A program made the position numbers and the translations under genes. Below are positions 1 through 46,575 of a DNA stretch of 46,575 nt, piece by piece. Origin of the DNA: Vulcanimicrobiota bacterium. GTDB taxonomy: Bacteria > Vulcanimicrobiota > Vulcanimicrobiia > Vulcanimicrobiales > Vulcanimicrobiaceae. The notes below the pieces were generated by a model that ran no database searches, was not told the DNA's origin, and saw nothing but the letters and a program-made list of their open reading frames with translations. Numbering within the stretch: the first letter of the stretch is position 1; each line of letters begins with the position of its first letter. The stretch spans positions 1 to 46,575 of the forward strand of contig PMOG01000223.1 of the NCBI GenBank assembly GCA_003161555.1, written 5' to 3'.

Positions 1-138
1 GTCGGAAACGCCGCACCCGCCAACGTCACCGTCACCGCTTCCCCCATCACGGGCGTTGGTAACGCCGCACCCGCCAACGTCACCGTAACCACTTCCACGA
101 TCACCGGCGTCGGAAACGTCGCCGTGCCTCTCACGGGC
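1..138 (+). repeat. 54-bp in-frame tandem repeat
   Basis: Units at 1-54 and 55-108 differ at only a few positions, and a truncated third unit covers 109-138. The period is a whole number of codons (18), so the array encodes a repeated peptide rather than a non-coding satellite. More copies probably lie upstream of the window. Confidence 0.85.
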
Positions 139-159
139 GTGCTTAGGAGAACTCCATGA
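1..159 (+). CDS. C-terminal end of a repeat-rich secreted/surface protein (partial)
   Basis: The window opens inside a reading frame that runs from base 1 to a TGA at 157-159. The visible 52 residues are two nearly identical 18-residue units (pattern VGNAAPANVTVT-x-S-x-ITG) and a shortened third unit. They are rich in Val, Thr, Ala, Asn and Gly and have no charged residues until the final Arg-Arg. This composition fits a beta-rich extracellular repeat protein; the family is not recognised. The stop codon overlaps the next start as ATGA, so translation is probably coupled to the downstream small secreted protein. The 5' end lies outside the window. Confidence 0.7.
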   Translation, partial: VGNAAPANVTVTASPITGVGNAAPANVTVTTSTITGVGNVAVPLTGVLRRTP

Positions 160-548
160 ACCCTCGCCTCCTCGCCTCGCTGGTTGCCGCCGCTTTCGCG
201 ATTGCCCTGCCCGTTGCCGCCGGGGCAACTGTTTATACGATCAACGTGCCGGTGCAATTGACCAAAGTTGCGGCGCCGACCGGAACGTTTTTTGCGGTAG
301 CATGTTTTCTCTGGTCGTCAAAAACGCCGGGTCAGGGAACCCAGGTGATGCAGGGCCAAGCCGATACGCCGAAGCTCGACGCAACCGGCGCAATGTCCGG
401 AACGGTTTCGGTCGCGCTGACGTCGACGCAGCCGGCGGGGAGTTACACGTGCGTTCTTGGTGTCGGCGTTTTACCGGGCGGTGGAACGATCCAACCCTCG
501 ACGTTGTTTCCCAGCGCTACGTCCCTGGGGGTGACCGGAACGTTCTAA
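156..548 (+). CDS. Small secreted protein with signal peptide, unknown function
   Basis: This 130-residue protein begins with a typical Sec signal peptide: MNPR, then a hydrophobic stretch ending near AAGA at about residue 24. The mature part has the look of a small beta-sandwich (alternating Val/Thr/Ser, GTVSVALTSTQPAGSYTC) with two cysteines near residues 50 and 98 that could form a disulfide. An AGGAG ribosome-binding site at 145-149 sits 6 nt before the ATG. The start overlaps the preceding stop (ATGA), implying coupling with the repeat protein. The two products may act together at the cell surface; no known family is recognised. Confidence 0.75.
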   Translation: MNPRLLASLVAAAFAIALPVAAGATVYTINVPVQLTKVAAPTGTFFAVACFLWSSKTPGQGTQVMQGQADTPKLDATGAMSGTVSVALTSTQPAGSYTCVLGVGVLPGGGTIQPSTLFPSATSLGVTGTF

Positions 549-596
549 ACTCCCCGGCGCTACGCGTCGTCGAGGTTATCGTCCTCGTCGGCGACG

Positions 597-1808
597 ATGA
601 GGCCGGCGGCTAAGCAACGACCCGACAAGAAGAAACATGAGGCGAGTCCGCTGCCCGATGATGTGAGCGCGGGCCGAGATATCTATCGCCTCGTCGTCAT
701 TGCGTGCGTCGCAATGATTGCGGGTATGGCTTGCTCGCGGCCGCTCTGGATCGCGGCCGATCGCCTGTACCCGCAGATTCCGATCGTCCCCGGGGCTCCC
801 GCACCTGCATTTGCGTTGAACGCCGCGATCGTTCTCATGCTACTGGGTTCGCTGGTAGTGGCGGCCCTGCCCAAGATGCCGCTCTGGTCTCGGGCCGTCC
901 CCGTTGGGATCATCGCCGTCCTTGTCGCGCTCGACCAGTCCCGGCTTCAGCCCTGGGTCTTCATCTACGCGATCGTCCTCTTGGCCGCGGCCTTTGCGTC
1001 TCGCGTGCCCGAACGCAACGCGAGCGTGCTCATGACGTTGCGGTTCGTATTCGCCGCTCAATACTTCTGGAGCGGGCTGCAAAAAGCCAATGACTCGTTC
1101 GTCGAGCAGGTGTGGCCGACGTTCGTGGATCCGCTGTTTCAGGCGCTGCATCTGCCCTTGTTAGCCGCCCACGCCGCCGCCTTCGCAGTCCCCCTGCTCG
1201 AGGTTGCGATCGGGTGCTGCCTTTTCATCCCTCGAACACGGCGGGTCGGCATCGTCGCGGCGTGTGCCACGCACGCGACGATTCTCGCGTCGTTGCTGGC
1301 GTCCCGCGAGAACATGACTGTTTGGCCGTGGAACGTCGCCATGCCCCTGTTCGGCGTCGTGCTGTTCTGGAATGCCACGACGATCCCGTGGACGATCTCG
1401 GCCGTTCGCCGATTTCCCCAAAGCATCGCATTTGGCGTCGTAGCCGGGATCTTGCCTGCGCTCAGCTTCGTGGGGCATTGGGACGCATACGCCTCGTGGG
1501 CGCTCTATTCGGGAAATACCGCGCAGGCCGTGGTGGTCGTCGATCCAGCGGCGCTCGATACGCTGCCGAAGATGCTGCGACGGAACACCTGGCAGCAATC
1601 GCGTCCGATATTCATCGATCTCAATCGCTGGTCGTACGATGAGCTCCAAGTGCCGATCTACCCCGAACCGCGGGTGTTTCGAGCCGTCGGGCGACGCCTC
1701 TGCGACACGCGGAGCGCGGCTGTTGCCCTCGTCATTCTCGGACGACCGGACTGGCGCACCGGACGGCGCGAGCGAACCCGCCTGCCGTGCGCGGACACAA
1801 CGTGGTAA
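597..1808 (+). CDS. Polytopic membrane protein (DoxX/HTTM-like)
   Basis: The 403-residue product has a short basic N-terminal tail (about 30 residues), then roughly nine to ten hydrophobic segments up to about residue 300, and a soluble Arg-rich C-terminal region of about 100 residues. The segment RFVFAAQYFWSGLQKAND, near residues 148-165, resembles the conserved helix in DoxX, MauE and HTTM (vitamin-K-carboxylase-like) membrane proteins, where a Gln/Lys-containing helix is typical. Catalytic assignment is not possible from the sequence. The start at 597 lies 48 bp after the preceding small secreted protein. No strong ribosome-binding site is seen, so a later start within the first 30 residues is possible. 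Confidence 0.6.
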   Translation: MRPAAKQRPDKKKHEASPLPDDVSAGRDIYRLVVIACVAMIAGMACSRPLWIAADRLYPQIPIVPGAPAPAFALNAAIVLMLLGSLVVAALPKMPLWSRAVPVGIIAVLVALDQSRLQPWVFIYAIVLLAAAFASRVPERNASVLMTLRFVFAAQYFWSGLQKANDSFVEQVWPTFVDPLFQALHLPLLAAHAAAFAVPLLEVAIGCCLFIPRTRRVGIVAACATHATILASLLASRENMTVWPWNVAMPLFGVVLFWNATTIPWTISAVRRFPQSIAFGVVAGILPALSFVGHWDAYASWALYSGNTAQAVVVVDPAALDTLPKMLRRNTWQQSRPIFIDLNRWSYDELQVPIYPEPRVFRAVGRRLCDTRSAAVALVILGRPDWRTGRRERTRLPCADTTW

Positions 1809-2097
1809 GTGCTGTCCTTCTTGAGCATTCCCGGACGGGCGCCCTTGAAGGACCGGAATAGACATCGGACCCGTAGTGGTTCCCTCCAAACGGCGTTCGA
1901 CATTAGCGATGCCTCTGAAGAAAGGCACTGCCGAAGCGCGGACTGCAGCTCTGGCTCCGAAACGCTCTCCTCGCAAAAAGCGATAGGTCGGGGTCCCGCC
2001 AATGGATCCCGCCAATGCGTGGGACGGGTGGGACGCATGGCACCGGATAAATCCATAACCACGAGGAAATCCCGACAAGTCCTTAGCCTGTAAGGAA
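1809..2097. other. Intergenic stretch before the first tRNA-derived repeat; no convincing gene
   Basis: No reading frame here has the codon pattern or family features of a gene. Two weak local structures are visible. One is an imperfect inverted repeat around 2014-2042 (GCCAATGCGT paired with ACGCATGGC). The other is a 6-bp hairpin TCCTTA/TAAGGA at about 2080-2096, directly before the tRNA-derived repeat. They could be recombination-site arms or chance. Confidence 0.4.
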
Positions 2098-2140
2098 CTG
2101 TTAATCAGCGGGTCGTTGGTTCGAGTCCAACTCCGGGAGC
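2098..2140 (+). repeat. 3' half of tRNA-Asn, copy 1 (attachment-site-like direct repeat)
   Basis: The 43 bp start in the anticodon loop (CTGTTAA, anticodon GTT) and run through the 3' anticodon strand TCAGC, a variable loop, a perfect T-arm (GTTGG-TTCGAGT-CCAAC), the acceptor strand TCCGGGA and discriminator G. CCA follows at 2140-2142. The upstream bases do not supply a matching 5' anticodon strand (expected GCTGA), D-arm or acceptor strand, so this is not an intact tRNA. A truncated 3' tRNA end is the usual scar left at the distal junction of an element integrated by a tyrosine recombinase. Confidence 0.85.
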
Positions 2141-2147
2141 CAATTAC

Positions 2148-2180
2148 GACCGACGCACCTCTAGGTTGCGTCGGTCTTTC
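2148..2180 (+). terminator. Rho-independent terminator after tRNA-Asn fragment copy 1
   Basis: A 10-bp perfect stem (GACCGACGCA at 2148-2157 with TGCGTCGGTC at 2167-2176) closes a 9-nt loop and is followed by TTTCC. Its tail (CGGTCTTTCCTT) matches that of the terminator after copy 2, so tRNA end and terminator were duplicated together. Confidence 0.75.
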
Positions 2181-2311
2181 CTTAGTGCCGCGCTCCGTAC
2201 TGCTTCCTTGGCCCTGAGCCCGGTGGTGGAGATCACGTGCCGAGCTGGCCAGGCGAGGAGTCCTTTTAGAGCATCGGTGGACCCTAGGCGTTGAGATATC
2301 GCCAAACTTGG

Positions 2312-2797
2312 TCACGAAATGAAAGACGACGCCGATTCTGCGCCGAGTTGCCGCTTGACCGCATCAACGTCGCCTAGAACCCATAGTTCGGTGATTTGGC
2401 GACCATCCGTCGTAAAGAACGCCGCTCCGGCCCACTGGATTGCGTTACCTGTTGCAGGTACACCAAAAAACGGGCCTTGATGGCGCCCTGTGAAGCTCAT
2501 TCGGGCCGCGGCCCGAGTATTGGTGCAAATTAGCTCATCGACGATGCATCTGAAGTCTGCCAAAGCGGCGCGGACGGAGCGTTGGTAATCGATAAACCCA
2601 TTCGGTCCATTCCGAACTGGGCCCAATGACCCCCTGAAGCGAAAATCAGCATGCAGGATTTCTTGAGCGATGCTCTCGTCTGCCTTGTTCCAGAGGTCGT
2701 CGTAAAAAACTGTGACAAGGCGGCTCGGTGCAATCTCGCCGCGTTCGAGCTTTAAACGAGAGTCAGTATCGTCCGACATGGAGCGTTGATTCGCCAT
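2312..2797 (-). CDS. SnoaL-like/ester-cyclase family protein
   Basis: The 161-residue product has the small alpha+beta-barrel pattern of the SnoaL/NTF2 superfamily: FYDDLWNKADESIAQEIL near residues 31-48, then a His-Asp-Phe-Arg-Phe strand, a Gly-Pro-x-Gly-Phe-x-Tyr helix start, and a C-terminal RMSFTGRHQGPFFGVPATG motif typical of the ester cyclase/polyketide cyclase branch. Members bind small hydrophobic ligands; many are not cyclases, so the substrate is unknown. It is the only gene between the two tRNA-Asn 3' repeats and is antisense to them, so it may be cargo of a small or decayed integrated element. The first 25 residues are not conserved-looking, and an internal start such as Met7 is possible. 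Confidence 0.75.
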   Translation of the reverse strand: MANQRSMSDDTDSRLKLERGEIAPSRLVTVFYDDLWNKADESIAQEILHADFRFRGSLGPVRNGPNGFIDYQRSVRAALADFRCIVDELICTNTRAAARMSFTGRHQGPFFGVPATGNAIQWAGAAFFTTDGRQITELWVLGDVDAVKRQLGAESASSFIS

Positions 2798-2847
2798 AAC
2801 AGCGGGGCTGCTCTTGCTGAGTGCGCACCCAGAGATATGCTCGGCAC

Positions 2848-2890
2848 CTGTTAATCAGCGGGTCGTTGGTTCGAGTCCAACTCCGGGAGC
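2848..2890 (+). repeat. 3' half of tRNA-Asn, copy 2 (attachment-site-like direct repeat)
   Basis: This copy is identical over 43 bp to 2098-2140 and lies exactly 750 bp downstream in the same orientation. Identity ends one base before CTG on the 5' side and directly after the first C following the discriminator G. CAA replaces the CCA seen in copy 1. The upstream bases again lack the 5' half of a tRNA. With copy 1 it brackets the SnoaL-like gene. Confidence 0.85.
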
Positions 2891-2899
2891 AAACACTAG

Positions 2900-2930
2900 G
2901 ACCGCCAGCCTTAGGGTCTGGCGGTCTTTC
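2900..2930 (+). terminator. Rho-independent terminator after tRNA-Asn fragment copy 2
   Basis: A 9-bp perfect stem (GACCGCCAG at 2900-2908 with CTGGCGGTC at 2918-2926) has a 9-nt loop and is followed by TTTCCTTT. It has the same architecture as the terminator at 2148-2180 but a diverged stem. Confidence 0.75.
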
Positions 2931-3141
2931 CTTTGTGGCAGTGGGGACTCCCGTCGTTGGGCTCTAGGTCTTAGCGTCAGCTGCTCTACCAACTGCAGCT
3001 ATACCGGTACCTCAACCACGCCCGTAGACCGACTGATCTCCCTGACAGACCCGCGTGGTTATGCGGTTTTTCTGCCGCACGACCGACTGATACCATATGT
3101 TGTGCGTAGACTAGCCGCCCTCAAAGCGGTATTCTTTCGGG
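2931..3141. other. Intergenic stretch after the second tRNA-derived repeat; nothing recognised
   Basis: Frames across this stretch carry no recognisable domain, and composition is less GC-rich than the flanks. With 2798-2847 it makes a gene-free interval of about 340 bp whose only clear content is the second tRNA-Asn fragment and its terminator. Confidence 0.4.
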
Positions 3142-3306
3142 ATGAACACCACTGCCAAGGCGCGCTGCGGCGGGTGTAAGCACCCGAACGCAAACCATCT
3201 CGCTTGGGGCGCGGGAAACTGCACTGCGGGACACTGCAAATGCACGAGATTCGTCCCGAACCCGGGCTTAGCTGGTCCGGGGATGAACCTTGAAGATGGT
3301 CGCTAA
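3142..3306 (+). CDS. 54-residue Cys/His-rich mini-protein (putative zinc-binding)
   Basis: The short frame from ATG 3142 to TAA 3304-3306 encodes 54 residues with a regular metal-ligand pattern: C9-x2-C12-K-H14, H19, then a compact G-x-C-x4-C-x-C-x2-F block (C27, C32, C34). Small proteins with a C-x-C-G-H ... G-C-x2-C-x-C-x2-F layout are common in actinobacterial and phage genomes and are thought to bind zinc; the family link here is by pattern only. No strong ribosome-binding site is visible. The last 39 bp overlap the end of the convergent membrane-protein gene. Conserved-looking Cys spacing argues that it is real. Confidence 0.55.
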   Translation: MNTTAKARCGGCKHPNANHLAWGAGNCTAGHCKCTRFVPNPGLAGPGMNLEDGR

Positions 3307-3606
3307 CGCGGAGGTAGCTCTCCGAACGTAAGAGGGCAACCGGCGCAAACTGCGCCGAAACCAAGGTTCACCCATCGCAAGCAGTGCGAACAGTACGAGT
3401 ATTGCACTGAGCCAGCTAGCTGTGAACTCACCAATGGACGGCAAGGACTCGTGGTGTCCCATCATCCGTCCTTGATGGTCGGCCGCAACCTGTAGCGCAA
3501 GTACGAAAACAAACATCGAAAGAGTAGCGAGAAAGTAGAAGCACCGCTTCGCGGTGATCCAAAACTTGCTGGTCGTTGGGGCCGGTTTGGCGGTCATAGT
3601 AAACAT
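3268..3606 (-). CDS. Small two-helix membrane protein, unknown function
   Basis: The 112-residue product has two clear hydrophobic helices (about residues 22-43 and 63-82) separated by a His-rich segment (ADHQGRMMGHHES), and an Arg-rich C-terminus. The two helices and positively charged tail fit a small inner-membrane protein. No family is recognised. Its start lies inside the decayed 3' end of a GNAT gene, so it may have arisen or been trapped in a rearranged segment. A start at Met4 is equally possible. Confidence 0.45.
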   Translation of the reverse strand: MFTMTAKPAPTTSKFWITAKRCFYFLATLSMFVFVLALQVAADHQGRMMGHHESLPSIGEFTASWLSAILVLFALLAMGEPWFRRSLRRLPSYVRRATSALATIFKVHPRTS

Positions 3607-3724
3607 CTCTACCCACCCACACCCCGTCGATGTAGAGGCTCTCGCGAAAGTGGGCTTCCTGGCGGAAATGGAGCCGCTGCATGAGCGCGATCGACCGGTC
3701 GTTGCGCGGATCGACCGAAGCGAG
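3593..3724 (-). pseudogene. Remnant of a GNAT (RimJ/RimL-type) N-acetyltransferase C-terminus
   Basis: About 44 codons on the minus strand read like the final acetyl-CoA-binding helix and last strands of a GNAT enzyme: VDPRNDRSIALMQRLHF, then an R-E-x-H-F-R-E-S-L-Y-I-D-G-x-W segment and DVYY. In this family the sequence corresponds to the (A/V)-x-P-x-N-x-x-S-x-x-L-x-x-x-G-F motif and the strand after it. The upstream codons encode nothing GNAT-like and no start is available, so about two thirds of the gene is missing. Confidence 0.7.
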
Positions 3725-3762
3725 GAGGTGTTTTTTTCTTTTCCATACCGTAGCGTAATTTT

Positions 3763-3784
3763 GGGGTACCGAAGAGGGGTACCG
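3763..3784 (+). promoter_or_regulatory. Paired GGGGTACCG direct repeats upstream of the NHL lipoprotein gene
   Basis: GGGGTACCG occurs at 3763-3771 and again at 3776-3784, a 13-bp offset, ending about 30 bp before the ATG at 3815. Each copy contains the palindrome GGTACC. A regulator-binding role is only an inference. Confidence 0.25.
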
Positions 3785-3814
3785 TTTAACGCTACAACAT
3801 GTTACTGTCGTCAC

Positions 3815-4708
3815 ATGGCACGTACGAAGCGGCGGGGCCGCCACGAAGGCAGGCTGACGGCCCTTCGATTTCGGTTCCGGATCCCTGCGGTCATGCTGGG
3901 GTTCTTGCTGGCCGGTTGTGGTGCTCCCACGCCGACGATCTACGTCGTCAGCTCGGACATGCACACGATCCGCGCATACACGTCGGCCGGCGTGCAGACA
4001 GGCCCGACCATAACCGTAGCCACCCAGATCCAGGGAATCGCGGTCGACTCATCGGGCAAGATCTACGTCGCGGGGTTCGACAATACCGTGACGACGTACA
4101 CCGCGGCCGGCGCCCGCACCACGCCGACCATTACCGGGTTGCACGGGCCGATGGGCGTCGTCGTGGATCCGGGCGGCAAGATCTACGTTGCCAACCTCGA
4201 CGACAATGCGGTGACGACGTACGCCCCCGATGGCACGCCTACGACCCCGACTATCACCGGGGTGATGAACCCCATGGGCCTCGCCCTCGATGGTACCGGG
4301 AAGATCTACGTCGCGGATTTCGTTGACAGCACCATCACGGCATACTCCTCCGCCGGTGTGAAGAGCACACCGGCCATCACCGGATTGAACAGTCCGGGCG
4401 CCTTTGCCGTCGATGCGAAGGGCAATATCTACGTCGCGGACGGACCGCTGGAGGCCTACAACGCCGATGGGACGCAAACCCCGGCCCTCACGCCGCCGAA
4501 GGTGTCGGATGCGGTCGCCGTCGCAATCGACGGCACCGGCAAGATCTACGTCATCAGCTCGCCGAAATTCGATCCCAGCACGCTGACGACGTACAATGCG
4601 GACGGGACGCCGAGCACTCCAACGATCGCCGCGCTGCCCGGCCGGATCACGTACAAGATCGACAAGTCGACGAACGGGACGTCGACGCCCAGCATCGCGG
4701 TGCACTAA
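3815..4708 (+). CDS. NHL/SMP-30-type beta-propeller lipoprotein
   Basis: The 297-residue product has a basic N-terminus, a short hydrophobic segment and a lipobox (GFLLAGC, Cys35), which predicts lipid anchoring after export. The mature protein consists of about six repeats of roughly 40 residues with the pattern D-x-x-G-K-I-Y-V-A-(x)n-T-T-Y-x-x-x-G-x-x-T-x-P-x-I-T-G, as in NHL/SMP-30 propellers. The first strand (TIYVVSS) and the last incomplete unit could close the ring. Such proteins usually mediate extracellular binding; no catalytic residues are evident. The start at ATG 3815 is chosen because upstream in-frame codons overlap the GNAT remnant. A strong hairpin follows 4 bp after the stop. 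Confidence 0.75.
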   Translation: MARTKRRGRHEGRLTALRFRFRIPAVMLGFLLAGCGAPTPTIYVVSSDMHTIRAYTSAGVQTGPTITVATQIQGIAVDSSGKIYVAGFDNTVTTYTAAGARTTPTITGLHGPMGVVVDPGGKIYVANLDDNAVTTYAPDGTPTTPTITGVMNPMGLALDGTGKIYVADFVDSTITAYSSAGVKSTPAITGLNSPGAFAVDAKGNIYVADGPLEAYNADGTQTPALTPPKVSDAVAVAIDGTGKIYVISSPKFDPSTLTTYNADGTPSTPTIAALPGRITYKIDKSTNGTSTPSIAVH

Positions 4709-4712
4709 CCCA

Positions 4713-4740
4713 GATTCACGGCGTTCTCTCGCCGTGAATC
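4713..4740 (+). terminator. Terminator-like hairpin after the NHL lipoprotein gene
   Basis: An 11-bp perfect stem (GATTCACGGCG at 4713-4723 with CGCCGTGAATC at 4730-4740) has a 6-nt loop. No T-tract follows, so it may be a factor-assisted or mRNA-stabilising hairpin. It lies between convergent genes and could serve both. Confidence 0.55.
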
Positions 4741-4820
4741 CGGTCGACGGTGATTTTCTCGGGATGGCCCTGCGTCAGGCAGCCAGCGATGCGAGGATTC
4801 CGGCGAGGCCGCGCGCGCGG

Positions 4821-5603
4821 TCAGGGAGCCGGGGCGTAGGCCTGAACGACGCACGACATCGTCGCGCTGGGCGTGAAATGTATTGTCGTCATCGTGGAGC
4901 TGAGTGCGATTGCCCCGTGCGGGTCGATGTCGGCGACGAACGGCGCAGGGCAGGCCTGGACCACCTGCATGTTCGAGGGCACGCCGGGGAAAAACGAATA
5001 CTGATCCGACAGCGGGTAGATAAACAGGCAACCCCAGTACACGCTCGGCGCGCCGCCGGAGAACGCCTGGCCGCCTTCTTCCGTGCACGTCGTTTGGCCG
5101 ACGAGGTAGTCGGCGTCGGAGACCGCGCCGTTGTTGATTTCGAGCGGCACACCAGCGGGGTAGTAGAGGCATGCCGTGGCTTGCGCGGCATTGCAGAAGG
5201 CATTGTAGTCCCCGGCCCATCGAATGCTGTTGAACGTCCGCTTCACCAGCGGCAGCGCCGCGCTCGCGGATGGAGCCGGTGCCGGAGCGGACGCGGGCGT
5301 CCCGCCCGTAACGCGCAACCTCTGCGAACCGAGCACAAATGGATGCGACAGCTGCAGGCGGGTGCCGAGCGATCGCGCACTAGTGAAACGCTGCAGCCGG
5401 GCGGTGTGCTCGGACCTCAGCGTTGCGATCGAGACGATCCGCCCGTCCGCGAGCTGAACCATCGTGCTCGGCGGGAGCGTCAAACGCTGGGCCAGCGGTA
5501 TCGAGCCGAGCAGTTTCGGCGTTTGCGCTGCAGCCGGGAGGCTCGAACCGGACGCGGTAACGAGCACGACAGCCACCGCAAACGCCAACAGACGAACGAT
5601 CAT
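4821..5603 (-). CDS. Secreted protein of unknown function
   Basis: The 260-residue product has a clear Sec signal peptide (hydrophobic residues 4-25, cleavage near AAAQ). A region of about 80 residues resembling a small beta domain follows, then an Ala/Pro-rich linker (about residues 104-116), then a C-terminal domain with six cysteines and many aromatic residues. Paired cysteines in an exported protein suggest disulfides. It converges on the NHL lipoprotein gene. No known family is recognised. Confidence 0.7.
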   Translation of the reverse strand: MIVRLLAFAVAVVLVTASGSSLPAAAQTPKLLGSIPLAQRLTLPPSTMVQLADGRIVSIATLRSEHTARLQRFTSARSLGTRLQLSHPFVLGSQRLRVTGGTPASAPAPAPSASAALPLVKRTFNSIRWAGDYNAFCNAAQATACLYYPAGVPLEINNGAVSDADYLVGQTTCTEEGGQAFSGGAPSVYWGCLFIYPLSDQYSFFPGVPSNMQVVQACPAPFVADIDPHGAIALSSTMTTIHFTPSATMSCVVQAYAPAP

Positions 5604-5727
5604 GTCCGAGAGCTTACCGTCTCCTGGGTCGCGTCCCTCCGCCGGGCCCGGGGAAACGCGGTCAAAGATGTATTTCCAGCATTCATCCGGCGAATCCGGG
5701 CTAAGTTAATCGGGCTCGAGCGCGAGA

Positions 5728-6111
5728 TCAGCCGGCTTTCAGCCAGCGGGCTGCGGCTTCGGCTGTGTCTTCGGGATCGGTGTTAAAGGCGATGGCGGAT
5801 GTCGGTGCCGCTTTATGGACGGTGTTAACGACCTTCTCGAACAGGGCGAGGCTTTTGGGCGGCAATCGCAATCCACCGCCGATGACCACGCAGTCGTAGG
5901 TTGCGCCGGCGAGTTGTTTCTCTAGCATGTCGATGCCGGCGGCATTGGGCGCAATCATGCAAAGGCCTCCGGTCCAACCGCGCTCCGCAATCTTTTTTGC
6001 CGCGAAATCTATGCCCGCCTGAATCTTCTCCGCGTTTAAGCCTTTGGGGAGCGCCGGATCGGTGAAATCCACCGTGTCCGGAGCCTGGCCGACAAACAGT
6101 ACACGTGCCAT
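5728..6111 (-). CDS. Conserved small protein of unknown function
   Basis: The 127-residue product begins MARVLFVGQAPDTVDFTDP and alternates strands and helices in a Rossmann-like or flavodoxin-like way (CVVIGGGLRLPP near residues 80-91, AIAFNTDPED near 108-117). Similar short proteins annotated as hypothetical occur in proteobacteria, which I recall only in general terms. The ATG at 6111 is preceded by GAGGAAGG at good spacing, which decides this start over upstream in-frame codons. No signal peptide is seen, so it is cytoplasmic. It is in the same orientation as the NmrA-like gene 79 bp upstream, and the two may be co-transcribed. Confidence 0.75.
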   Translation of the reverse strand: MARVLFVGQAPDTVDFTDPALPKGLNAEKIQAGIDFAAKKIAERGWTGGLCMIAPNAAGIDMLEKQLAGATYDCVVIGGGLRLPPKSLALFEKVVNTVHKAAPTSAIAFNTDPEDTAEAAARWLKAG

Positions 6112-6190
6112 GGGAGTACCTTCCTCGTAATGAGTGATATGCGCGCATCCCGGAGCGGCCGAGTGTGCCACCTGGTTGTCGCGCAGAGCG

Positions 6191-7084
6191 TTACGTTTTC
6201 CAACTGTGCGTTGTTTCGCGCACAAACGCTTCATACGTGCGGGGCGCATGGCCCAGGAGCGCCGTAAGGGTCTCCACGTCGTTGGCCTCAGCCGCAAAAC
6301 CGCGTTCCAAGTAGCCCTGATACATCATCCGGATGTCAAACGCTGACCAGGCCGGTGCGTGGTTCCGCATCGCAGTCTCGAACGCGTCCATGTCGTGACC
6401 GCCGTAACGCACAGTCCGGCCAAGCATCGCGCCCCAAATCGCCGCCGCCTTCGGCCCGCTGATGAGCGCGGGGCCGTTGAGATTGTAAGTCTTACCATCG
6501 TGACCATCGGTCGTTAGCGTAATCGCGGCGGCCTCAGCGATATCGCGCACGTCGACCGCAGAGATGCCGGTGTCTCCGAGCGGCTGCGGATAGATGCCCG
6601 CGACGGTCAGTGAGTCGCGTAAGGCCGCGTCGTTTTGAAAGAAGTAATTTGGTCGCAGTATGGTCCACGGAACGTCAAAGTGGCGAAGCGCACACTCGAT
6701 CGCAAATTTGGATGCAAAGTGTGGTACATCAAGGAAATCCTGGACGCGAAATACGGAATGGTAGACAACCTGCACGAACTTGCGGCGCTTTGCCAAGTCG
6801 AAAGCGATTAGTCCTTGCGTAAGTTCGTCCGGTGTCACAGCATTAAGGAGGTAAAGCTTCTCAGCGCCAGCCATCGCACGATCGACGGCCGGCGGATCCA
6901 GCAAGTCGCCGACGATGAACTCGACTGCGCTCGGCACAGCTGCCTTCGCATCGCGCACGAGTAGCCGAACGTCCGCGTTTCGACGTATCAGTTCCTGAAC
7001 GACGGCCGAGCCCACGAGTCCCGTACCGCCGATGATGAGTATCTTCAAGGCTCTAGCCCCGCATGCCGACAGCAGAAAGAACAT
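6191..7084 (-). CDS. NmrA-like/SDR-family NAD(P)-binding protein
   Basis: The glycine-rich dinucleotide-binding motif ILIIGGTGLVGSAVVQELI starts about residue 15, with an Arg-containing second strand (ADVRLLVRD) that favours NADPH. The rest follows the NmrA/atypical SDR pattern: LLNAVTP, a Tyr-His-Ser segment (VVYHSVFRVQ), TILRPNYFFQN near the substrate side, and VDVRDIAEAAA, typical of this group. The classical YxxxK pair is not evident, so it may be a redox sensor or quinone/NADPH-binding protein rather than a classical dehydrogenase. The first 12 residues look non-native, and a TTG at 7048 just before LKILIIGGTG is a plausible alternative start. It is divergent from a LysR gene, which often regulates its neighbour. 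Confidence 0.8.
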   Translation of the reverse strand: MFFLLSACGARALKILIIGGTGLVGSAVVQELIRRNADVRLLVRDAKAAVPSAVEFIVGDLLDPPAVDRAMAGAEKLYLLNAVTPDELTQGLIAFDLAKRRKFVQVVYHSVFRVQDFLDVPHFASKFAIECALRHFDVPWTILRPNYFFQNDAALRDSLTVAGIYPQPLGDTGISAVDVRDIAEAAAITLTTDGHDGKTYNLNGPALISGPKAAAIWGAMLGRTVRYGGHDMDAFETAMRNHAPAWSAFDIRMMYQGYLERGFAAEANDVETLTALLGHAPRTYEAFVRETTHSWKT

Positions 7085-7205
7085 AGGACATCGTTCCGAA
7101 ATTACATGACCGGCAGGCGCACAGCCCTGGAAGAACTCCGTCGTCTATGGACCGCCTTTTCCCCCGATAGGCGGAATCCCCACATCCGCTGAATGCAAGT
7201 TTGTG

Positions 7206-8129
7206 ATGGCGGTCATGCAGTTTCCGCATATGAGGGGTCTGGACCTTAGCCTCCTCGAGCCGCTCTACGCATTGCTCGACGAGCGCCATGTGACGCGTGC
7301 CGCGCATCGGTGCGACATGAGCCAGTCGGCGATGAGTCGAGCACTTGAGCGGCTTCGGAGCGCGCTTGATGACGAGCTTCTCGTCCGTTCCGGCGGCGTG
7401 TACGAACGCACGCCGCGCGGGGATCAGTTGCTCGTCGACCTGCAATCTCTGCTCCCGCGTTTGGAGACGACAGTGCGTGGCAATCGGTTCGATCCGGCGA
7501 CGAGCAGAGACCGCTTCTACATCGCCACGACAGATTACGCCGGGGCGATTCTCATTCCGACGGTTCTCGAAAGCGTTGCGGCCGTGGCGCCGTACGTGCG
7601 CATCGAAGTCGTGCCCTGGAACGATGGGGCCTTCAACGACATCGAGGCGGGCCGCATGCATCTGGCGCTCATCGGGGTGCAACCGCCAGAGCCGCTCGAG
7701 AGCGAACCGCTCTTCTCAGATGAGTTCGTTTGCGTCGTAGCCGAAAGCCATCCGCTGCGTGCGAAACGTCTGACGCTCAAGCGTTACGTCGAGTTTGAGC
7801 ACGCAGTCGTTGCAATCGGCAGAGACGGTGGGCAACCATGGATCGAACGCACCCTGGCAGCTAACGGTCTCGAACGGCGCGTAGGATATCGTTCGCCTTA
7901 TCAACTCTCGGCGATGCTCGCTGCGTCGCGCACCACCATGATCTGCACGACGGCGCGACTCCTGGCTAAGCAACTGGCCCCCGTTGGCAACGTCCGCCTC
8001 ATAGCCGCACCTCGAGAACTACCGAAGATCGCCTATCGTATGGTTTGGCACCGCCGTCTGCGAGAAGATATGGCACACAGCTGGCTGCGAGATCAGCTTA
8101 GGAAAATTGCGAAAGACCTTTTCGCGTAG
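7206..8129 (+). CDS. LysR-family transcriptional regulator
   Basis: The N-terminal winged HTH (about residues 10-70) has the LysR signature: LDLSLLEPLYALLDERHVTRAA, then SQSAMSRALERLRSALDDELLVR. A periplasmic-binding-like effector domain fills residues 95-300 (DRFYIATTDYAGAILIP at its start). The gene is divergent from the NmrA-like oxidoreductase gene with a gap of about 120 bp, the classical LysR arrangement, so control of that gene and of itself is likely. Starts at GTG 7203, ATG 7206 and ATG 7215 are all close and lack a good ribosome-binding site; ATG 7206 is chosen. The inducer is unknown. Confidence 0.88.
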   Translation: MAVMQFPHMRGLDLSLLEPLYALLDERHVTRAAHRCDMSQSAMSRALERLRSALDDELLVRSGGVYERTPRGDQLLVDLQSLLPRLETTVRGNRFDPATSRDRFYIATTDYAGAILIPTVLESVAAVAPYVRIEVVPWNDGAFNDIEAGRMHLALIGVQPPEPLESEPLFSDEFVCVVAESHPLRAKRLTLKRYVEFEHAVVAIGRDGGQPWIERTLAANGLERRVGYRSPYQLSAMLAASRTTMICTTARLLAKQLAPVGNVRLIAAPRELPKIAYRMVWHRRLREDMAHSWLRDQLRKIAKDLFA

Positions 8130-8145
8130 GTCCGCATGCGGCGGC

Positions 8146-9027
8146 CTAGCGTGTTCGCGGCCCGCTGCGCACGAAGCCGAATCGGCGGCGGGCATCCGGA
8201 CTGGCGGTGATGGTCTGGCTGCCGGTGATCGTTATCATTCCCGTCGCGGTGCTGTCCGAGCTGTTTGTGAACGAGAAATTGCCGGTGCCGGTGGTCGGGG
8301 TCAGGTTGTTAATCGTGAGGCTCGTGATCGAGCCTTCGTCGAGGAACGTTTCTGCTTCGGTGCCGGGCTCGTTCGGTTCGCCGTCGCCAAAAGCATTCGG
8401 CGTCGGCGCTTGCAGCGGCCGGGCCCGGTGTTGCCCGATGCTTCCCCCGACCGGCTGTTCGAGGATCAGGAAGAAACAGCCGTTCGTCGCTGCAGCAGTG
8501 TACAGCCCTCCGACGCCGTCTCCGTTGTACGACGTCACGGTGTATTCGCCGAAGTACTCCGTCACCATGACCGGAGTCGCGGTCGGCGTCGGCACGACAG
8601 ACGGTGTCGGCGTTGGCGTTGGCGACGGTGTCGCGCTCGTGCTGGGCGTCGGAGACGGGGTCGGGGATGCCGGAGAGTATTGTATCGCTTCCCAGACGCC
8701 GCTGCCGTTATCCGTGTACGTACTGCCCGTCACGACGCCGGTCGTCGTGATGCTCGTGAAGATCCCCGCGGTCACTACGGGTGCCGTGCACGATGTGACC
8801 CCCACCCCGGTGGGGGTCGGTGACGGCGACGGTGATCCCGCTGCCGACGGAGTCGGCGAGGCGGTGCCTGTAGGCGATGAGGCCTTCGGAACCGTCTTTC
8901 CGGTCCCACCCGAGCCGCTGCACTGGGCAAGCGCGACGCTGAACGCGCACAGCGCGGCGAGAGCGAGCCTGGAGACTCCCACGCGTGGCCGGCGCGGACG
9001 TGAAGGCTGTATCTCCATCGCAGGCAT
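8146..9027 (-). CDS. Pro/Thr/Ser-rich lipoprotein, unknown function
   Basis: From ATG 9027 the product has 293 residues: a basic N-terminus, a hydrophobic helix and a lipobox (SVALAQC), so it is a predicted lipoprotein. Two low-complexity Ser/Pro/Thr linkers (about residues 50-80 and 120-150) flank a small domain with two cysteines. A C-terminal domain of about 130 residues is rich in Thr, Asn and Gly and looks beta-stranded. The linkers resemble cell-wall or envelope spacer segments. No enzymatic motif is recognised. It is divergent from the Vgb-like lipoprotein gene, which carries the same kind of linker, suggesting similar envelope placement. Confidence 0.65.
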   Translation of the reverse strand: MPAMEIQPSRPRRPRVGVSRLALAALCAFSVALAQCSGSGGTGKTVPKASSPTGTASPTPSAAGSPSPSPTPTGVGVTSCTAPVVTAGIFTSITTTGVVTGSTYTDNGSGVWEAIQYSPASPTPSPTPSTSATPSPTPTPTPSVVPTPTATPVMVTEYFGEYTVTSYNGDGVGGLYTAAATNGCFFLILEQPVGGSIGQHRARPLQAPTPNAFGDGEPNEPGTEAETFLDEGSITSLTINNLTPTTGTGNFSFTNSSDSTATGMITITGSQTITASPDARRRFGFVRSGPRTR

Positions 9028-9200
9028 GGCCGTTTCCGTTCGAAAGCCCAGAGCAGCGCGGCAAAGCGCTCGCCGAGTATATGCCAGAGAGACCAATTCT
9101 ACCTAGCGTTTCGGAGCGTCGCGATCAGGCAATAGCGTCCGCTGGAAACCAAGGGGTTTCCCGGATACGCAGGGGAGGGACGGGCCGCTAGACTCGGACG

Positions 9201-10802
9201 ATGAGAGTGCGTGCGGCCGGAGTTTTGATGGTGTCGCTGGCCGCTGCGGTGGTCGGCGCTGGATGCAGCGGCTCGGGCGGTTCGGCAGTAGTCGCTCGGC
9301 CAACCGCAGCGCCGTCCGTTTCGGCAAGCCCGACCTCGAGCAGTCAAAGCGTGAGCGTTGGCGGGTCGGTAGCACCGTTCACGCTGGGCCCCATTGCTTC
9401 GGGGGTCGGGTTGAGTGGCCAGTTCCCCGTTACAGCATCCGGGAGCGGGACGATCCTCGTTACCCTCACGTCCTCGCAGCCGGGATCGACGACAACGCTG
9501 CAGTCAATGCGAAATCGCCGCATCGACGACATCGGAACGACGAACATAAACCCGATTGCCTTTATTATTTTTAGCCCGACTTCGATCTTTGACTTTAATT
9601 CGTTTCCTCAACTGACGTTCACGCTCCCAGCCGGGATTTCGGCGCCGAATGGCTATTGGCTAGCGGTCGAAGATGTATCAGATCTAAGCAACGGTTGGAT
9701 CGTCCTTGCGGGACCGGTTCAGCCTTCAGGTGGATCGGTCAATTTCCCAGGCGCCGTCAGGGTATTCACGTTCACGGGGGCCAGCGCATACGTTATCGCG
9801 CTCTTCGCGCCGGGCGGAACGTATCCGGCTCCATCTCCGACCCCAACGCCGACCCCAACGCCGGCACCAACGCCGAGTCCCACGCTAACGCCCACTCCCG
9901 GTCCATCAGCATCGCATACACCCACAATCACCGAATACACGGTCCCGACCGCCAATGCCGGTCCCTGGCTTATCACCACCGGTCCGGATGGGGCGCTCTG
10001 GTTCACGGAATACGTGACCGGCCAGATCGGTCGCGTGACGACTTCCGGTGCATTCACCGAATACCCGACTCCGGCGGGCGGCGCGCCAAATGCCATCACC
10101 ACGGGTCCGGACGGCGCCCTCTGGTACACGGACCGCGGCAACACGATCGGTCGGATGACCACCTCCGCCGTGTTCAGCTCGTACACGGTCCCGACGGGGC
10201 GCAGTTCGCCTTACGGCATCACCTCGGGTCCGGATGGTGCGCTCTGGTTCACGGAATACGGAGCCGGCAAGATCGGTCGCGTGAACACCTCCGGCGGGTT
10301 CAACGAATACGCGATCCCGACCGCGCAGACCAATCCGGAAGGCATCACCGCGGGCCCCGATGGCGCCCTCTGGTTCACGGAAAGCAACGTTGCCATCGTC
10401 GCCAATAAGATCGGCCGGGTGACCACCTCGGGCGCCGTTACCGAATACGCGACCCCGACCGCGAGCAGTCTTGTTGGCATCACGACGGGTCCGGACGGGG
10501 CTCTCTGGTTCACGGAGTATACAGCTAGCAAGATCGGTCGGGTGACCACCTCGGGCGCCGTCACCGAATACGCGACTCCAACCGCGAACGCCGCTCCCTT
10601 CTACATCGCGGCGGGTCCGGACGGGGCTCTCTGGTTCACGGAAAACAACAGCAACAAGATCGGTCGGGTGACCACCTCCGGTGCGATCACCGAATACCCG
10701 GTCCCGAGCGGCGGCAGCACCATGGGCATCACCGCGGGTCCCGACGGTGCCCTCTGGTTCACGGAAGAAGGCTTCAATAAGATCGGCCGGGTTGCTCCGT
10801 AG
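9201..10802 (+). CDS. Vgb-like seven-repeat beta-propeller lipoprotein
   Basis: The 533-residue product starts with a signal peptide and lipobox (VVGAGC, Cys22). A beta domain follows (about residues 50-210), then a Pro/Thr linker (residues 212-245), then seven repeats of 37-46 residues with the core GPDGALWFTE-x(4-9)-IGR-x-T-T-S-G-x-x-TEY-x-x-P. This matches the virginiamycin B lyase (Vgb) propeller repeat, and seven repeats make a complete seven-bladed ring. Histidines, needed for catalysis in the characterised streptogramin lyase, are essentially absent from the repeats, so antibiotic-lyase activity is unlikely; an extracellular binding role fits better. Repeat identity at DNA level is high, consistent with recent internal duplication. 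Confidence 0.8.
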   Translation: MRVRAAGVLMVSLAAAVVGAGCSGSGGSAVVARPTAAPSVSASPTSSSQSVSVGGSVAPFTLGPIASGVGLSGQFPVTASGSGTILVTLTSSQPGSTTTLQSMRNRRIDDIGTTNINPIAFIIFSPTSIFDFNSFPQLTFTLPAGISAPNGYWLAVEDVSDLSNGWIVLAGPVQPSGGSVNFPGAVRVFTFTGASAYVIALFAPGGTYPAPSPTPTPTPTPAPTPSPTLTPTPGPSASHTPTITEYTVPTANAGPWLITTGPDGALWFTEYVTGQIGRVTTSGAFTEYPTPAGGAPNAITTGPDGALWYTDRGNTIGRMTTSAVFSSYTVPTGRSSPYGITSGPDGALWFTEYGAGKIGRVNTSGGFNEYAIPTAQTNPEGITAGPDGALWFTESNVAIVANKIGRVTTSGAVTEYATPTASSLVGITTGPDGALWFTEYTASKIGRVTTSGAVTEYATPTANAAPFYIAAGPDGALWFTENNSNKIGRVTTSGAITEYPVPSGGSTMGITAGPDGALWFTEEGFNKIGRVAP

Positions 10803-10826
10803 TACGCGCGCCGAAGTGAACAGCTG

Positions 10827-11045
10827 ATGGATCGCACTCCGGCTCCACGCGATTTGGCGCCCTTGTCTCGGCGGGAGCGGGAGGTTGCGCTGCAGGTCTT
10901 CGCGGGCCGTGCCAATCGGGAGATCGCCCTCGCGCTGGGCATCAGCACGAAGACGGTGGAAGGCCATCTTTCTTCCGCCTTCGCCAAACTGGGCGTGCGG
11001 TCGCGAGCGCAGCTCGCGGTTTACGTCGCGCGCTCGTGCGCCTGA
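10827..11045 (+). CDS. Solo LuxR-type HTH protein (72 residues)
   Basis: The whole 72-residue product is a LuxR/FixJ-type DNA-binding domain: LSRREREVALQVFAGRANRE, then IALALGISTKTVEGHLSSAF and AKLGVRSRAQLAVYVARS. There is no receiver, PAS or ATPase domain. The gene starts 24 bp after the Vgb-like gene and its 3' end overlaps the end of the convergent large LuxR regulator by 25 bp. Its HTH is similar in register to that regulator's C-terminal HTH but clearly diverged. It is either a genuine single-domain regulator or the surviving tail of a duplicated large regulator. No strong ribosome-binding site is seen. Confidence 0.65.
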   Translation: MDRTPAPRDLAPLSRREREVALQVFAGRANREIALALGISTKTVEGHLSSAFAKLGVRSRAQLAVYVARSCA

Positions 11046-13780
11046 GCCGGCGACTCCGCAAGGGCCGCGACAAGCTGCGCGCGCGACGAGACGTTCAGCT
11101 TCACGAACGTCGACGAAACGTGCTGCTCGACAGTTTTCTCCGCGATTCCAAGCATTTGCGCGATACCGCGATTCGGCTTCCCGGAGGCGACGAGCGCCAC
11201 AATTTCGCGCTCCCGCCGTGACAGGAGAGCAGCTCGGCCCGTCGCGCCTGAGGGCGGCGCGCGCACTTCCTTCGCCGCGAGGCGGCGCAATGCGCGCACG
11301 TGCCCCATGGCGCGGTACAGCTCCGTCGCCGCGGCCGTTTGGCCGGCGAGCTCCAGCGCTTCGGCTTCGAACGGTTTCCACCCGATCGTCCCGAAGAGCG
11401 CGGCCGCGACGCCGGCATTCTGCCGAGCCTCTGCCTCACGACCGTGGCGCGCGTCGATCAGAGCCTCGACCAGCGCAATCGTGGCGGCGCACAGCGGATG
11501 CGTACGCGGCCGGCGCGGGTGACCGGCGATCTCGCTGACGCGCGCGAGGTCGCTCTCCGCTGCATGCCGTGCGGCGACGAAGAGAAACGTCTCGCAAAGA
11601 TAGGGGTACTCGATCCGCTCGAGCGCCCGCCGCAACAGCCGCCGGGCTTCGCTTGAGCGCCCGCGTTCCGCGAGCAGATCGGCTGATGCGCCGACGACAT
11701 TGCCGAAATTTTGACTCTGGCGGCTGGCGAGCGCGATCTCGACGAGCTCCTCGCTGTACGCCGCATCGGCGAAAGCGTCGTCTCCGAGCGCGAGGCCGGT
11801 CCAAATCGCCGCCGCGATCGACGTCGTGTCGCTCATCGCCCAGCCGCCGGCGGAGAGCGCCGATTCGGCGAACTGCTTTGCCTCGGCAAGCTCGCCGGCG
11901 AGGTAGCGCTGGTACGAGAAACCGCCTAAGGTGAAGGCGGAGTACAATGGGGACGCGTTCCGGCGTCCGAGCTCGAGCGAGTCACGCAACCACTTTTCCG
12001 CAAGACGCATCTCCCCGATTGCGACAGCGCAATCGGCGACGTTGTGCAGCGCGATGGTGAGCTCGATCTCCCCCCCTCGCTCTGCGGCGGCGAGATACAG
12101 CACCGCCTCTTCTTTCCATCCTGCCACATCGAAATCGGCGGCGCGTGCGCCGGCGCGGACTTGATGGTAGGACGGAGCCACGTCCGGGGCGTCGGGACGG
12201 ACGATCGTGGCGAGAACCCGCAGCGCTTCAGCTGTCTCGAGCCGAAAGACACGGTACAGCGCCAGCCGGGCCGCAGCGAGGTCGCGCAGCGCCTGCGAGC
12301 CGCCGTGGGAGAGGATCTCGAGCGCACTCGCTGACGCTGCGATCGCCTCCGATGTGTTGCCGAGCGCGTACTCCTGGCGCGCGATCTGCAGCTGGATCGC
12401 CCCGGCATCGTCGAGGTCGCCGGCGGCTCGCGCGAGTTCGATCGCCTCGGCGTACGCGCGCCGCGCGTTCTGCGCGGCGCGGCTCCGGGACAAGTTGTCG
12501 CCGAGCTTGCGAAGGATACGGCGGCGCGGCGCATCCGGCAGCGGCCCGGCGTTCAGTGCGCGTCCGTAATGATACGCGGCGTCAGCGTAGGCGTGGACAT
12601 TCACGGCTTTGTCGCCGGCCGCCTCACCGTACCGCACCGCCTTGTCGGGGTCGTGCGCCTCGAGGGCATGGTATGCGAGCTCGGTGCTGTACGCGTCTTG
12701 CTCGGTGGACGGGAGCGCTTCTAGGGCGACCAAGATCCGAGCGTGGAGCGGGCGCCGTTGCAGCGTCAGCAACTCGCCCACGATCGCTTCCCGCGTCAGC
12801 GTGTGCCGAAAGCGAAGCCGCTCGGCATGTCCCGGTTCCTCGATGACGAGGCCGGCGTCGCGCGCCCGGCGGAGGACCGCCAGAAGCTCATCGCGCTCGA
12901 CATCGACGACCTTCCGGAGCAGCATGACGTCAAAGGTTCGGCCGAAAATGGCGGCGTGTGCCAACAGCGTACGATCGCTCGCGGGCAGTGTTGCCAGCCG
13001 TTCGCGGATCACAGCGCTGATGGAGCGCGGCAGCGGCGCTATATCGTGACCGCTTTGCGCGGTGGCGTGCTTCACGAGTTCTTCGAGGAAGAACGCGTTG
13101 CCGTCGGCCCGGGCGGCGAGCGCGTCGACCAACTGCGCATCCGCGGCTAGATCGGCTCGGATCGTGCCGGCTGCCAGCGCGCGAGCATCGCGCTGCGACA
13201 GCGGCGAAAGATCGATCGTTGCGACGTTCGGCAATCGCACGAGGCGCGCGATCGTAGCGACGAACTCGTCACTCTGGTCGAGCGCCTCCGCCCGATACGT
13301 GACGATCGCGAGGAGGCGCGGTCCGTGAGCGGCGCGCGCGAGGTGCGCGAGCAGCGACAGCGTCCCGCTATCCGCGAAGTGCACGTCTTCCAAGTAGAGG
13401 AGCACTGCCCGCTTAGCGGCCAGCTCCTCGAGCGCGCGTCGCACATCGTCGAAAAGCGCCCGCACTGCGGTTTCACCATGCAGCAGGACTGGCGGAGCGA
13501 CCGAGAGCCGCCGCGCGATCTCCGGAGCGATCGACTTGAATATCGCAACGAACGGCGCGAACGGCGCCGGTGCGACGTCCGCGCATTCGCCCTCGCCGAA
13601 CACCGTCGCGCGCTGCGGCAGGCTGCGGCGAAACTCGGCGAGTAGGCGGGATTTCCCAGCGCCCGCCTCGCCGCTGACCAGGACGAAACGCGGAGCGCGC
13701 GCGGATTCCTTGCGGATCTCACCGAGCGCCGCCAGCTCGCGTTCGCGGCCCACGAACGGGGCGTACCTGGCCATGTTCAC
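11021..13780 (-). CDS. Large ATP-binding LuxR-family regulator (LAL/MalT-like)
   Basis: The 919-residue product has an N-terminal AAA/STAND ATPase domain: FVGRERELAAL, Walker A GEAGAGKS at residues 37-44, Walker B VLLYLEDVHFAD at 126-137. A long alpha-helical TPR-like middle covers about residues 330-840, and a C-terminal LuxR HTH (LSRREREIVALVASGKPNRG, then EKTVEQHVSSTFVKLNVSSR) covers about 855-910. This is the LAL architecture, in which ligand and ATP binding drive oligomerisation and transcription activation. The ligand is unknown. Translation starts at GTG 13780 or ATG 13774. The divergent serine hydrolase gene is a natural candidate target. Confidence 0.9.
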   Translation of the reverse strand: MNMARYAPFVGRERELAALGEIRKESARAPRFVLVSGEAGAGKSRLLAEFRRSLPQRATVFGEGECADVAPAPFAPFVAIFKSIAPEIARRLSVAPPVLLHGETAVRALFDDVRRALEELAAKRAVLLYLEDVHFADSGTLSLLAHLARAAHGPRLLAIVTYRAEALDQSDEFVATIARLVRLPNVATIDLSPLSQRDARALAAGTIRADLAADAQLVDALAARADGNAFFLEELVKHATAQSGHDIAPLPRSISAVIRERLATLPASDRTLLAHAAIFGRTFDVMLLRKVVDVERDELLAVLRRARDAGLVIEEPGHAERLRFRHTLTREAIVGELLTLQRRPLHARILVALEALPSTEQDAYSTELAYHALEAHDPDKAVRYGEAAGDKAVNVHAYADAAYHYGRALNAGPLPDAPRRRILRKLGDNLSRSRAAQNARRAYAEAIELARAAGDLDDAGAIQLQIARQEYALGNTSEAIAASASALEILSHGGSQALRDLAAARLALYRVFRLETAEALRVLATIVRPDAPDVAPSYHQVRAGARAADFDVAGWKEEAVLYLAAAERGGEIELTIALHNVADCAVAIGEMRLAEKWLRDSLELGRRNASPLYSAFTLGGFSYQRYLAGELAEAKQFAESALSAGGWAMSDTTSIAAAIWTGLALGDDAFADAAYSEELVEIALASRQSQNFGNVVGASADLLAERGRSSEARRLLRRALERIEYPYLCETFLFVAARHAAESDLARVSEIAGHPRRPRTHPLCAATIALVEALIDARHGREAEARQNAGVAAALFGTIGWKPFEAEALELAGQTAAATELYRAMGHVRALRRLAAKEVRAPPSGATGRAALLSRREREIVALVASGKPNRGIAQMLGIAEKTVEQHVSSTFVKLNVSSRAQLVAALAESPAQAHERAT

Positions 13781-13945
13781 GACTTGAGCAGCGGGCCCGG
13801 TATCCCCCTCGGGATCGGCTTTGCAAGCGGCTAACGGTGCACCTCGGGCTCGTCGATGCTAGAGCGGTCGGACCGGATTGCGCGGTGTGATGACGGAAAT
13901 CCGATCGCCGATCCGGAACGAACGCCGGGCCTTGGGCATCCGAGC

Positions 13946-14842
13946 ATGAACATCGAGCACGGCCTGGCCTACGCCGAGCGGCACGCACTTCAAGCGCTGG
14001 TCGTCGATGTCGCCGGTGAGATCGTGTTCGAGCAGTATGCCGGGGGTTATGATGCGGGCAAGCCGCACGCGCTGTACAGCGGGACGAAGAGCTTTTGGGG
14101 TGTGGCGGCCGTCGCTGCGGCCGACGATGGCCTGCTCGAGCTGGACGAGCCGGTCGCGAACACGTTTCCCGCGTGGGCGGCAGACGCGCGGAAGCGACGC
14201 GTGACCCTGCGCGAACTGCTTGCGCTCACGAGCGGTATCGGCTTCGGCGGCCTCGGGAACGCGGTCCCCACGTACGAGCGCGCGCTCGAGGTCGAGATCA
14301 AAGACGAACCCGGCGAGCGCTTCACCTACGGCGGCATTCCGCTGCAGATTTTCGGCGCCGTGCTGGCGGCGAAGCTCGCCCCGCGCGGGGGGACCCCGCA
14401 CGACTACCTGCGGACGCGTATTCTCGAGCCGATCGACGTCACCGTGTCGTCGTGGCGCACGCTGCGCGACGGCACGCAGCCGCTGCCGACGGGCGCCTTC
14501 ATGACGGCTCGTGAATGGCTGTCGTACGGCCGTTTCATTCTCGCCGATGGCGAATGGAATGGCGCTGCCGTCGTTGCGTCGCAATCCGTCGCGCGCTGCT
14601 TCGTGGGTTCGGCGCCGAACCCGCACTACGGTTTGGGCTGGCATCTGCGTCCGAAGGCAGGCGCCGGTGATGTCGTCTACGGCAGCGGCGCCGGCGGGCA
14701 AGCGCTGTACGTCGTCCCCTCGGAACGCGCGGTGATCGTGAAGTTCGGGGCCTCGTCGAGCTACGACCACATCGCGTTTCTCAAACGCCTGCTCAATGAC
14801 GACGAACCACCGCCGCGGCGGCGAACGACCGCAAAGGCGTAG
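13946..14842 (+). CDS. Beta-lactamase-family serine hydrolase (class C/PBP-like)
   Basis: The 298-residue product has the serine beta-lactamase/PBP fold with the nucleophile motif S45-G-T-K48 (YSGTKSFWG). RVTLRELLALTSGIGF is typical of the family, and SGAGGQALYVVP near residue 252 occupies the place of the third motif. The second motif is Y128-G-G rather than Y-S/A-N. No signal peptide is seen from this start, so it is probably cytoplasmic or an esterase-like member rather than an exported beta-lactamase. ATG 13946 is chosen because the 30 codons from the alternative ATG 13856 do not resemble the family. It is divergent from the LAL-type regulator. Confidence 0.8.
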   Translation: MNIEHGLAYAERHALQALVVDVAGEIVFEQYAGGYDAGKPHALYSGTKSFWGVAAVAAADDGLLELDEPVANTFPAWAADARKRRVTLRELLALTSGIGFGGLGNAVPTYERALEVEIKDEPGERFTYGGIPLQIFGAVLAAKLAPRGGTPHDYLRTRILEPIDVTVSSWRTLRDGTQPLPTGAFMTAREWLSYGRFILADGEWNGAAVVASQSVARCFVGSAPNPHYGLGWHLRPKAGAGDVVYGSGAGGQALYVVPSERAVIVKFGASSSYDHIAFLKRLLNDDEPPPRRRTTAKA

Positions 14843-14976
14843 CGCGCCGTCGCTTAGGCGCGAACAGCGTGGGCACGCCGCTGGTGCCGGCCGAGTGCGT
14901 CCGGTTCGGACGCGGTGACTACCGCTGCCCTCGATGCGACTGGACGTAATAGACGGTTACGCGCTCGGGCTCGGGT

Positions 14977-15153
14977 TCACTCAGGGTCGTAGCCGCCCCA
15001 CGTGGGCGGCCGCGCGCCGCCGCCATAGGACTCACCCCCGGGCTGGTGCGGGTTTGGGCCGGCGCCGCCCGAGATGTCGTCGAGGTCGTCGGGATGGAGG
15101 TCCGTCGTGGTCGTGCCGTCCGATTTTTCCGGGACGCCGTTGTCGGTGGACAT
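14977..15153 (-). CDS. Small peptide with double-glycine-type leader (putative RiPP/bacteriocin-like precursor)
   Basis: The 58-residue product starts at ATG 15153 with GGGA upstream. Its first 30 residues end in D-L-H-P-D-D-L-D-D-I-S-G-G, which matches the consensus of double-glycine leaders (L-x-x-x-E/D-L-x-x-I/V-S-G-G) that are cleaved by C39-type peptidase transporters. The remaining 28 residues are rich in Gly, Pro, Tyr and Trp with no Cys (AGPNPHQPGGESYGGG), a plausible core or secreted peptide. No maturation enzyme or C39 transporter is visible within the window. It may instead be a small disordered protein that happens to carry the motif. Confidence 0.5.
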   Translation of the reverse strand: MSTDNGVPEKSDGTTTTDLHPDDLDDISGGAGPNPHQPGGESYGGGARPPTWGGYDPE

Positions 15154-15260
15154 GGTCCCGATCCCTTTTGGCGGCGGATAGCGCGAGCCTTCGTCGCGTT
15201 CCATTTTGGCGGGCAGGTTGGCCGACCGGTGAGCCAGTGGCGAAGTGAGAGGGGCCGCAG

Positions 15261-16292
15261 CTACTTCACGGCCGCGACGTCTTGCTCGCTCACAGGTCCG
15301 CCTTTATTTCCCCACGCCGCACGAACGAAGGTCGCGACCGCGGCGATGTCACCCGCCGAGAGCTGACCTTTCCACGACGGCATCATGCTGCGTCCGTGTT
15401 CGACGGTTCCGATCATGCCGGCCGGATCGCTGCTGTTGACGACCGCGTCGCCGGCCAGCGCCGGAAAGGTTCCGCGACCGCCGCCTTGGCCGTTCGCACC
15501 ATGGCAGGCCGCGCATTTTGATGCATAGATCGATGCCCCGACGGTACTCAAGACCGACGGCCCCGCGGCGGCGACTTGCTGCTCCGTCACGCCCGATGCT
15601 TTGTTCGTCCAGGCGGAGCGAACGTAGGTCGCGACGGCGGCAATATCCGCGTTCGATAACTGGCCCTTCCACGTCGGCATCCGCCCGTTATAGGTGGTGC
15701 CGTTGACAACGAGCGGGCCGGAACGCCCGTTGACGATCGTTGCGATCATGCCTTTGGGGTCGGCAGCCGCGACGTGCGGGTTACCATTCAGCGGCGGATA
15801 TGCGCTCGTTCCTTGGCCGCTGGCCTGGTGGCAGGTCGCGCAGCGAGCCGCAAAGATCTGGCTTCCGCTAAGGGCAGCGGGGTTGCGTGCGGCGGCAACC
15901 TGCTGCGTCGTTACTGCCGGCGCCCGGTTCGTCCACGCGGAACGAACGTAGGTGACCACCGCCGCGATGTCGTCGCTCGAAAGCTGATCCTTCCAGGCCG
16001 GCATCGCTCCGCTGAACGTCTTTCCGTTTACCTGTATCGGACCGCTGCGCCCGTTGAGCACGGTCAGAATCAAGCTCGCCGTGTCGGCGGCAGTAACGTC
16101 GCTGTTTCCCGCCAGCGGCGGATAGGGACCGAGCCCCGTGCCTCCGACCTGGTGGCAGGCGGCGCACTTGGACGCGAAGATCGCCTTGCCGTCCGGCGCC
16201 GCGGCGGTTGCAGCGCTGCCGCTCGTGGTCCTCAGTCCCGCGAGAAGAGCGACCACTGCGCAGGCGAGTGCGACGATCGTCCAACGGCTCAT
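15261..16292 (-). CDS. Tri-haem cytochrome c with three tandem cytochrome c domains
   Basis: From ATG 16292, which has an excellent GGAGGG ribosome-binding site, the product has 343 residues. A signal peptide (hydrophobic residues 5-20) is followed by three class-I-type cytochrome c domains of about 105 residues with CxxCH at residues 43-47 (CAACH), 151-155 (CATCH) and 260-264 (CAACH). Each domain carries a downstream Met in G-x-MP-x-WK-x-QL-x-x-x-DIAAV, the likely axial ligand. The three domains are clear internal duplicates. The protein would shuttle electrons in the periplasm. It is divergent from the CuA protein and cytochrome-porin genes, suggesting one electron-transfer cluster. Upstream in-frame codons are rejected because the signal peptide starts at this Met. 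Confidence 0.92.
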   Translation of the reverse strand: MSRWTIVALACAVVALLAGLRTTSGSAATAAAPDGKAIFASKCAACHQVGGTGLGPYPPLAGNSDVTAADTASLILTVLNGRSGPIQVNGKTFSGAMPAWKDQLSSDDIAAVVTYVRSAWTNRAPAVTTQQVAAARNPAALSGSQIFAARCATCHQASGQGTSAYPPLNGNPHVAAADPKGMIATIVNGRSGPLVVNGTTYNGRMPTWKGQLSNADIAAVATYVRSAWTNKASGVTEQQVAAAGPSVLSTVGASIYASKCAACHGANGQGGGRGTFPALAGDAVVNSSDPAGMIGTVEHGRSMMPSWKGQLSAGDIAAVATFVRAAWGNKGGPVSEQDVAAVK

Positions 16293-16469
16293 ACGTCCCT
16301 CCGGCTTTGGGCTTGGGACCAGCGCGGGCTGGGTAGTAGATACCGTTGCCTGATGCGACAGAAACGCCGGGCAACCTTGGGACGCGTGTGAAGACTCTTT
16401 CCGAGCCTCGGCTGTCGCTCTTCTCACGGTAGTCCTATCTCATCACTACGCTTGGTCCCAGGCAGCCTC

Positions 16470-16841
16470 ATGCGCAGCTCAGTCCTTTTCCTCTCGGCGG
16501 TACTGCTCATCGGTGGAGCCGCATCCCCCGGCCGGGCGGCGACCACGAAACCAACGGCGCTGCCGGTTCTGAACGTGACGGCGACGTCCGAGCAGAAGTT
16601 TTCGCCGGACCACCTGGTACTGCATGTGGGCAAGCGGCAGACGCTGCGCTTCACTTCCAGCGGCGGCGTGCACGGCGTCGCCTCGACGGATCTCGGAATT
16701 CCGGCCACGACGATCGCCCCGGGCCAGCCCGTTTCGGTCGTGGTCGTGCCGAAGAAAGCCGGCACGTACAAGATCAACTGCACGATCGTGTGCGGGCCCG
16801 GGCACGCCGACATGCTGTTGACAATCGTCGTCAAGCCATGA
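16470..16841 (+). CDS. Exported CuA-type cupredoxin (COX subunit II-like soluble domain)
   Basis: The 123-residue product has a signal peptide (cleavage near GRAA) and a single cupredoxin domain. Ligands match the binuclear CuA centre: H68 (VHGVAS), then C104-x3-C108-x3-H112-x2-M115 in CTIVCGPGHADM. This C-x3-C-x3-H-x2-M pattern is the signature of cytochrome c oxidase subunit II and nitrous-oxide reductase CuA domains. Unlike COX II there is no N-terminal transmembrane hairpin, and no COX I gene is nearby, so it is a free or loosely anchored electron carrier. Its stop overlaps the next start (ATGA), coupling it to the cytochrome-porin. A TTG at 16452 is an alternative start. Confidence 0.85.
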   Translation: MRSSVLFLSAVLLIGGAASPGRAATTKPTALPVLNVTATSEQKFSPDHLVLHVGKRQTLRFTSSGGVHGVASTDLGIPATTIAPGQPVSVVVVPKKAGTYKINCTIVCGPGHADMLLTIVVKP

Positions 16842-18001
16842 TCGTGCCGCGTCGAGTCCTGCTCGCAGTCGGCTTCGCGGCAGCGGTGACCGTCGCCGCC
16901 GCAGCGCCGGCCCTGGCGATGCCGAACTTTGCCCAAGCCTACGGCGTTCCGTGCTCCACGTGCCACACGGCGGTTCCGACGCTCAATGCCTACGGGCGTT
17001 ACATCCAGCGTTCCCAGTATGCGTATATGGACGCCGCCGTGCTCAAGAAAGCGCTCCCGCTGTGGGTCGGGTATCAGGCCCAATATGACTCGCAAGCTTC
17101 TGCGCCCGACACGCATCGCGTCGTCTGGGGGAACGTCGAAGTCCATCTCGACGGCTTAGCGGGCGACAATTGGTCGTACCACGTGCAGCAGTGGATCTGG
17201 GAAGATAGTCAGCCCGGCGGCCTCGATACCGCCTGGGTCAGCTACAACAACTTGTTCAAGCACAACGGGTACTTTGAAGTCGGCAAACTCGAGGTGCCCG
17301 CTCCTTCACCATATAGCCAGTTTTTCGAGATCGCGCCGTACGCGACTCCCGAGGTGACGGTCGGCGAGCATACCTATGAACTCGATGGAAACCGTTGGGG
17401 CGCGAAGACCGGCTATCTCAACGGCTCGGTGAGCCTCGCCGCCGCGTATGTCGGCAGCGATGCCGACCTCAACGGCGCGACCGACTTCGTACCGGCCGCC
17501 GGCAAGACGCTGCAGTATCAGGCAGCATTCATGCGCCCGAAGAATCCGTTGGAAGTCGGCATCTATGGCGCGTCGGGAACCTACCCGATCTCGGATGGAA
17601 CGACCGACCACTTCAACGCGATCGCAGGCTACCTGCAGCGTGACCCCACGCGCGGAGTGCCCGGTGTGCTGCTCGTCTATCAAACGACGCACGACGATCA
17701 TCCCAGCGCCGGAGCGACCTCAGCCGCCAACGGCCGCGACTATACGGTGGACGTATACCAGCCGATCATCAAGGACACGCTCGTCGTCGGTTTCCGGCGC
17801 GAGATGACCAGCGACGGCATGGGGACCGTCAACAACGCGAGCAACATCGACCTCACCATCCAGCTCGCGCGGTATCTCCGGCTGTTCACTGAAGCGTCGC
17901 TCGGGGGGAACAATCCCGGCAACGGTAGGAATCGCCCCGGAACCCCGGCCTGGCGTGCGTTCATCTGGTGGACGATGCCGGTCGCGAAAGCGAAGCAATA
18001 G
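16838..18001 (+). CDS. Cytochrome-porin fusion (Cyc2-like outer-membrane mono-haem protein)
   Basis: The 387-residue product has a signal peptide ending near ALA at residue 27. Immediately after it comes MPNFAQAYGVPCSTCHTAVP, with one haem c motif C39-S-T-C42-H43, followed by LNAYGRYIQ. The remaining 320 residues alternate polar and aromatic-hydrophobic residues in short strands, and the protein ends with FIWWTMPVAKAKQ; this reads as an outer-membrane beta-barrel. An N-terminal x-P-x-F-A-x-x-x-G-x-x-C-x-x-C-H-T followed by a porin is the layout of Cyc2, the Fe(II)-oxidising outer-membrane cytochrome. Other CxxCH-porins of unknown role share it, so iron oxidation is an inference. It is coupled by ATGA to the CuA gene, and a small gene follows after 1 bp. 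Confidence 0.75.
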   Translation: MIVPRRVLLAVGFAAAVTVAAAAPALAMPNFAQAYGVPCSTCHTAVPTLNAYGRYIQRSQYAYMDAAVLKKALPLWVGYQAQYDSQASAPDTHRVVWGNVEVHLDGLAGDNWSYHVQQWIWEDSQPGGLDTAWVSYNNLFKHNGYFEVGKLEVPAPSPYSQFFEIAPYATPEVTVGEHTYELDGNRWGAKTGYLNGSVSLAAAYVGSDADLNGATDFVPAAGKTLQYQAAFMRPKNPLEVGIYGASGTYPISDGTTDHFNAIAGYLQRDPTRGVPGVLLVYQTTHDDHPSAGATSAANGRDYTVDVYQPIIKDTLVVGFRREMTSDGMGTVNNASNIDLTIQLARYLRLFTEASLGGNNPGNGRNRPGTPAWRAFIWWTMPVAKAKQ

Positions 18002-18002
18002 C

Positions 18003-18479
18003 ATGGGCGACATGCGCGAATTCACCACGGTCGCCTGCCGGTTCGACGACGTCCCGGAGCGGCTGGTCGCCGCGTTCGGAGGGGCCGATACGATCCTGCC
18101 GCTGCGGGTCCGGCTGGGAGACCTCCGCATCGAACGTGATGTCGACGTTCATCTCACGCCAAGAAGCGGCTACCCGGGATACCGTCTTGTCGACATCTCG
18201 TGGAAGCCGCAAGGCGGCGGACCCTATCCGAGCTTCGCGGGCACGCTGAGTATCGCCGAGGACGCCGTCGGTTGGAGCCGGATCGAAATCTACGGGAAGT
18301 ACCGTCCCCCGTTCGGCATCGCCGGCGCAGCTTTCGACGCCGCCATCGGGCAGCGTATCGCGCACGGAACCGCGATCGAACTGCTGGCGGAGATCAAGCG
18401 TCTACTGCTCTCGGGATCCGGCCACTCGTCGTCGAACGTCGGCCCAAGTGACGTTGTCGAGCCGGTCGCGGGTCCCTAG
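18003..18479 (+). CDS. Conserved-looking cytoplasmic protein, unknown function
   Basis: The 158-residue product starts 1 bp after the stop of the cytochrome-porin gene (TAG-C-ATG), so it is very likely co-translated with it. Strands alternate with turns over residues 5-110 (REFTTVACRF, IERDVDVHLTPRSG, LSIAEDAVGWSRIEIYGKY), and a C-terminal helix (AIELLAEIKRLLL) follows. This order, a beta grip and a long final helix, is reminiscent of SRPBCC/START-like proteins, without proof. There is no signal peptide or metal motif. Its position suggests a role linked to the redox cluster, but none can be named. Confidence 0.65.
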   Translation: MGDMREFTTVACRFDDVPERLVAAFGGADTILPLRVRLGDLRIERDVDVHLTPRSGYPGYRLVDISWKPQGGGPYPSFAGTLSIAEDAVGWSRIEIYGKYRPPFGIAGAAFDAAIGQRIAHGTAIELLAEIKRLLLSGSGHSSSNVGPSDVVEPVAGP

Positions 18480-18522
18480 GAACGACGAATGGTTGTGACC
18501 CGCTAGCCGCCGGGCGGCGCGG

Positions 18523-19038
18523 TTAAGGCCCCGGCGTTCGAGCGGCCGGAACGCTCGGCACCAGATCGATGTACGGCGTGGTCGGCTCGCGCTCGGGCGG
18601 CAAGTCGTTCGGTGCAGGGTTCCCGGCTGGACCCAGCGAGCGAATGAACCGGTAGATTGCTCGCCGGTCCGCGATGTTCAGGGCGCGCAGATCGGTCCAC
18701 TTCATCGGCGGATGGCCGGCGCGTGTCGCGACGGCATTCAGCCAATCGGCCTCGCTGGTCTCACGGAACCACAGTCGGACATTCACCGGATACGCCGTAC
18801 CCCAGGGCCCGCGAAAGCCGACCGTGCTTCCGGTCATCCATCGCGAGACGGGGAGCCGGCCGTCGCTGTCGGTCCAGCCGGGCGTATGGCATTCGTTGCA
18901 GCCTCCGTAGACCACCAAGAATCGCCCGCGGTCGAGCATGCGCTGCTGCGGGTTCGCCGGCGGTGAGGTCCCGATGCCCGCGAGGAACGCGACGGTCGCC
19001 GACAAGATCGCAATGCGCCCAAAAACAGCACGCTGCAT
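18523..19038 (-). CDS. Exported mono-haem cytochrome c
   Basis: From ATG 19038 (AAGG upstream) the 171-residue product begins with a signal peptide. QQRMLDRGRFLVVYGGCNECH follows, with a single CNECH motif near residues 47-51. The downstream region keeps features of a cytochrome c domain fused to a cytochrome-like tail (PMKWTDLRALNIADRRAIYR, a likely Met-containing axial segment, then FIRSLGPAG), as in the c-type subunits that accompany membrane dehydrogenases. It converges on the porin operon and would add a further periplasmic carrier to the cluster. In-frame codons upstream of this Met lack coding features. Confidence 0.8.
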   Translation of the reverse strand: MQRAVFGRIAILSATVAFLAGIGTSPPANPQQRMLDRGRFLVVYGGCNECHTPGWTDSDGRLPVSRWMTGSTVGFRGPWGTAYPVNVRLWFRETSEADWLNAVATRAGHPPMKWTDLRALNIADRRAIYRFIRSLGPAGNPAPNDLPPEREPTTPYIDLVPSVPAARTPGP

Positions 19039-19228
19039 TGGAGCAACCTTACGCGCGGGTGAGGCGAAACGCCTCCGGCCGCGGATCGTTGAGCCATGCT
19101 CGGACACCGAACGATTAAGTCGCCGTGAAAAGGAAACCGAGTGCTTGGCCGGCGGCGTTGGCGGCATGTAGGGTGTTCCTAGCCCCTTTTGCCCCGCATT
19201 CATTTTCACTCGGAGAGGAATCCTATCG

Positions 19229-19600
19229 ATGAGAATTCTGTTGACCGCGTTCGCATTCGCTCTCGCGTTCACGTCGGCGGCGATGCTGCCAGCCGCTGCG
19301 CAAACCGAAGAAGTGATCATTTACGGTCCGCACGGCGTGCCGCTGTACAGCGGATGGCAGCCGGCGTGGGACCGCTTTGAGTTCGACCGCCATCACGTCA
19401 TCCTCGGACGCGTTGCGGCGTTCGCGCCGTACCGTCTGCAAGTTGCCCGCCGCGACGGCGTCGTGCAGCTGATCGATCTCAAAAACGGAACCGTCATTCT
19501 ACCGACCGGCGCGACGCCCTCGCCCTCGCAGCACGTCGCCGTGATCGGCTACTACAGCAACGGCACGTTCATCGCCAACCGGGTCATTCTCCGCAACTAA
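19229..19600 (+). CDS. Small secreted protein, unknown function
   Basis: The 123-residue product has a textbook signal peptide (MRILLTAFAFALAFTSAA, cleavage after AAA-Q near residue 25) and a good GGAGAGG ribosome-binding site. The mature 98 residues look like a small beta barrel: RVAAFAPYRLQVAR, VVQLIDLKNGTVI, HVAVIGYYSNGTFIANRVIL. The final I-G-Y-Y-S-N-G-T-F-I-A-N-R-V strand pattern recalls short OB-like domains of the DUF5666 type, an uncertain match. It is not visibly in an operon. Confidence 0.7.
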   Translation: MRILLTAFAFALAFTSAAMLPAAAQTEEVIIYGPHGVPLYSGWQPAWDRFEFDRHHVILGRVAAFAPYRLQVARRDGVVQLIDLKNGTVILPTGATPSPSQHVAVIGYYSNGTFIANRVILRN

Positions 19601-19796
19601 AGCTGCGGTCGAGCGCGAGGCCGCCCCGCGGTCTCGCGCCGCCGTTCCTCCCACTCACGCGCTGGTGCCATGCTCCATTTGGAGAATGCGCGCCCGCGCG
19701 CCAGCCGTTACGATGTCCCAAAGCGCCGATGACGAAGCGGGACCTCGAGCCCGCTTACGTTTCCGGTTGCGGGCGCGCGTTCGTAGGGGCGGCTTC

Positions 19797-21149
19797 ATGA
19801 GCACGGCAATCGATCGCTATTTCGGCATCTCGAGCTCCGGCTCGAGCGTGCCGGTCGAGATTCGGGCCGGCATCACGACCTTTCTCACGATGTCGTACGT
19901 GCTGTTCGTCAACCCGCTGGTGCTCGGCAACGCGATCGTCGTCCCCAACGGCTTTGCGAAGCTGCTGGTCGTCACGGCGCTGGCGGCGGCCGCCGGCAGC
20001 GCGCTGATGGGCCTGGTGGCGCGCTATCCTTTCGCGCAGGCGCCGGGCATGGGGCTCAACGCCTACTTCGCCTATACGGTCGTGCTGGGCCAGAAGATCC
20101 CATGGCAAACGGCGCTGGGCGCCGTGTTCATTTCGGGCTGCATCTTCGTACTGCTCTCGATCCTGGGTGCGCGGCAAGCGATCGTGCGGGCCATCCCGGA
20201 GCAGCTGAAGATCGCGGTGACCGCCGGCATCGGCTTGTTTCTGGCCTTCCTCGGACTGAAGAACGCCGGCGCGGTCGTCGCCGATCCGGCGACGTTCGTA
20301 ACGCTCGGAAAACTGAGTTCGCCGACGGTCTTGATCGCGGCTATCGGGCTGGTCATCACGGCCGCGCTCCTGGCGCGGCGCATTCCCGGCGCGGTGCTGA
20401 TCGGTATCGTCGCCTCGACGCTGGCGGCGGCGCTCAGCCGGGCGGCCGTGTACCCGGGCGCGCACGGACTCCAGGGCTTCCCAGGCTTTCCCGACGGCAT
20501 TGCGGCGCTGCCGATCGTGCCGGCGGGACTCACGGGCGCACTCGACCTGCACGCCGCGCTCTCGCTGGGCGTCGCCAGCATCGTGTTCACGTTTTTCTTC
20601 GTCGACTTTTTCGACGCTACCGGCACGCTGGTTGCGCTCGCGCAGCGGGCGGGCGCGCTCGACGCGCAGGGAAACATGCTGCGCGCGCGCCGGACGTTCG
20701 CCTGTGACGGTCTCGCCGCCATGATCGGTTCGCTGCTTGGGACGAGCACGACGACGGCCTACATCGAGAGCGCCAGCGGGATCGCCGAGGGCGGTCGCAC
20801 CGGCGTCACCGCCTGCGTCGTCGCGGTCCTGTTTCTTGGCGCGACCGTCCTGTGGCCGCTCGCCGGTGCGATCCCGGCCTGCGCGACCGCACCGGCGCTC
20901 ATCGTCGTCGGCGCGATGATGATGTCGGCGCTGCGCCGTATCGACTGGGAAGACTACACGATCGCCGTGCCCGTGTTTCTTACCCTGATCGGGATGCCGC
21001 TGACGTTCTCGATCGCCAACGGCGTCAGCTTCGGCGTCATTGCGTACGTCGTCATCAAGGTCCTCAGCGGTCACGCGCGCGACGTGAACCGCCTGCTCTA
21101 TCTCGTTGCCGCGCTCTTGATAGCGCGCTACATCTGGCTCGCGGGTTGA
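19797..21149 (+). CDS. NCS2-family purine (guanine/hypoxanthine-type) permease
   Basis: The 450-residue polytopic protein has about 12-14 hydrophobic segments and the AzgA-like signatures RAGITTFLTMSYVLFVNP near the N-terminus, AQAPGMGLNAYFAYTVV in TM3, FFFVDFFDATGTLVALA in TM8 and GSLLGTSTTTAYIESASG in TM10. These mark the AzgA/GhxP/PbuG branch that imports hypoxanthine, guanine or adenine by proton symport. ATG 19797, preceded by AGGGGC, is chosen over upstream in-frame codons that encode an Arg-rich tail. It stands alone, convergent with the RND pump gene. Confidence 0.9.
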   Translation: MSTAIDRYFGISSSGSSVPVEIRAGITTFLTMSYVLFVNPLVLGNAIVVPNGFAKLLVVTALAAAAGSALMGLVARYPFAQAPGMGLNAYFAYTVVLGQKIPWQTALGAVFISGCIFVLLSILGARQAIVRAIPEQLKIAVTAGIGLFLAFLGLKNAGAVVADPATFVTLGKLSSPTVLIAAIGLVITAALLARRIPGAVLIGIVASTLAAALSRAAVYPGAHGLQGFPGFPDGIAALPIVPAGLTGALDLHAALSLGVASIVFTFFFVDFFDATGTLVALAQRAGALDAQGNMLRARRTFACDGLAAMIGSLLGTSTTTAYIESASGIAEGGRTGVTACVVAVLFLGATVLWPLAGAIPACATAPALIVVGAMMMSALRRIDWEDYTIAVPVFLTLIGMPLTFSIANGVSFGVIAYVVIKVLSGHARDVNRLLYLVAALLIARYIWLAG

Positions 21150-21180
21150 TACGCGCGCTGTACCGAAGTGCCGGTGTTTC

Positions 21181-24100
21181 CTAGCTGAGCGCGGGCTGCG
21201 GCTGCTCGACCGGCGGAAACTGCCGTCCGCCGTCTTCGGAGTCATCCTCCGGGTCGCGGCGCAGGCGGCGGGCACGCCGCTTGCGTTCGGCGCGCTCGAC
21301 GAACGACATGATGAAGATGTAGACGACCGGCACCAGGAACAGCGTCAGGAACAGCGAGCTGGTCAGGCCGCCGATGATCACCGTGCCCATCGACTTGCGG
21401 AACTCGGCGCCCTCGGTGATCCCGAGCGCCAGCGGCATCATGCCGGCGATCATCGCGACCGTGGTCATGACGATCGGACGAAAGCGAATCGTCGCGGACT
21501 CTTGCATAGCGTCGACGAGGCCCATGCCCCGCTCGCGCAGCGTGTTGGCGTAGTCGACCAGCAGGATCCCGTTCTTCGCAACCAGGCCGACGAGCATCAC
21601 GATGCCCAGCATCGAGAACAGATTCAGCGTCTGCCCTTGGAAGACGCGCACGTCGGGGAGCAGCGCGTGCAGCCCGTTGAGGATCGCCAAGATGCCGAAT
21701 GCGCCGACCAGCGCTACCGGTACGCTGAACATGATGACCAGGGGCGCGAGGTACGTGCGGTACAGCACGACGAGCAGCATGTAGATCAGCAAGAAGGACG
21801 TGAGCAGCGCGAGGCCGAGCTTGGTGATCGCGTCGCCGAAGAGCCCGGCGTCGCTGTCGCTCGAGGCCGACACGGAGACGCCCGCCGGAACGAATCCGGG
21901 CTGGCTCAATGCGCTTTGGACCTGCTGCGTCACCAGGCCGATCGGGGCGCCGTTCGCCGCGTTGGCGTACACGCGCACGATACGCTGACGATTCTGCCGT
22001 TCGATCAGCGGCGGTTCGGAGGTCCACACAAAGCGCGCAACGCTCGAGAGCGGCACCAAGCTGACGCCGTCCGCAGCCCGCACCTGGAGATCGTCGATCG
22101 TCGCGACGTTGCTGCGCTGTGCATCGGGCAAGCGCAGGATGACGTCGGTCAACCCCTCCGGGAGTCGAACCTTGGTCGCGATCACGCCGCCGACCGCGGC
22201 GCGCGCGGTGGTGGCGACATCCTGCGGCGTGACGCCGAGCTGCGCGGCCATGTCGCGGTCGATTTGGATTTCGAGCCGCGGCCCCGAGACGCTGTTGCTG
22301 GTCTCCACGTCCTGGGCCGCCGGATTCTTGGTAATGAGCGCCGCGAGCTTGGCGGCGAAGGCATCGCGTGCGGCGGGAGGCCCGGTGACCGTGTAGGTGA
22401 TCGGCGGCGACCCGGCGTTCTGCGCCCCGACGGCGCTGATCTGCGCTCCGGGTGCGAGCGCGCCGAGCTTCTCGGCGGCGGCGACGACGTTGTGCTCTTC
22501 GTGGCGTTGCGAGTCGTAAAGGTACACCCGGATCTCGGCCATCTGGCCGCCGATGATGTCGCTGAAGCCGTTGCTGCCGCGGCCCACCGTCGCCGAGACG
22601 CCGCGCACGCCGTTCATCTTTTCGAACGCGCTGGTGAGCCGTGCGGTCGCCGCGGCGGTGACACCGATCGGCGTGCCGGCCGGATACTGCAGCGTGACGA
22701 TCGCCGCGCCCCACTCGGTGTAGGGCTGGAATTCGCCCGGGATGACCGTCGGGCCGCCGAACGCCGGCACGAACAGCAGGAACAGTGCGAACACGACCGT
22801 CGACATCGACCCGAAGAAGACCAGCCACGGGTGTTCGAGCGCACGCGGCAGCCAATAGTCGTGGTAGCCGACCTTGATCCATTCGAACCAATTCTGAAAC
22901 GCGTTGACCACCCGCTCGTAGAGGTTGCGATCGGTAAGCGGCCGCGGCTTGCGAAGCAGCGCCCATTTGGCCGCCAGCAGCGGTGTCAGCGTGAACGAAA
23001 CCAGCAACGAGAAGAGGGTCGCGCAGACGACGACGAGCCCGAACTCCTTCATGTACTGGCCGATGATCCCCGACATAAATGCGATCGGTGCGAAGACGAC
23101 GACATCCACCAGCGTGATGGCGATCGCGGCGCCGCCGATCTCGGAGCGCCCGGCGATCGCGGCTTCTTCGGGACCTTTGCCCATCTCGCGATGGCGGGTG
23201 ATGTTCTCGATCACCACGATCGAGTCGTCGACCAGGATGCCGATCGTCAGCGACAAGCCCATCAAAGAAAGCACGTCGATCGTGAAGCCCAGCAGCCAGG
23301 CGACGAAGAACGTCGCCAGCAGCGAGCACGGTATCGCGATCATGACGACCAGCGCGCTGCGCCATACGTGCAGGAACAAGAGCAGCACGATCGCGGTCAG
23401 CAGGATCCCCTCACCGAGGTTTTGGAGCACCCCGTTTATCGACTGCATCGTGAACTCGTTGTCCGCCCCGCGCTCTTTGAATTGGAGCGCGGGATACTTC
23501 ACGGCCAGTTGGCGGAAGGCGGCGCGGATCGCCTTGGTCGTCCCGACCGTATCGCTGTCGGAGTCACGCGAGACATAGACCACGATCGAGTCGCGGTTGT
23601 TGACGGTCGAGATCAGGCGATGGTCGACGTACCCGTCGACGACCTGTGCGACGTCGCCGACGTGTGCGCCGCCCGTCGTGATGCCGAAAAAAATCAGCGG
23701 TAAACTGCTTAGCTGCGAGGCGCTGGTGATATCGGCGCGCACGCCGATCGTCGACTCCTGCATCGGCTGATCCAGGCGGCCGCCCGGGAGGCTGACGTTG
23801 CCCTGGCTGACGGCGTTGTTCACGTCGAGCATCGTGAGATGCAGCCCGGTCAGTTTTCCGGGATCGGGTTCGACGTAGAATTGCCGCGGGTAGTCGCCGG
23901 CGACGAGGACGTTGCCGACACCCTTCACGCCCTTGAGGAAGGGTTCGATCTCGTTGACGACCAGGTTCGAGAGCGCGGCCGGCGCGACGCTCTTCGAGGT
24001 GATCGATTCGCTCAGAATCGGCTGCGCACTGACGTCGACCTTATCGATCACCGGCGGGTCGAGGTCGGAGGGCAGGTTGATGCGGGCCGCGTTGACTGCC

Positions 24101-24429
24101 TGGGTGACGTCGTTCGCGCTGGAGTCGATATCGGTCCCGAGCTTGAACTGCACGATGATCGTGGCGGCGCCGTCGACGGCGGTCGCATTGACCTTGTCGA
24201 GGTGACGGATCGTTTGGATCTGATCCTCGATCGGCCGGACGACGAGCCGCTCGATCTCTTCGGGGCTCGCTCCCGGGTAGCTCGCCGACACGGTCACGAT
24301 CGGCAGGCTGATGTTCGGGATGATGTTCTTGCCCATCGAGGCGTAGCCGATCGTGCCGAACAGCGCGATAGCCAAGAAGAACAGCGTCACGATGGTGGGC
24401 TGCCGGACGGCAAAACGCGTCAACCACAT
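21181..24429 (-). CDS. RND-family efflux transporter (inner-membrane pump)
   Basis: The 1082-residue protein has the duplicated AcrB-like plan: TM1 at residues 12-30, a large periplasmic loop, TM2-6 at about 340-480, TM7 near 545, a second loop, and TM8-12 before an Arg-rich tail. The proton-relay pair D401-D402 lies in TM4 (GILVDDSIVVIENITRHREM). NIIPNISLPIVTVSASYPGA at the first loop is typical of the HAE-type subgroup. It would export small hydrophobic molecules by proton antiport. No membrane-fusion or outer-membrane channel gene lies next to it, which is unusual; partners must be encoded elsewhere. The GlcG-like gene lies upstream in the same orientation after 63 bp. Confidence 0.93.
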   Translation of the reverse strand: MWLTRFAVRQPTIVTLFFLAIALFGTIGYASMGKNIIPNISLPIVTVSASYPGASPEEIERLVVRPIEDQIQTIRHLDKVNATAVDGAATIIVQFKLGTDIDSSANDVTQAVNAARINLPSDLDPPVIDKVDVSAQPILSESITSKSVAPAALSNLVVNEIEPFLKGVKGVGNVLVAGDYPRQFYVEPDPGKLTGLHLTMLDVNNAVSQGNVSLPGGRLDQPMQESTIGVRADITSASQLSSLPLIFFGITTGGAHVGDVAQVVDGYVDHRLISTVNNRDSIVVYVSRDSDSDTVGTTKAIRAAFRQLAVKYPALQFKERGADNEFTMQSINGVLQNLGEGILLTAIVLLLFLHVWRSALVVMIAIPCSLLATFFVAWLLGFTIDVLSLMGLSLTIGILVDDSIVVIENITRHREMGKGPEEAAIAGRSEIGGAAIAITLVDVVVFAPIAFMSGIIGQYMKEFGLVVVCATLFSLLVSFTLTPLLAAKWALLRKPRPLTDRNLYERVVNAFQNWFEWIKVGYHDYWLPRALEHPWLVFFGSMSTVVFALFLLFVPAFGGPTVIPGEFQPYTEWGAAIVTLQYPAGTPIGVTAAATARLTSAFEKMNGVRGVSATVGRGSNGFSDIIGGQMAEIRVYLYDSQRHEEHNVVAAAEKLGALAPGAQISAVGAQNAGSPPITYTVTGPPAARDAFAAKLAALITKNPAAQDVETSNSVSGPRLEIQIDRDMAAQLGVTPQDVATTARAAVGGVIATKVRLPEGLTDVILRLPDAQRSNVATIDDLQVRAADGVSLVPLSSVARFVWTSEPPLIERQNRQRIVRVYANAANGAPIGLVTQQVQSALSQPGFVPAGVSVSASSDSDAGLFGDAITKLGLALLTSFLLIYMLLVVLYRTYLAPLVIMFSVPVALVGAFGILAILNGLHALLPDVRVFQGQTLNLFSMLGIVMLVGLVAKNGILLVDYANTLRERGMGLVDAMQESATIRFRPIVMTTVAMIAGMMPLALGITEGAEFRKSMGTVIIGGLTSSLFLTLFLVPVVYIFIMSFVERAERKRRARRLRRDPEDDSEDGGRQFPPVEQPQPALS

Positions 24430-24492
24430 GATCGTACCTACGCGCGGACGGGCCGAAATGTTTTGGGGTTGCTTGCCTTGTTGAACGTGCCG

Positions 24493-25041
24493 CTATTGTA
24501 TCGAGTCGGCGCCGGCTTTGCAGACCGTTGCGTCCTGGTCGCCGGTCCCGCCGCTGCAGCCGAGCCCACCGATGATGATACCGTGGTCGATGAGCGGAAA
24601 GCCGCCCGGTGAGGCCACCAGCGTCGGGTCCAAGGTCGAGACGTACATGTGGCCCGTTTCGAACTGGTTATAGAACGTCCGCGTCTCGCGCCGGAAGCGC
24701 GCGGCCGTGCGCGCCTTGTTCTGCGACACCCCGATCGAACCGAGCTGCGCGCCGTCCATCCGGTAGAAGTAGATCAGATCGCCGTTCGGATCGACGACGG
24801 TGATCGCAAATCGCCAGGCCGGGTGTTGGCGCGCTGCGGACAGCACGACCCCGACGACCTGGGCGGCCCGGTCGACGCCGATCGGCGGCCCGTAGGGGAT
24901 GCCGTAGGGAATCGCGTCGGGCGTGCCTCCGGCAGGCGGCGGTGGGGGCGGCGCGGGGATCGCGGTGGGAACTTGCGCGGCGGCCTCGCCGCCGACCAGC
25001 AAAGCTCCCACGATCAGCATGGCGGTGGTGAACAGACGCAT
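24493..25041 (-). CDS. Exported GlcG/HbpS-like protein
   Basis: From ATG 25041, which has a GGGAG ribosome-binding site, the 182-residue product has a signal peptide ending near EAAAQ and a Pro-rich spacer. The GlcG/HbpS (DUF336) domain follows: ITVVDPNGDLIYFYRMDGA, SIGVSQNKARTAARFRRET, GFPLIDHGIIIGGLGCSGGT, ending DATVCKAGA. This family includes the haem-binding HbpS; the biochemical role of most members is unknown. Export fits a haem or small-ligand sensor in the periplasm. A start at 25053 (MGDTMRL) is possible but has a poorer ribosome-binding site. Confidence 0.85.
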   Translation of the reverse strand: MRLFTTAMLIVGALLVGGEAAAQVPTAIPAPPPPPPAGGTPDAIPYGIPYGPPIGVDRAAQVVGVVLSAARQHPAWRFAITVVDPNGDLIYFYRMDGAQLGSIGVSQNKARTAARFRRETRTFYNQFETGHMYVSTLDPTLVASPGGFPLIDHGIIIGGLGCSGGTGDQDATVCKAGADSIQ

Positions 25042-25219
25042 GGTATCTCCCATCGATCGCAGTTGCGGAGGGCAGTTCCGCGGGCGCTCCGACCGGCCCT
25101 CGACGAGGCGCCGTTTTGGCTCCCGCATCAGCGGGACGACCTCGAGCACCCGCCGCAACCCACGGGGGCGCCGCTACGTCGTGAGGTCAGAGTTGCCTTC
25201 GCCCAAGCGAGGTCCGCCC

Positions 25220-28200
25220 GTGCCTGAAGAGTCCCGTCAGCTCGATCTTTCAACCCTGCTGGGGCGCGTGGGGAACGCTATACGCGAGCGCGTCGGCGCG
25301 CTGCCCAACGTCCTCTCGGCGCGCTCGAAGCGGCTGCGGCCGCGGATCGCCGGCGCGACGGCGACGCCCGGGGTCTGCCCGTACTGCGCGGTCGGCTGCG
25401 GCACGACCGTCTACAGCAAGGGCAACCAGATCCTGGGCATCGAGGGAAACCCCGCTTCGCCCATCAACGGCGGCACGCTGTGTCCCAAAGGCGCCGCGAC
25501 CTTCCAACTGCACGTCAATCCGAACCGCTGGACCACGGTCAAGTACCGAGCGCCGTTTGCCAAAGCGTGGAGCGACGTGCCGTACGCCTGGGCGATGGAA
25601 CGCATCGCCCAGCGCATCAAGGACACTCGCGACCGCACCTTCCGCGAGCACGACGAGCACGGGAACCGCGTCAACCGCACGACCGCGATCGCGTCGCTCG
25701 GCGGCGCCACCCTCGACAATGAAGAAAACTACCTGATCGGCAAACTGTTCCGCAACATCGGCACGCCGTTCATCGAGAACCAGGCCCGCATTTGACATAG
25801 CGCCACGGTGCCCGGTCTGGGCACCCTCTACGGTCTGGGCGGGGCGACCACCCATCTGATGGACCTCCAGCATGCGGATCTGATCGTGATCCAGGGGTCG
25901 AACTTTGCCGAGAACCATCCGGTCGGCTTTCGCTTCGCGCTGATGGCCAAGGAGCGTGGCGCGACGATCGTACACGTCGACCCGCGCTTCACGCGCACGA
26001 GCGCCCTGGCCGACCTCTACATCCCGATCCGGTCCGGTACGGATATCGCCTTCACCGGCGGTCTGATCAACTACGTGCTCTCGAACGACGCCTGGTTCAA
26101 AGAGTACGTCCTGGCCTACACGAGCGCCGCGCTGCTTGTAGATCCGGAGTTTCGCGACACCGAAGAACTCGACGGCATGTTCAGCGGCTACGATCCGGTC
26201 TCGCACACGTACGACCCGAAAACGTGGAGCTACGAGGTGGACGAATCCTCACCGCCGGCCGGCGGGGAGGGCGGCGCCTCGGTCCACGAGGGCGGCAAAC
26301 GGCCGAAGTCCGATCCGACGCTGCAGCATCCGCGCTGCGTGATCAACGTCCTCAAACGTCATTACGCGCGCTACACGCCCGAAGCGGTCGAACGCATCAC
26401 GGGCGCGCCGCAGGAGTCGTTCCTCAAGCTGGCGCGCCTGCTGATCGCCAACAGCGGCCGCGACCGCACGGCCGTCTATGCCTACGCGATGGGCTGGGCG
26501 CAGCACACGGTCGGGGTGCAGAACATCCGCGCGGCCGCAACCCTGCAGGCGCTGCTGGGGAATACGGGGCGCCCGGGCGGCGGGATCATGGCACTCCGCG
26601 GCCACGCTTCGATCCAAGGTTCGACCGACATCGCGACGCTGTACGATTCGTTCCCCGGCTACTTGAAAGTCCCGACCGTCGAGAAGAACGAAACCACGTT
26701 CGCGGCCTGGACGAAGAATCACACGATGCGCTCGGGCCGCTGGGCCGAGTACCCCGCCTTCGCTGTCTCGCTCCTCAAGGCGTGGTATGGCGAACATGCG
26801 CGGGCCGACAACGACTGGAACTTCGCCCGGCTCCCGCTCAATACCGGCGATCACTCCGATCTCCCGATGTTCTTCGCGATGAAGGACGGCGAGGTCGAAG
26901 GCCTCGTGCTGTACGGGCAAAACCCGGCGGTCGGCGGTCAGAATGCCGCTTTGCAGCGCGGCGCGATGGAACGGCTCAAGTGGCTGGTCGTGCGCGATAT
27001 CTTCGAAACCGAGAGCGCGTCGTTTTGGAAGCGCGAAGATTCCAATCCGGAAGACATCGGGACGGAGATCTTTTTCCTCCCCGTTTCCGGCGTCGCCGAG
27101 AAGGCCGGGACGTTCACCAACACGATGCGTCTGTTGCAGTTCCACGAGAAGGCCGTCGAACCGCCGGGCGAGGCACGCAGCGATCTGGGTTTCACCTACG
27201 AACTCGGGAAGCGGCTGCGCGCACTCTACGCGGACTCCACCAATCCGCTGGACCGGCCGCTTCTCGATCTGACCTGGGACTACGAAAGCGACGACCCGCA
27301 CGAACGCGAGCGCGGGGAAGCGGATGTCGAAAAAGTGATGCGCGAGATCAACGGGTTTCGGGTCGAGGGCGGCGAGCACGTGCGCGACTCGCACGACCTG
27401 CGCGACGACGGATCGACCGCCTGCGGAGCTTGGATCTATTGCGGCATGTTCCCGGAGCCGGGACGCAACCTCACCCGCCGCCGCACTGCGGATCCCGCGC
27501 AGCCGGCCGCGCCCGGATGGGGCTGGTCGTGGCCCGACAACGTGCGGACACTCTACAACCGCGCGTCGGCCGATCCGGACGGTAATCCATGGAGCGAACG
27601 CAAGCGGCTGATCTGGTGGGATGACGCCTCGGGAGCCTGGCAGGGTAATGACGTCCCGAATTTTCCGCTGCATACCGCGCCGTCATATCGCGCGCCGGCC
27701 GATGCGCGCGGCGATGCCGCGATCGACGGCGATGCCCCCTTCGTGATGCTCGAGTACGGCCGTTCCGAGATCTTCGGGGTCAACGGCACGGCCGACGGAC
27801 CGATGCCGACCCATTACGAACCGCGCGAGTCGCCGGTCGGAAACGCGCTCTATCCGAACGTGCAGTACAACCCCGTGCTCAAGGAATGGCGCCGCCGCGA
27901 CAACCCCTATCATGCGATCGGCGACCCGAAGTATCCGTACGTCGTCACCACTTACCGCCTGACCGAGCACCACGCGTCCGGTGTGATGAGCCGGCAGCTG
28001 CCGTGGTTGGCCGAGCTTCAGCCGGCCGCGTTCTGCGAGCTCTCACCCGAACTCGCGGTCGAGAAAGAGATCCGCAACGGTGACTGGGTGACGATCGAGA
28101 CGGCGCGCGGCGAGATCGAGGCGCGGGCCTTGGTCACCGGACGGATGCAGCCGTTCCGGCTGGGCGCCGGACGGTTCGTCCATCAGATCGGCATCCCGTA

Positions 28201-28558
28201 CCACTTCGGTTATAAAGGCGAAGTCCGCGGCGACTCCGCCAACGATCTCCCGCCGCTGGTGGCCGACCCGAACGTGACGATCCACGAGGGAAAGGCGTTC
28301 ACCGGCAACATCCGCCGCGGCCGCCGCAGCCCGTTCTCGTCGCGCACGCTGGAACTGGAAGTGGTGCCGCAAACGGAGCAGACGCCCTTCGGCAGCCCCG
28401 AGCGGCCGGGGCCGATGCCGGGACCGGGCGCCGAGGGCGGGATGGTCGAGCACGAGATCGTGCCGCCGGCCGAGGTCATGGAGGCAGCCCGCATCGTGCA
28501 TGCGCGCGCCGAAGCGCGCGCAGCCGAAGAAGAGGAAGGCACCGATGAGCACGCCTGA
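25220..28558 (+). CDS. fdhA: Formate dehydrogenase catalytic subunit with selenocysteine (Sec192)
   Basis: The 1112-residue product oxidises formate to CO2 at a molybdopterin-bound Mo or W centre. The N-terminal [4Fe-4S] site is C53-x2-C56-x3-C60-x27-C88. The in-frame TGA at 25793-25795 falls exactly where Sec or Cys ligates the metal (ENQARI-Sec-HSATVPGL), and the frame continues unbroken to 28558. A MopB domain follows (AGSDYV-type folds, LVTGRMQPFRLGAGRFVHQ near the C-terminus). A GTG start with AGCGAGG upstream is used. No twin-arginine signal is seen in the first 50 residues, unlike FdnG. The next gene, for the Fe-S subunit, overlaps by 14 bp. An extra Gly/Pro-rich insertion lies near residues 340-365, and an acidic tail near 1095-1110. 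Confidence 0.95.
25793..25825 (+). promoter_or_regulatory. UGA-Sec codon and bacterial SECIS hairpin in fdhA
   Basis: After TGA (25793-25795) and 11 nt, a perfect 7-bp stem (GGTGCCC at 25807-25813 with GGGCACC at 25819-25825) closes a GGTCT loop. The loop is the same GGUCU found in the E. coli fdhF SECIS that binds SelB, and the distance is typical. This hairpin explains why the UGA is read as Sec and not as stop. Confidence 0.92.
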
Positions 28559-29327
28559 ACATGGTTTCTTCACCGACGTCACGCTGTGCATCGGGTGCAA
28601 GGCATGCGAGGTGGCCTGCAAGCAATGGAATCAGCTTCCGGCGGACGGCTACGCGTTCTCGGGAAACTCCTACGACAACACCAACGGGCTTTCGGCGACG
28701 ACGTGGCGCCACGTCGCTTTCGTCGAGCAGATGGACCGCGTCGAGCCCTCGGCCTCGCGCTGGATGATGATGTCGGACGTCTGCAAGCACTGCACGAACG
28801 CCGGCTGCCTCGAGGCTTGTCCGACCGGTGCGATCGTGCGCAATGAGTTCGGCGATGTGTACGTGCAGCCCGACGTCTGCAACGGCTGCGGCTACTGCGT
28901 TCCCTCGTGTCCTTTCGGCGTCGTCGCGATCCAACCCGAGGCCGGGGTCGCGCAGAAATGCACGCTCTGTTACGACCGGCAAAAGGACGGGCTCGAGCCC
29001 GCCTGCGCCAAGTCGTGCCCAACCGACTCGATTACCTTCGGTCCGGTCGAGGAGTTGCGCGCGCTCGCCGAGGCGCGCGTGGCGAAGCTCCATGCTGAGG
29101 GACGCGAAGCGCATTTGTACGGCGTGGACGGCCCAGAAACGCGCGACGTCGGGGCGCTCAATGCATTCTTCCTGATCCCGGACCGGCCCGAGGTGTTCAA
29201 CCTGCCGCCCAAACCGGTGCTGCCCTCGAAGTTCCAGCGCGCGGCGTACACGTCCGGTCTGCTCGGCGCGTTGGCGCTCACCGCCGTCGGGCTGGCCGTG
29301 TTCCGGCCTAAACCCTGGAGCGCATAG
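28545..29327 (+). CDS. fdhB: Formate dehydrogenase iron-sulfur subunit
   Basis: The 260-residue ferredoxin-like subunit passes electrons from the Mo/W centre towards the membrane. It has four [4Fe-4S] motifs: C-I-G-C-K-A-C-E-V-A-C at residues 16-26, CKHC-x3-GCLEACP near 79-91, CNGCGYCVPSCPFG near 112-125, and KCTLC with a late CAKSCP pair near 137-160. A C-terminal hydrophobic helix (SGLLGALALTAVGLAVF) can anchor it, as in FdnH/FdoH. Its start overlaps the end of fdhA by 14 bp, with GAGGAAGG as ribosome-binding site. It is followed directly by the NrfD-type subunit, with which its stop shares one base. Confidence 0.93.
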   Translation: MSTPEHGFFTDVTLCIGCKACEVACKQWNQLPADGYAFSGNSYDNTNGLSATTWRHVAFVEQMDRVEPSASRWMMMSDVCKHCTNAGCLEACPTGAIVRNEFGDVYVQPDVCNGCGYCVPSCPFGVVAIQPEAGVAQKCTLCYDRQKDGLEPACAKSCPTDSITFGPVEELRALAEARVAKLHAEGREAHLYGVDGPETRDVGALNAFFLIPDRPEVFNLPPKPVLPSKFQRAAYTSGLLGALALTAVGLAVFRPKPWSA

Positions 29328-30358
29328 TGGACGCAACCGAGAAACACGGCGCGCAGTTCGCGGCCGGCGGAGCGTACGGTCCCGACGCCGTGGCCGACTC
29401 GATGCAGCGCGGCGACGGCGGCTTCGGGCGCGATCAGCAGACGTACTACGATCATCCGGTGCTGCAGAAACCGCACTGGAAATGGGAGGTCGTAACCTAC
29501 TTCTTCATCGGCGGGATGGCAGCGGCGAGTTCGGCTTTGGCGGCCCTCGCCGCGTCGGGCGGCGACCCCGACGACGCGCTGCTGGTGCGCAACGCGCGCT
29601 ACAGCGCGCTTGCGGGGGCGCTCGCGAGCGGCGCGCTGCTGGTGAAGGATCTGGGGCGTCCCGAGCGTTTTCTCAACATGCTGCGGATCGTCAAGCTCAA
29701 ATCGCCGATGTCGGTCGGCGTCTACGCCTTAAGCGTGTTTTCAATGAACGCCGGCGTGCGTGCGCTCGAGCAGCTGCACGCGGACGGTCACGCGCCTTTC
29801 GCCGTTCCCGGCTGGCTCGCGAAGCCGCTGCGGGTGACGACCGGCGCGCCGGCGACGGCGCTGATGGCCTGCTACACCGGCGTGCTCGTCTCGGCAACGG
29901 CGATCCCGGTGTGGTTTACGGGCCGGCGTCACATCCCGGCGATCTTCGTCTGCTCGGCCGTTTCGACCGGGGCCGCGCTTCAGAATGCGCTGCTGGTGCT
30001 GACCGGCGGCTCGGCGCGCACGGCGAAGAAGCTCGCGATCGTGGAATTGATTGCGTCGTGCGCGGAAGCGGTGTTGCTGCTGCACTGGCGGCTTAGCGCA
30101 GGCGAGAGCGCGAAGCCGCTCTTCCGCGGCGCGCGCGGCCGGCGGCTGGAGCGCTTTACGCTGGTCGGAGGCCTAGCGTTGCCCGCGCTGCTGCTGCTTC
30201 CGTCGGTCTTGTCGCGGCGCCCACGGCACGATCGACTTCTGGGTCTGACGGCTGCCGTGGCGGCGCTGTTCGGCGGCTACGTGCTCCGCGAGAGCATCGT
30301 CCACGCCGGACGCGATTCTGCGGACGACGCCCGCGCGTATTTGCGTCACCCGGAATAG
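29327..30358 (+). CDS. NrfD/PsrC-type membrane subunit of formate dehydrogenase
   Basis: The 343-residue protein has a long N-terminal soluble stretch and about eight transmembrane helices, starting HWKWEVVTYFFIGGMAAAS. That segment and LGRPERFLNMLRIVKLKSPMSVG are characteristic of NrfD/PsrC quinone-reactive subunits, which carry no haem. It would transfer electrons between quinone and the Fe-S subunit, replacing the di-haem cytochrome b (FdnI) of the E. coli enzyme. The GTG start at 29327 overlaps the preceding TAG by one base. The gene converges on cydB, only 8 bp away. Confidence 0.9.
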   Translation: MDATEKHGAQFAAGGAYGPDAVADSMQRGDGGFGRDQQTYYDHPVLQKPHWKWEVVTYFFIGGMAAASSALAALAASGGDPDDALLVRNARYSALAGALASGALLVKDLGRPERFLNMLRIVKLKSPMSVGVYALSVFSMNAGVRALEQLHADGHAPFAVPGWLAKPLRVTTGAPATALMACYTGVLVSATAIPVWFTGRRHIPAIFVCSAVSTGAALQNALLVLTGGSARTAKKLAIVELIASCAEAVLLLHWRLSAGESAKPLFRGARGRRLERFTLVGGLALPALLLLPSVLSRRPRHDRLLGLTAAVAALFGGYVLRESIVHAGRDSADDARAYLRHPE

Positions 30359-30366
30359 GGCCCGGC

Positions 30367-31383
30367 TCAGGGCAGGTCGGCCGGCTCGGATTTGGCGCGG
30401 CCCGCATTGAGCCGCAGTCCGACGAACGATCGATACGCGACGACGATGAGCAAGCCGCCGATCGCGATCGGCAGGATCGTCTGGAGCGCCGCCGACGGAG
30501 CGGGCGCGTTGAAGATCGAGAGCCCCGTTTCGGGCGCCGGATAGCCCGGCAGCAAATACGGATAGAGCGTGGCCGCCGACGACGCGAGCAGCCCGGCTAG
30601 GAAGAGCGTCGAGGCCTCGAACACTCGTCGCGGGCGTCGTTGGAGCGCGAAAAGTGCTACCCCCGCGAGCCCGGCAGCCGAGCAGAGCGGCGCGAGCGCG
30701 ATCGCCGGCATGGCGCGCAGGTTCGGCAGCGGTGAGTGAACCGCAAACGTCGCGATCGTCACGATGGCGGTCAGGACGAGCACCAGCGGCCAGAGGATGC
30801 GCAGCGCGGCCTGGGCGCGCGCCGCCGGCGGTCCGTCGACGCGTGCCGCTACCCACGCCGCGCCATGCTGGGTCAACGCCGCGACGGCGAGCAGGCCGAC
30901 CCCGACCGCATACGGATTGAGTAAGAACGCGAACGTGCCCTGGAAGTAATGCGCGGTATCGAGCGGGACGCCGCGCACGATATTGCCCAGCGCTACCCCG
31001 AGGACGAGGATCAACAGCACGCTCGCCGCTGCAAACGTCACATCGAAGAATCCGCGCCACAGGTCGCTCGGGAACTCTCCGCGCAATTCGAAGGCGATGC
31101 CGCGGAACATCAGCAGCCAGAGCAGCACCATGAACGGCAGATAGAAACCGCTGAACGACGACGCGTAGACCTGTGGAAAGAGCGCGAACAGCGTTCCGCC
31201 CGCGGCGATGAGCCAGACCTCGTTCCCGTTCCAGTACGGACCGATGCTGTCCAGTACGGCGGCGCGCTCGGCGTCGTCACGGGCGACGAACAGATGGACC
31301 GCCCCCGCCCCCAGATCGTAGCCGTCGAGCAGCACGTAGACGCCAAGCATCGCGACCAGCAGCAGGAACGCTACGACGATCAT
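30367..31383 (-). CDS. cydB: Cytochrome bd-type quinol oxidase subunit II
   Basis: The 338-residue protein has about nine transmembrane helices and the CydB signatures: VLLDGYDLGAGAVHLFVARD near the N-terminus (the D-G-x-D-L-G-x-G motif), then IGPYWNGNEVWLIAAGGTLFALFP and FRGIAFELRGEF. CydB stabilises the haem-bearing CydA in the terminal oxidase that reduces O2 with quinol. It overlaps the end of cydA by 4 bp (ATGA), indicating translational coupling. No small CydX-like frame is evident after it. Confidence 0.94.
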   Translation of the reverse strand: MIVVAFLLLVAMLGVYVLLDGYDLGAGAVHLFVARDDAERAAVLDSIGPYWNGNEVWLIAAGGTLFALFPQVYASSFSGFYLPFMVLLWLLMFRGIAFELRGEFPSDLWRGFFDVTFAAASVLLILVLGVALGNIVRGVPLDTAHYFQGTFAFLLNPYAVGVGLLAVAALTQHGAAWVAARVDGPPAARAQAALRILWPLVLVLTAIVTIATFAVHSPLPNLRAMPAIALAPLCSAAGLAGVALFALQRRPRRVFEASTLFLAGLLASSAATLYPYLLPGYPAPETGLSIFNAPAPSAALQTILPIAIGGLLIVVAYRSFVGLRLNAGRAKSEPADLP

Positions 31384-32732
31384 GGTGCGGCCACCGCCGG
31401 CACTTCCGGTGCCCGCTCATGCTCGGGGCCGGCCGCGATCTCGCGCAGCACGATCAGGACGAACAGCACGCCGAGCAGGAAGTACATCCCGGCGAAACCC
31501 AGGGTCGTGAAGATCGTCTCGGCGGCGGCGACGTTCGGGGACGCCGACTCAGAAGTGCGAATCAGCCCGTAGACGATCCACGGTTGCCGCCCGACTTCGG
31601 TCGTCACCCAACCGGCTTCGTTTGCGATGTACGGAAACGGCATCGCCAGCATCAGCAGCCACAGCAGCCAGCGGCTGCGTTCGAGCCGGTTCAGCAGCAG
31701 CAACAGCGTCGCCAGGCCGCTCAACGCCACGAAGATCGTCCCGAGCCCCACCATGATGTGGTACGCATAGTAGGTCAGCGCGACCGGCGGACGGTCCCGA
31801 ACCGGATACGCCGCGATCCCCTTGACGCCGGCTTGAAAATTTCCGTATGCCAAAAAACTGAGCACGCCCGGAACGACGATCGGATCGATCAGCGTCTCAC
31901 GCTGCTCGTCCGGCATGCCGATGATTGCCAACGGCGCGTCCCGCTCGGAGGTGAAGAGACCTTCCGCTGCGGCGAGCTTGGCCGGCTGGTACTTGGTGAT
32001 GGCGGAGCCGTTGAGATCGCCGGTCGGAAAGATCGTCAGAATCGAAAACAGGCACGCGACCGGTACGCCTGCGCGCGCGAACAGAACGCCGTACGCGGCT
32101 TGACGTCGCGCCAGCACGTAGTACGCGCCGACACCGGCGACCAGGAAGCTTCCGGTCAGCACAGCACCGGCGATGGCGTGGACGAACTGTCCCCAGGCGT
32201 AGTCGGAAAGCAGCACTGCCGCGAGGCTCGTGAGCTTCACTTGACCGCCGGGCCCCATCGTGTAACCCACCGGATGCTGCATCCACGCATTCACCGTGAT
32301 CACGAGGAAGCCCGACAGCCAGGAACCGGCCCAAATCAGCACCGCCGACGCCACGTACAGCCGCGGTGAGACGAAGCGGCGCCCGTAGAGAAAGACGCCC
32401 AGAAAGATCGACTCCAGGAAGAACGCGAAGATGCCTTCCATCGCCAGCGGCTGGCCGATGACGGCGCCGGTTCGGGCCGAGAAGGCCGCCCAATTGGTTC
32501 CGAACTGGAACTCCATCGGGATGCCGGTCACGACCCCGATCGCGAAGTTGACCGCGAAGATCCGCCCCCAGAACCGTGCGGCCCGATCGTAGAACGGATT
32601 GCCGGTCCGCGCCGCAACGAACGTGAACCATGCAATGAACGGCGCCAGCCCCATCGTTCCGATCGGGAACAAGTAATGGAACAGGATCGTGAACGCGAAT
32701 TGGGTGCGATCGGCCAGCACCGCGTTTTCCAT
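31380..32732 (-). CDS. cydA: Cytochrome bd-type quinol oxidase subunit I
   Basis: The 450-residue haem-bearing subunit has H19 (FAFTILFHYLFPIG) and H185 (YAWGQFVHAIAGAV), matching the E. coli ligands H19 and H186. GWVTTEVGRQPWIVYG near the C-terminal half is a CydA hallmark, and M and E residues lie in its vicinity. Compared with E. coli CydA (about 522 residues) it is shorter, consistent with a short Q-loop as in the cyanide-insensitive CIO branch. It reduces O2 to water with quinol. It forms an operon with cydB. Its start is divergent from the DUF6582-like gene, with about 116 bp between. Confidence 0.95.
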   Translation of the reverse strand: MENAVLADRTQFAFTILFHYLFPIGTMGLAPFIAWFTFVAARTGNPFYDRAARFWGRIFAVNFAIGVVTGIPMEFQFGTNWAAFSARTGAVIGQPLAMEGIFAFFLESIFLGVFLYGRRFVSPRLYVASAVLIWAGSWLSGFLVITVNAWMQHPVGYTMGPGGQVKLTSLAAVLLSDYAWGQFVHAIAGAVLTGSFLVAGVGAYYVLARRQAAYGVLFARAGVPVACLFSILTIFPTGDLNGSAITKYQPAKLAAAEGLFTSERDAPLAIIGMPDEQRETLIDPIVVPGVLSFLAYGNFQAGVKGIAAYPVRDRPPVALTYYAYHIMVGLGTIFVALSGLATLLLLLNRLERSRWLLWLLMLAMPFPYIANEAGWVTTEVGRQPWIVYGLIRTSESASPNVAAAETIFTTLGFAGMYFLLGVLFVLIVLREIAAGPEHERAPEVPAVAAP

Positions 32733-32848
32733 CGCCTCCGGGTCCTGCGCGGCCCCGGACGCGGCGACCTTTCGGACCTTCGGCCAGGCAGGCTCCCCGA
32801 AGGCCCTCCGCCGTGTTTCCGCGGCCGCAAGGTGGGTATTGCGTAGCC

Positions 32849-33355
32849 ATGAGAGCTACGTGGAAGCCCCATGAGAAGCACGGCGAGCTGACGGGCCGCA
32901 GCGAGCTGCCCGACAGCGTTTTCGCCTACCCGCGCGAACGCAAAGAGCCGATGACCGACGCGTCGCACGTCCGCAATGCGATTGCCCGCTTCGATCAGGT
33001 CGACGGCGTCTCGGATGCCGAACGCAGCCTGGCGTTTGCAAACATCAAGAAGGCCGCCGAACACTACGGCGTCGATCTCTCCGAGACCAGTTGGCAGGAT
33101 CTCGGCCGCCGCCCGAGCACCGGGCGGACGAGCGCCGACCGCAAGCGTTCGGCCCGCAAGGCCGTCACGACACGGAAGAAGACGGGCACGCGCAAGAAGG
33201 CGACGACGCGGACGGCGACGCGCAAAAAGGCGGGGACGCGCAAGAAGACCGGGCGCAAGACCGCGGGGCGCAAGAAGACGACGACGCGCAAGAAGGCGAC
33301 AGCGAAAAAGAAGCCGACTGCGCGCAAGACGACGACCCGCAAGAAGGGCCGCTAG
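32849..33355 (+). CDS. DUF6582-like domain fused to a histone-H1-like basic tail
   Basis: The 168-residue product has two parts. Residues 1-90 carry W-K-P-H-E-K-H-G-E-L-T, then SELPDSVFAYPRERKEPMTD, then ASHVRNAIARFDQVDGVSDA and a helix up to SWQDLGRRP; this matches the DUF6582 pattern. Residues 95-168 are almost only Lys, Arg, Thr, Ala and Gly with repeated (T/G)-RKK-x units, as in bacterial histone-H1-like proteins that bind DNA non-specifically. The fusion suggests a nucleoid-associated protein whose head domain recruits or regulates it. Its N-terminal motif resembles stress-associated small proteins, which is an inference. It is divergent from cydA. Confidence 0.7.
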   Translation: MRATWKPHEKHGELTGRSELPDSVFAYPRERKEPMTDASHVRNAIARFDQVDGVSDAERSLAFANIKKAAEHYGVDLSETSWQDLGRRPSTGRTSADRKRSARKAVTTRKKTGTRKKATTRTATRKKAGTRKKTGRKTAGRKKTTTRKKATAKKKPTARKTTTRKKGR

Positions 33356-33436
33356 CGGGCGGTCGCTGAGGCGGCCGGGTTAAGATTGGCGGTTTTGGCC
33401 GGTCCGGGCTCCCGGCTGAATTAGCCAACCGTACGT

Positions 33437-36142
33437 TTGGGTAACGAAACATGTCGTGGCAACGTGACAACGGGCCTGCGGCACGCTTGGCGGTTTTCCG
33501 AAGGGCGCGTCGGCCCTCTCCTGATTGCAGCCCTCTGCGCGGTCGCCGCGGTCGGAATCGTTGAGCCGGGCGTTCCACTCCCGCGGCTCGCGCTGATCGT
33601 TCCGATTTCGCATTTCGTGGCGGTGCTCGGCGATGGCGCTACCGCGATCGTCCTGTTTGCGATCTGGCGCTCGTCCTCGACGCGGCGATCGACGTTCGTG
33701 CTCGCGCTGTCGTTCGCGGCGAGCGGGGTTCTGGCACTTCTCGCAACGCTCGTACTCCCGCTCCTGCCCGACGATCCGCCGGTGCTCGACCTCCCGGTGC
33801 AGACCGGGATTTGGCTCTACTTCTTTTGGCACGTGGCCGCCGCTGTGGGGGCGCTCGCCTACGTCTTCATGCGTCGCGCCGGGGAGTCCAGACCGCCTTC
33901 GCCCCGCTTCGTGCTGCTCGCCCTCGCCACGGCGATCGCGGCCGTCGGCGTCAGTGCGCTGGTTGCCTTTGCGTACGGCAGTCACCTGACGGTTCTCGGC
34001 GACCAGCATTCCTTTACCGGCTTGGTGCCCCCGGGCGTCGGTCCGTTTACGGCCGTGCTGCTGGCCGTAGCGGCACTGTTCGCGTTTGCGATTCGCCAAC
34101 CAAATGCGATTGATCGGGCGCTCGCGCTCTCGCTCGTCGCCCTTGCGCTCGACGTCACGCTGCTCTTCGTGGGCGGACTTCCGTATACGAGTTCGTTCTA
34201 CGCGGGCCGATTGCTGCTCGTGCTCGGTGCGACGTTCGTCTTCGTGTCGGCGGTGCGAAGCCTGGTCGGCTCCCGCATTCGGCTGGGCAACGTGGAATCG
34301 ACGCTGCACCACGTCGAGAGCGAGTCGGCCGGCCGTGCCGGCCGCATCCGCGCGCTGTGGCAGATTTCGTCCGATTCGGCAGAGCCCGAAAACGGGCTCT
34401 TCAGCGGCACGCTTCGGACAGCAGCAACTGCGCTGCGGCCGGGGAAATCCATGCACGGCCACTTGAGCCACATCGTCGGCGGCTCGGTCGTCATCGACGC
34501 GACCTCACGGCTTCCCTCGGAATCCGGCAGCCCCTACGATCTGATCTATCCAGGCGCCACATTTCCGATCGAGCGCATGATGGCGAACTTCCTGCGCGAT
34601 TCCAAGAGCGTGTTAGCGTGGAACGACTTGAGCTTCCTACGCGGTCGCGGAATGCTTGCCGAGGAACTCGGCTTGGGCTGCTTTATCGGCGCAATGCGCA
34701 CGATCACCGGGCGGTTGTACTTCCTGACGTTCATGTGCACCGGCACGATGGCCGACGAACCGTTCGCTGAAGACGACGTCGCCTACGTCGACGTCGTCGC
34801 ATCGTTCTTCGCCAGCCGCTTCGCGCAGCAGGCGCAGTTCGAACAAATCAAGTTCCAAGTCGAGCACGATGCCCTGACGGGCCTCCAAAACCGTCTGCAG
34901 TTTCGCCAAGCGACGCGGGAAGCGATTCGTGGCGGCAAAGAGTTCACGCTCGCGATTCTCAATCTCGACGGCTTTCGGCACGTCAACGAACGTGAAGGCG
35001 TGGAAATGGGCGACGAGGTTTTGGTCGAGGTGGCTGCCGATCTGGAATCGGTCGCGCCCGATAACATCGTTGCCCGCATGGGTGGGGATGAGTTCGCAAT
35101 CGTCCTCCGTGACCGGGGTACCGTCGCCGCCGCCGCCACCGGCCTCAAACAATACGCCGACATCTTCCGCGGCGCGTCAGGGACCAGCGTGCGCAGAGGG
35201 GCGCACCGGCTCGGCGTCGGGGCATCGATTGGTGCGGCACGGTTCCCCGCCGACGGCACTTCGAACGAGGAGCTGATCCGCCGCGCGAGGGTTGCGCTCG
35301 AAGTTGCGAAGACGCGCGGCGGCTCGACTACGATGATCTTCGATCGTCCCATGGAACGCATCCTCGAAAGTGCGCATCTGCGCATCGTCGAGTTGACCAG
35401 CGCGATTGCCAACGACGAGTTTGCGCTGCTCTACCAGCCGACGTTCGTGCTCGCGACGCGAAAGGTCGTCGGCGCCGAAGCGTTGATTCGTTGGAACCAC
35501 CCGCAGCGCGGGCTGGTTCCGCCCGTTGAATTCGTCACGTTTGCGGAGCGCCAGGGTTTGATCGGACCGCTGTCGCGCTGGGTGTTTCGCCGCCTGGTGC
35601 GCGATCTTACGTCCGGCGTCCTTCTGCCGCCCGGCTTTCGAGTCTATTTCAATCTTGCTGCCGAGATGCTCGACGACGTGCCGTTCATCGCGGAGCTGCT
35701 CGAGGAGCTGCGGGCATGGCCCGGCTTGATCGATCACGTCGGAATCGAAGTGACCGAAACGACCGCCATGCAGAACGTCGAGCGCTCGATGCACACGATA
35801 GCGCTGCTTCGCGGCTGGGGTTTCGCCGTCGCGATCGACGACTTCGGCACCGGATACTCCTCGTTGTCCTATCTCAAGCGCCTGACTGTCGATCTGATCA
35901 AGATCGATCGCTCGTTCATCATCGGCTTGCCGGACGACGAACAAGACGGCGCACTCACCGAGATGCTGTTACGAATCACCGATCGTTTCGGTTTTGCGAC
36001 CGTGGCCGAAGGCATCGAGACCGAAGCTCAAGCCGCCTGGCTTCTGGCGCACGGCTGTCGGCTCGGCCAAGGCTATCTGGTCGCCAAACCGGGTCCGTTC
36101 GCGGACCTCGTGCAGCACCTCGACGCGCCGGTCCTCGCGTAG
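33437..36142 (+). CDS. Membrane-anchored GGDEF-EAL protein (c-di-GMP turnover)
   Basis: The 901-residue product has seven to eight N-terminal hydrophobic helices (about residues 24-275, MASE-type sensor), a GAF-like stretch near 300-465, a GGDEF domain with intact G549-G-D-E-F553 (VARMGGDEFAIVL), and an EAL domain with E681-A-L (GAEALIRWNHPQ), IDDFGTGYSSLSYLK and EGIETEAQ motifs. Both active-site signatures are intact, so either synthesis or hydrolysis of cyclic di-GMP is possible. The start is weak: TTG at 33437 is used, with GTG at 33464 as an alternative. Its stop lies 37 bp before kaiC, so the three genes look like one operon. Confidence 0.9.
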   Translation: MGNETCRGNVTTGLRHAWRFSEGRVGPLLIAALCAVAAVGIVEPGVPLPRLALIVPISHFVAVLGDGATAIVLFAIWRSSSTRRSTFVLALSFAASGVLALLATLVLPLLPDDPPVLDLPVQTGIWLYFFWHVAAAVGALAYVFMRRAGESRPPSPRFVLLALATAIAAVGVSALVAFAYGSHLTVLGDQHSFTGLVPPGVGPFTAVLLAVAALFAFAIRQPNAIDRALALSLVALALDVTLLFVGGLPYTSSFYAGRLLLVLGATFVFVSAVRSLVGSRIRLGNVESTLHHVESESAGRAGRIRALWQISSDSAEPENGLFSGTLRTAATALRPGKSMHGHLSHIVGGSVVIDATSRLPSESGSPYDLIYPGATFPIERMMANFLRDSKSVLAWNDLSFLRGRGMLAEELGLGCFIGAMRTITGRLYFLTFMCTGTMADEPFAEDDVAYVDVVASFFASRFAQQAQFEQIKFQVEHDALTGLQNRLQFRQATREAIRGGKEFTLAILNLDGFRHVNEREGVEMGDEVLVEVAADLESVAPDNIVARMGGDEFAIVLRDRGTVAAAATGLKQYADIFRGASGTSVRRGAHRLGVGASIGAARFPADGTSNEELIRRARVALEVAKTRGGSTTMIFDRPMERILESAHLRIVELTSAIANDEFALLYQPTFVLATRKVVGAEALIRWNHPQRGLVPPVEFVTFAERQGLIGPLSRWVFRRLVRDLTSGVLLPPGFRVYFNLAAEMLDDVPFIAELLEELRAWPGLIDHVGIEVTETTAMQNVERSMHTIALLRGWGFAVAIDDFGTGYSSLSYLKRLTVDLIKIDRSFIIGLPDDEQDGALTEMLLRITDRFGFATVAEGIETEAQAAWLLAHGCRLGQGYLVAKPGPFADLVQHLDAPVLA

Positions 36143-36179
36143 CGCTCGTGCACGTCCGCCGGTCGAAAGGAAAGACGCG

Positions 36180-37859
36180 ATGCTGACTTCTCCAAGCGGG
36201 ATAAAGGGACTCGATGCCGTCTTGCGAGGCGGCTTCCCGGCCGGGCGAACGACGATCGTCAGCGGCGATCCGGGCAGCGGCAAGACGGTGCTGGCGATGC
36301 AGTATCTCGTAAACGGCGCCACCACGTTTGAGGAGCCGAGCCTGATGATCTCGTTCGAGGAGTCTCCGGCCGCGCTGCGGACGAATTTCGCGAGCATGCC
36401 GCAAGCGCTGGCTGGGGAACCCGGCGACCGTTTGCAGATCGTCGACGGGCGAATGCCGGAAGATGCGTTGGAAGCCGGTTCGTTCGACCTGGGCGGTCTA
36501 ATCGCAATCGCTTCCGCGATCGTCGCCAAGCACGGCATAAAACGCCTAGCGATCGATGGCATCGACGCGCTTTTCGCGCTTACCGAGCGGCCGTCGAACC
36601 GGCGCCGCGAGATCCTGCGCGTGCTCAATTGGCTGGCCGACATCAAGCTGACGACCTTGCTGACGATCAAACGAACCAACGACGAAAAGAACCTCCCGAG
36701 CTATTTCGGCTTGGCGGAGTATGCGGCGGACGGCGTCGTCGAGCTGCGCAAGACGATGTTCGGCGAACTCGCACGCCGGACGCTGTCCGTCGTCAAGCTG
36801 CGCGGGGCCGCGTACGACGGCGGGGCACACTCCTATACGATTTCCGACCAAGGCATTCGCGTGGGGCATACCCCCGCGCGAACGCGCACGCTGCCTCAGG
36901 ATTTGGACACGCGACTCTCCACCGGCGTCGAACGCCTCGACACGATGTTGCTTGGGGGTTACCGAGCCGGCACGACGACCCTCATCTCCGGCTTGCCGGG
37001 CACGTCGAAAACGACGCTGGCCGCAGCATTCTTGCAGGCGGGCTTCCGCGCCGGCGAGCCCTGCCTCTTCGTCGGCTTCGACGAACCGGCGGAGCAAATG
37101 CTGGTCGATGTCCATTCGGTGGGGCTCGATCTGGACGGCGCGGTTCGCTCGGGCCTGCTGCACGTGGAATCCTTCGCCGCCGGAGTCATGATCGCGGACG
37201 AGCACTTCCTGGCCATCGAATCGCTGATCGAACAGCACCGCCCCAAGCGCGTGGTCATCGATCCGATCTCGGCGCTCCAGAAGGCGGGCGGTCAAGAAAT
37301 CGCCGACACGACGATGGAAAACCTGATCGTGCTGTTCAAATCGCTCGGGATCACCGCGGTCGTCACCGCCGCTTCGGACTCGCAATTGGGAGAGATGGAA
37401 AATACGCCGACCCGGGTGTCGACGGTCGCCGATGCGTGGATTCATCTGAGCTTCGCGAATATGGGCGGCGAGCGAAATCGCACGCTCACGATCGTAAAGG
37501 CGCGCGGCACCGGCCATTCCAATCAGATGCGCGAGGTGCTGCTATCGGCCGACGGTATCGATCTGGCGGATGTCTTCTCGGCCGGCGGTAAGGTGCTGGT
37601 CGGCACAGCGCGCGCGGAGCGTAAGCAGAAAGAATCCGTCGACAAGGCCGCCCAAGAGGAGAGTGCGACACGTGAACTCGAGCGGCTGGACCGCGAAGCG
37701 CAGAGTCTGAGCCGGCAGTTGGAAGAAGCGCAGCGAGGACTCGACCAATTGGCCGACTATCGTGAGCAGGTGCTCAAGCGCACGGCGGTGAGCGGCCGGG
37801 CTCACGATCGCGAGACGGATCTGATTCACTCGCTGCGCCACGGGGATGACCCAGCATGA
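36180..37859 (+). CDS. kaiC: KaiC-family clock ATPase (two RecA-like domains)
   Basis: The 559-residue protein has the KaiC double-domain layout. Walker A is GDPGSGKT at residues 29-36 (CI) and GLPGTSKT at 271-278 (CII). CI keeps the catalytic Glu pair (SFEESP, E60-E61), while CII has D301-E302 instead of Glu-Glu. The CII phosphosites are conserved: S414-T415 in TRVSTVADAW aligns with S431-T432 of cyanobacterial KaiC (HISTITDT), so autophosphorylation is plausible. A predicted coiled-coil extension of about 60 residues follows the CII domain (residues 480-540), making it longer than the usual 519. GAAAGGAAAG before ATG 36180 is a good ribosome-binding site. It overlaps kaiB by ATGA. Confidence 0.93.
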   Translation: MLTSPSGIKGLDAVLRGGFPAGRTTIVSGDPGSGKTVLAMQYLVNGATTFEEPSLMISFEESPAALRTNFASMPQALAGEPGDRLQIVDGRMPEDALEAGSFDLGGLIAIASAIVAKHGIKRLAIDGIDALFALTERPSNRRREILRVLNWLADIKLTTLLTIKRTNDEKNLPSYFGLAEYAADGVVELRKTMFGELARRTLSVVKLRGAAYDGGAHSYTISDQGIRVGHTPARTRTLPQDLDTRLSTGVERLDTMLLGGYRAGTTTLISGLPGTSKTTLAAAFLQAGFRAGEPCLFVGFDEPAEQMLVDVHSVGLDLDGAVRSGLLHVESFAAGVMIADEHFLAIESLIEQHRPKRVVIDPISALQKAGGQEIADTTMENLIVLFKSLGITAVVTAASDSQLGEMENTPTRVSTVADAWIHLSFANMGGERNRTLTIVKARGTGHSNQMREVLLSADGIDLADVFSAGGKVLVGTARAERKQKESVDKAAQEESATRELERLDREAQSLSRQLEEAQRGLDQLADYREQVLKRTAVSGRAHDRETDLIHSLRHGDDPA

Positions 37860-38140
37860 CGCCGGCCCCGAGTGCGACGCTGCTGCTGCTGTTCGTCGTG
37901 AAGGCCACGCCGCGCTCGATGCAGGCGATCGACAACCTCCGGCGCGCGCTAGCCGAGCTGGCAGATCGGACCTTCGAGCTCGAAATCGTGAACGTGTTCG
38001 ACGACCCGGAACGCGCGCTCGCCGAACGGATTCTGGTCACGCCGACGCTGCTGGCCCCCGCCTCTGCGCAGCGCATCGTCGGCGATCTAGGCGAGGTAAG
38101 CCAATTGCGCTACTTTCTGCAGATGCTGCCGACGGTCTGA
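37856..38140 (+). CDS. kaiB: KaiB-family thioredoxin-fold clock protein
   Basis: The 94-residue product matches the KaiB pattern: LLLLFVVKATPRSMQAIDNL at the N-terminus, FELEIVNVFDDPERALAERI, VTPTLLAP, and a final RIVGDLGEVSQLRYFLQMLP. In cyanobacteria KaiB binds the CI ring of KaiC and resets its phosphorylation. The start overlaps the stop of kaiC by 4 bp (ATGA), as expected for partners. No KaiA is present in the window; outside cyanobacteria KaiBC pairs often act without KaiA as timers or stress regulators. Confidence 0.88.
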   Translation: MTPAPSATLLLLFVVKATPRSMQAIDNLRRALAELADRTFELEIVNVFDDPERALAERILVTPTLLAPASAQRIVGDLGEVSQLRYFLQMLPTV

Positions 38141-38152
38141 TCCGCGCGCGGG

Positions 38153-39523
38153 TCAGTGCAACAGAACCGACGTTTCGACCGCGGTCCCGGGGCGGAACAC
38201 GCAGCTGCCGCCGTCACGCGGCAGCGAGACGCGCACGGCCACCCGCTGCGCGACCTTCACGAAGTTCGTCGGTGAACTCAGGGCCGGCAGCGTCGAGAGC
38301 GCGTTGAGTGCGACCGGCGAGAAGCCGATGACGGTGCCGCGGAACCTCGCGCCGCCGCAGGCGTCGACTGAGATGTCGACCGGCATCCCGGCCTTGATGC
38401 GCGCCAGCTGCGTCTCTTTGTAGTTGGCGGTGACGAAGATGCGGTCGGACGGCGAGACCGTGACGACGAGCTGACCGGGCGCGACCGTTTGTCCCTCTTG
38501 CGCGTTGCGGGCCGCCACCCAGCCGTCGACCGGCGAAACGATGCGCGTGCTGGCGAGGTTGAGCCGCGCCATCTCAACCTGGGATGCCATGGAATCGGCC
38601 TGCGCTTGGGCGGAATCAGCCGCCGCGACCTTATTGGGCACGCGCGCCGGCGCGGACATTTCGTCCAATTTTCCGGCGGCGATCGGAACCTGCGCACCGG
38701 CCGCCGTCGTCCCGGTCGTCGCGGCCGCCGCGGTGGCCCGCTGCTGGATCAGGTTCGCTTCCGCGGTGCGCACCGCCGAGCGGGCGGCCGCAGCTTGCGC
38801 GACGGCCTGATCGTAGGCCGCGCGCGTGCTGGCGACGGCCGCGACCGCCGTCTCGAGCGCCGAGGTGGAGACGTAGCCTTGTCGAGCGAGATCCTCGTTG
38901 CGGGTGCGGTCGGCAATGGCTTTGGTCCACGCCTCACGGGCGGCGGGGACGGCGGCGTCGCTCGAGGTGACCTGCGAGCGCGCCGATTCCAGCTGCGCCT
39001 GTGCGACGGCGATCGAACGGCCCGCCGCCGTCGCTTGCGACTGCGCGAGGGAGACTCCGAGCTGCGCGGCTTGGAGGCCGCCGCGCTGTTCCTGTACCTG
39101 GGCCGACTGCAGTTCGGCCTCGAGCGTTGCGGCCTGACGGGCGGCCGTCGCCGCAGCCTCCAGCGAGGCAAAATTGCGCTCGGCAACCGCGAGTGCGGCC
39201 CGTTCGTTGGCATCATCGAGCTGCGCGAGCAGCTGTCCGCGGCGCACGGGCTGGTTTTCGTCGACCAGCACGCGATCGACGCGTTCGGTGATCTTGCTCG
39301 TCACGAGGACCTGATCGGTGTCGATCAGCGCGTCGTCCGTCGAGATGCGGAACCGATCGTAGAACACCCAGCGGCCGGCGAAATAAAGCGCCGCCAGCAC
39401 GACGACGACGGCGATGCCGTTGCGCAGCCAATTACGGCGGGAAGGCTCCGGGGCAAGATCTTCGACGAGGGTCGTTCGTGCCGAGGTCTTCTCCGTTCCG
39501 GTCCCATCTGCGGTCATGGTCAT
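38153..39523 (-). CDS. EmrA/HlyD-type membrane-fusion protein
   Basis: The 456-residue product has a cytoplasmic head of about 30 residues, one transmembrane helix (NGIAVVVVLAALYFAGRWV, residues 34-52), a lipoyl half (VTSKITERVDRVLVDENQPV), a long Ala/Gln-rich coiled coil (about residues 110-310), and a second lipoyl half with IVSPVDGWVAARNAQEGQTV. This is the HlyD/EmrA adaptor plan that bridges an inner-membrane MFS pump and an outer-membrane channel. It overlaps the upstream MFS gene by 4 bp (ATGA). The coiled coil is unusually Ala-rich. No TolC-like gene is in the window. Confidence 0.9.
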   Translation of the reverse strand: MTMTADGTGTEKTSARTTLVEDLAPEPSRRNWLRNGIAVVVVLAALYFAGRWVFYDRFRISTDDALIDTDQVLVTSKITERVDRVLVDENQPVRRGQLLAQLDDANERAALAVAERNFASLEAAATAARQAATLEAELQSAQVQEQRGGLQAAQLGVSLAQSQATAAGRSIAVAQAQLESARSQVTSSDAAVPAAREAWTKAIADRTRNEDLARQGYVSTSALETAVAAVASTRAAYDQAVAQAAAARSAVRTAEANLIQQRATAAAATTGTTAAGAQVPIAAGKLDEMSAPARVPNKVAAADSAQAQADSMASQVEMARLNLASTRIVSPVDGWVAARNAQEGQTVAPGQLVVTVSPSDRIFVTANYKETQLARIKAGMPVDISVDACGGARFRGTVIGFSPVALNALSTLPALSSPTNFVKVAQRVAVRVSLPRDGGSCVFRPGTAVETSVLLH

Positions 39524-41112
39524 GCGGACTCGAGTTCCTTTCCGCGGACGAGATGGAACAGCAGCAGGAACGGCAGGGCGCCGACGAACAGCAGCCCGAC
39601 GATGGTGAACGTCTCGGAGAAAGCGACTGCGATCGCCGCCCGGTTGACGAGTTCGCCGACGACCGACGACGAGAACGCTTGCGCATCGCTAGCGCTGTAG
39701 CCGTGCGAGGTGAACCACCGGTACGCCGTGCCGAATCCCGAATCGGACAGCACGCCGCCTTGGCGCGCGCGCGCACCGAAGGCGCTGGTCGCCGCGATTT
39801 CGGTGTGCACGATCAGCGTACCGAGGATTGCGAAACCGAGCCCGGCGCCGATTTGCCGCACGATCCCTCCGAGTCCCGCCGCGGCATCCAGCAGCGCTTT
39901 CGGTACGTCGGTCATCATCAGGACGTTGAGCGGCACGTAGAGCAGCCCCAGACCGATGCCTTGGACGAACCGCGGCAGCAAAGCGTCCTCGAAGCTGATG
40001 CGGTCGCCGAGCGACGCGAGCCAGAACGTACCGGCAGCGGCGACGACGAGGCTGGCGGCAGCCAGCAGCGAGCTCGGCAACTTTCCGGTCAGGCGCCCCG
40101 AGAACTCGGTGCCGAGGAATCCTCCGATCGCCGTCGGGATCATAACGAAGCCCGCATAGTCGGGAGAGTACTTGAGGACTTCCTGCATGTAGAGCGGAGC
40201 TACCAGGGCCGTGCCGGTAAAGCCGACGCCGGTGAGGAGTGCCAGCGTGAGCCCGACCGCAAACGTTGGAATCGCCAGCGGACGCAGGTCGACGAACGGA
40301 ACCCGCGCCAGAAGCTGCGTGCGTACGAAAATCGCCATGGTCACGATCCCCACCGCCAGCGCGCCGTCCACCGCGGGCGACGCGAACCAATCGCTGCGCG
40401 GACCCTCTTCGATCACGAATTGCAGCGCCAGAAGGCCGGTGATCAAGACGACCAGTGAGGTCCAGTCGAAGGTGCTGCGCTCGGCGCGCGCGCTCTGTTC
40501 GCGCAGGACGCCGGAGACGATCAGAAGCGCGAACAGACCGAGCGGGATGTTGATGAGGAAGATCCAGGGCCAGCTGAAGTTGGCCAAAATCCAGCCGCCC
40601 AGCGCCGGGCCCAATGCCGGCGCGACCATCGCCGCAGCCCCGTAAAGTTTGAAGGCCGTCGAAAGCCGAGCCGGCGGGTACGCATCGACGAGCGCCGCCA
40701 TCGCGAGCGGGATCATCAGACCTCCGCCCAGGCCCTGCAAGCCGCGCATCGCAACGAGTTCAGCGAGGTTGCCCGAGAGGGCGCACATGAGCGATGCCCC
40801 GGTGAAGACGCCGATGGCCACCAGCAGCGTGCGTTTGCGTCCGACGTTGGCGGAAAACCAGCTCGTCAGCGGCATGACGAAGACGGCCGTGATCGGATAG
40901 ATCGACGCGATCCACGACGCCTCGTCGACGGAGACGCCGAGATTGCCCGCAATCGTATCCAACCCCACGGTCACGACGGTGCCATCGAGCAGCGCCATCC
41001 AGGTCGGCAGCAGCACGGCAAGCGTAACCCAGGGAAGAGAGACTTCCGAAGTCTTCGCCGGCACCCGCGCCGGCATGGACGTGCTCAGAGACCGTAAGCC
41101 CATTACCTTCAC
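39520..41112 (-). CDS. EmrB/QacA-type MFS drug exporter (14 TMS)
   Basis: The 530-residue polytopic protein has about 14 hydrophobic segments and DHA2 signatures: LLPTWMALLDGTVVTVGLDT in TM1 (motif D1), SWFSANVGRKRTLLVA (motif A) and GAAAMVAPALGPALGGWILA (motif C, antiporter). It exports hydrophobic drugs or metabolites by proton antiport with the adaptor encoded next to it. Translation begins at GTG 41112 or ATG 41103. A TATAGT sequence 4 nt upstream of the GTG suggests a very short or absent 5' leader. It is divergent from the multihaem cytochrome gene. Confidence 0.92.
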   Translation of the reverse strand: MKVMGLRSLSTSMPARVPAKTSEVSLPWVTLAVLLPTWMALLDGTVVTVGLDTIAGNLGVSVDEASWIASIYPITAVFVMPLTSWFSANVGRKRTLLVAIGVFTGASLMCALSGNLAELVAMRGLQGLGGGLMIPLAMAALVDAYPPARLSTAFKLYGAAAMVAPALGPALGGWILANFSWPWIFLINIPLGLFALLIVSGVLREQSARAERSTFDWTSLVVLITGLLALQFVIEEGPRSDWFASPAVDGALAVGIVTMAIFVRTQLLARVPFVDLRPLAIPTFAVGLTLALLTGVGFTGTALVAPLYMQEVLKYSPDYAGFVMIPTAIGGFLGTEFSGRLTGKLPSSLLAAASLVVAAAGTFWLASLGDRISFEDALLPRFVQGIGLGLLYVPLNVLMMTDVPKALLDAAAGLGGIVRQIGAGLGFAILGTLIVHTEIAATSAFGARARQGGVLSDSGFGTAYRWFTSHGYSASDAQAFSSSVVGELVNRAAIAVAFSETFTIVGLLFVGALPFLLLFHLVRGKELESA

Positions 41113-41116
41113 GCTT

Positions 41117-41131
41117 ACTATACGATATCGT
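41117..41131 (-). promoter_or_regulatory. Possible -10 box and palindromic operator upstream of the emrAB-like operon
   Basis: On the minus strand TATAGT (41122-41117) lies 4 nt before GTG 41112 and overlaps the perfect 10-bp palindrome ACGATATCGT (41122-41131). An operator overlapping a -10 box is a common repressor design, and the spacing would give a nearly leaderless transcript. No obvious -35 was fixed. Both assignments are inferences. Confidence 0.3.
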
Positions 41132-41193
41132 CAGCCCGAGCGCCTTACGCGAGCGCAGGCCGGGTCAAGCAAGCGACCGAAACGCTCTCGGCG

Positions 41194-43917
41194 ATGCGGG
41201 TGTGGGCGCTCTTCGCAACCTTGCTCGTCGGCTGGCTCGCTCTGGGCGATCGCGCCACCGAAGCGATGCGCGGCAGCCTGCCGCGGGCCGCATGCCCGAA
41301 CGCCGCGCCGGTCCCTGCCGACCTGCGCTTGCCCGCGCGCGTTCCGCCGGGCGAGCCGGTCGCGATCGAAGTGCGGCTGCTGCGTTTCCTGTCGTCCTAT
41401 GCCTACCGCGACTTGGGCTGGTGCGTCGACAAAACGGTGCGCGACACCGGACCGTACCTCGACCACGTCATGTACGGGACGCACACCGCCGTGCGCATCT
41501 ACTACTCGCCCGAGATGATGGCGTGGCTGCGCGGCGGGCGGCGCGGCGTGCCGGCCGACGGCGCGGTCATCATCAAGGAGCAGTACGGCGCGAAGCCGGC
41601 GGCGGCATTCGCCGGAGCGGGCGACGCGACGCTGCGGCCGACCGACTGGACGATCATGATCCGGCGTTCGTCGGCGTCACGCGACGGGTGGTTCTGGGCC
41701 GAAGTCTGGACGACGATGTTCGGCACCGAGCCGCCGGCGACGACGGTCGCGTATCCGAACGCCGGCTTCGGATTGTACTGCCTGCGCTGCCACGCGTCGG
41801 CCGCACGGTCGATGACCTTTTCGGCGCTCGAAAACGTGCGCGGGTTTCCCGGCGAGCCGCTGCACTACCGGATCGATGACTCCTGGCGCTTTCCGCTGCC
41901 GACGCCGGCACCGTGCGTCGAGCACGACGAACACCAGAAGAACCGCGCGCTGGCGTCCCTGGGCGCGCGCTGTGCGCCCGTCAAGCCGCAGCCGCTCGCC
42001 GTGCAGACGTTCCCGCCGGAGTCGCTCGACACCAATCTCGCGGCGGCGCATGGCACGACCGCGTTTCTGACCTCGGCGCAGTGCATGGGCTGCCACAGTG
42101 CGGCCGCGGGCGCGCCGTTCGGGCCGACGATGTGGGTAACGCCGGCGCCCGCCGCCGCTCGTCAAGCCGGACTCAACGTGTCGGAATACGGTGAATGGCG
42201 CTGGTCGCCGATGGGACTCGCCGGACGCGACCCGGTCTTCTACGCGCAGCTCCAAAGCGAGCTCGGCTACTTGCGCACGTTCAAGCCGGCGCGCGTCGCC
42301 CGACGCCTGGAGACCCAGATCGACAACACCTGCCTGCACTGTCACGGCGCGATGGGTCAGCGCACGCTCGAAGCTCGCCGGCCCAGCGCGCGATTCGATC
42401 CGGCGATCGTCTTCGACGGCGTTGCCTCGCACCCGGATTTCGCGCTCGGGGGCTTGGCGCGCGACGGCGTCAGCTGCACGATCTGCCATCGTGCGGTGGC
42501 GACCACGACCCCGCCCGGAGAAGCGCCGCTCGCGCACTTCCTGGCCACTTCGATCAACGGCGATTTCCGGACCGGACCGCCCGACCGTCTCGACGGCCCG
42601 TTCAAGACGAGCGACGTGGCGGCGCTACCGATGAAGAACGCGCTCGCGATCAAGCCCGCCGGCAGCGACTACGTGCTCTCCTCGCAGCTCTGCGGCAGCT
42701 GCCACACGATCCGCTTGCCGGTCGTCGACGCACCCGCGGGCGCCCCCGCGCACGACATCGAGCAAGCCACCTATGTCGAGTGGCTCAACAGCGCGTACCA
42801 GACCGAGTATCGGCCCGGGCCCAAGAACGCGTCGTGCGTCGCCTGCCATATGCCGGCCGGCATCACCGACCCCGAACGCGGCGTGGCCGTCACCCACCTC
42901 GCGTCGCGCATCGCGCTGGTCCAGGATGACACCTATCCGGCGACCAGCAATGCCGCGCCGGCCGACCAGCTGCACGTCCGCTATCGCGAACGCGGGTACC
43001 GCCGCCACGAGCTGCTCGGCTTGAACGCCTTTCTGCTCGAAACGTTCCGGCAGCATCCCGACGTGCTGGGCGTGCGGACGGCCGACTACATGTCGGGCTC
43101 GACGACCGACCTGACCGACGCGATCGGCCACATCGTGCAGCAGGCGCGCGCGAAGACGGCGCGCGTCGCGGTGCGCGCGCAGGTCGAGGGACGCACGCTG
43201 GCGGCCGAGGTGGAAATCACGAACCTGACCGGACACCGCTTTCCGAGCGGCGTCGGTTTCCGGCGCGCCTTTGTCGAGTTCGCAGCCTACGACGGTGAGG
43301 CCGCGACGCCGTTCTTCATCTCGGGTGCAACCGACCGCCGCGGCCGCCTCGTCGGCGCGGACGGCGTGGTGCTGCCGAGCGAATCGTTCGCGCGGGGTGC
43401 GGACGGACGCGAGCAGTACCAGCCGCACTTCGACCGCGCGCAGCCGGTGACCAGCGCGGCCCAAGTCCAGATCTTCGAAGAGCTGACGCAAGACCGCACG
43501 CGGCACTTCACTACCAGCTTCATCCGGCGCGACCACGAGGTCAAAGACAACCGGATTCTGCCGCTGGGATGGCGCCCCGGCGGTCCGGCGCCGGGCGCGA
43601 TCCCACGCGAGTTTCTGCTCGCGACCTATCCGAAGGGGGGCGCTGCGAAAGACCCGGACTATCGCGATGGGAAAGGGCATGCCGTCGTGGCGTACCGCAT
43701 CCTCATTCCTGCGGGTATCGACCCTGCGCGCGTCCGCGTGAAAGCGACGCTCTGGTATCAGTCCTGGGCGCCGTACTTTCTGGCCGCGCGTGCGGCAGCA
43801 CGCGACGACGCGGCAGTGCGGCTCCGCGCGCTGACCGGGAATCTCGACCTCGACGGAACCGAACTCGAGCACTGGAAGCTGCGCGTCGGCGGCGCGACCT
43901 GGAGCGCCTCACGATGA
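41194..43917 (+). CDS. Exported six-haem cytochrome c with P460-like N-terminal domain
   Basis: The 907-residue product has a signal peptide (residues 1-20). Residues 45-215 resemble the cytochrome P460 domain: RIYYSPEMMAWLRGG, then ADGAVIIKEQYGA, then DWTIMIRRSSASRDGWFWAE and YCLRCHASAARSMTF. In total six CxxCH motifs lie at residues 196-200, 297-301, 380-384, 428-432, 500-504 and 548-552. A beta-rich C-terminal domain (about 630-900) begins near VEITNLTGHRFPSGVGFRRA, a pattern seen in extracellular multihaem cytochromes. The function is not predictable; P460 enzymes oxidise hydroxylamine, but the crosslinking Lys is not securely identified here. A DUF4239-like gene follows after 13 bp. Confidence 0.85.
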   Translation: MRVWALFATLLVGWLALGDRATEAMRGSLPRAACPNAAPVPADLRLPARVPPGEPVAIEVRLLRFLSSYAYRDLGWCVDKTVRDTGPYLDHVMYGTHTAVRIYYSPEMMAWLRGGRRGVPADGAVIIKEQYGAKPAAAFAGAGDATLRPTDWTIMIRRSSASRDGWFWAEVWTTMFGTEPPATTVAYPNAGFGLYCLRCHASAARSMTFSALENVRGFPGEPLHYRIDDSWRFPLPTPAPCVEHDEHQKNRALASLGARCAPVKPQPLAVQTFPPESLDTNLAAAHGTTAFLTSAQCMGCHSAAAGAPFGPTMWVTPAPAAARQAGLNVSEYGEWRWSPMGLAGRDPVFYAQLQSELGYLRTFKPARVARRLETQIDNTCLHCHGAMGQRTLEARRPSARFDPAIVFDGVASHPDFALGGLARDGVSCTICHRAVATTTPPGEAPLAHFLATSINGDFRTGPPDRLDGPFKTSDVAALPMKNALAIKPAGSDYVLSSQLCGSCHTIRLPVVDAPAGAPAHDIEQATYVEWLNSAYQTEYRPGPKNASCVACHMPAGITDPERGVAVTHLASRIALVQDDTYPATSNAAPADQLHVRYRERGYRRHELLGLNAFLLETFRQHPDVLGVRTADYMSGSTTDLTDAIGHIVQQARAKTARVAVRAQVEGRTLAAEVEITNLTGHRFPSGVGFRRAFVEFAAYDGEAATPFFISGATDRRGRLVGADGVVLPSESFARGADGREQYQPHFDRAQPVTSAAQVQIFEELTQDRTRHFTTSFIRRDHEVKDNRILPLGWRPGGPAPGAIPREFLLATYPKGGAAKDPDYRDGKGHAVVAYRILIPAGIDPARVRVKATLWYQSWAPYFLAARAAARDDAAVRLRALTGNLDLDGTELEHWKLRVGGATWSASR

Positions 43918-43930
43918 CGCGAAACACCCG

Positions 43931-44767
43931 ATGACGTTCTACGAAGTCCCGGCGTTCGTACTCTTGTTCGGCGCGATGGCGGCCGCGGCGGCGATCGCGT
44001 GCGGAGCGCACTTTTTCGTGCGGCGCCGCTTCCGGACGGTAAAGTTCAGCGACAACAATGCCGTCGGCGGGATCGTGCTGGGCGTCGTCGGCGGATTGTT
44101 CGCGATCATGCTGGCGTTCGTGGTCGGGATCGTGTGGCGCGAATACGACGACAGCTCGCAGCGGGTCGCGGGCGAGGTCGCGGCGGCGACGAACGTCTGG
44201 TACGCCGCGTCCGGTTTCCCGCAGCCCGAACGGCGCGACACGCGCGCGATTCTGCTGCGCTACGGCGAGCTGATGGTGCGCGAGGACTGGCCGGCGATGC
44301 GGCACGGGACGCGCAGCCCGCACGCCGTTCCCCTGCTGGCCCAAACCTTCGAAGAGGTCGAGCGCTTTCGTCCGAGCCACTACGGCGAGCAGAACGCGCA
44401 GGCGATGGCGATGCAGCAGCTCGGCGTGATGCAGGAGACGCGCTACCGCCGGCTCGACGACAACGAAAGCGGCCTGACCGCGTTTCAGTGGACGATTCTG
44501 ACGCTCGGAGCCACGCTCGTGATCGGTTTCTGCTTCCTGCTCGGGACGAATAACTTGCGGATCGACCTGCTGATGACCGGCACGGTTGCGGCGATGATCG
44601 CGCTGATCTTCGTCCTGATCTACGAACTCGACTATCCGTTCCGTGGCGGCATCGGCGTGCAAGCCGACCGCTGGGTCGAGTTCATCGCCGACCACAAACT
44701 CGCGCCGCTGCCGTCGCCTTCGCCGGTGGTGCAGCGGCCGGCGCCGCGGCCCGCGCTCAGTCCCTAA
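43931..44767 (+). CDS. DUF4239 (bestrophin-like) membrane protein
   Basis: The 278-residue protein has two N-terminal hydrophobic helices (residues 6-27 and 46-67) and two C-terminal ones (about 187-208 and 213-236), with a soluble middle of about 120 residues. The four-helix plan and motifs such as NNAVGGIVLGVVGGLFAIML and FQWTILTLGATLVIGFCFLL match DUF4239, distantly related to bestrophin ion channels. It may be an anion or small-molecule channel; nothing proves it. It lies 13 bp after the multihaem cytochrome gene, so co-expression is likely. Its 3' end overlaps the convergent UGSC selenoprotein gene by 11 bp. Confidence 0.8.
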   Translation: MTFYEVPAFVLLFGAMAAAAAIACGAHFFVRRRFRTVKFSDNNAVGGIVLGVVGGLFAIMLAFVVGIVWREYDDSSQRVAGEVAAATNVWYAASGFPQPERRDTRAILLRYGELMVREDWPAMRHGTRSPHAVPLLAQTFEEVERFRPSHYGEQNAQAMAMQQLGVMQETRYRRLDDNESGLTAFQWTILTLGATLVIGFCFLLGTNNLRIDLLMTGTVAAMIALIFVLIYELDYPFRGGIGVQADRWVEFIADHKLAPLPSPSPVVQRPAPRPALSP

Positions 44768-45305
44768 GCCAGCGCGCGGCAACCTGCGGTGCGGCTTCGC
44801 GCGCGCGGGCGAGGAGCTGGTCGTTCGAGAGCGTGCTCAGCGGATGCGTGACGACGACCGGCGCGAGCTCGTCCAGACCAAGCGCCGTGCGCCCAACGAG
44901 CGCCTCGTGCTCGAAGACGGTCGTGACGATGACGGCGGTCGGAATCCCCGATTCCTCGAGCCGAACGGCGTCGTACGTACAGCACGACGTGCAGGAGCCT
45001 CAATCACCGATTCCGGTGACGGCGACGTCGTTCTCGGCGGCGATGCGCGCGATCAGCTCGGGTTCGGCCGTGACCGAGAAACCCTCTTTCTTGTAACGGG
45101 TGATCGAGGCGAAGGCGTACTGCTCGCCGAGCAGCGTCATCGTCCGCTCGAGCAGCTTCCAGCCGTTCCACTTCGTGTTGTCGAGAACGCCGACGCGCAA
45201 GCCGTCGAGCGCGGCGACGCGGGACGCCGGCCGGAGCCGTTCGACGTGCACGATCCCGCGCGGATCGTACAACGCGCCCGGACCGGGTTGGAACGCATCT
45301 GACAC
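44757..45305 (-). CDS. UGSC-family selenoprotein (Sec102)
   Basis: The reading frame from GTG 45305 (AGGAG upstream) to TGA 44757-44759 is interrupted only by an in-frame TGA at 45000-45002 and otherwise encodes 182 residues with no shift. The residues around the TGA are V-T-G-I-G-D-Sec-G-S-C-T-S-C-C-T-Y-D, which is the signature of the UGSC family, named for its Sec-Gly-Ser-Cys motif. A Sec/Cys pair spaced like this suggests a thiol-redox centre, as in related GrdB-like reductases; no substrate can be named. The gene is 10 bp after the stop of the uncharacterised partner gene upstream, so they form an operon. Confidence 0.88.
44969..45002 (-). promoter_or_regulatory. UGA-Sec codon and SECIS-like hairpin in the UGSC gene
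   Basis: On the minus strand TGA (45002-45000) is followed after 10 nt by an 8-bp stem, CGTCGTGC (44989-44982) with GTACGACG (44976-44969). The stem has one G-T wobble and closes a TGTAC loop containing GU. Geometry and distance match the hairpin in fdhA (11 nt, 7-bp stem, 5-nt loop), supporting recoding of both UGA codons by SelB. Confidence 0.75.
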
Positions 45306-45315
45306 GAGTGTTCTC

Positions 45316-46437
45316 CTACAGCAGACAGGTGCCGTCGACGCAATTTTCCGCCTCCGGCAGCGTGCTGCCGTCGATTTTGCGCAGGACGGGACTCGTCATT
45401 CGCCCCCAGCCGGGGATGAACGCCGAAAAGCGGCCGGCGGCTCCGCCGGCGACGAAAAGATGAATGTCGTTCGCGTTAGGCACGATCGGGATGCGCGCGC
45501 CGGGGTCGCGCTTGTACCAAGCCGGCAGCGCCTTGTTGTAGACCTTCCCGCCGCCCGCGTAGCGGTCGCCGAAGCTGACCGCCGACCAGGTGTTGCCGGC
45601 GTTGTACCAGAGGTAGTTCTTGACGTCGTTGCGGGTGAATCCGCTGCCGGCAATCGTCGCCGCGTGCTCGGGCGAGATGACGACCGCGCACGAACCGCCG
45701 GCGACGGCATTGTTGTGCGCGATGGTGCTCATCGCCGACACGATGCTGTCGAGCACCCCCTGCGCGTCGTCGGCGACGTGGTTGACGACGCTGTGCGGCG
45801 GTTCGGCGGCGATCACGAACACGCTGCTGTCCTCCGGCGCCAGACCCTGCTCGACGTGATAGGGAGCCCATGGGCTCAGCTCTTCGTTCTCGGCGATGCA
45901 GTAGGTGTATTTTCCCGGGTGCCCGAGGGTGCTCTTGTCGAGATCGCCCGGCGTGCCCCCGCCGACGGTGAGCAAGATCAACCGAATCGCCCGGCCGATC
46001 GTCGCGTTCGCCCGGTTGCCCGGGCCGAAGACGTTATGCCCGGCGTTCATCCCGATCCGTTCGCGAATCGGCCCGTTGACGACCAGCAGCGGCGCGGCCA
46101 TGTGCGTCGTCGCCTGCACGCCGTTGAGGTTGAAGGGTTTGCTGCACAGCGCCAACATCGCGGCTCGCACGACCGGCGCGTACTCTGCTTTGCCGCCGGC
46201 CATGACGAGGTTGATCGCTAAGACTTCGCGCGTCAACGTGCCGCGGCGCGGCGGCACCACCGCTTCGGCGAAGTCCGGCTCGCCGCCGAGTGCCGCGACG
46301 GCCGCGGCGACTTTTTCGGGCGTCGGCGGCACGATCGGCAAGCCGTCACTCCAGGGCTGCTCCGTGTACCACTCGATCGGGTCGAAGTCCGGGCCGGCCG
46401 CGTCCATCGCGACCGCGCCCTCGATGATCGCGCTCAC
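45316..46437 (-). CDS. Conserved protein of unknown function, partner of the UGSC selenoprotein
   Basis: The 373-residue product lacks a signal peptide. It begins with a region containing FDPIEWYTEQPWSDGLPIVP, followed by RGTLTREVLAINLVMAGGKA, AATHMAAPLLVVNGPIR-like and FGPGNRANATIGRAIRLIL segments that look like a conserved core, and ends in NCVDGTCLL, with two cysteines in a C-x4-C arrangement. The C-terminal cysteine pair could be a redox partner for the selenoprotein encoded 10 bp downstream. I do not recognise the family with certainty. The start is GTG 46437, with Met at 46407 as an alternative; the ribosome-binding site is weak. Confidence 0.7.
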   Translation of the reverse strand: MSAIIEGAVAMDAAGPDFDPIEWYTEQPWSDGLPIVPPTPEKVAAAVAALGGEPDFAEAVVPPRRGTLTREVLAINLVMAGGKAEYAPVVRAAMLALCSKPFNLNGVQATTHMAAPLLVVNGPIRERIGMNAGHNVFGPGNRANATIGRAIRLILLTVGGGTPGDLDKSTLGHPGKYTYCIAENEELSPWAPYHVEQGLAPEDSSVFVIAAEPPHSVVNHVADDAQGVLDSIVSAMSTIAHNNAVAGGSCAVVISPEHAATIAGSGFTRNDVKNYLWYNAGNTWSAVSFGDRYAGGGKVYNKALPAWYKRDPGARIPIVPNANDIHLFVAGGAAGRFSAFIPGWGRMTSPVLRKIDGSTLPEAENCVDGTCLL

Positions 46438-46473
46438 CCGACGGGGCTTTCCGGCTGCTCGGGCCGATTCCCA

Positions 46474-46575
46474 TCACTCATCGGCGACCGGATTGCGCAG
46501 CGTCCCCACGCCTTCGACCTCGACCTCGACGATGTCGCCGGGAACGAGGTAGCGCGGCGGATCGAAGCGCGCGCC
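46474..46575 (-). CDS. C-terminus of a fumarylacetoacetate-hydrolase-family protein (partial)
   Basis: The final 33 codons of a minus-strand gene run off the window's right edge. They read G-A-R-F-D-P-P-R-Y-L-V-P-G-D-I-V-E-V-E-V and continue through G-V-G-T-L-R-N-P-V, then TGA at 46474-46476. The P-P-x-Y-L-x-P-G-D-x-V-E-V-E-x-E-G-x-G-x-L-x-N-P-V ending is characteristic of the FAH family (hydrolases, decarboxylases and hydratases of the catechol meta-pathway and related ring-cleavage routes). It lies 36 bp before the partner gene, so the three genes may form one transcript. Confidence 0.8.
   Translation of the reverse strand, partial: GARFDPPRYLVPGDIVEVEVEGVGTLRNPVADE

Follow-up and report, generated by a model that had tools for sequence, protein, structure and literature searches.

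A Cyc2-like porin-cytochrome gene paired with a gene for a soluble CuA protein in Eremiobacteria: a putative outer-membrane electron-uptake module

What might an outer-membrane cytochrome be doing when its gene begins inside the stop codon of a gene for a small copper protein? The stretch of DNA analyzed here (the window, 46,575 nucleotides) is contig C1 of an Eremiobacterota MAG from an uncultured soil bacterium (2.93 Mb, 73.5% complete), and its near relatives carry the name Candidatus Eremiobacterota. The interval 16470–18001 holds two genes, not one: the ATG of a porin-cytochrome gene shares bases with the TGA that ends the CuA gene (ATGA; CCATGATCG), in agreement with the initial annotation, which had the porin gene beginning within the stop of a small exported protein. 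Linkage to other genes was assessed in 40 wide loci, each covering up to 8 kb on either side. The features that matter for the argument are as follows.

15261..16427, minus strand: ORF of a three-heme cytochrome c, class I-type; likely start ATG at 16292; divergent from the pair
16470..16841, plus strand: CuA gene; 123 residues (P0002), putatively exported soluble cupredoxin with ligands H/C/C/H/M
16838..18001, plus strand: porin-cytochrome gene; 387 residues (P0001), signal peptide, one CSTCH, predicted 16-strand barrel
16952..16966, plus strand: heme-binding motif CSTCH, residues 39–43 of P0001, assigned from sequence
18003..18479, plus strand: conserved neighbor, 158 residues, no Pfam match; family present in 16/40 wide loci
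18523..19320, minus strand: monoheme CxxCH protein (GGCNECHTPGW), no Pfam match

Conservation of the gene pair

Some homologue was found in 117 of the 149 genomes of the phylum. Among the best 92 CuA matches, at least 62, from 59 genomes, directly precede a porin match in the same orientation, and 10 further ones have a porin within 5 kb; these counts are lower bounds, as contigs break and the counts were drawn from the matches listed. Since the pair recurs throughout the class with identical order and tight spacing, it is not a chance arrangement, and the CuA partner for which a synteny check had been proposed is kept across related genomes. A directly upstream CuA gene is the hallmark of the Eremiobacteria porin clade to which P0001 belongs; none of the 26 paralogue loci retrieved has one. 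A sizeable minority of porins also lack an adjoining CuA gene. A divergent branch at ~30% identity (genus code g12) has it as well, so the pairing may predate the closest clade. Two loci, L096 (genome G106) and L109 (genome G102), carry tandem CuA-porin pairs downstream of ba3 coxBA, and the tandem porins differ from each other, with 44% and 33% identity to P0001.

The porin-cytochrome and its relation to Cyc2

The signal peptide of P0001, judged by eye, is directly followed by the single CSTCH (ALA-MPNFAQAYGVPCSTCH), the arrangement at the mature N-terminus that had been noticed initially. C39, C42 and H43, to which a heme would be attached, are invariant in all 48 relatives, as are P47 and L49 (CSTCHTAVPTL). 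Met28, His115 and His178 are likewise kept in 48/48 and His103 in 47/48, making these four residues candidate sixth heme ligands, and the clade also has a conserved HxQQW stretch.

Pfam and NCBIfam scans of P0001 returned no match, and a PDB sequence search returned no meaningful one. AlphaFold was run on P0001 both complete and stripped of its signal peptide, and both models had 16 long strands after the heme segment, at moderate confidence (pTM 0.60 and 0.62, mean pLDDT 57–58). In Foldseek at E < 0.001, one model matched 149 solved structures and the other 192, and the best listed matches were the general porins OmpF, OmpC, Omp32 and OprP (E ~1e-8). OprP is among the structures used to model Cyc2, for which Keffer et al. 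described 16 strands along with similarity to OprO/OprP (PMC8406198). P0001 is therefore predicted to be a 16-strand outer-membrane barrel. The initial annotation had described a barrel-like body and proposed a check for 16 strands with a heme plug; the strands appeared in both predictions, whereas the heme segment was modeled with low confidence and poorly placed. That P0001 is instead some other heme-bearing periplasmic β protein seems very improbable to us: moderate model confidence and the lack of a porin family among Pfam matches would leave room for it, but two models with 16 long strands, structure matches whose listed members are porins, and a length and layout like those of Cyc2 all argue against it.

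Is it then a Cyc2, the fused monoheme cytochrome-porin of clusters 1–3? The published test asks for AXPXFAR[Q/K][T/Y] before CXXCH and PXL after it (PMC8406198). P0001 reads AMPNFAQAY-GVP-CSTCH-TAV-PTL, with the frame of the motif (AxPxFA..Y) and a PXL four residues past CXXCH present and R[Q/K] absent. It further resembles Cyc2 in having a signal peptide, a single CxxCH near the mature N-terminus of a putatively exported protein, a length of 387 residues (signal peptide included) against a minimum of 365, and a predicted 16-strand porin fold. Sequence comparison points to distant homology. As comparators we used six plasmid-borne Cyc2-type proteins, from Methylocystis, Paraburkholderia, Caballeronia, Ideonella, Acidithiobacillus and Polymorphobacter. 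P0001 and the Methylocystis protein matched by tblastn at E 4e-4, a reverse search with a Cyc2-type protein returned P0001 as the best match in its genome (E 1.7e-11), and profile-profile comparison with Cyc2-motif proteins gave E 3e-9, with the heme segment aligning best.

Strict PxFAR[Q/K][T/Y] occurs in none of the 48 clade members scanned, all of which lack R[Q/K], and on this ground we rejected filing P0001 as Cyc2; among the six proteobacterial comparator rows scanned, only three have the strict motif. In a quick maximum-likelihood tree, the clade of P0001, sampled with 35 members, came out as a single group on a long stem (SH-aLRT 100), beside other Eremiobacteria paralogues, while the six plasmid proteins grouped apart (SH-aLRT 99), a placement that leans against Cyc2 but is to be read with the caveats that these comparators are not biochemically characterized Cyc2 proteins and that long branches were flagged. 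The soluble CuA partner is a further difference. The Cyc2 identity first assigned to this protein thus holds for layout and distant homology but not for the defining motif: P0001 may work like Cyc2, and the tree places it in a separate, strongly supported clade of the class Eremiobacteria. Screens that rely on the strict motif overlook this clade.

Two paralogues were seen in passing. One in Eremiobacteria (L068, 1453–2586) has the strict Cyc2 motif (ALPIFARQY) and no adjoining CuA gene. The other lies in the window's own genome (L002, contig C257:5814–6467); it has 369 residues, reads AIPYFAHEYG...CQKCH, belongs to another Eremiobacteria subfamily and has no CuA neighbor.

The soluble CuA protein and its link to a ba3-type oxidase

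All five ligands of the CuA site could be located in P0002 (HGVAS...CTIVCGPGHADM), as the initial reading of a full ligand set had it. Their spacing, Hx35Cx3Cx3Hx2M, follows the canonical pattern Hx34Cx3Cx3Hx2M (PMC6189053) with one residue more; in a set of 98 pattern-bearing ORFs that includes CoxB and duplicate loci, 81 have x35 and 17 have x34. None of the five ligands (two His, two Cys and one Met) varies among the 57 soluble relatives. The N-terminus of P0002 is a hydrophobic signal region, Pfam placed Cupredoxin_1 above and COX2 slightly below the cut-off, and the solved structures closest to it are Thermus-type CuA domains from cytochrome oxidases (E ~1e-6). Soluble relatives share with the CuA domain of ba3 oxidase subunit II the H/C/C/H/M ligand set and, where BLAST aligns them to a ba3 CoxB, 31–41% identity; unlike that subunit they have no membrane anchor beyond the signal peptide and lack two features present in all 13 CoxB compared, a Glu between the two Cys and a PGWV stretch. 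It is a reasonable inference from these sequences that the soluble protein was derived from the CuA domain of CoxB through loss of the membrane helix. PmoD/AmoD are likewise periplasmic CuA proteins outside an oxidase, but PmoD assembles its site from different ligands, between the two subunits of a homodimer, and has a membrane helix at its C-terminus (PMC6189053).

Which protein could take electrons from such a carrier? Of the 40 wide loci, 12 (families f1 and f3) have a ba3 coxA gene no more than 8 kb away, two of them in the window's own genus (L089 and L090), and the other 28 have no oxidase gene within that distance. Compared with a random expectation of 0.6–2% per locus, the binomial P is ~1e-11 or less, a rough figure given that the loci are related. 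The order coxB-coxA(ba3)-CuA-porin was found in several lineages; in five loci (L093, L104, L112, L121 and L126) coxA, CuA and porin are contiguous on one strand, with coxB adjoining coxA. The oxidase is assigned to the ba3 type because CoxA and CoxB of L126 match Thermus ba3 (E 1e-114 to subunit I and E 4e-38, respectively). The window's genome has ba3 coxBA on a separate contig (C37), 66% and 61% identical to the linked set of the relatives, and a second oxidase on contig C60. Lying outside the window, the oxidase genes were missed by the initial annotation.

This arrangement recalls the rus operon of Acidithiobacillus, cyc2-cyc1-cup-coxBACD-rus (PMC10654088), in which an outer-membrane cytochrome-porin, a periplasmic copper protein and a terminal oxidase are also encoded together. 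Here, in contrast, the carrier is a dinuclear CuA protein instead of rusticyanin/AcoP, the oxidase is ba3 instead of aa3, and the oxidase linkage is found in only part of the class. Linkage to coxBA and the 31–41% identity to ba3 CoxB would also suit a device for copper supply, in which the porin admits copper, the heme sets its redox state and the CuA protein loads subunit II of the ba3 oxidase. We regard this as improbable: a full CuA site, invariant in all soluble relatives, is what an electron carrier needs, and where the genes are contiguous, their order resembles that of the rus operon for electron transfer.

The ba3-type terminal oxidase is a stronger partner of the pair than the three-heme cytochrome, which the initial annotation had made part of the route. 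The divergent ORF does contain three CxxCH motifs, as annotated (CAACH, CATCH and CAACH, in three Cytochrom_C domains by Pfam), and a Met motif of class I type comes after each of them (MPAWK, MPTWK and MPSWK). Its occurrence in only 9/40 wide loci, mainly in the window's genus and in a branch where CuA is often non-adjoining, led us to reject it as a core part; it is a lineage-specific accessory. In other genomes, relatives of the 158-residue neighbor occur near CuA-porin or beside ba3 coxBA, several times beside coxB. The monoheme protein at 18523–19320 has counterparts of ~61% identity close to coxB in L096 and L109 and is a possible further electron carrier.

Elsewhere in the window, a formate dehydrogenase alpha subunit (24923–28558, plus strand) is split into two ORFs by an in-frame TGA at 25793–25795 (IENQARI-TGA-HSATVPGLG), so the enzyme is probably a selenocysteine protein. 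It is followed by a Fer4 subunit (28500) and an NrfD-like subunit (29327), and subunits II and I of a cytochrome bd oxidase (30367–32732, minus strand) lie beside this set. In a 907-residue ORF (41194–43917, plus strand), a cytochrome P460 domain close to the N-terminus precedes a long tail with no Pfam match, and the gene at 9201–10802 (plus strand) encodes an exported repeat protein that resembles virginiamycin B lyase and has a linker rich in Pro and Thr. RuBisCO was set aside as support for autotrophy, the match being weak (58 bits).

A putative route for electron uptake

We propose, with a probability of roughly 55%, that the pair is an outer-membrane electron-uptake module. A small external reductant, most likely dissolved or weakly complexed Fe2+, would give one electron to the single heme, which would sit at the periplasmic end of the 16-strand barrel. 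From the heme it would move to the soluble CuA protein, whose gene directly precedes that of the porin, and this protein would reduce the CuA of the ba3-type oxidase, either directly or through the three-heme cytochrome, which may be an extra carrier in some lineages; the oxidase would then reduce O2. The path from barrel heme through CuA to oxidase is drawn by analogy with the rus operon, and the gene pairing is compatible with CuA as the acceptor of the porin's electrons without proving it.

Our first guess for the donor is Fe2+, since Cyc2 is built in this way, as a 16-strand barrel holding a single heme. P0001 lacks the strict Cyc2 motif, so its donor may also be something else. The same inward conduit could be fed by Mn(II), reduced humics or phenolics, or another soluble reductant of acidic soils, an alternative that we consider unlikely. 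A distinct clade on a long stem, with its own conserved Met28, His103, His115, His178 and HxQQW, could differ from Cyc2 in substrate, and several relatives are labeled palsa isolates. However, the Cyc2-type single-heme porins characterized to date oxidize Fe2+ (PMC8406198), and no donor-specific enzyme is linked to the pair.

Outward flow, with electrons disposed of to an extracellular acceptor, appears highly improbable. There is precedent in other porin-cytochrome systems, such as MtrCAB, which moves electrons outward, and cytochrome bd and formate dehydrogenase are also encoded in the window, but a single heme in the barrel and the genomic linkage to O2-reducing oxidases speak for inward flow. 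More tentatively, and with the odds leaning slightly against so broad a claim, the uptake route may be class-wide in Eremiobacteria, with a native, free CuA shuttle, related to oxidase subunit II but without its membrane helix, carrying electrons from an outer-membrane heme-porin to the CuA of ba3.

A Cyc2-like gene is already known from the phylum: one was assigned by BLAST and tree in an acid-mine Eremiobacterota MAG (MAG 15; PMC8357290) and may belong to the same family as P0001. The text of that paper does not mention cupredoxin, rusticyanin or a ba3 oxidase with this gene, and no cupredoxin is mentioned in the Vulcanimicrobium paper (PMC9758169). In the portions of the literature consulted on extracellular electron transfer in Eremiobacterota, or on Cyc2 together with cupredoxin and ba3, we did not find the pair described. 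As far as these sources reach, what is new is the pairing of a Cyc2-like porin with a soluble canonical CuA protein and ba3 genes.

Little is known about what feeds electrons to the Eremiobacterota, most of which are uncultured, and the pair offers a concrete, testable pathway in at least 59 genomes. If the proposal is true, CuA and ba3 would be a second design for the role that rusticyanin and aa3 play. The soluble protein would then also be, to our knowledge, the first canonical CuA protein to work in soluble form as a free carrier.

Follow-up and report, generated by a model that had tools for sequence, protein, structure and literature searches.

The window (the whole 46,575-nucleotide stretch of DNA that we analyzed) belongs to a Candidatus Eremiobacterota MAG (G000), a soil bacterium whose genome is 73.5% complete. 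On the + strand it carries a gene for a GGDEF-EAL protein followed by kaiC and kaiB (Table 1). The kaiC and kaiB genes overlap by 4 bp (ATGA), and the first codon of the enzyme gene is unsure (TTG at 33437 or GTG at 33464). The layout given in an earlier, sequence-only reading of this DNA, with a 37-bp gap before kaiC, the ATGA overlap, and the positions of the three genes, was confirmed. The three genes look like a single operon and would be cotranscribed. A scan for promoters and terminators found no promoter-like sites in the cluster region, and terminator-like sites were at their chance number (5 seen versus 4.7 expected); the scan was uninformative. Just 5' of the enzyme gene is an ORF with a DUF6582 domain and a lysine-rich, histone-like repetitive tail (32813-33355, + strand). 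The window also contains two - strand ORFs that, by eye only, resemble cytochrome bd oxidase subunits (30367-32732) and genes for a molybdopterin/Fe4S4/NrfD oxidoreductase (24923-30358).

Table 1. Features of the enzyme-kaiC-kaiB cluster, in positions of the window.
Feature	Position	Strand	Basis
MASE4 - GAF-like - GGDEF (degenerate) - EAL gene	33437-36142	+	ORF call and Pfam
Intergenic gap, 37 bp, with GAAAGGA ribosome-binding-like site	36143-36179	+	Sequence
kaiC, 559 aa, two KaiC domains	36180-37859	+	ORF call and Pfam
kaiB, 94 aa, divergent	37856-38140	+	ORF call and Pfam

Pfam places a MASE4 domain at amino acids 53-270 of the enzyme, a GGDEF domain at 476-629, and an EAL domain at 652-885. 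The region between MASE4 and GGDEF is GAF-like, with a weak match (GAF_2, E = 0.042 in the sister genome G002), and a profile search of this region against the PDB gave no match. (In another genome of the family, G028, about 5-6 tandem matches to the GAF-like region lie within one 1650-aa open frame at C88:74137-76680.) The GGDEF and EAL motifs had been described as intact, which holds for EAL but not for GGDEF. The EAL residue set (EAL, FN, ExTE, DDFG, K, EGIE, and QG(Y/F)) is complete in all three orthologs; some more distant homologs lack parts of it. The GGDEF pentapeptide is kept in the window enzyme, but in an alignment against the solved GGDEF-EAL proteins 4rnh and 5m3c, the metal-binding Asp of DxD is an Asn (N509), FK is replaced by FR, and there is no I-site RxxD (the position reads APDN). 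(The I-site is common but not obligatory in active diguanylate cyclases.) Also, the orthologs in G002 and G028 have SGDEF instead of GGDEF. An active diguanylate cyclase is expected to combine GG(D/E)EF with the metal-binding Asp of DxD, and the window enzyme has only the first of these. Because of the Asn at the metal site, we dropped an intact bifunctional cyclase/phosphodiesterase from consideration. Judging from the known chemistry of EAL and GGDEF domains, the protein is most likely a membrane c-di-GMP phosphodiesterase, because the EAL residues are complete in three orthologs while the GGDEF domain decays. One study (PMC9061725) provides a precedent for a GGDEF domain that acts as the on-switch of an attached phosphodiesterase. 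An AF2 model of the GGDEF-EAL protein was discarded (pLDDT 36.8).

The KaiC of the window matches PF06745 in two stretches, which gives the two tandem ATPase domains with P-loops expected of the KaiC family. It scores 431 bits against NF006799 (cut-off 408) and lies below the cut-off of TIGR02655, the cyanobacterial type. The residues that had been singled out from the sequence are all present: the Walker A motifs (29-36 and 271-278), the CI Glu pair (E60-E61), and the phosphosite pair S414-T415, which aligns with S431-T432 of S. elongatus at a constant offset of 17. However, the phosphosite pair is not conserved in the KaiC of the sister, which has S-A (T415 is replaced by Ala). In addition, E318, the CII catalytic Glu of S. 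elongatus, corresponds to D301 in the window and to an Asp in the sister as well. Given the Asp in both proteins and the S-A pair in the sister, phosphorylation at two sites may not work as a timer here.

By predicted structure and gene order, this KaiC is like that of Rhodobacter sphaeroides, whose system lacks kaiA. Its C-terminal extension is 89 aa long, residues 476-553 are predicted to form one helix, and the protein is closest in fold to 8fwi, the R. sphaeroides KaiC dodecamer. (The structure model used seven alignment rows from the window and the genomes, without the KaiC rows from plasmid records.) The helix prediction and the fold match together point to the C-terminal coiled-coil extension of the KaiC_RS type. 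The two systems also share kaiC followed by kaiB and no kaiA. They differ in that the third gene of R. sphaeroides is a downstream histidine kinase, its phosphosites are S413-S414, and its CII Glu is kept; the KaiC proteins are about 30% identical. KaiC_RS works without KaiA, driven by the ATP/ADP ratio, and behaves as an hourglass (PMC10076222). A KaiABC circadian clock would include kaiA, and a search with PF07688 did not find it in G000 (73.5% complete), G002, G028, or G125; the S. elongatus control was detected. The KaiB of the window scores 46.5 bits against PF07689 (cut-off 27), as a family member should, and is below the NCBIfam equivalog cut-offs; its proline-rich loop is short by two residues.

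The sister genome (G002, public record PMOS01000012) carries the same three genes; their order, the 37-bp gap, and the 4-bp overlap are unchanged, while KaiC is 59% identical and the enzyme 49%. In a comparison of the window against a 20-kb stretch of G002, the cassette alone matched, and the additional matches were to other GGDEF-EAL genes. The gene upstream of the cassette appears to be divergent in G002. Because order and spacing are kept in the sister with unrelated flanks, we regard the trio as a conserved cassette. (G002 has a second GGDEF-EAL gene, of PAS-PAS type, 27 bp 3' of kaiB at L033 5802-8153 on the - strand, so that its kaiBC is flanked on both sides.) G028, which is another genus of the same family (93% complete, 7% contaminated), has its closest orthologs of the enzyme (53%, L153 6651-9335) and of KaiB (64%, L048 2072-2347) on separate contigs, and KaiC was not detected there by protein or profile search. 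As the enzyme and KaiB are unlinked in G028 and no KaiC was found, the association of the enzyme with kaiBC is not universal. The sequence-only reading was to be given up if relatives did not conserve the enzyme gene beside kaiBC: G002 does conserve it, but G028 partly speaks the other way. A scan of the named genomes with KaiC (two peptide patterns) returned only the sister and one distant match in Anaerolineae.

The same reading had proposed a survey of kaiBC neighborhoods, and there the linkage recurs without being universal. KaiB is rare in the phylum Eremiobacterota (6 of 149 genomes). Five Eremiobacterota have kaiC and kaiB together, and the adjacent gene encodes a GGDEF-EAL protein in three (G000, G002, and G125) and kinase-like proteins in two (G129 and G138). 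KaiB was found in 41 of 400 sampled genomes of Chloroflexota; we read 54 loci, of which 49 combine kaiB with kaiC, and in 16 of the 49 the genes run kaiB-kaiC-GGDEF-EAL on one strand. (The scan for PAS domains covered two of the 16.) These Chloroflexota kaiB-kaiC-PAS-GGDEF-EAL runs are like the window in having the three functions in one same-strand run, with gaps of 6-270 bp, but the enzyme gene comes last, the KaiC has a short tail and belongs to another clade, and the GGDEF domain is canonical with RxxD in the two examples that were aligned, whereas that of the window is degenerate. The locus of G125, from the same phylum and family but another genus, is kaiC-kaiB-PAS-GGDEF-EAL. There too the enzyme adjoins kaiBC, but it is downstream, of a soluble PAS type, and on an unrelated enzyme branch, and the KaiC is on another branch and has a short tail.

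In a tree of KaiC proteins, those of the window and G002 pair up on a long stem and group tentatively, in a basal position, with a KaiC_RS-type, mostly kinase-linked clade (97 SH-aLRT), apart from the enzyme-linked clade of Chloroflexota. A tree in which all enzyme-linked KaiC proteins are held together, G125 included, was rejected (p = 1.3e-10), and the same constraint without G125 gave a weaker result (AU p = 0.021); these p values are indicative only, because we defined the groups with the tree already in view. We dropped common descent of the linkage here and in Chloroflexota, as the latter test is weak but against it. The tree suggests that the linkage between GGDEF-EAL genes and kaiBC, which occurs in three different gene orders, had at least two origins and probably three.

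The kind of linkage is already known. According to De Luca et al. (2011), most kaiBC outside the cyanobacteria have GGDEF/EAL or histidine-kinase genes next to them (PMC3164672), and as in the window, some of their clusters combine kaiC and kaiB with a GGDEF/EAL gene. In those clusters, the GGDEF/EAL gene is immediately downstream of kaiC or kaiB, whereas ours is upstream, has a MASE4 membrane sensor, and is from Eremiobacterota. What is new here is the phylum, the upstream position, the membrane sensor, and the decayed cyclase domain. Among the papers that we searched, none joins Eremiobacterota with KaiC.

A functional association of the enzyme with kaiBC is supported by gene order, because the order and spacing of the trio are kept in G002 and because the linkage recurs in other lineages and in other gene orders. 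As to its nature, we propose, with a little less than even confidence, that a kaiA-less KaiBC switch sets the activity of the membrane c-di-GMP phosphodiesterase. KaiC and KaiB would form an ATPase/phosphorylation switch like that of R. sphaeroides, which probably senses either the ATP/ADP state or how much time has passed (an hourglass rather than a self-sustained clock). The MASE4-GAF-like-GGDEF-EAL protein would stand where other KaiBC operons have a histidine kinase and would mainly degrade c-di-GMP, with the degenerate GGDEF domain as, at most, a regulatory (GTP- or partner-binding) module, and the state of KaiC/KaiB would set its phosphodiesterase activity. We infer the timing, the contact between KaiC/KaiB and the enzyme (physical or regulatory), and its direction. 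(G000 has 9 GGDEF and 3 EAL matches and, at 73.5% completeness, no PilZ match; G002 has 5 PilZ matches.)

A second, rather unlikely possibility is that KaiC and KaiB do no timing and instead act as a switch for the ATP state, or as a scaffold, with no ordered phosphorylation of two sites, still with the phosphodiesterase as partner. The S-A pair in the sister, the Asp in place of E318 in both proteins, and the very long stem of the KaiC pair would all fit with this. However, the window KaiC keeps S414-T415, both P-loops, and the CI Glu pair, and an Asp at the position of E318 may still act as a base.

Third, the direction could be reversed: the membrane protein would be the input, resetting KaiC via local c-di-GMP or by contact, and KaiBC would act elsewhere. 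In favor of this, the protein has modules of a sensor type (MASE4 and the GAF-like region), and its gene is the first of the putative operon. We consider this distinctly unlikely because kinases, which are regarded as outputs, hold this place in other KaiBC operons and because c-di-GMP has no direct effect in vitro on the Kai proteins of S. elongatus. In that organism, period and phase shift in vivo when c-di-GMP is changed, but in reconstitution assays c-di-GMP did not act on the Kai proteins (PMC13001216). This null result bears on c-di-GMP as an input and not on the enzyme as an output.

Fourth, the genes could be mere neighbors, or coexpressed, with no signaling link. Relatives of the enzyme do occur away from kai genes, in G028, G008, and G005. 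But G000 has only 3 EAL genes in 2.93 Mb (G002 has 15 and G125 has 8), and the probability of one lying directly beside the kai cluster is roughly 0.002 in G000 and 0.002-0.008 per genome, with gene number estimated from genome length. With this low probability and a cassette that is kept amid unrelated flanks, we dropped a chance neighbor as an explanation; as other lineages have the linkage too, in other gene orders, the absence of any signaling link seems quite improbable. Finally, we regard it as very improbable that the enzyme has KaiB, and not KaiC, as its true partner. The same three sampled Eremiobacterota genomes, including G028 with no detected KaiC, do have both the divergent KaiB and the orthogroup of this enzyme, but these are only three related genomes, one with 7% contamination, the KaiC of G028 may lie in its missing part, and the KaiB and enzyme genes are unlinked there.

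To our knowledge, the targets of KaiBC outside the cyanobacteria are mostly unknown. With a likely phosphodiesterase in the place of the kinase, this small cassette offers a directly testable output of KaiBC, from timer to c-di-GMP. That such enzymes have joined kaiBC repeatedly and separately is an argument for timers or energy switches as drivers of c-di-GMP in several phyla. It is possible, if doubtful, that a kaiA-less KaiBC timer here has the membrane-anchored c-di-GMP phosphodiesterase as its direct output, without a two-component step, and that this coupling was assembled independently several times and is a general output route of KaiBC. Also, decay of the GGDEF domain and loss of the phosphosite in the sister genomes tell which activities selection keeps.
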